Shown in pieces: positions 1 to 21,138 of a DNA stretch of 21,138 nucleotides. A program made the translations under genes and the position numbers. The DNA comes from a virus, in the IMG/VR virus record IMGVR_UViG_3300005935_000181, positions 1 through 21,138 of that record; one strand, 5' to 3'. How positions within the stretch are numbered: position 1 is the stretch's first letter; every line of letters begins with the position of its first letter. Below the pieces are notes generated by a model, which saw nothing but the letters and a program-made list of their open reading frames with translations, was not told where the DNA came from and made no database searches.

Positions 1-283
1 CTGCCGTAAACACATTCGCTGTACCAAGCAGCGCCGCAGTCCCCGTAGCCGGGACTGTCAGCGTGTAGCCGCCTATAACTGGGTTATTAGGCATTGTTAC
101 TTGAGGAGTAGTAGTATCTACATTAAAGACTACGGTATTGTCTGCTTGTTGGATTTGAAAGAAGGTGGTGGAGTCTACACCTATCATGGTGTCACCTGTG
201 ACGTTTACGTAGCGGGAGTCTAATTTTGATAGACTCCTAACCTTGTCTAATTTAGCTGTTGTTGGGTTAAATATTAAACTCAC
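1..283 (-). CDS. Partial fibre-like virion protein (N-terminal 94 residues)
   Basis: The reading frame starts at a GTG at 281-283 and stays open to the window edge, so only the N-terminus is present. The GTG overlaps the TGA of the preceding gene (GTGA, 280-283), a typical translational-coupling junction. The segment YVNVTGDTMIG at about residues 21-31 resembles the 'VTGDTMTG' signature common near the N-terminus of phage tail fibre and appendage proteins. It is followed by a beta-rich, Thr/Val-rich stretch (QQADNTVVFNVDTTTPQVT) of the kind seen in trimeric fibres. No Shine-Dalgarno is visible. The fibre-like assignment rests on this motif and on the position at the distal end of the virion block. 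The adsorption specificity cannot be judged because the C-terminus is missing. Confidence 0.6.
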   Translation of the reverse strand, partial: MSLIFNPTTAKLDKVRSLSKLDSRYVNVTGDTMIGVDSTTFFQIQQADNTVVFNVDTTTPQVTMPNNPVIGGYTLTVPATGTAALLGTANVFTA

Positions 284-672
284 GTCTTTGTTATACTAGA
301 TATTTCATCGGAAATATTATAAGCAAGTGTTAATGTAGCAACTGTTGTACCTCCAACACCCCCTGTTTTATAAACTACTGTCTCTATTTCGCCAGCACCA
401 TTTCCAGCAGATACATAGGTTAGTGCCAAATAATCATAAGGCGATATGTCAAATCCTATTAACTTCTGCAAAGTATCTTCTGTTGACGGGTTTATCTCTA
501 CCTCAGATGTATTGACAAGTCCTACGTTGCCGACATTTATATCTCCGTCTACATCAACTTTCAGTCTGCCATCATCAGTTACTTCAAGTCTTCGAGTCTC
601 GGTCCCTGCTTCATTAGCACCAAGAAGACTGACATCATTTTGTTGATTAGTTACTCCGTATTCAGCTGCCAT
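280..672 (-). CDS. Small virion-associated protein, 130 aa
   Basis: This acidic 130-residue protein has no recognisable catalytic motif. Its middle part (NPSTEDTLQKLIGFDISPYDYLAL, written here in two pieces as NPSTEDTLQKLIGF and DISPYDYLAL) and its Thr/Val-rich end (VVYKTGGVGGTTVATLTL) match a pattern recalled from small proteins in phage structural modules, next to fibre genes. The start at 670-672 has a good Shine-Dalgarno (AGAAGGA about 8 bases upstream) and immediately abuts the previous gene. The stop overlaps the next gene's GTG. A role as a small fibre-associated or decorating protein is inference from its position between an ejection-type protein and a fibre-like protein. Confidence 0.7.
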   Translation of the reverse strand: MAAEYGVTNQQNDVSLLGANEAGTETRRLEVTDDGRLKVDVDGDINVGNVGLVNTSEVEINPSTEDTLQKLIGFDISPYDYLALTYVSAGNGAGEIETVVYKTGGVGGTTVATLTLAYNISDEISSITKT

Positions 673-2759
673 TATAATAATCCTTCTAATCTACGTTTCA
701 AAGATTCTATCTTATATGCAATAACAGCTTCTTGATCTGAAACTTTAGGAAGATCAAGTGATTTCAATTCAGTTTCCGACATACCACTTCCTAAAAATGC
801 GTTACGGATGAGCATATTAGTATTCTCTAAATCAATTTTCAGTTGCTCTGTATCTGTTGGACTTCCTGTAATTCTACTAATCTTCCCTCCGAATGCTGCA
901 ATCGGTCCAGTAGAGATTCCACCTGAAAGAGATTGTTGTACCTCCTCAAGTCCTCCAATTGCTGAGCTTACAGCATGTTGTTTTTCAGTTAATTTTGCCC
1001 CAGTTTCTCCTCCACTCATAGATTGTTCTAGTTGCATATCTAGCATCTGTTGAGCAATTTGTACCTGACCTCTGATTTCAGGATATTGAGAAGAAATATA
1101 TTCAAGTTGCATCTTTTTCAAATAAACATCTTGAATACTCATTTGTGGAGCTTGTTGTTGTCCTATTCCTGGTATTCCACCAGTTGCACTTTCACCAACT
1201 GTTTTCGACATTCCACTAGATACAAATTGATTTTGTAAACTTGTTATTTCTGAATCAGAAAAACCCTCTGCTTTTAAAGTTTGATTTACTTGGTCTTCTG
1301 AATATCCCTGATTAAATAAACCCTTGACCATTTCCAACTGACTTTGTGAAATATCATCTTGTGATGGTTGTCCAGCCCCTCCCATAGTAGTTTGTCCTAA
1401 TTGTCTTCCTGCAACTTGAGCTCCTGTTTTTTGTAATTGATTAAGTCCAATTCCCGGAATACCACCAAAACCTATTGTTTTTTCTCCTATCTTTTGTCCC
1501 AATTTTTCCATACCTTGTCCTACTAATTGTCCTCCTCTAGGAGTTTCTAAGGTTTGTTTTAATGCCATTCCACCAATCCCTGCCACTCCTGCAGTAGGTG
1601 AACCTGAAATTGCACTGATAATCCCCCCTGCAATTCCAATATCCATTGTTGGGTCTATGAATTTAAGTGCAGAGGGTAATGTAGCGTTCTCTGAACGTCT
1701 AGCCCAACTTTGTAAATTTATTGCAGTTGAAACATTCTTATTTGCTTCACGAAATGTCTCTCCCAATAACCCCTCCATTTCACCATTTAATGCTGTATAA
1801 ACTGCATTATAGGCTTCCTTTTGAGGTTTAAGTTGTGGTTGGAAATTAATATTCCATTTTCCTTTATCTCCAACCAACTGTTTTACCTTATACCAACCAA
1901 GAGGAGTATCTCCAAATTTCTCTATATTTTCTGCAATTTCCGTTGCAATATCTCCTATTATTTGTTCATCTTTTACAGAAGCCTTTCCCATTTTATCCTT
2001 GAGGACTTGTGTTACTGAGGTCATAAAACCGTCTGTATCAACACCCTTATCTGTTAAGGTTGAAAGTTCATCTCTCACAACTGAACCCCAGTCATCAAAG
2101 ACATCTGCACTTAGCTTTATAGCATCATCGGCAGAACTCACGGTCATATCTCTCCCTTTAGATAATTCCATAACATCATCTAAAAGCTTTACTCCACCCT
2201 CTTTTGCATTAGGTTTCATTCCCACACTTCTTTTTAGGGAATTTAATTGAAATTCTTTTCCTTTAGCTTCTATTTTCTTCCCAGAGAATGTTTTCTGAAG
2301 TTTAGGTAATCCTTTTTCTATTACTTTTGTGGCACCGAAGGCTAAACCTCCACCTATACCACCACCTATAACCCCTTTTGTTAAATCTTCTTTCTCCTGA
2401 ATTGAACCTAAACCGCCAGATAATGCCCCAAGTCCGATTGCAGAACCTATTGTTTTACCTCCGGGTACTGCAAGAGAAGCCAAACCTGCTGTTTGACGAA
2501 ATGCCACTTCCCCGGGACTTTGTTCGTGTAAAACCTGTTGCTCCTCTTTATCGGTTAAGGTTGCTTTAAACCCTGCTTCTGATAATTTAGATAGTCGATT
2601 TAATTCCTTGCTAGATAGTGTATTTGGGTCGGTTTGACCAAATAGCACTTTTCTTGCTGTTGGGTCTGCGAACTGTTGTCCAAAGGAAGCAGCACCACCT
2701 ACCGCAGAACGGACAGGTCTTGAAATTCTCCTTAAAGCTTCTGCTAAAAAACCAGCCAT
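672..2759 (-). CDS. Large internal virion / DNA-ejection-type protein, 695 aa
   Basis: This is the largest protein in the window. It begins with an amphipathic basic segment (residues 1-25). Two Gly/Ala/Ile-rich hydrophobic stretches follow (about 88-150 and 373-400), consistent with a membrane-inserting ejection protein. Residues 160-350 are charged and helical. The second half is Gln-rich and contains GGIPGIG twice (about 432-438 and 527-533). A small helical motif at about 470-512 (SQSQLEMVKGLFNQGYSEDQ and following) looks like a UBA/CUE-type bundle. The C-terminus (about 590-695) carries an LGSGMSETELKSL motif of a kind common at the ends of podoviral internal proteins. No lysozyme or transglycosylase catalytic motif was recognised. 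The start is 5 bases after the stop of the preceding internal protein gene and has only a weak AAGA element upstream. Confidence 0.65.
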   Translation of the reverse strand: MAGFLAEALRRISRPVRSAVGGAASFGQQFADPTARKVLFGQTDPNTLSSKELNRLSKLSEAGFKATLTDKEEQQVLHEQSPGEVAFRQTAGLASLAVPGGKTIGSAIGLGALSGGLGSIQEKEDLTKGVIGGGIGGGLAFGATKVIEKGLPKLQKTFSGKKIEAKGKEFQLNSLKRSVGMKPNAKEGGVKLLDDVMELSKGRDMTVSSADDAIKLSADVFDDWGSVVRDELSTLTDKGVDTDGFMTSVTQVLKDKMGKASVKDEQIIGDIATEIAENIEKFGDTPLGWYKVKQLVGDKGKWNINFQPQLKPQKEAYNAVYTALNGEMEGLLGETFREANKNVSTAINLQSWARRSENATLPSALKFIDPTMDIGIAGGIISAISGSPTAGVAGIGGMALKQTLETPRGGQLVGQGMEKLGQKIGEKTIGFGGIPGIGLNQLQKTGAQVAGRQLGQTTMGGAGQPSQDDISQSQLEMVKGLFNQGYSEDQVNQTLKAEGFSDSEITSLQNQFVSSGMSKTVGESATGGIPGIGQQQAPQMSIQDVYLKKMQLEYISSQYPEIRGQVQIAQQMLDMQLEQSMSGGETGAKLTEKQHAVSSAIGGLEEVQQSLSGGISTGPIAAFGGKISRITGSPTDTEQLKIDLENTNMLIRNAFLGSGMSETELKSLDLPKVSDQEAVIAYKIESLKRRLEGLL

Positions 2760-2764
2760 TTTAA

Positions 2765-4045
2765 TTATCTTAATAAATTACGTACATAAGGTGTCAATTG
2801 TTGTTCACTTCTCAATCTTTCATCTTCTGATATAGAATAAGGGGAAGGAGTCCACTGTCCTCCACCAGAATCAAGACCTGCATTTATCGTATTAGTAGCA
2901 TTGTTTGTTAACCAACCGTTATCTTGCATCCATGATTGCCATACAGCATTCGCCTCTTCTTGTTGTCGAAGCCTATCAGCAGCATCCTGAACAGCTGTTG
3001 AAGCCTTTGCTTGTAAATCAGCCTTTTGCATATAAACCTGATTCTTATAATCTGATAAATTAGCATCAATATCAATCATACGTGATTTAGCTAGATTTAT
3101 TGCCTGTGTTAATGCTCCTATTTTTTCTCTATCCCCAGATGCTTGTGCCAAATCTAATTCACCTAGCTGGTCATTAAGTCCAAGTCTAAGTTGTGCTATC
3201 TGTTGTAGTGCATCATTTTCAACATACGCTTCTTTATCGTTTAGAGATGATAGTTCGTTATTTGATTCTCTTGTTAAATCCTGAATGTATTGATTGGTCT
3301 GTTGTTGTATTCCCTGTACATTTTGTATGTAATCTCTTTCGGATAGTCCCATAAGCGAAGGTAACGCAGAGGAGTCTGCTGTGTAATTACCCATTGCAGA
3401 TAATCTACCTCTAATACCTCTTTGTGCATCTTGCTGTCCTGCAAGTGCAGATTGTAAAGCTCCACCTCTCTCTGTTTCAGCTCTTGATATGTTGGATTCT
3501 AAACCGCCCTGTGTTTCACCTCGTAACCGCCCAAGTGTTCCGAGTGCTAGTTGTCTTTGTGATTCTATATCGGTCTTACCTTGAGCAGCAGCTGCTTCTG
3601 CAGAAGTTCTCTTAAAACCTAATCGATCTGTCAATCCTTGATACTCTCCAGAAAGTCTTTCTCTTTCTGCGGCAAGTTCTGCATCTTCTTGAGCCTTTCT
3701 TTGAGCTGCAAGTGCTTCTGCTTCTCTTAAAGCCTGATCTAGTGCATTAGTTTGTCCCGCTACAGCAGTTCCGCCTGTTGTAGTTCCACCTGTTGCTACT
3801 GGTGCTACAGGAACTACTGATGTTACTGCAGGCTGTTGTGCTACAGTTGCCTCTCCAAGTACCCCTGTTTGACCATCAACTCCACCTTGTAGGTTAGGTA
3901 TAGTTCCTGCAGAATATGGATCTGACAATAATCTATCCGCAACAGGAATGTAGGTCTGGGAAACAGCTTGAAATGGATTTGCTGTTGCTGAACCATAAAC
4001 TTGACCACTTGTTGTTTTTTTCACTGAATCGAATAAACTTGCCAT
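2765..4045 (-). CDS. Coiled-coil internal virion protein, 426 aa
   Basis: The N-terminal 100 residues are low-complexity and rich in Pro, Val, Thr and Gly. About 100-360 is a long Ala/Gln/Glu/Arg-rich helical, probably coiled-coil region (ALREAEALAAQRKAQEDAEL is typical). The C-terminus holds a Trp-containing segment (AVWQSWMQDNGW). There are no enzymatic motifs, signal peptide or membrane segments. This composition and the position immediately before a large glycine-rich ejection-type protein fit a podoviral internal core or injectisome protein. That function is inferred from context. The ATG at 4043-4045 has no Shine-Dalgarno; the 28-base gap upstream is pure A/T-rich sequence. Confidence 0.65.
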   Translation of the reverse strand: MASLFDSVKKTTSGQVYGSATANPFQAVSQTYIPVADRLLSDPYSAGTIPNLQGGVDGQTGVLGEATVAQQPAVTSVVPVAPVATGGTTTGGTAVAGQTNALDQALREAEALAAQRKAQEDAELAAERERLSGEYQGLTDRLGFKRTSAEAAAAQGKTDIESQRQLALGTLGRLRGETQGGLESNISRAETERGGALQSALAGQQDAQRGIRGRLSAMGNYTADSSALPSLMGLSERDYIQNVQGIQQQTNQYIQDLTRESNNELSSLNDKEAYVENDALQQIAQLRLGLNDQLGELDLAQASGDREKIGALTQAINLAKSRMIDIDANLSDYKNQVYMQKADLQAKASTAVQDAADRLRQQEEANAVWQSWMQDNGWLTNNATNTINAGLDSGGGQWTPSPYSISEDERLRSEQQLTPYVRNLLR

Positions 4046-4073
4046 TAGTGTACTACATTAAATTATATTTATA

Positions 4074-4973
4074 TTAGTCTAAGTATTCCCAATATCCACG
4101 TAAATAAACACTTACATTCGCAGTCCCACCACCCTCATCAAAATCATATTCAAGAACTTGGCTTGTATCTAGTCCTACTATACTTGTTCCAAATGATCTT
4201 GTAGAAGTATTTGTTACTTGATTCCTTACCACTACTGTTTCATCTCCTATCATTGTCTCTCCTTTTTTACGCATTTTAAAATATTGCGACGTTTTATTTC
4301 CCAAAATCCTAGCAGTTACACTTACCGCAAAAGCTCGTGAAGAAGTCTCCGAAGTAAGATCAAGCTCTGTAAAACCACTTGAATCAACAGTTGTTGAGAT
4401 AATAGTAGGAAGTGTTGAAGTTATAACAAATCTAGTAGGTCTTAAATCATTTGGTCCTTCCAGTTGGTCGGATGTATTCACTCTCCACATATCAACATCT
4501 CCATCATCAGCATTATTTCTTCCTGTCTGGTAAATGTCATTTAATACTCTAACTCCGCCATCTTTTATTAAAGTGCTATCAATCGTAACACCTGTTGCAG
4601 CTGTCTTCTCTGCTATCACATCAACTGTATGCTTTCCGTCATCATCGTGCTCCTCATCTATTGCATCAATAACCTCATCCCATTGCCAATCTGATAATAT
4701 TGCAGATACAGTTGCACCACTATCGTGTCCCACAGCTGTTGTTCCATTCACTCCACGTGTTACAACTGTTAAGGATGAACCAGTCTTTCCTGAAACTTGC
4801 ATTTCTTCCTCTGCAGTAGCTCCTTGATCTACAATAACAATCATAGAATTATCATCAAACTCATCTGCAGAGTTTAAAGGTAATGCTAAATCATCTAAAT
4901 CTATTGCAGCAGACAAAGTGTCGCTTGCTTGTCGCCCACCTGATTTTATTAAATTTACTGTTGGGTTTGCCAT
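4074..4973 (-). CDS. Fibre or tail-appendage-like virion protein, 299 aa
   Basis: The chosen start (MANPTV, ATG at 4971-4973) lies 8 bases after the previous stop. A longer in-frame version from 5042 would overlap the upstream gene by about 60 bases and adds a non-conserved hydrophobic leader, so it is rejected. The N-terminal domain (about 10-95) has the pattern 'IVIVDQGATAEEEMQVSG' followed by 'LTVVTRGVNGTTAVGHDSGA', characteristic of phage tail or fibre base domains of the 'RGvdGTtaaaH' type. Residues near 107-118 include the EEHDDDGKH motif also typical of fibre proteins. The C-terminal half is beta-rich and ends in a Trp/Tyr-rich strand (LRGYWEYLD). A receptor-binding or fibre-anchoring role is likely but not proven. 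Confidence 0.65.
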   Translation of the reverse strand: MANPTVNLIKSGGRQASDTLSAAIDLDDLALPLNSADEFDDNSMIVIVDQGATAEEEMQVSGKTGSSLTVVTRGVNGTTAVGHDSGATVSAILSDWQWDEVIDAIDEEHDDDGKHTVDVIAEKTAATGVTIDSTLIKDGGVRVLNDIYQTGRNNADDGDVDMWRVNTSDQLEGPNDLRPTRFVITSTLPTIISTTVDSSGFTELDLTSETSSRAFAVSVTARILGNKTSQYFKMRKKGETMIGDETVVVRNQVTNTSTRSFGTSIVGLDTSQVLEYDFDEGGGTANVSVYLRGYWEYLD

Positions 4974-4980
4974 TTTATTT

Positions 4981-6957
4981 TTAAGTCCAAATATATTCGT
5001 AAGGGTTATAATCAGAGCTAATTCTTTCAGCTCGTATTCCAAAATCTAACAATGTAAAGTCTCCAAAACTCGTATGTTCAAAAGCTACGGATAAAAACTT
5101 TCCCTCTTCATATCCTGCTTCTACTATCTTTTCTACTGTTCTCTCCTCCACTTGCGAATCGCTTGCATCACCATACGTTCCGAAAGTCATTGATCCAAAC
5201 GTATATTCTGTACTTCCAAACCCCCCAAGTCTCCTAGCACTCGTTATGGAAGAGCTAATTGTTGCGGTAAGTTCGTTGTCTTGATACAACTTCAATACGG
5301 TAGTACCCGAAACATCTCTTAACCTAAATGGGACTTCTTGAAAAATCTTATGCTCGTAAGGAAGTTCCATTGTGGATTGTCTAAATACAACACGAGATGT
5401 AAATGCCGACCCGTTATCTGATTTTGTTTCATAAAACCATTCTCGTATATAACCATCGGTCTCGCTACAACAAAAAAGCCTTTCATCATCATCGCTATCC
5501 CTAAATCGAAAGAATCCGTAAGCCCCTAAATTCCACTCGTAAGCACCTGAACCCCTCTCTATATCAAAACATAGTGTTCTATCATTAACTGTAAAACCTC
5601 CTCTTGCATAACTTATACCAAACACTCCACCGAAGAAGAAACAGCTGATTCTATCTAAATAGTTTTCATTAATTTGTTCTAATGTAGGTCTTAACTTTTG
5701 ACCAAACTCGGCTGTTCTTAGTGCATCAAAATAGTTCTGTTGATTTCCAAGTACTCTTACTTTCTTATCTGGTGATACATAAACTATGTCATTGTTTGCA
5801 ATTGTAAATGACCTTGAACCAGCAAAACCTGTCATTTCGTTAATATTAGCAATAGCAGGTACTGCAATTCCTGATACCGATGTAATTGTTAAAGACCCTA
5901 TTCTGTGTTGCTTAGCAACTATAATCTTTTCTCCAACAGAAGAGACAGCAACTATCTTATCTCCATCTCCTGCATTGTATCGAATCCATCCACCGCCATC
6001 TGTTACCAAGAAACTATTAGGAAGTTCTCCACCTGCACTAAACCAAAGTTGTGAAGGATCTGTATCCCAATCAACTCCATACAGTCTTCCTCCCTGTGAA
6101 AATATCAAATCAAATATTTGACCACCAGTTGTATTGGCAAGCTGTGGAACTGTTACCAGCGAGGCTGGAAAGTCATCAGCTCCTGTATCATCCCATGTTA
6201 CATTCGTTCCTGATGTTGGCTGTTGTACAAAATCCAAATACGTTTCACCTATACCATTGACCCCAGAGGCATATCTGCCATATATTTTATATCCAACAGT
6301 TCCTGCAGTTGTTAATCTCACCCAAGTTAACCTCATGTACTCGTCTGCTTCATCCCAATTTACTGGATCTATATCTACAGTTATTGTTGATGCAGTATTC
6401 GCTAAAGTTTCTCCAACATCATTAACGGCAGCTATTCTATAACTAACTGTAATCGTTCCAGTTGATAAGCCTGCACCTGCTGTTAGTGGCGTTGCAGCCC
6501 ATGTTGGCGTTGCAAGTTCTGTAAAGGAAGTTATCGTAGTGCCATCATCTGTATAAGCAAGTGATTCAACTCCATTTGAAAAATATACTTTCTCTCTCAT
6601 TTGAGTAAAAAACATATCAGAGTCAACTGTATATGTTGCACCTGTCAAATCTACAGCAGAACCATCTGTGTCTATATATTGTAAAGTTCCATTTGAAAAC
6701 CTTAATACTGTAGAAGTTCCATCATCTTGTCGAAAATTAAACCCACCTCTAACCCTCGAATCATTTTCACTACCATAATTATTAATCCCATATCTTTTTG
6801 TTATGTGACCATCTCCACTAAACATTATATTTAGACCCTCCGAGAACTCATCAATATCTAGTTCTGATGCAGCATTGAAAGTGTTTAGACCGCCATTCCA
6901 CCCTGCAGCATATTCTTCTAAAACGTATTTGTTTGTCGTTTTCTTCTTTTTAGCCAT
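4981..6957 (-). CDS. Tail/stabilisation-like virion protein, 658 aa
   Basis: The N-terminus has a short lysine-rich leader, then YAAGWNGGLNTFNAASELDI and an ITKRYGINNYG segment. This 'GG.n...a..l...e...a.N...s..G.i.kR.G' layout is typical of podoviral tail nozzle or head-tail stabilisation proteins (P22 gp10 / T7 gp12-like class). The rest is beta-rich. A fibronectin-like repeat (about residues 165-230, ITVSYRIAAVNDVGETLANT) is followed by segments with the look of a beta-propeller (repeated YVSPDKKVRVLG, FGISYARGGF, LFCCSETDGYIREW). It overlaps the adaptor gene stop by one base (TAATG), so the two are probably translationally coupled. No Shine-Dalgarno is present. Family assignment is from remembered pattern and gene order. 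Confidence 0.65.
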   Translation of the reverse strand: MAKKKKTTNKYVLEEYAAGWNGGLNTFNAASELDIDEFSEGLNIMFSGDGHITKRYGINNYGSENDSRVRGGFNFRQDDGTSTVLRFSNGTLQYIDTDGSAVDLTGATYTVDSDMFFTQMREKVYFSNGVESLAYTDDGTTITSFTELATPTWAATPLTAGAGLSTGTITVSYRIAAVNDVGETLANTASTITVDIDPVNWDEADEYMRLTWVRLTTAGTVGYKIYGRYASGVNGIGETYLDFVQQPTSGTNVTWDDTGADDFPASLVTVPQLANTTGGQIFDLIFSQGGRLYGVDWDTDPSQLWFSAGGELPNSFLVTDGGGWIRYNAGDGDKIVAVSSVGEKIIVAKQHRIGSLTITSVSGIAVPAIANINEMTGFAGSRSFTIANNDIVYVSPDKKVRVLGNQQNYFDALRTAEFGQKLRPTLEQINENYLDRISCFFFGGVFGISYARGGFTVNDRTLCFDIERGSGAYEWNLGAYGFFRFRDSDDDERLFCCSETDGYIREWFYETKSDNGSAFTSRVVFRQSTMELPYEHKIFQEVPFRLRDVSGTTVLKLYQDNELTATISSSITSARRLGGFGSTEYTFGSMTFGTYGDASDSQVEERTVEKIVEAGYEEGKFLSVAFEHTSFGDFTLLDFGIRAERISSDYNPYEYIWT

Positions 6958-7631
6958 TACGGTGCAAAATCAGGATCATAAACTGAACCAATTGGTTCAT
7001 AATCAGCATGAAAGTTTCTCATCCTATCAAGGACTATCTCTCCTTTGCTTCTAAAATAATCGCCCTTATCAAATCTACCTTTTGATTCCCACATGAAGGC
7101 AATCGCAAGATAAACCCAAGCCATTCTAAACTGGACTGGAATTAAGTATGTTGTTGTTAAAGAAGTTGAATCTAAAGCATCAAATGATTGTCTATATAAT
7201 AAGTCTATTGTGTCTCCACTTGATGTAGGATAAGGAAGTATTCCAAACTTACCAGCTAGCACATAGAACCTACCCTTTACTCCCTTACCATAAGCTGCTG
7301 GCAGTCTAATATCCCACGAAGCAGAGCCAAAAACGTCTCTTTGTTCATAAGGTATTCTCTCATATGGAAGAGATGTATCTATTCTGAGTTGTTCTAAAAC
7401 ACCACAATCGGTTGGTAATGTATATTCTGTCTGATCTGCAACCGTTGTATCAGTTGTTTCTTTTATTAAAAACCACCATCCACGTTCGTTGAGAATATCA
7501 AATCTCGCCTCGTTCAGAAATTGAGAACGCTTTGCATACTCTGCTGTTGATGTAGCTGGTGCAGAATCCTGACCTAAATTATATGCAAAACTTAAATGAA
7601 GATTAGCCCAAGTGTTTAATATATCAGCCAT
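6957..7631 (-). CDS. Head-tail adaptor (tail tubular A / gp4-like), 224 aa
   Basis: The protein shows the usual podoviral adaptor pattern. A helical N-terminus ends in FLNEARFDILNERGWWF (residues about 38-54), then a short strand, Q-x-E-Y-T-L-P at about 67-73 and CGVLEQLRID. The C-terminal half contains a helix with WVYLAIAFMWESKGRFDKGD, which in this family packs against the portal ring. It is expected to bind the portal and provide the platform for the nozzle-like protein encoded next. It is the first gene of a transcription unit: a terminator and promoter lie just upstream (7689-7747). The ATG at 7629-7631 has no Shine-Dalgarno. Confidence 0.7.
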   Translation of the reverse strand: MADILNTWANLHLSFAYNLGQDSAPATSTAEYAKRSQFLNEARFDILNERGWWFLIKETTDTTVADQTEYTLPTDCGVLEQLRIDTSLPYERIPYEQRDVFGSASWDIRLPAAYGKGVKGRFYVLAGKFGILPYPTSSGDTIDLLYRQSFDALDSTSLTTTYLIPVQFRMAWVYLAIAFMWESKGRFDKGDYFRSKGEIVLDRMRNFHADYEPIGSVYDPDFAP

Positions 7632-7688
7632 GTAGTGTAGATAACAAAATATACTCGCTACAAGGCAAGGATAATATTGGGTACTTAA

Positions 7689-7717
7689 AGAATAGAATAA
7701 ACAATGTTGGATGTCAA
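7689..7717 (-). promoter_or_regulatory. Sigma70-type promoter for the tail gene unit
   Basis: On the minus strand TTGACA (7712-7717) is followed by a 17-base spacer and TATTCT (7689-7694). The -35 is a perfect consensus and the spacing is ideal; the -10 matches 4 of 6. Transcription would start near 7682, giving a leader of about 50 bases before the adaptor gene. The same TTGACA-N17-TATTCT arrangement, continuing TTT-R-A, occurs upstream of the early genes at 19472. Confidence 0.7.
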
Positions 7718-7747
7718 CAAAAAGAGTAGTGGTTTAGACTACTCTTT
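7716..7747 (-). terminator. Intrinsic terminator after the 93-aa gene
   Basis: A perfect 10-bp stem (AAAGAGTAGT at 7721-7730 and ACTACTCTTT at 7738-7747) closes a 7-base loop. Reading leftward the stem ends in CTTTTT followed by GTT, giving a T-rich tail for termination on the minus strand. It lies 18 bases after the stop of the 93-aa gene and its tail runs directly into the TTGACA of the next promoter. Confidence 0.75.
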
Positions 7748-7765
7748 ATAATACGATAATAATTA

Positions 7766-8047
7766 TTATCTAACAGAAGCTTTGAGTTTACTAATTAGGG
7801 TTTCCTTTGCTACGTTTCCCTTTATTTCCATACCCTGTTTCTTAGCAATTTCAAGCAAAGCGTTTCTTGATAAATCCTTAACAGGTACAGATGGCTCGCT
7901 TGGAGTTTGTACAACTTGCACAGGCGATGATTTCTTCAACTTTCTGGTTATAGCCTTTTTCTCAGCTTTTGTACCAGCATTTTCTGCCTTAACTCTAGCA
8001 ATTACTTCTGGAGTATCTGGAATCCAGTCTCTAAATCCTGATGACAT
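7766..8047 (-). CDS. Small protein with C-terminal HeH/SAP-like domain, 93 aa
   Basis: The first 55 residues are basic and apparently disordered (AEKKAITRKLKKSSPVQVVQ). The last 36 residues (VKDLSRNALLEIAKKQGMEI followed by KGNVAKETLISKLKASVR) form the helix-extension-helix pattern of HeH/SAP/Rho-N-like domains, usually nucleic-acid-binding folds. Such small proteins are common between capsid and neck genes in phages; some take part in head completion, but a function cannot be assigned here. It follows the glycosyltransferase by 11 bases and is last before a strong terminator. There is no Shine-Dalgarno; the leader is A-rich (AAACAAAAATG). Confidence 0.65.
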   Translation of the reverse strand: MSSGFRDWIPDTPEVIARVKAENAGTKAEKKAITRKLKKSSPVQVVQTPSEPSVPVKDLSRNALLEIAKKQGMEIKGNVAKETLISKLKASVR

Positions 8048-8058
8048 TTTTGTTTTGT

Positions 8059-8703
8059 CTAAATTAAATTGTTTTTCAATAACGATTGGAAATTATCTTC
8101 TTCAGTCTCAACTGTCGTAAGATGTCCACATTTAATAGTTGGATCGCACCATACTTGATAACCATGTTTCTTTGCCTTTAAGCAGAAACTCCAATCATCT
8201 CCTGTGTGTGGTAATTCACCACGAGAATCCCATACATTCTCTTTCTTAAAGAAAGGATACCCTATTTTCTTAAAGACTTCAACATCCACCATTAAACAAC
8301 CTGTAGCCAGTACATCAACCTTAAATATCTTGTCTGGATAGTCTAATATATTATTTCCCTTATGACCATCCTTTCCTAAATGATATACAAGTGGTAAAAA
8401 AGGAGGATTCTTTTGAAAATACAAACCCCCAACTATCTTCTTACCTTTCTTAATCCAATCGTATAACTTAACAATTGTATCAACTGGAAAAACTTGGTCT
8501 GAGTCTAAACACATCACAATATCAGCTTTACTTTCTATCGCACCATCTACAAGTAAGTTTCTATTTCTATCAACTGGTGAATATTTGCTGAATATCCACC
8601 CCATTTCAACATTTGGGGGTATTCTCATTGCAAGCATTGAAGCTACTGTCTTGTATGGCATATAATCCGCTCCTACTGGAACTAGACAAGCTATTCTAGT
8701 CAT
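8059..8703 (-). CDS. GT-A fold glycosyltransferase, 214 aa
   Basis: A compact glycosyltransferase of GT2-like type. It has an N-terminal Rossmann-like nucleotide-sugar domain starting at MTRIACLVPVG, a CLDSDQVFP segment with the metal-binding DxD (Asp67-Ser-Asp69), and the acceptor-side motif TGDDWSFCLKAKKHGYQVW (about 167-185). A late histidine, CGH (His194), often completes metal binding. The start is at 8701-8703, where ATGA overlaps the methyltransferase stop and AGGAAGAG lies just upstream; a longer form from 8742 would overlap far more. It is paralogous to the first half of the 456-aa gene two positions upstream. It probably transfers a sugar to a virion component or other phage product, but donor and acceptor are unknown. 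Confidence 0.8.
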   Translation of the reverse strand: MTRIACLVPVGADYMPYKTVASMLAMRIPPNVEMGWIFSKYSPVDRNRNLLVDGAIESKADIVMCLDSDQVFPVDTIVKLYDWIKKGKKIVGGLYFQKNPPFLPLVYHLGKDGHKGNNILDYPDKIFKVDVLATGCLMVDVEVFKKIGYPFFKKENVWDSRGELPHTGDDWSFCLKAKKHGYQVWCDPTIKCGHLTTVETEEDNFQSLLKNNLI

Positions 8704-9236
8704 ACTGCTCTTCCTACAAAATATTTGTTGTCTTGTAACCATTCATCTGTAATTTCCCACCCAAAAGACTCAATGAAAGTCTTTATTTCCCATTTGCCTT
8801 TATAGACGTGCTTATGAAACTCACTAGGAGAATTAATAGGTATTGAGAATATTAGCTCCTTCCCCTTTATTGCTTCCAAGAAATTCTCGGGACGCTCTAA
8901 ATGTTCTATTGTTTCCAGAGAAACGATTGTATCAAAACCTCCTTCTATTTCATACATTTGCCTTTCCAAATCTATCTGTTCAAACGCCAACAAGGGGAAT
9001 TGCTTCTCTGCGTAAAGTATCGAATCAGCGTCTTTGTCTATTCCAATAACATCACCCGCAACAAGGCTTAATAGCCAAGTCCCATATCCCGTTCCACAAG
9101 AAGCGTCTAATACGCTTTTTCCCATCACGAATTGCAACGCCCACACATACCTTTCCAAATGCTTACGTAGTATTCGTACCTCAGCGGCGTTATTATTCAT
9201 CTTATCAAACACAACTCTTTCTCCTGTAAATTCCAT
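8700..9236 (-). CDS. SAM-dependent class I methyltransferase, 178 aa
   Basis: The SAM-binding motif I is clear (SVLDASCGTGYGT, residues 41-53), followed by VIGIDKDADSI with the acidic residue at the end of strand 2 (Asp67). The post-motif region FDTIVSLETIEHLERPENFL (101-120) is typical of the Methyltransf_11/UbiE-type family acting on small molecules or sugars rather than on DNA; no DNA methylase NPPY/DPPY motif is present. It sits between two glycosyltransferases, with a one-base overlap (TAATG) upstream and an ATGA overlap downstream, so the three are a coupled cassette. O-methylation of a transferred sugar is a plausible but unproven role. Confidence 0.8.
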   Translation of the reverse strand: MEFTGERVVFDKMNNNAAEVRILRKHLERYVWALQFVMGKSVLDASCGTGYGTWLLSLVAGDVIGIDKDADSILYAEKQFPLLAFEQIDLERQMYEIEGGFDTIVSLETIEHLERPENFLEAIKGKELIFSIPINSPSEFHKHVYKGKWEIKTFIESFGWEITDEWLQDNKYFVGRAV

Positions 9237-10606
9237 TAAAAGGATGGAAAGCTTGCAGCCGTCCTTTCTTTAAATAGTTTTGTGTCCTCATCTTTACTCG
9301 ACATTGCAACTTTTGCAACATCATCATACTTAGCAAGCCCAAGTTTTGCTTGATTGTGCCACAATACTGCACTCGGACAATAACCATAATTACCTTCTTT
9401 TTGTGCTTTCAATGTCAATTCTCTGTCTGGATGATAATGTTTATATCCTTCAAAAAATAACTTACTATTTCCCAGATTTCTCCAGGTATTTCTACTAACA
9501 AGTCCGTGAGAAGCGTGCCTTCCATTCCAACATCCATCATTGAAACAAATTAAAGCATCTCTTAATGGAAATCTCTGCTCCATAAAATCAATAGCCTGTG
9601 TTAACCATTGATCTCCTGGTATTACATCATCTGCCATATATACAAAATAGAAACTCTCTGGATTTGCTTCTATTCCCATATTTATACTCTTTGCATATCC
9701 TTGATACTTCTTAACTTCTGTCCATTCAACTGGACACCCTGCTGCTTTTGCCTCTTTCAAAACCTTAATTGTTTCTTTACCCTCTGCAATTACATAAATA
9801 TTATAATTTAAATATGCAGTTCTATGCCCAATCACTTGTAACATATGATTTAACTGTGAAGCCCTGTGAGCTGTTGGGAATACTAAAGTACACTTGCCTA
9901 GTTCCTTGTGTTTATCTTCGTCTGGATGCTTCTCCACGTACTCTAACCACGTACTCTCATTGATTATCTGTTTCCCAATATGGTCAGGTCTTATTTCCAT
10001 ATCTACAAATATTTCTACACCAACATCTCGAAGTCTTTTACAATACCAAATATCGTGTCCTTGTTTATAAGTACCATCAAAAGGTAAATGAAAATTCTTC
10101 CCATAATAGAACCAACAGTCTTCACCTAACTTTTTGATTGCTGATTTCTTTGTCCAAAAACCGCCTGTACCAACCGCATCGACTTCAAGTAATCCCGTCT
10201 TCGGTAATTCTCGAGGGTCCATTGCCTGAAATGGTCTATGATTTGAATCATTTACTATCCTATACAAAATCGGTTCAAATGGAGATCTTCTTTTGAAATA
10301 TACACAACCCATTGCATCCTTATTATGCTCGTAATACTTTATAAGCATATCATTCGGATAAATCATATCTGCATCCAAGTGCATAATAGCATCGTTATCA
10401 CCATAATCTTCGTCTAGAAACCTCTTCAACATTGAGTTTCTGTTCTGATCGGTTCTGACTCCACTTGCTTTAGCATAAGCAACTTTTACATCAGGATATT
10501 TAGATTTGAATGCAAGTAGCATATATATTACAGACTCGTAACATTCTGGTATGACAAACTCAGGAGTTGCCATTGCTACCATGATCTTCTTGGGGTGTTT
10601 ACTCAT
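9236..10606 (-). CDS. Two-domain glycosyltransferase, 456 aa
   Basis: Two GT-A-like modules are visible. Module 1 (about 1-230) has IMHLDADMIYP with DxD at Asp78-Ala-Asp80, VGTGGFW (145-151), QGHDIWYCKRLRDVGVEIFV (182-201) and His209. Module 2 (about 238-456) starts CTLVFPTAHRASQLNHML, continues with YAKSINMGIEA and FVYMADDVIPGDQW (acidic triad Asp326-Asp327), and ends with HPDRELTLKAQKEG and a late histidine in VLWHNQ. Module 1 is the paralogue of the 214-aa enzyme downstream. Two active sites in one chain suggest synthesis of a disaccharide or sequential transfers. The gene starts 15 bases after a terminator stem with no Shine-Dalgarno, which may keep expression below that of capsid genes. 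Confidence 0.8.
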   Translation of the reverse strand: MSKHPKKIMVAMATPEFVIPECYESVIYMLLAFKSKYPDVKVAYAKASGVRTDQNRNSMLKRFLDEDYGDNDAIMHLDADMIYPNDMLIKYYEHNKDAMGCVYFKRRSPFEPILYRIVNDSNHRPFQAMDPRELPKTGLLEVDAVGTGGFWTKKSAIKKLGEDCWFYYGKNFHLPFDGTYKQGHDIWYCKRLRDVGVEIFVDMEIRPDHIGKQIINESTWLEYVEKHPDEDKHKELGKCTLVFPTAHRASQLNHMLQVIGHRTAYLNYNIYVIAEGKETIKVLKEAKAAGCPVEWTEVKKYQGYAKSINMGIEANPESFYFVYMADDVIPGDQWLTQAIDFMEQRFPLRDALICFNDGCWNGRHASHGLVSRNTWRNLGNSKLFFEGYKHYHPDRELTLKAQKEGNYGYCPSAVLWHNQAKLGLAKYDDVAKVAMSSKDEDTKLFKERTAASFPSF

Positions 10607-10614
10607 AGCGGTTA

Positions 10615-10648
10615 TAATAAAATAGGGAAGCGTTATTGCTTCCCTATT
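10615..10648 (-). terminator. Intrinsic terminator between decoration and glycosyltransferase genes
   Basis: A perfect 11-bp stem (AATAGGGAAGC at 10621-10631 and GCTTCCCTATT at 10638-10648) closes a 6-base loop. On the minus strand it is followed by a T-rich tail (CTATTTTATTATAA). It ends the capsid unit, but the next start codon is only about 15 bases further on, with no promoter between. The downstream cassette is therefore probably fed by read-through. Confidence 0.7.
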
Positions 10649-10678
10649 AATTTAACACACTCGAACTGTAATATCAAC

Positions 10679-11149
10679 TTAGAAGATATTTACAGAAACA
10701 ACTGCTCTTGTTGTCGTATCGTCTGCAAGTGCAAATCCTAAGACATTGTGACTTGTAACAGCAACTGTTGAGCCTGCTGCAACTGTGTCAATTCCACCAT
10801 CTGTTGAAGCATGAGGAGTCACTCCATCTCCTGCGGCTACTGAACCATCAGAAAGAACCGAAGTGTGAACTCCTTTAACTAAAACCCATCCATAATAATC
10901 TGCTGTGATTGTTCCTATTCCAACACCTGCAGGAATTTCTCCAATTGCAGACCCTCCTGTTGCATCGGCACTCACTATTGAATCATCAGCTGCATCGGCG
11001 ACTGTAACAACGTATCCGTTTGCAACGGCTATATCAACAGCTTGTACATATCTATATATCTTACCATCAGCTGCTTGTCTATAAGCTCCTGGTGTATCAG
11101 TAGCTGTTGCATCATTAGCTGCCAACTTTGTCGCATTTATACTTTTCAT
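10679..11149 (-). CDS. Capsid decoration-like protein, 156 aa
   Basis: The protein is small, acidic and rich in Ala, Gly, Val and Thr. A repetitive beta pattern includes GEIPAGVGIGTITADYYGWV (about 89-108), then LVKGVHTSVLSDGSVAAGDG and a C-terminal strand RAVVSVNIF. The 'YGWV...G......G...GD.....' layout is typical of head decoration or capsid fibre proteins encoded immediately after the major capsid gene, which is its position here. No enzymatic motif is seen. The start is preceded by a weak AAAGAAG element. A hairpin of six pairs (11178-11183 with 11195-11200) lies in the 67-base gap after the capsid gene. Confidence 0.65.
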   Translation of the reverse strand: MKSINATKLAANDATATDTPGAYRQAADGKIYRYVQAVDIAVANGYVVTVADAADDSIVSADATGGSAIGEIPAGVGIGTITADYYGWVLVKGVHTSVLSDGSVAAGDGVTPHASTDGGIDTVAAGSTVAVTSHNVLGFALADDTTTRAVVSVNIF

Positions 11150-11216
11150 TCTTCTTTTTCTAAACTATATGTAGAAATCGGTTAGTTATAGTGCAACCGA
11201 AAATCACACAAAGACA

Positions 11217-12158
11217 CTAAGCAGTCTTTCCTCGCATTGCCCCAAGTGAAGCACGTCTATCACAAACAATATTACCCATCCATAAAACCTGTGCAGTTCT
11301 TGCATCTTGATTTGTTGGCTTGATAAATTCTGTCGTCTCAAAGTTTCGTCCCTCCATTACATGGAAATATAAATGCTTTGAGTTGATAAAGTACATATTG
11401 CTTGAAGTACAATTCTCATCCCATACTAAAGGTCTTCCTTTGAACTCAAGTGCTGTAAATCCAGCATCTCCAAGCATTTTTCCTGCTTTTGATCTTGATT
11501 CATAGTTGATGTTAAGCTTTGCAGCCATTAATGACTCATATTTTTCATATAAAGTCTGGTCTGTAACTATAATATCAGGACTATCAGTCCCACCTTTTGA
11601 ACAAGAGTTAAATGTATTGGTCATATCAGCTAAAGATAGCGTTTCTGCTGTCTCGTCTGTATCAGCTCTCCAATAAGCATGTGTAGCACCAGCAATTCCA
11701 CCGTAAGTACCAGTCTCTTGAATTGCAGCATCTACACCTACAATATCATCCGAATCTGAACCAGATCCAAAGAATCCTGTAGTTAAGTCAGCGACTAAAG
11801 ACATTTCTGATTGTTTTACTTTTGATTCTAACAAGTTGATGAGTTGTCTTTCTCCTCTGTTCTTCATCTCTTCCTCACCTGAAATTGTGATAGAAGCGTA
11901 GTACAGTTTCCAGTTATATTCTGCAACTGTTACTGCAGGTTGTGCTGTTACATCTAGTTCATCATAACCAGAATAGCTACCAGCTGTTTCGTTGGTTGCA
12001 TACATTATTGGAACAACAATTCTCTCACCACCACTTGACATTTTTTGCTTTTCTTTCATTAAGAAGAATGCAGCATTAGAGTCGAAAATATTATCGACCA
12101 ACTGATTTTTGTATTCTTTTAATGTTGTTGAAAGCAGTTCTGTGTAACTTGCGTTCAT
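11217..12158 (-). CDS. Major capsid protein (HK97-fold type), 313 aa
   Basis: The length and order (directly after a scaffold gene, before a decoration-like gene) are those of a major capsid protein. The N-terminus (LLSTTLKEYKNQLVDNIFDS) is helical. A segment SGGERIVVPIMYATNET and YNWKLYYASITISGEEEMKN at about 80-100 matches the E-loop/spine entry seen in several HK97-fold coats ('w......i.isg.e...N.G'). The C-terminus has the P-domain-like GRPLVWDENCTSSNMYFINS and HLYFHVMEGRNF, typical of these coats. The start codon is preceded only by A/T-rich sequence with no Shine-Dalgarno, surprising for what should be the most abundant phage protein. Confidence 0.85.
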   Translation of the reverse strand: MNASYTELLSTTLKEYKNQLVDNIFDSNAAFFLMKEKQKMSSGGERIVVPIMYATNETAGSYSGYDELDVTAQPAVTVAEYNWKLYYASITISGEEEMKNRGERQLINLLESKVKQSEMSLVADLTTGFFGSGSDSDDIVGVDAAIQETGTYGGIAGATHAYWRADTDETAETLSLADMTNTFNSCSKGGTDSPDIIVTDQTLYEKYESLMAAKLNINYESRSKAGKMLGDAGFTALEFKGRPLVWDENCTSSNMYFINSKHLYFHVMEGRNFETTEFIKPTNQDARTAQVLWMGNIVCDRRASLGAMRGKTA

Positions 12159-12178
12159 TAATATTAAAAACTCATATA

Positions 12179-12964
12179 TTACTTACCTATTTTGCTCCTT
12201 GCTATTTCTGCTGCCTCTTGAATTGTCCTAGCTTTTTTGTTGTTTCCAACTACACCAGAGGAACTAACATCTCCCCCTTTTGCTTTGGCTTCCGCTGTTT
12301 CCTTCTTTAGAGATGCTCTCAATGTATCAAACTCTTTCGTCAACGCTTCCTTAGCTGTTGTATATGCTTGATCAACTGGCAGACCTCTTGCGATATTGCC
12401 AGCCATTAAATCCTCTAAGGCGGTGTTATCTTTTACATCTGGATACTTCGTGTAGATTTGATCTACCTGAGCCTTTACTTGAGCATCACTTTGTTGTTGT
12501 TGCCAACCCTCCCTTACAGGTTCGTATGGTTTCAGCAATGTTTTCATGTCCTCAAGCAGTAGGTTTCGAGTATCTTCAAATGTATATCCTCTCACCTCTT
12601 CGTCTGTAACCACTCTGCGACCTTCTTTATCCATTTGCACTTGTGGTTGCACTGGCTGTTGCGGTTGCCTATTCTGTTGTGCTAAAAGCGCTGGGTTCTC
12701 AAGTAACCTATCCAGCAATTGAGCTTTTTCTTCGGTTGCCTTGTGGTCGCCTAACTTTGATTGAAGTTCAGAGTAGCTCTTCGCTAAATCCTCTGGGTTC
12801 TTAAAGTTACTTGGTAGCCATTCAGGTCTATCCGAAACTTCCGCAGACACTACATCATCTTGCGAATCAGTCGTTTCTACTTCTGCATTTGTGTCTTCTG
12901 AAACTGCAGCGGTTTCATCAGTAGTTGTCTCTTGCGAGGCTACTGTAGTTTCTTCTCCATCCAT
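12179..12964 (-). CDS. Scaffolding protein, 261 aa
   Basis: The protein is highly charged. An acidic Thr/Glu-rich N-terminus (1-45) precedes the signature RPEWLPSNFKNPEDLAKSY followed by SELQSKLG (46-72), widespread in phage scaffolds. A Gln/Pro-rich linker lies at about 95-112, and helical segments and a basic C-terminus (AKAKGG; ending EIARSKIGK) follow. The basic helical C-terminus is where scaffolds of the P22/T7 class contact the coat. It lies 20 bases upstream of the major capsid gene. It begins the capsid transcription unit after a 254-base structured gap, and its start has an A-rich leader with no Shine-Dalgarno. Confidence 0.85.
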   Translation of the reverse strand: MDGEETTVASQETTTDETAAVSEDTNAEVETTDSQDDVVSAEVSDRPEWLPSNFKNPEDLAKSYSELQSKLGDHKATEEKAQLLDRLLENPALLAQQNRQPQQPVQPQVQMDKEGRRVVTDEEVRGYTFEDTRNLLLEDMKTLLKPYEPVREGWQQQQSDAQVKAQVDQIYTKYPDVKDNTALEDLMAGNIARGLPVDQAYTTAKEALTKEFDTLRASLKKETAEAKAKGGDVSSSGVVGNNKKARTIQEAAEIARSKIGK

Positions 12965-13218
12965 TTTAGTTATGGGTTCTAAATATAAAATACGAATTGT
13001 CCCTTGCGGGGTTCATGGATTAGAATTATCCACTATTAAAAAGGTTAGAATAAGAATGGAGAGGGCAAAAACCATTCCCCAACATTATCCTTACCCTCTC
13101 TATTCTGTTTCTAAAGAGCTATCAAAAAGAGAACCTTTCGGCTCTCTTAGATGAAGGACACCGCTAAGAATCCTCCATCTAGGAAAACCTAAATGAACTT
13201 AGCGGTTATATCAAATTG
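12965..13218 (-). other. 254-base structured non-coding gap before scaffold
   Basis: No credible gene lies here. Three hairpins can be drawn: 13160-13168 with 13198-13206 (9 perfect pairs, ACCGCTAAG), a terminator at 13124-13148, and 13053-13065 with 13094-13106 (AGAATGGAGAGGG, 12 of 13 pairs, 28-base loop). The left part (12965-13050) holds no clear -35/-10 pair. The region separates the packaging/portal unit from the capsid unit and may hold the capsid unit's promoter or leader, but I could not place a convincing promoter. Confidence 0.5.
13124..13148 (-). terminator. Intrinsic terminator with GAAA tetraloop
   Basis: Read on the minus strand the stem AAGAGAGCC pairs with GGTTCTCTT (nine pairs, one G-U) around a GAAA tetraloop, and is followed by TTT, so five T in a row end the structure. 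It lies about 70 bases after the stop of the 62-aa gene and ends the packaging/portal unit. Confidence 0.75.
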
Positions 13219-13407
13219 TTAAAGAATTAAATCACCTTTGCTAAATGTTCCGAAAGATCTTATCGCATAAACATGACCATCGTCTCTCAACTCTTCCCTT
13301 CCTGAATTTATTAATCCTCCGTGCCTCAGGTTGCATTCAGTACACTCTATCATATTTCCTCCACGAGATACAAACTTATGACTCTTCGCCATCTCGTTCT
13401 TGTTCAT
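13219..13407 (-). CDS. Small CxxC protein, 62 aa
   Basis: The start chosen (MNKNEMAKSHKF, ATG at 13405-13407) has GGAGGAG a few bases upstream and overlaps the end of the preceding gene by 32 bases. A start at 13476 would overlap by about 100 bases, and one at 13392 has no ribosome binding site. The protein contains IECTECNLRHGG, a Cys-x2-Cys followed by His at about residues 22-29, possibly half of a metal site. It has no other recognisable domain. It is the last gene before a tetraloop terminator. Position between portal and scaffold suggests a head-assembly or accessory function, but none can be assigned. Confidence 0.6.
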   Translation of the reverse strand: MNKNEMAKSHKFVSRGGNMIECTECNLRHGGLINSGREELRDDGHVYAIRSFGTFSKGDLIL

Positions 13408-13708
13408 CTTCTCCTCCATCAGCAACTTGTCCATCTGATCCTTTGCCGTCTGGTCTATCACTTGATCCTCTTTCATTCTTTCTGCCTGCTAATCTAAACG
13501 CTCTAGCCATTTTTGAATAATCTTTATCTCCATCATCTGTCAACATCGCACTATCTATCATGCTACCTCTTACATCTTCAACATCAACAAGCAAATCCTT
13601 ATCAGTATTGGATACCTTGCCTTTAATCATTATTGCAACATCATCACCTGCTTTTAAGTCAAGACCTAACTTCTTTGCCATATCTGGCGTTAGTGTTATC
13701 TTATTCAA
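13376..13708 (-). CDS. Acidic small protein between portal and scaffold, 110 aa
   Basis: The frame opens at a TTG (13706-13708), giving NKITLTPDMAKKLGLDLKAG. The beginning resembles the strand-turn pattern of AbrB-like or small chaperone-like proteins (TPDMAKKLGLDLKAGDDV, then VAIMIKGKVSN), but the match is weak. The last 35 residues are polar and disordered (SSDRPDGKGSDGQVADGGED). Head-maturation or small structural proteins often occupy this locus in podovirus-like phages. The TTG overlaps the stop of the 59-aa gene by 8 bases. An in-frame ATG nine codons further in has no ribosome binding site, so TTG is preferred with moderate certainty. Confidence 0.6.
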   Translation of the reverse strand: MNKITLTPDMAKKLGLDLKAGDDVAIMIKGKVSNTDKDLLVDVEDVRGSMIDSAMLTDDGDKDYSKMARAFRLAGRKNERGSSDRPDGKGSDGQVADGGEDEQERDGEES

Positions 13709-13880
13709 CCTTTACATCTACCTCAATTAATATCTTGGCAATGGACTTTCCTTTGCTTTTCTTTGTTTTCTTCTTTTTAAGTTTCTTTTTTTTTGCAGAC
13801 TCATAAGCAGCGTACATACCATCAGGTCTCAATATTCCCTTCAAATTATAATCTTGTAGCGTTCCTGTTAATAAGTTCAT
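13701..13880 (-). CDS. Lysine-rich small protein, 59 aa
   Basis: An ATG at 13878-13880 overlaps the portal TGA (ATGA) and has AGGAGAGG seven bases upstream, one of the best ribosome binding sites in the window. The 59-residue product has a short hydrophobic-polar start (MNLLTGTLQDYNLKGILRPD), then a run of 15 lysines within 20 residues (about 30-46, KKKKLKKKKTKKSKGK). It ends in a short acidic strand (ILIEVDVKVE). Such a highly basic segment probably binds nucleic acid or acidic protein surfaces. Coupling to portal suggests a head or packaging role; no family was recognised. Confidence 0.7.
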   Translation of the reverse strand: MNLLTGTLQDYNLKGILRPDGMYAAYESAKKKKLKKKKTKKSKGKSIAKILIEVDVKVE

Positions 13881-15706
13881 AATGCTGCAGCCTCTCCTGA
13901 AATATTACCAGCAGTTTCACCGCCAACTCCACCTAATTGTGGAACACCTTGCTGTGGTGCTTGTCCTACCACCTGTTGTTGTCTTTGCATCAGTTGCTGT
14001 TGTGTAGCAACTAACTTCTCGGGATCTATTCCTACATCCATCATTCTAGCCACAATCTTCAAAACTTCTGTACTATTAGCTGATTGGTCTTTCTGGGTTA
14101 ATCCATAAAGCTCTACAGCACGTTTCAATCGTATTTCTTTATTAGTTTGTGGCATTATCGTCACTTTAATCTTTGGAGCTTCTACAATAGCATTCTTTCG
14201 TAACTTAACCACGAGAACATTTCCTTCTCTCTTTTGTGTTATATCAAATGGCTTTTCTCCTTGTGGAGTATTGTCCGTATTAGCTATTACCTCTCGAACC
14301 GAATCACTCTTAAATTCTCCAGGATCAAGTGATAAACCACTTCTTTCGGCATAAGATCTTTCTGCCTCTTGAAATTGTCTTACCAAATCCTCGCCAACAA
14401 CCTCGATTATCATTTCGTCATCGTAATTTTGATAGATATTCCACAGAATTAATCTATAAACCTTTTCCATTCCCCATGCAATATTGTCAAATCCTCCTGC
14501 AAGTTTCGTACCACCTTGCTGTGCAACAATTGCTTGTCCTGTCGCTGTCGATACACCCTGCATTGTCTGATCTCCGCCAACCATTCCAGAGATCATCTCT
14601 ATAAATCTTTCTGTATCATTAGCATACATCAGAACGGCTGGATTAAGCTGTGGAACTTCAAGTGCAGCAATAGCACCCATCTGTTTCGCTTCAACTATTA
14701 CTCCATCCTTAGGATCTTTCAAAGAATTAACATCAACATCTGCTCCTTTTTGAACAACCCATTTACTTCTTGCAACTCTACGAACATATCTTCTAGTATC
14801 TTGTTTAATATCGTTTAGATATTCTACAAGAGGTTTAATTAGTCTAATATCACCATAAGGTTGCAATTCCTTGTCTCTGTCTGCATATTCATGATTGAAA
14901 AACATAACGTACGGATTGTACTGCATTGCTTTGTTGCTAAACACCTTGTTTTTAGAGAACAGATAATATGAGCCTTCCTGTTTCTTTTTACCATCTAAAG
15001 CATAAGGTGACCAACATATCCAGAGTTTTATTTTCTTGCCGACTTCTTTCTCGCCAGCAGATAAACCCTCGTCTAAATCCTTATCACCTGTAGTCAAATC
15101 GAGCAAATCGTCATCACTTATTTTTATATTATAAGTTGCTTCTATCTCCTCTTTGCTCTTGAGTATCTCTTCAAAAACACATGAGTTCTCAAGCGTTTTT
15201 CCTGCATCTGACATTGGATAGAACTTCAATGGGTCTATACAATCAACGTGTAATAATTTATCGTCTACAATTTCCTCTTCAACAGTGCCAGGTAGAACCA
15301 ACCCTTTGAATTTATCAATCAATCCTAAATCCTTCTTCTTCGTCTTTACCTCAGTTACAACCTTGATTATACCTTTCCCACCAGAAACAAAATCCGTAAG
15401 CATATTAGACTTGGCATTCTTCAAATCGTATTTAGCCTCTGCATCTTTTAAGATTGCATTGGATATAAATAGCCACTGGATGTTTTCTGGATTCTCGTCT
15501 GTTAGGTGGAGGTCTTCTCCTGCTTGTTTGTAGTTATTGATGATATTCGAGGCAGCCACATTCGCAAGAGGGTAATCAACACTGCCCTCAACAGTACAGT
15601 CGTAATATGATCTATCATTTTTGATTTTGGTATGATATTTTTGGTTATGTTTCTTGGCGAGTGATTTCTTGTTTTTTAGTATCCTTAAAAGCTCGTTATT
15701 TTTCAT
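13877..15706 (-). CDS. Portal protein, 609 aa
   Basis: Length, position two genes after terL and sequence all fit a podoviral portal (P22 gp1-like class). The N-terminus is basic (LLRILKNKKSLAKKH). A DYPLANVAASNIINNYKQAG segment begins the first conserved block, VDCIDPLKFYPMSD (about 154-167) is the typical 'v.p..v..Dp.a' portal strand, and LWICWSPYAL and YNPYVMFFNHEYADRDKELQ precede PYGDIRLIKPLVEYLNDIKQ (helical stem). GMVGGDQTMQGVSTATGQAI and then AWGMEKVYRLILWNIYQNY follow. The last 45 residues are Gln/Gly-rich. It should form the dodecameric DNA channel at the capsid vertex. ATGA overlaps join it to both neighbours. Confidence 0.85.
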   Translation of the reverse strand: MKNNELLRILKNKKSLAKKHNQKYHTKIKNDRSYYDCTVEGSVDYPLANVAASNIINNYKQAGEDLHLTDENPENIQWLFISNAILKDAEAKYDLKNAKSNMLTDFVSGGKGIIKVVTEVKTKKKDLGLIDKFKGLVLPGTVEEEIVDDKLLHVDCIDPLKFYPMSDAGKTLENSCVFEEILKSKEEIEATYNIKISDDDLLDLTTGDKDLDEGLSAGEKEVGKKIKLWICWSPYALDGKKKQEGSYYLFSKNKVFSNKAMQYNPYVMFFNHEYADRDKELQPYGDIRLIKPLVEYLNDIKQDTRRYVRRVARSKWVVQKGADVDVNSLKDPKDGVIVEAKQMGAIAALEVPQLNPAVLMYANDTERFIEMISGMVGGDQTMQGVSTATGQAIVAQQGGTKLAGGFDNIAWGMEKVYRLILWNIYQNYDDEMIIEVVGEDLVRQFQEAERSYAERSGLSLDPGEFKSDSVREVIANTDNTPQGEKPFDITQKREGNVLVVKLRKNAIVEAPKIKVTIMPQTNKEIRLKRAVELYGLTQKDQSANSTEVLKIVARMMDVGIDPEKLVATQQQLMQRQQQVVGQAPQQGVPQLGGVGGETAGNISGEAAAL

Positions 15707-16092
15707 TTTGGTATTATTAATCCTGAGCTAGTTATTGCAACACCATCACCATATTTGTCTTTCCAAAATGGTTTCATATATCTCTTGATATCCAAAGTAC
15801 CATCTTTGATTTTGGATAACAAGCCTTTATACAATCTTGCCTGAGATTTAGCTTTATCCTCTGCCTCATACACATCGCAAATGAATTCCCTGCCAGAGTC
15901 TCTGTCTTCTGGATCTTCCCAATAGACTTCTAGTACTCTGTTTCCATCTTCTATTATAGCAATTTCTTTCTTACTTTTTTCTAAATTATAAGCATCTGTC
16001 TCAAATCTCACGCTAAAACCCCCAGAGAATTTAAGTCTTAATCCCAAGAATCTTGAAATCTGCTCTAATTGTTCTAGTATATATTCTTTCAT
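15703..16092 (-). CDS. Hypothetical protein between terL and portal, 129 aa
   Basis: Not recognised. The protein is soluble, mixed alpha/beta and charged, with an N-terminal helix (MKEYILEQLEQISRFLGLRL), a strand-rich core (FSVRFETDAYNLEKSKKEIA, then RVLEVYWEDPEDRDSG) and a C-terminus ending GVAITSSGLIIPK. Both ends overlap neighbours by ATGA, with the 24-aa peptide gene upstream and portal downstream, so it is translated as part of the portal message. A role in packaging or portal assembly is only a guess from position. Confidence 0.65.
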   Translation of the reverse strand: MKEYILEQLEQISRFLGLRLKFSGGFSVRFETDAYNLEKSKKEIAIIEDGNRVLEVYWEDPEDRDSGREFICDVYEAEDKAKSQARLYKGLLSKIKDGTLDIKRYMKPFWKDKYGDGVAITSSGLIIPK

Positions 16093-16163
16093 TCTTCACA
16101 CATTCTAAGAAAAGTTCTTACAAGCCTGTAAATTATATAAATAATAAAAATGGTGGTAATCAT
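16089..16163 (-). CDS. Predicted 24-aa membrane peptide
   Basis: A 25-codon frame (ATG at 16161-16163, TGA at 16089-16091) reads MITTIFIIYIIYRLVRTFLR followed by MCEE. Residues 2-12 are strongly hydrophobic and are followed by three arginines, so a single membrane-embedded helix is possible. Its TGA overlaps the ATG of the 129-aa gene (ATGA), which supports real translation. There is no Shine-Dalgarno; the start is preceded by ATAACCGCT, a motif also found before the start of the 456-aa glycosyltransferase. It may act as a coupling peptide or a small membrane protein. Confidence 0.45.
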   Translation of the reverse strand: MITTIFIIYIIYRLVRTFLRMCEE

Positions 16164-16181
16164 AGCGGTTATTTTTATAAA

Positions 16182-17513
16182 TTAATATTCTTCTTTATTT
16201 TTTTGAGCTTCTATTTGCTGTTCCCACCAGTCCCATGTATAAGCCTTGCTCTTTTCCTCTAGTTTCTTCGGCGAAGGTCTTGTCATAAGCCCATATCGTA
16301 GTGCCTCTGGTGCGTGATCCTCGTCTTTATCGCTTACGTCCTCTGTTCTGTTCGGATGATAAGTCAATCCTGGTAGAGTTCTGATTAAATTAACACATGT
16401 TGAAAATATTTGCAAATACGGTTCTCCATCAGGGGAATCTGATAAAAACTCTCTTATTCTTTGCCAACCTAAAATCCTCTGATTATCTGCACGAATCAAC
16501 GGAACTCCGTTGCTTGAGAAATCCTCTTCCGTAGTCTCACCTGTTAATCCTCCACGACCTCGCTTAGCCCACATATCAGGCGAGGCACTTGTATAATCTA
16601 TATACTCATCTACTGATAGTTTAACAACCTCTTTTGCCACATCACTTGATAAAGTCTCATTGACATACATCTCTCGATATACGTAAACATGGCTATCTGG
16701 CGACACTGCAAACCATAAGATAGCACAGGGGTCATTGTATCCCCAATCCATCCCCCTGAATCTCGCCCAGTTTTGAGGAATTTCAAACGGCTTAATTACG
16801 TGCTTCTCTTTGTTAAATTCGGAGAAGTATTGCCCCTCGAATATATCCCAATCACCATAAAGTAAGGCTTTCTTTGTGTTCTCATCTAACTGTTCAAGTC
16901 TTTTAACATAATCAGGGTCTGCCTCCATCAAGAATTTATTGTCTTGAATCTTTGCTGGAATAAATATAGATCTATTGTCAAACTCATCTGTATATACTTT
17001 TCCGGGCTCTTTGTTGTCTATGAATTTCTCCTTAACCCATAGATGACCAACGCCACCAGGATTAGTTGAAGCCTTCATCATTTTAGGGTAATTATTCACA
17101 CCACGAATACGTGATTTTAGATACGTGTATTGATACTCTGTAAAATGAGTAAGCTCATCAAAACGTATCACATCATATTCTGCAGACTGATATTTCGTTA
17201 CATCTCCCTCACTATCACAATATCCAAACTCTATTGTACTTCCATTCCCAATTGTCCACTTATGATCTGATTGGTGATACTTAGCCATCTCTTGTGAATA
17301 AATCTCAAAAGATTGCAATATAAGAGAACGCTTTAACTCAGGGAATGTCCTACGAAGTACTAGTTGCTTACTTCCTTCAAACTCAAGTCCATACAGCCAA
17401 GCATCAATTAGCTGTCCGTATGATTTACCACCACCAGCACTGCCACCAAACAGAGTTTCCTCTATTCTCGAATCAATAAATTTTTTCTGTAACTTTGTGA
17501 TTGTTATATCCAT
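16182..17513 (-). CDS. terL: Terminase large subunit, 443 aa
   Basis: The packaging ATPase/nuclease is clear. The Walker A motif is GSAGGGKS (residues 24-31), preceded by a Q-motif-like region KLQKKFIDSR. Walker B with the catalytic glutamate is YDVIRFDE (113-120). STNPGG (149-154) is the coupling motif III. The RNase H-like nuclease domain shows MDWGYNDP (Asp256), SPDMW (Asp313) and DKDEDHAPEALRYGL (Asp/Glu near 396-403), the usual metal-binding acids. It cuts and pumps DNA into the prohead through the portal. It lies 9 bases after the small subunit; the start has no Shine-Dalgarno (leader TAAATCCGCTAT). Confidence 0.92.
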   Translation of the reverse strand: MDITITKLQKKFIDSRIEETLFGGSAGGGKSYGQLIDAWLYGLEFEGSKQLVLRRTFPELKRSLILQSFEIYSQEMAKYHQSDHKWTIGNGSTIEFGYCDSEGDVTKYQSAEYDVIRFDELTHFTEYQYTYLKSRIRGVNNYPKMMKASTNPGGVGHLWVKEKFIDNKEPGKVYTDEFDNRSIFIPAKIQDNKFLMEADPDYVKRLEQLDENTKKALLYGDWDIFEGQYFSEFNKEKHVIKPFEIPQNWARFRGMDWGYNDPCAILWFAVSPDSHVYVYREMYVNETLSSDVAKEVVKLSVDEYIDYTSASPDMWAKRGRGGLTGETTEEDFSSNGVPLIRADNQRILGWQRIREFLSDSPDGEPYLQIFSTCVNLIRTLPGLTYHPNRTEDVSDKDEDHAPEALRYGLMTRPSPKKLEEKSKAYTWDWWEQQIEAQKNKEEY

Positions 17514-17522
17514 ATAGCGGAT

Positions 17523-17888
17523 TTAATCTGTAACGGTTACATTAACCTCAAATGGCTTGCCATCAGCGTTTCCCAAATCAATCGGCTGTTTCGGCATACC
17601 CTCAACATACTGCAATATGTTTTTAATCTGTGCTTGATCTCCTGTATCCACTGCCTGACAAAAAATGGTTTCTATTAATTTCTCGGCATAAGTTTTTCGA
17701 CTCTTCAAGTTGCCCTTGTTCTTCTCTGGATATTCCTCTTGAAGTTTCAACTTCATCATGTGAACAAGAGAAACTGTTCCAACAGGGCGACCAGAAGGAT
17801 TTGGAACTGTGCCTTTTAAAAATCTACCCTTATCATCCCTTTTACTCCCAGTTTTATTTGGGGCTATCTTTTCGTCTTTTTTAGCCAT
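17523..17888 (-). CDS. terS: Terminase small subunit-like protein, 121 aa
   Basis: Residues 21-37 (GRFLKGTVPNPSGRPVG) match the 'GrFkkGtsGNPkGRPkG' motif of DUF5681-type proteins that regularly precede terL and serve as DNA-recognition or small terminase subunits. A helical segment (SLVHMMKLKLQEEYPE) follows, then a hydrophobic helix (KLIETIFCQAVDTGDQAQIK) that could form the oligomer core, and a short C-terminal tail. It is the first gene leftward of the divergent control region, so its promoter or the packaging site should lie in 17889-18100. The start has no Shine-Dalgarno. Role as small terminase is inferred from motif and position. Confidence 0.75.
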   Translation of the reverse strand: MAKKDEKIAPNKTGSKRDDKGRFLKGTVPNPSGRPVGTVSLVHMMKLKLQEEYPEKNKGNLKSRKTYAEKLIETIFCQAVDTGDQAQIKNILQYVEGMPKQPIDLGNADGKPFEVNVTVTD

Positions 17889-17937
17889 GTTTATGGTACT
17901 AATACAAACAACTTACCACAAAATGTGAGCCGTTGCA

Positions 17938-17956
17938 AACAGGACGAAAGTCCGTT
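17938..17956. other. Small hairpin near terS start
   Basis: GGAC (17942-17945) and GTCC (17950-17953) close a GAAA tetraloop on the plus strand, extended by AAC/GTT with one bulged A. It lies about 50 bases upstream of terS, on the side of the leftward leader. It could be a leader hairpin or part of a packaging site; no function can be shown. Confidence 0.4.
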
Positions 17957-17975
17957 AAGAAAATGTCCCATGCTT

Positions 17976-18040
17976 ACTATTCCTAACCATTCCTAACTAT
18001 TCGCAATAGTGCCGAATAGTTGCGAATAGTTGGAATAGTT
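17976..18040. repeat. Phased array of AATAGT-type operator repeats
   Basis: Three copies in one orientation (ACTATTCC at 17976, ACCATTCC at 17986, ACTATTCG at 17996) are exactly 10 bp apart. Four copies of AATAGT in the opposite orientation start at 18005, 18015, 18025 and 18034 (10, 10 and 9 bp). Within it AACTATTCGCAA (17995-18006) and TTGCGAATAGTT (18020-18031) form a perfect 12-bp inverted repeat with a 13-base spacer. The helical spacing implies cooperative protein binding on one DNA face. It lies between divergent terS and replication genes, so a regulator or packaging-protein site is likely. Confidence 0.75.
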
Positions 18041-18067
18041 AAATTCTCATAAAAACCAGTAAGTAAG

Positions 18068-18104
18068 ATTTACTCTTGACATTATAAAAACGGAAGAGTA
18101 AATT
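18068..18104 (+). promoter_or_regulatory. Early promoter with overlapping 10-bp dyad operator
   Basis: TTGACA (18076-18081), a 17-base spacer and TAAATT (18099-18104) form a sigma70-type promoter reading right toward the replication gene. A perfect inverted repeat, ATTTACTCTT (18068-18077) and AAGAGTAAAT (18094-18103), overlaps both the -35 and the -10, with half-site centres 26 bp apart. A protein binding this dyad would block RNA polymerase. Expected start is near 18111. Confidence 0.75.
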
Positions 18105-18141
18105 AAATACAGAACTTAATATTAATGGGAGAGAATCATCA

Positions 18142-18207
18142 ATGAATTTAGAGTGTAGATTGTTAGATAGGAACGCAACAAAGTCTCTCCCAAAGTTTCT
18201 TCGTTAA
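18142..18207 (+). CDS. Leader peptide ORF upstream of repO, 21 aa
   Basis: An ATG at 18142 opens a 21-codon frame (MNLECRLLDRNATKSLPKFL plus R) ending in TAA at 18205-18207. It has GGGAGAGA at 18127-18134, eight bases upstream. The replication gene has the same element at nearly the same distance (GGGAGAGC at 18247-18254, start 18263), so the two initiation sites are near copies. The frame covers the left arm and loop of the long hairpin described separately and stops 2 bases before its right arm. A regulatory leader peptide is therefore more likely than a stable protein. The peptide itself has no recognisable motif. Confidence 0.55.
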   Translation: MNLECRLLDRNATKSLPKFLR

Positions 18208-18235
18208 GCTTCCTATCTAACAATCTACATTTTAA
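18148..18235 (+). promoter_or_regulatory. Long leader hairpin with anti-SD loop upstream of repO
   Basis: The arms GTAGATTGTTAGATAGGAA (18155-18173) and TTCCTATCTAACAATCTAC (18210-18228) are perfectly complementary. Counting flanking pairs (two G-U) the stem reaches 26 pairs, 18148-18173 with 18210-18235, around a 36-base loop. The loop carries TCTCTCCC (18184-18191), complementary to GGGAGAGA at the leader ORF (18127-18134) and, over seven bases, to the ribosome binding site of repO (GGGAGAG, 18247-18253). A second copy of AATCTAC (18234-18240) could pair with the left arm in an alternative register. The loop is large and only four T follow, so an RNA switch is more likely than a terminator. 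Confidence 0.7.
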
Positions 18236-18262
18236 TCTACTTAATCGGGAGAGCAAACTGCA

Positions 18263-18973
18263 ATGACCACTGCTAAATTCACTAAAATAGAAAATGATGT
18301 TTTAGAAGTCTTGATGAGTTGCAAATTATCTGCCGCTGAGCTACAAGTCGCATTAGCTATTTTGCGTAAAACCAACGGATGGAGCAAATCTTCAGATGAA
18401 ATAAGCTATAGTCAACTAATCGCACTAACAGGCAGGTCTAGACAAACAATCAGTAATTGTTTGAAGCAACTTCAACTAGTCAACATAATTAGACTAGTTA
18501 AGAAAGGAACAAGCAAGAAACAAAGTAACGAATGGCTTTTCAACAAGAACGTATCCTCTTGGGAACTAGTCAACAGAATTAGACTAGTCAAGTTTCCTGA
18601 GTCAACTAGTCTAGTTTTTGATACGGAACTAGTCAAGTTAAGTAGACACACAAAAGACACTACAAAAGAAAGATTACAAAAGAAAGAGCAAAAGAGATCA
18701 TTCTTAGAAAAAATAAATAAAGCATTTGAAGAGTTCTGGAAATTATATCCCAAGAAGAAAGGGAAGAGTAAAGCCAAGGAATCTTTTATTAGAATTTTCT
18801 CTGGATTGAAATCTGAATCTGAAGCTGACGTATTATTCAAGAGAATCCTTTCAAGTGTAAGTGACAGCGAAATAACTGAACAATGGCAGGAAGTGCAATT
18901 TATACCATTCCCAACCACTTGGTTAAACCAGCGGAGATGGGAAGACGAGATAGATCCGGATGAATTTATTTAA
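18263..18973 (+). CDS. Phage replication initiator, lambda O-like, 236 aa
   Basis: The N-terminal region (FTKIENDVLEVLMSCKLSAA at residues 6-25, then ELQVALAILRKTNGW and the helix-turn-helix-like SQLIALTGRSRQTISNCLKQ) matches the Phage_rep_O winged-helix family that binds origin repeats. A central variable region (70-130) is encoded by the iteron repeats. The C-terminus (FEEFWKLYPKKKGKSKAKES, then FIPFPTTWLNQRRWEDE) is the usual end of such initiators and probably contacts a helicase or its loader. It is the first protein-size gene of the rightward early unit, with a GGGAGAG ribosome binding site and a regulated leader. It should melt the origin lying inside its own gene. Confidence 0.82.
   Translation: MTTAKFTKIENDVLEVLMSCKLSAAELQVALAILRKTNGWSKSSDEISYSQLIALTGRSRQTISNCLKQLQLVNIIRLVKKGTSKKQSNEWLFNKNVSSWELVNRIRLVKFPESTSLVFDTELVKLSRHTKDTTKERLQKKEQKRSFLEKINKAFEEFWKLYPKKKGKSKAKESFIRIFSGLKSESEADVLFKRILSSVSDSEITEQWQEVQFIPFPTTWLNQRRWEDEIDPDEFI
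18474..18637 (+). repeat. Iterons inside the replication gene (putative origin)
   Basis: Six ACTAGT elements start at 18475, 18493, 18565, 18583, 18605 and 18628. They are organised as two 29-bp direct repeats (18474-18502 and 18564-18592, 27 of 29 identical, exactly 90 bp apart), an imperfect palindrome AACTAGTCTAGTT (18604-18616) and a further AACTAGTCAAG (18627-18637). In the protein the repeats give LVNIIRLVK and LVNRIRLVK. As in lambda, where iterons lie within gene O, this is the probable initiator binding site. Confidence 0.75.
18648..18716 (+). other. Purine/AT-rich tract next to iterons (possible unwinding element)
   Basis: Right after the iterons the plus strand is almost all A and G with little C or T. 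CAAAAGA occurs at 18651, 18663, 18677 and 18689 (spacings 12, 14, 12), followed by AAAAAATAAATAAAG. In lambda an AT-rich, strand-asymmetric tract beside the iterons is where the helix opens, and this tract has the same place and composition. It also encodes the lysine-rich linker of the protein (residues about 130-152), so codon demand is an alternative explanation. Confidence 0.5.
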
Positions 18974-18985
18974 GTATACAATTAG

Positions 18986-19399
18986 ATGAACGTAAAGGAA
19001 CTTTTAACACGTTGGAGTACAGGGGAGCTAGATATTACCACAGTGGCACGTTCTGCAAGGGAGAAGCTAGCACAGGATGGTAAAACATATACTAAACTAC
19101 TAGGATGGGTGAAGGATTCTGAGCTACAGGGATTGATAGATGAAGAGGCAATTGTAATTTACTATGACGAAATCAACGATATTCATGATTTTGTATTCAG
19201 GACAATGTGGATCGATGATTATGATGTAGTTGGTAAAGGTAGAAAGAAGATACCGAACGGTAGAAAGAGAAGGATACTAACACCAGAGGCATTGAAGTTG
19301 GTAATGAAGAAACAAGATCGTTCAAGAGATGCAAATACAAGTGCAATTATAAAACACTACGGGGATGAGATAGACAACAGTGTTTTTAACAAGAGTTAA
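18986..19399 (+). CDS. Hypothetical early protein, 137 aa
   Basis: Not recognised. The N-terminal half is helical and acidic (VKELLTRWSTGELDITTVAR), the middle contains EEAIVIYYDEINDIHDFVFR, and the C-terminal part is basic (KGRKKIPNGRKRRILTPEAL). This could be a nucleic-acid-binding tail. It begins 12 bases after repO with no Shine-Dalgarno (AGTATACAATTAGATG) and is probably transcribed with it. A role in replication is suggested only by adjacency. Confidence 0.65.
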   Translation: MNVKELLTRWSTGELDITTVARSAREKLAQDGKTYTKLLGWVKDSELQGLIDEEAIVIYYDEINDIHDFVFRTMWIDDYDVVGKGRKKIPNGRKRRILTPEALKLVMKKQDRSRDANTSAIIKHYGDEIDNSVFNKS

Positions 19400-19471
19400 C
19401 ATTTTGAGGAGAGAAGATAATTTAGTAGAAACTTAATTGAACAGAGAACTTATAGATAATTAACATAACAC

Positions 19472-19500
19472 TTGACATTGGATAAAACATAGTGTATTCT
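19472..19500 (+). promoter_or_regulatory. Second early promoter, TTGACA-N17-TATTCT
   Basis: TTGACA (19472-19477), a 17-base spacer and TATTCT (19495-19500), continuing TTGA, form the same element as the leftward tail promoter at 7689-7717. Start would be near 19507. A short inverted repeat ACACT (19468-19472) / AGTGT (19491-19495) flanks the -35 and -10 edges. It lies 72 bases after the stop of the 137-aa gene and would drive the small early genes. Confidence 0.7.
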
Positions 19501-19502
19501 TT

Positions 19503-19527
19503 GAATAATTAATTAAAGACCACGCCA
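19503..19527 (+). repeat. Leader repeat copy 1 before 55-aa gene
   Basis: GAATAATTAATTAAAGACC continues with ACGCCA, 25 bases. The second copy (19695-19720) differs by a single inserted T. This copy begins about where transcription from the 19472 promoter would start and ends 5 bases before the ATG of the 55-aa gene. Confidence 0.7.
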
Positions 19528-19532
19528 AACAA

Positions 19533-19700
19533 ATGAGAACAAACAAACTTTTAACTTACAAGCAAGCCATCCGAAAAGTGTTTAGTGCTTTTTCTCAAGA
19601 TGGATTTGATGGTGATGTTGCCGTAGTAGAATTTTTACGAGAAATGGGATCAAGATCACAATATGCCAAAAGCGATGTACTAGAATTTATAGAAGAATAA
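19533..19700 (+). CDS. Small early protein, 55 aa
   Basis: The frame starts MRTNKLLTYKQAIRKVFSAF, continues with SQDGFDGDVAVVEFLREMGS and ends SDVLEFIEE. It is a soluble, predominantly helical, mixed-charge peptide with no recognised domain. The start is 5 bases after the end of the duplicated leader (19503-19527), and its TAA lies inside the second leader copy. That organisation, the absence of a competing frame and the promoter upstream make it likely to be real. No Shine-Dalgarno is present. Confidence 0.55.
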   Translation: MRTNKLLTYKQAIRKVFSAFSQDGFDGDVAVVEFLREMGSRSQYAKSDVLEFIEE

Positions 19701-19720
19701 TTAATTTAAAGACCACGCCA
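19695..19720 (+). repeat. Leader repeat copy 2 before 51-aa gene
   Basis: GAATAATTAATTTAAAGACC followed by ACGCCA, 26 bases, matches the copy at 19503-19527 except for one added T. It starts within the last codons of the 55-aa gene and ends three bases before the ATG of the 51-aa gene, so it is placed the same way as the first copy. Confidence 0.7.
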
Positions 19721-19723
19721 GTT

Positions 19724-19879
19724 ATGAACAACAGATTCGGGATGTACATATATTCAAAGATCAGGAATGAGGAGGCACAGAGACTATATAGGTTAAGGGC
19801 GACACTGGCACTTGCGGGGTTGTCAATTATGATAGCAGTGGAGATATTTGCACCGGAATTACTTAACTTGAGTTTATAG
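19724..19879 (+). CDS. Small membrane protein, 51 aa
   Basis: The frame starts MNNRFGMYIYSKIRNEEAQR and continues LYRLRATLALAGLSIMIAVE with a short end. Residues 27-45 form one hydrophobic helix after a basic amphipathic segment (Arg 14, 20, 23, 25), typical of a single-pass inner-membrane peptide with its N-terminus inside. The start follows the second leader repeat by 3 bases. No family is recognised; a role in host take-over, superinfection exclusion or lysis control cannot be chosen from sequence. Confidence 0.5.
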   Translation: MNNRFGMYIYSKIRNEEAQRLYRLRATLALAGLSIMIAVEIFAPELLNLSL

Positions 19880-19883
19880 ATAG

Positions 19884-20003
19884 ATGGACGTATCGGGAGA
19901 TGGATTTGAGGAAGCTATGGGGTGTTTGATGTTTCTGGGAATAGCTGTTGGGGTGACATTAGTTACAGGAATGTGTGTATTCATGGCATATAATTTGATT
20001 TAG
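19884..20003 (+). CDS. Very small membrane protein, 39 aa
   Basis: The frame runs from ATG at 19884 to TAG at 20001-20003, 4 bases after the 51-aa gene. It reads MDVSGDGFEEAMGCLMFLGI and AVGVTLVTGMCVFMAYNLI, a short acidic start and one long hydrophobic helix with two cysteines (14 and 31). The tight spacing to both neighbours supports a real gene. No Shine-Dalgarno is clear, so confidence is limited. Together with the 51-aa and 116-aa proteins it forms a run of three membrane proteins. Confidence 0.45.
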   Translation: MDVSGDGFEEAMGCLMFLGIAVGVTLVTGMCVFMAYNLI

Positions 20004-20015
20004 CAGGAGGGGAAA

Positions 20016-20366
20016 ATGAAGAAAAAGACAATACGCCTGAGGGTGTATCAGGAGATGATTAAGGATCTTAACCGACAAGGGAACGCCGCTTCAAGAGCGT
20101 TGGAGGCTTCCAGAGGAGAAGACAGCAGGGCTCGTCATGCAGTCAGTTTCTATTTAAAGGGTGTTTCAATAGTCACAGCAATGAAGGAAGAACTACTTAA
20201 AGATGAGATGAAGAATATGGACAAAATAAAGAGTATTATCAAGTCAGTTTCCGAATTAATTGGGGGAATCTTAATGGTGCTGTTAATAATATTTCTTAAC
20301 TTATTAGGTGCAGGGATAACAGTTTATATAGGGATCCTAGTGTTAAGTGGTATAGGAATAATTTAG
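20016..20366 (+). CDS. Early membrane protein, 116 aa
   Basis: This gene has the strongest Shine-Dalgarno in the window (GGAGGGG five bases before the ATG). The N-terminal 75 residues are basic and helical (MKKKTIRLRVYQEMIKDLNR). The last 35-40 residues hold one or two hydrophobic helices (LIGGILMVLLIIFLNLLGAG, then ITVYIGILVLSGIGII) with a turn at AG near 99-100, so it is probably anchored by a C-terminal hairpin. A holin is possible from this topology, but the early position argues for another role. No known family was recognised. Confidence 0.6.
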   Translation: MKKKTIRLRVYQEMIKDLNRQGNAASRALEASRGEDSRARHAVSFYLKGVSIVTAMKEELLKDEMKNMDKIKSIIKSVSELIGGILMVLLIIFLNLLGAGITVYIGILVLSGIGII

Positions 20367-20395
20367 AATAATTTTAATTTAGTTGGTAAAGAATA

Positions 20396-20623
20396 ATGAA
20401 GGTCATAAAAAGGTATAACCAATATAGAAGGGATTTGACGATAGATGTTGAATGTGAAGGTTGTGGGAGTAAAAGTACAATAGAGGATGCTTATGACGAT
20501 GATAATTATTGGAGGAACGTAGTTCCTAATTTCAAGTGTAAATCATGTGAAAAATCAACTAATGATTTAGGAATTAAAGATTTTGATACTCACACACGAT
20601 ATTTAGCGAATGAAGTTATTTAA
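20396..20623 (+). CDS. Small zinc-ribbon-like protein, 75 aa
   Basis: Two Cys-x2-Cys pairs (CEGC, residues 20-23; CKSC, 48-51) are separated by 24 residues, the spacing of a zinc ribbon. The intervening part is acidic (EDAYDDDNYWRNVVPNFK). A basic N-terminus (MKVIKRYNQYRRDLTID) suggests nucleic-acid or protein binding. The start at 20396 has only AAAGAAT upstream. It may modulate transcription or host proteins as many small early phage zinc proteins do, but no specific function can be given. Confidence 0.6.
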   Translation: MKVIKRYNQYRRDLTIDVECEGCGSKSTIEDAYDDDNYWRNVVPNFKCKSCEKSTNDLGIKDFDTHTRYLANEVI

Positions 20624-20636
20624 TTAAGGCAAACAA

Positions 20637-20819
20637 ATGAACAAAGACTTAGAGGCGAGATTAGACAATGCCGAACTAGTAGAGCATTACGTCTGTGATG
20701 ATCCCTATTATGACTGTCCAGGAGGCAAGGACTGTAATTGTGAATATGCCGAAAGAAGAAAAAGGATACTTGCCTTTGTTCAAGCCGAACGCCTACGGGT
20801 GGTTGAGGAGTTAGAATAA
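20637..20819 (+). CDS. Small cysteine-rich early protein, 60 aa
   Basis: Four cysteines cluster between residues 20 and 35 (VCDDPYYDCPGGKDCNCEYA), flanked by an acidic N-terminal helix (NKDLEARLDNAELVEHY) and a basic C-terminal helix (AERRKRILAFVQAERLRVVE). The cluster could bind one metal ion. It begins 13 bases after the previous stop behind AAGGCAAACAAATG, which resembles the last part of the first duplicated leader. No family was recognised. Confidence 0.55.
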   Translation: MNKDLEARLDNAELVEHYVCDDPYYDCPGGKDCNCEYAERRKRILAFVQAERLRVVEELE

Positions 20820-20837
20820 TTTAAGTAATACAAAGAC

Positions 20838-21138
20838 ATGAGAACAACGACAGAAAGGCTATATTGTGATATTTGTAATAAAGAAGTAAGTAAAGCACGT
20901 TCTTGGATATTATTCGGGAGAAGAGAAGGTGGGAAGAACGCTTCTATAAGCCTTGACATACAGTTAGTAGATTTTGATATAAGGTGGCAGAAATATAGAC
21001 TCTGCAGGGAGTTTGAGTTTGGGGATGTTTGCATATCGTGTGTTGACAGAATACATAAAGCATATAAACAGTTCGAGAAGGATATACAGAATATAAAGAA
21101 GTTTCCCATTGATGAAACGAGTAAAACACTTCTTGAAC
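20838..21138 (+). CDS. Partial cysteine-containing early protein (first 100 residues)
   Basis: The frame begins MRTTTERLYCDICNKEVSKA and runs off the window. CDIC (residues 10-13) and CISC (65-68) form two Cys-x2-Cys pairs separated by 51 residues. The long connection suggests a zinc-binding domain with an inserted beta region (ASISLDIQLVDFDIRWQKYR). After the second pair the chain is helical (VDRIHKAYKQFEKDIQNIKK). There is no Shine-Dalgarno. It is the third consecutive early gene with cysteine pairs, and its N-terminus (MRTTTERLYC) resembles the MRTNKLL start of the 55-aa gene only at the first codons. Confidence 0.6.
   Translation, partial: MRTTTERLYCDICNKEVSKARSWILFGRREGGKNASISLDIQLVDFDIRWQKYRLCREFEFGDVCISCVDRIHKAYKQFEKDIQNIKKFPIDETSKTLLE

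Follow-up and report, generated by a model that had tools for sequence, protein, structure and literature searches.

A candidate translational-control leader with an anti-Shine-Dalgarno hairpin loop upstream of the O-type replication gene of an uncultured phage

Results

The stretch of DNA analyzed here (hereafter, the window) is the 21,138-base IMG/VR virus record IMGVR_UViG_3300005935_000181, which belongs to an uncultured phage; its structural genes run leftward on the minus strand, and its replication operon runs rightward, starting from repO. The repO gene (18263-18973, + strand) encodes a 236-aa protein whose match to the Pfam family Phage_rep_O (PF04492; E = 3.9e-15, 56.6 bits against a cut-off of 28.7) makes it a lambda-O-type replication protein, as an earlier note on this DNA had supposed. 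Repeat analysis placed iteron-like repeats (AACTAGTCAAC...TTAGACTAGT, putative iterons) within repO, at 18474-18655, likewise to the lambda ori, which lies within O. The phage itself appears to be an orphan: a scan of IMG/VR with its major head protein returned only its own near-identical contig. Its TerL is nearest (~40%) to those of phages of Pelagibacter and other marine hosts (HMO-2011 kind) and of gut contigs.

Upstream of repO, a sigma-70-like promoter is predicted on the + strand (TTGACA-17-TAAATT; -35 at 18076-18081, -10 at 18099-18104); it is the sole promoter-like site in 17850-18400, although chance alone would also give such matches. A perfect 10-bp palindrome found by repeat analysis (ATTTACTCTT/AAGAGTAAAT; 18068-18077 and 18094-18103, + strand) overlaps this promoter, and no shuffle of the window reproduced it as a paired site; the palindrome is likely a repressor operator. 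From the location of the promoter-like site, transcription would start near 18111, so that the transcript would take in the whole leader. Between the two divergent operons, positions 17985-18041 contain what looks like an operator cluster, made up of repeats both inverted and direct (AACTATTCGCAA/TTGCGAATAGTT, and copies of GAATAGTT). A second site of the promoter type (TTGACA-17-TATTCT) is found at 19472-19500, and near-identical copies of TAATTAATT(T)AAAGACCACGCCA at 19510-19532 and 19702-19723, just 5' of the small ORFs at 19533 and 19724, stand out in a phage that is otherwise mostly devoid of Shine-Dalgarno (SD) sequences. The core of this repeated intergenic motif is present in 7 other contigs, none of which has the same context; as a probe for relatives, the motif gave matches without context, and only one matching contig (L087) was distantly homologous (TerL).

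Ahead of repO lies a putative leader ORF of 21 codons (MNLECRLLDRNATKSLPKFLR, then stop; 18142-18207, + strand), whose translation is predicted and which has its own SD, GGGAGAG, 8 nt 5' of the ATG. The same heptamer forms the SD of repO (18247-18253, + strand), and on the + strand of the window it occurs only at these two starts, which agrees with the earlier remark that the translation starts of the leader ORF and repO are near-identical. Among 20 gene starts checked, ~4, including that of repO, pair noticeably with the 16S anti-SD, and the leader start pairs equally; since most other genes of the phage show weak or no SD-like pairing, identical SDs at the leader and repO are unusual here. 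The leader ORF ends with TAA at 18205-18207, 2 nt short of the right arm of the hairpin described below and 55 nt from the repO ATG (18263). A TTG-initiated 44-codon frame on the minus strand (18122-18256) runs across the whole hairpin and repeats the CRLLDR of the leader peptide, because both hairpin arms are read in the same frame; this minus-strand frame is probably a by-product of the inverted repeat.

Inverted-repeat search revealed that the longest inverted repeat of the window spans much of the leader as a stem of 26 pairs (left arm 18148-18173, right arm 18210-18235, + strand), 24 of them Watson-Crick and 2 G-U, with a perfect core of 20 bp (18154-18173 and 18210-18229). The runner-up perfect repeat of the window has 12 bp, and the longest perfect stem in 100 window shuffles had 14 bp, hence the 26-pair hairpin of the earlier note stands. 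The structure prediction that it had proposed for 18105-18300, performed by nested folding without pseudoknots, yielded -46.1 kcal/mol (z = -3.8), which 0 of 200 dinucleotide shuffles equalled. The 36-nt loop (18174-18209, + strand) contains at 18184-18192 an anti-SD, TCTCTCCCA (UCUCUCCCA), which over 9 nt complements the leader SD region (TGGGAGAGA, 18126-18134, + strand); 7 of these 9 nt also complement the repO SD. Complementarity of the loop to both SDs was thus correctly noticed, and at the leader it extends one base beyond the earlier description. Complementarity of at least 9 nt to the leader ribosome-binding site (RBS) arose in 0.3% of shuffled loops, and of at least 7 nt to both RBSs in 0.45% (0.36% and 0.48%, respectively, of all window 36-mers), a chance level of 0.3-0.5% that holds for one feature freely picked by a reader among many noticeable ones. 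The repO SD lies outside the hairpin, and nested folding gives it only weak pairing, with no strong structure. Inverted duplication as the origin of the anti-SD was ruled out, as the anti-SD lies on the wrong side of the right arm; an intrinsic terminator was also ruled out, as the stem is followed on its 3' flank only by TTTTAATC and nothing terminator-like. An Rfam search of the leader (E <= 5) returned no credible bacterial family and no C4 match; its best matches were eukaryotic microRNA models, far under the cut-off, which were disregarded since any long hairpin is expected to give them.

Calculated duplex energies revealed that the preferred partner of the loop is the SD of the leader itself (-15.0 kcal/mol) and not that of repO (-11.5 kcal/mol). 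In folding of the growing transcript, the leader SD is captured by the loop at 18192 (-15.3 kcal/mol), and by 18220, with the right arm about half complete, the hairpin wins. If a ribosome occupies the left arm (18155-18185), the loop is predicted to pair with the repO SD with a mean probability of 0.78, hence loop capture of the repO SD is thermodynamically plausible. With a ribosome placed at the leader stop, the predicted accessibility of the repO SD was unchanged (0.34), and no pairing between the loop and this SD was predicted. These computed pairings are plausible, their numbers being those of nested folding without pseudoknots, which do not say that the pairings occur. Moreover, the linker strand between SD and hairpin, 11-13 nt long, barely spans the 26-bp stem unless the base of the stem frays, and given that the anti-SD favours the leader SD, repO could stay largely free.

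Relatives were sought by scanning IMG/VR with RepO, TerL, the product of the ORF after repO and MCP, by scanning GTDB genomes with RepO, and by searching phage and plasmid collections with the leader DNA. In these collections, the only relative with the leader was one near-identical contig, IMGVR_UViG_3300025736_000509, which differs from the window by 2 SNPs in 13,600 positions (13.6 kb), none of them in the leader; hence, covariation of the arms and the loop, which had been suggested as a check, has no variation to draw on. The pattern GGGAGAG-N-CTCTCCC-N-GGGAGAG was found in 36 contigs, and the hairpin in none of them except this phage.

We then surveyed the leaders of 88 replication genes, O-like or tail-related, which came from IMG/VR and from named phages. 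For each, the 240 nt 5' of the gene were scored for interleaved stems (a-b-a'-b'), and 1040 starts of other genes in loci of the same kinds served as controls; loci fetched by the GGGAGAG pattern, which had contaminated a strand-wide hairpin scan, were left out of the final statistics. At a threshold of at least 21, chosen after seeing the data, 4/88 replication-gene leaders but 0/1040 other starts scored (3/87 vs. 0/1040 when this phage was excluded, p = 0.00045), and for mostly non-coding upstream regions (at least 0.7) the counts were 4/46 and 0/222 (p = 0.0045 without this phage). Since the thresholds were set after the data had been seen, this recurrence is a supported lead and not proof.

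The interleaved layout, in which a leader start is followed by a hairpin with a complementary loop, occurs also in the leaders L126 and L097 and, in a weaker form, in L007; the observed scores of the window, L126, L097 and L007 were matched in 0, 0, 0 and 1 of 1000 dinucleotide shuffles, respectively. The energies of the a:a' pairing and of the hairpin are -17.3 and -31.3 kcal/mol in L126, -19.9 and -26.7 kcal/mol in L097, and -15.0 and -35.4 kcal/mol in the window. In L126, a TTGACA-17-TATATT site lies 5' of the leader, whose ORF starts at 1853; next comes CGACGATCTC, which complements the loop of a ~25-pair hairpin, and this hairpin ends 29 nt before the replication-gene ATG (28 nt in the window). 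In L097, GGCGAGAACCA directly 3' of the leader start complements the loop of a hairpin of ~25 pairs, and an additional small ORF joins the leader to the replication gene; the hairpin of L007 has ~10 pairs, and in both L097 and L007 a T-rich tail comes after the second stem. Thus, as in the window, the start of a short ORF just 5' of the replication gene is complementary to a hairpin loop, but in these three leaders the loop is complementary to the opening codons of the leader and to neither the leader SD nor the replication-gene SD, whereas in the window it is the SDs that are targeted. Furthermore, the small ORFs of L126 and L097 reach or enter the start region of the replication gene, unlike in the window with its 55-nt gap.

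The four leaders have no detectable mutual sequence similarity, and their loci share only the replication-protein tail. The exact SD version of the layout was found in none of the other 87 surveyed leaders, in line with the earlier view that such a circuit is unusual for an O-like initiator. An Rfam search of six of the leaders (L110, L126, L097, L092, L123 and L129) gave no match. In named phages, the replication proteins of L126 and L097 have distant relatives only, and in those annotated the gene mostly lies close behind other genes. L110 has, at ~950-1130, a stem of 26 pairs around 126 nt of intervening sequence, upstream of a replication-like gene; this stem has no match in Rfam and may represent a structured RNA not yet described. 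L007 has at ~2310-2425 a leader with MKRTPLASIKRI and interleaved stems, whose peptide start and layout are like those of the MARTNSKTIRKL leader of L097; the two could be a shared element.

Discussion

Given the anatomy of the locus, with its stem, its loop complementarity and a layout that recurs elsewhere, we postulate, at a probability of roughly 0.4, that the region is a translational-control 5' leader of the repO mRNA, in which the loop would mask the leader start and could also mask that of repO. Synthesis of the right arm would allow the hairpin to expose its anti-SD loop, which would pair by preference with the leader SD and, as a second choice, with the repO SD if the leader SD is occupied; initiation would then be low at both the leader and repO, so that RepO would be made sparingly. 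A ribosome loading on the leader before the loop and the right arm exist would run through the left arm and the loop and halt at 18205-18207; in this position it would occlude the anti-SD along with the first part of the right arm, and the repO SD would stay free. Leader translation would in this way favour RepO synthesis, in the manner of Tap for RepA, and transcription would be under separate control via the palindrome over the promoter. The direction of control, leader translation, the pseudoknot and the transcription start are inferred, whereas the sequence anatomy, the stem, its loop complementarity and the recurring layout are observed. The same layout ahead of replication genes in unrelated phages suggests selection. 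The switch interpretation of the earlier note thus gains from the anatomy, the promoter-like site and the layout in two or three unrelated phages, and loses from the preference of the loop for the leader SD. The main weakness of the translational-control reading is that the repO SD is only the second choice of the loop and is not otherwise buried.

The hairpin could instead be excised as an antisense RNA of the P4 CI or P1 c4 kind, its loop acting on the flanking sites both in trans and in cis for immunity or replication control, which we regard as unlikely. A stem of 24-26 bp would be a plausible RNase III substrate, and complementarity of the loop to sites on both sides, 5' of a replication gene, resembles the P4 layout (PMC4825925). 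However, the P4 CI RNA is described as a product of an untranslated transcript (PMC4825925), whereas here the left arm and the loop lie inside an SD-bearing ORF, and neither C4 nor any other credible bacterial family was matched in Rfam. Less likely is a leader attenuator, in which the hairpin would serve as a pause, weak terminator or RNase III site set by leader translation, and the SD match would be incidental; the leader ORF does stop just 5' of the right arm, and the T-rich tails of L097 and L007 would fit, but after the stem of the window there is only TTTTAATC in place of a terminator-like site, and both the 9-nt and 7-nt loop complementarity and the limitation of GGGAGAG to two starts would be left unexplained. 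That a perfect 20-bp inverted repeat adjoins the replication gene might also point to a DNA-level element, namely a protein-binding site, part of an origin or the remnant of a small transposable element. This is improbable, as the record has only one copy of the repeat, the repO iterons are situated elsewhere, a 36-nt spacer within an ORF would be unusual for a site bound by a dimer, the arm is found in no other IMG/VR contig (the near-identical one aside) with no similar phage or plasmid DNA, and the SD complementarity again goes unexplained. Very improbable, finally, is a real hairpin with an anti-SD match by chance and normal expression of repO: CTCTCCC, the 7-mer complementary to the SD, does occur three times on the + strand of the window, and the 0.3-0.5% figure applies to one of many features that a reader could pick out, but complementarity of the loop to the leader start recurs in L126, L097 and L007.

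Phage O-type initiators are usually thought to be controlled by transcription and protein turnover, while the copy number of plasmids is controlled through leader peptides and RNA loops before Rep genes. If the translational-control reading is true, phages, too, limit initiator synthesis via ribosome traffic on the mRNA, and the layout provides a sequence-independent search rule for more such leaders; its presence in two or three unrelated phages hints at a little-noticed throttle on phage DNA replication. We speculate, rather doubtfully, that an undescribed class of pseudoknot-prone leaders recurs on phage initiator genes of various kinds; each would consist of a short ORF with a translation start that complements the apical loop of a long hairpin placed immediately before the initiator gene. 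Such leaders would be a counterpart of plasmid leader-peptide copy control that evolved several times, and to this scheme the window would add the initiator SD as a second target.

In plasmid systems of the tap-repA and repY-repZ type, the initiator RBS is held in a stem that is opened by leader translation, the leader stop lies near or overlaps the initiator start, an antisense RNA is made across the leader, and a leader loop is able to form a pseudoknot with a sequence beside the initiator RBS. The window has in common with IncFII R1 tap-repA and IncI-alpha ColIb-P9 repY-repZ a promoter that is probably regulated, a short leader ORF, a structured leader and the initiator next; by its complementarity, a leader loop might also pair just upstream of the initiator start. 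In R1, repA is translationally coupled to tap, and the promoter is repressed by CopB (PMC5717011). The parallel with these plasmids drawn in the earlier note thus holds for an SD-bearing leader ORF before the initiator, and it is incomplete because the repO SD is not in the hairpin, no stem sequestering the initiator RBS, and because the leader stop is 55 nt from the repO start, without tight spacing. In contrast to the plasmids, the best partner of the loop is the SD of the leader itself, the controlled gene is a phage O-type initiator, and the 7-nt match hits the repO SD itself, so that a pseudoknot would block and not activate. An antisense RNA gene is not evident in the window; minus-strand promoter matches inside repO are weak (9/12) and at background level.

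Among phages, the c4 RNA of P1, which is related to P4 CI, has a hairpin in a replication leader whose loop complements sites on either side. The P4 CI RNA base-pairs with an upstream site, seqA, and a downstream one, seqC, thereby shutting off the replication genes, and it is processed from its transcript (PMC4825925). It works by transcription termination. Common to both and to the window is a loop complementary to both sides (9 nt upstream and 7 nt downstream in the window) in the leader of a replication gene, but unlike in P4, the hairpin of the window overlaps a putative SD-bearing ORF, its targets are SDs, and it has no Rfam match. In a leader of the prophage Gifsy-1, RNA pairing (IsrK/orf45-anrP) governs a small upstream ORF, and translation of the next gene is coupled to that of this ORF (PMC4825925); the window would share RNA pairing at a small upstream ORF in a phage leader, whereas activation by a separate small RNA and the absence of a replication initiator are not shared. 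Hence, we assign the leader of the window to neither the plasmid nor the P4 systems, as it lacks defining features of both, although it would work like tap-repA and repY-repZ and has a geometry like that of the P4 CI RNA.
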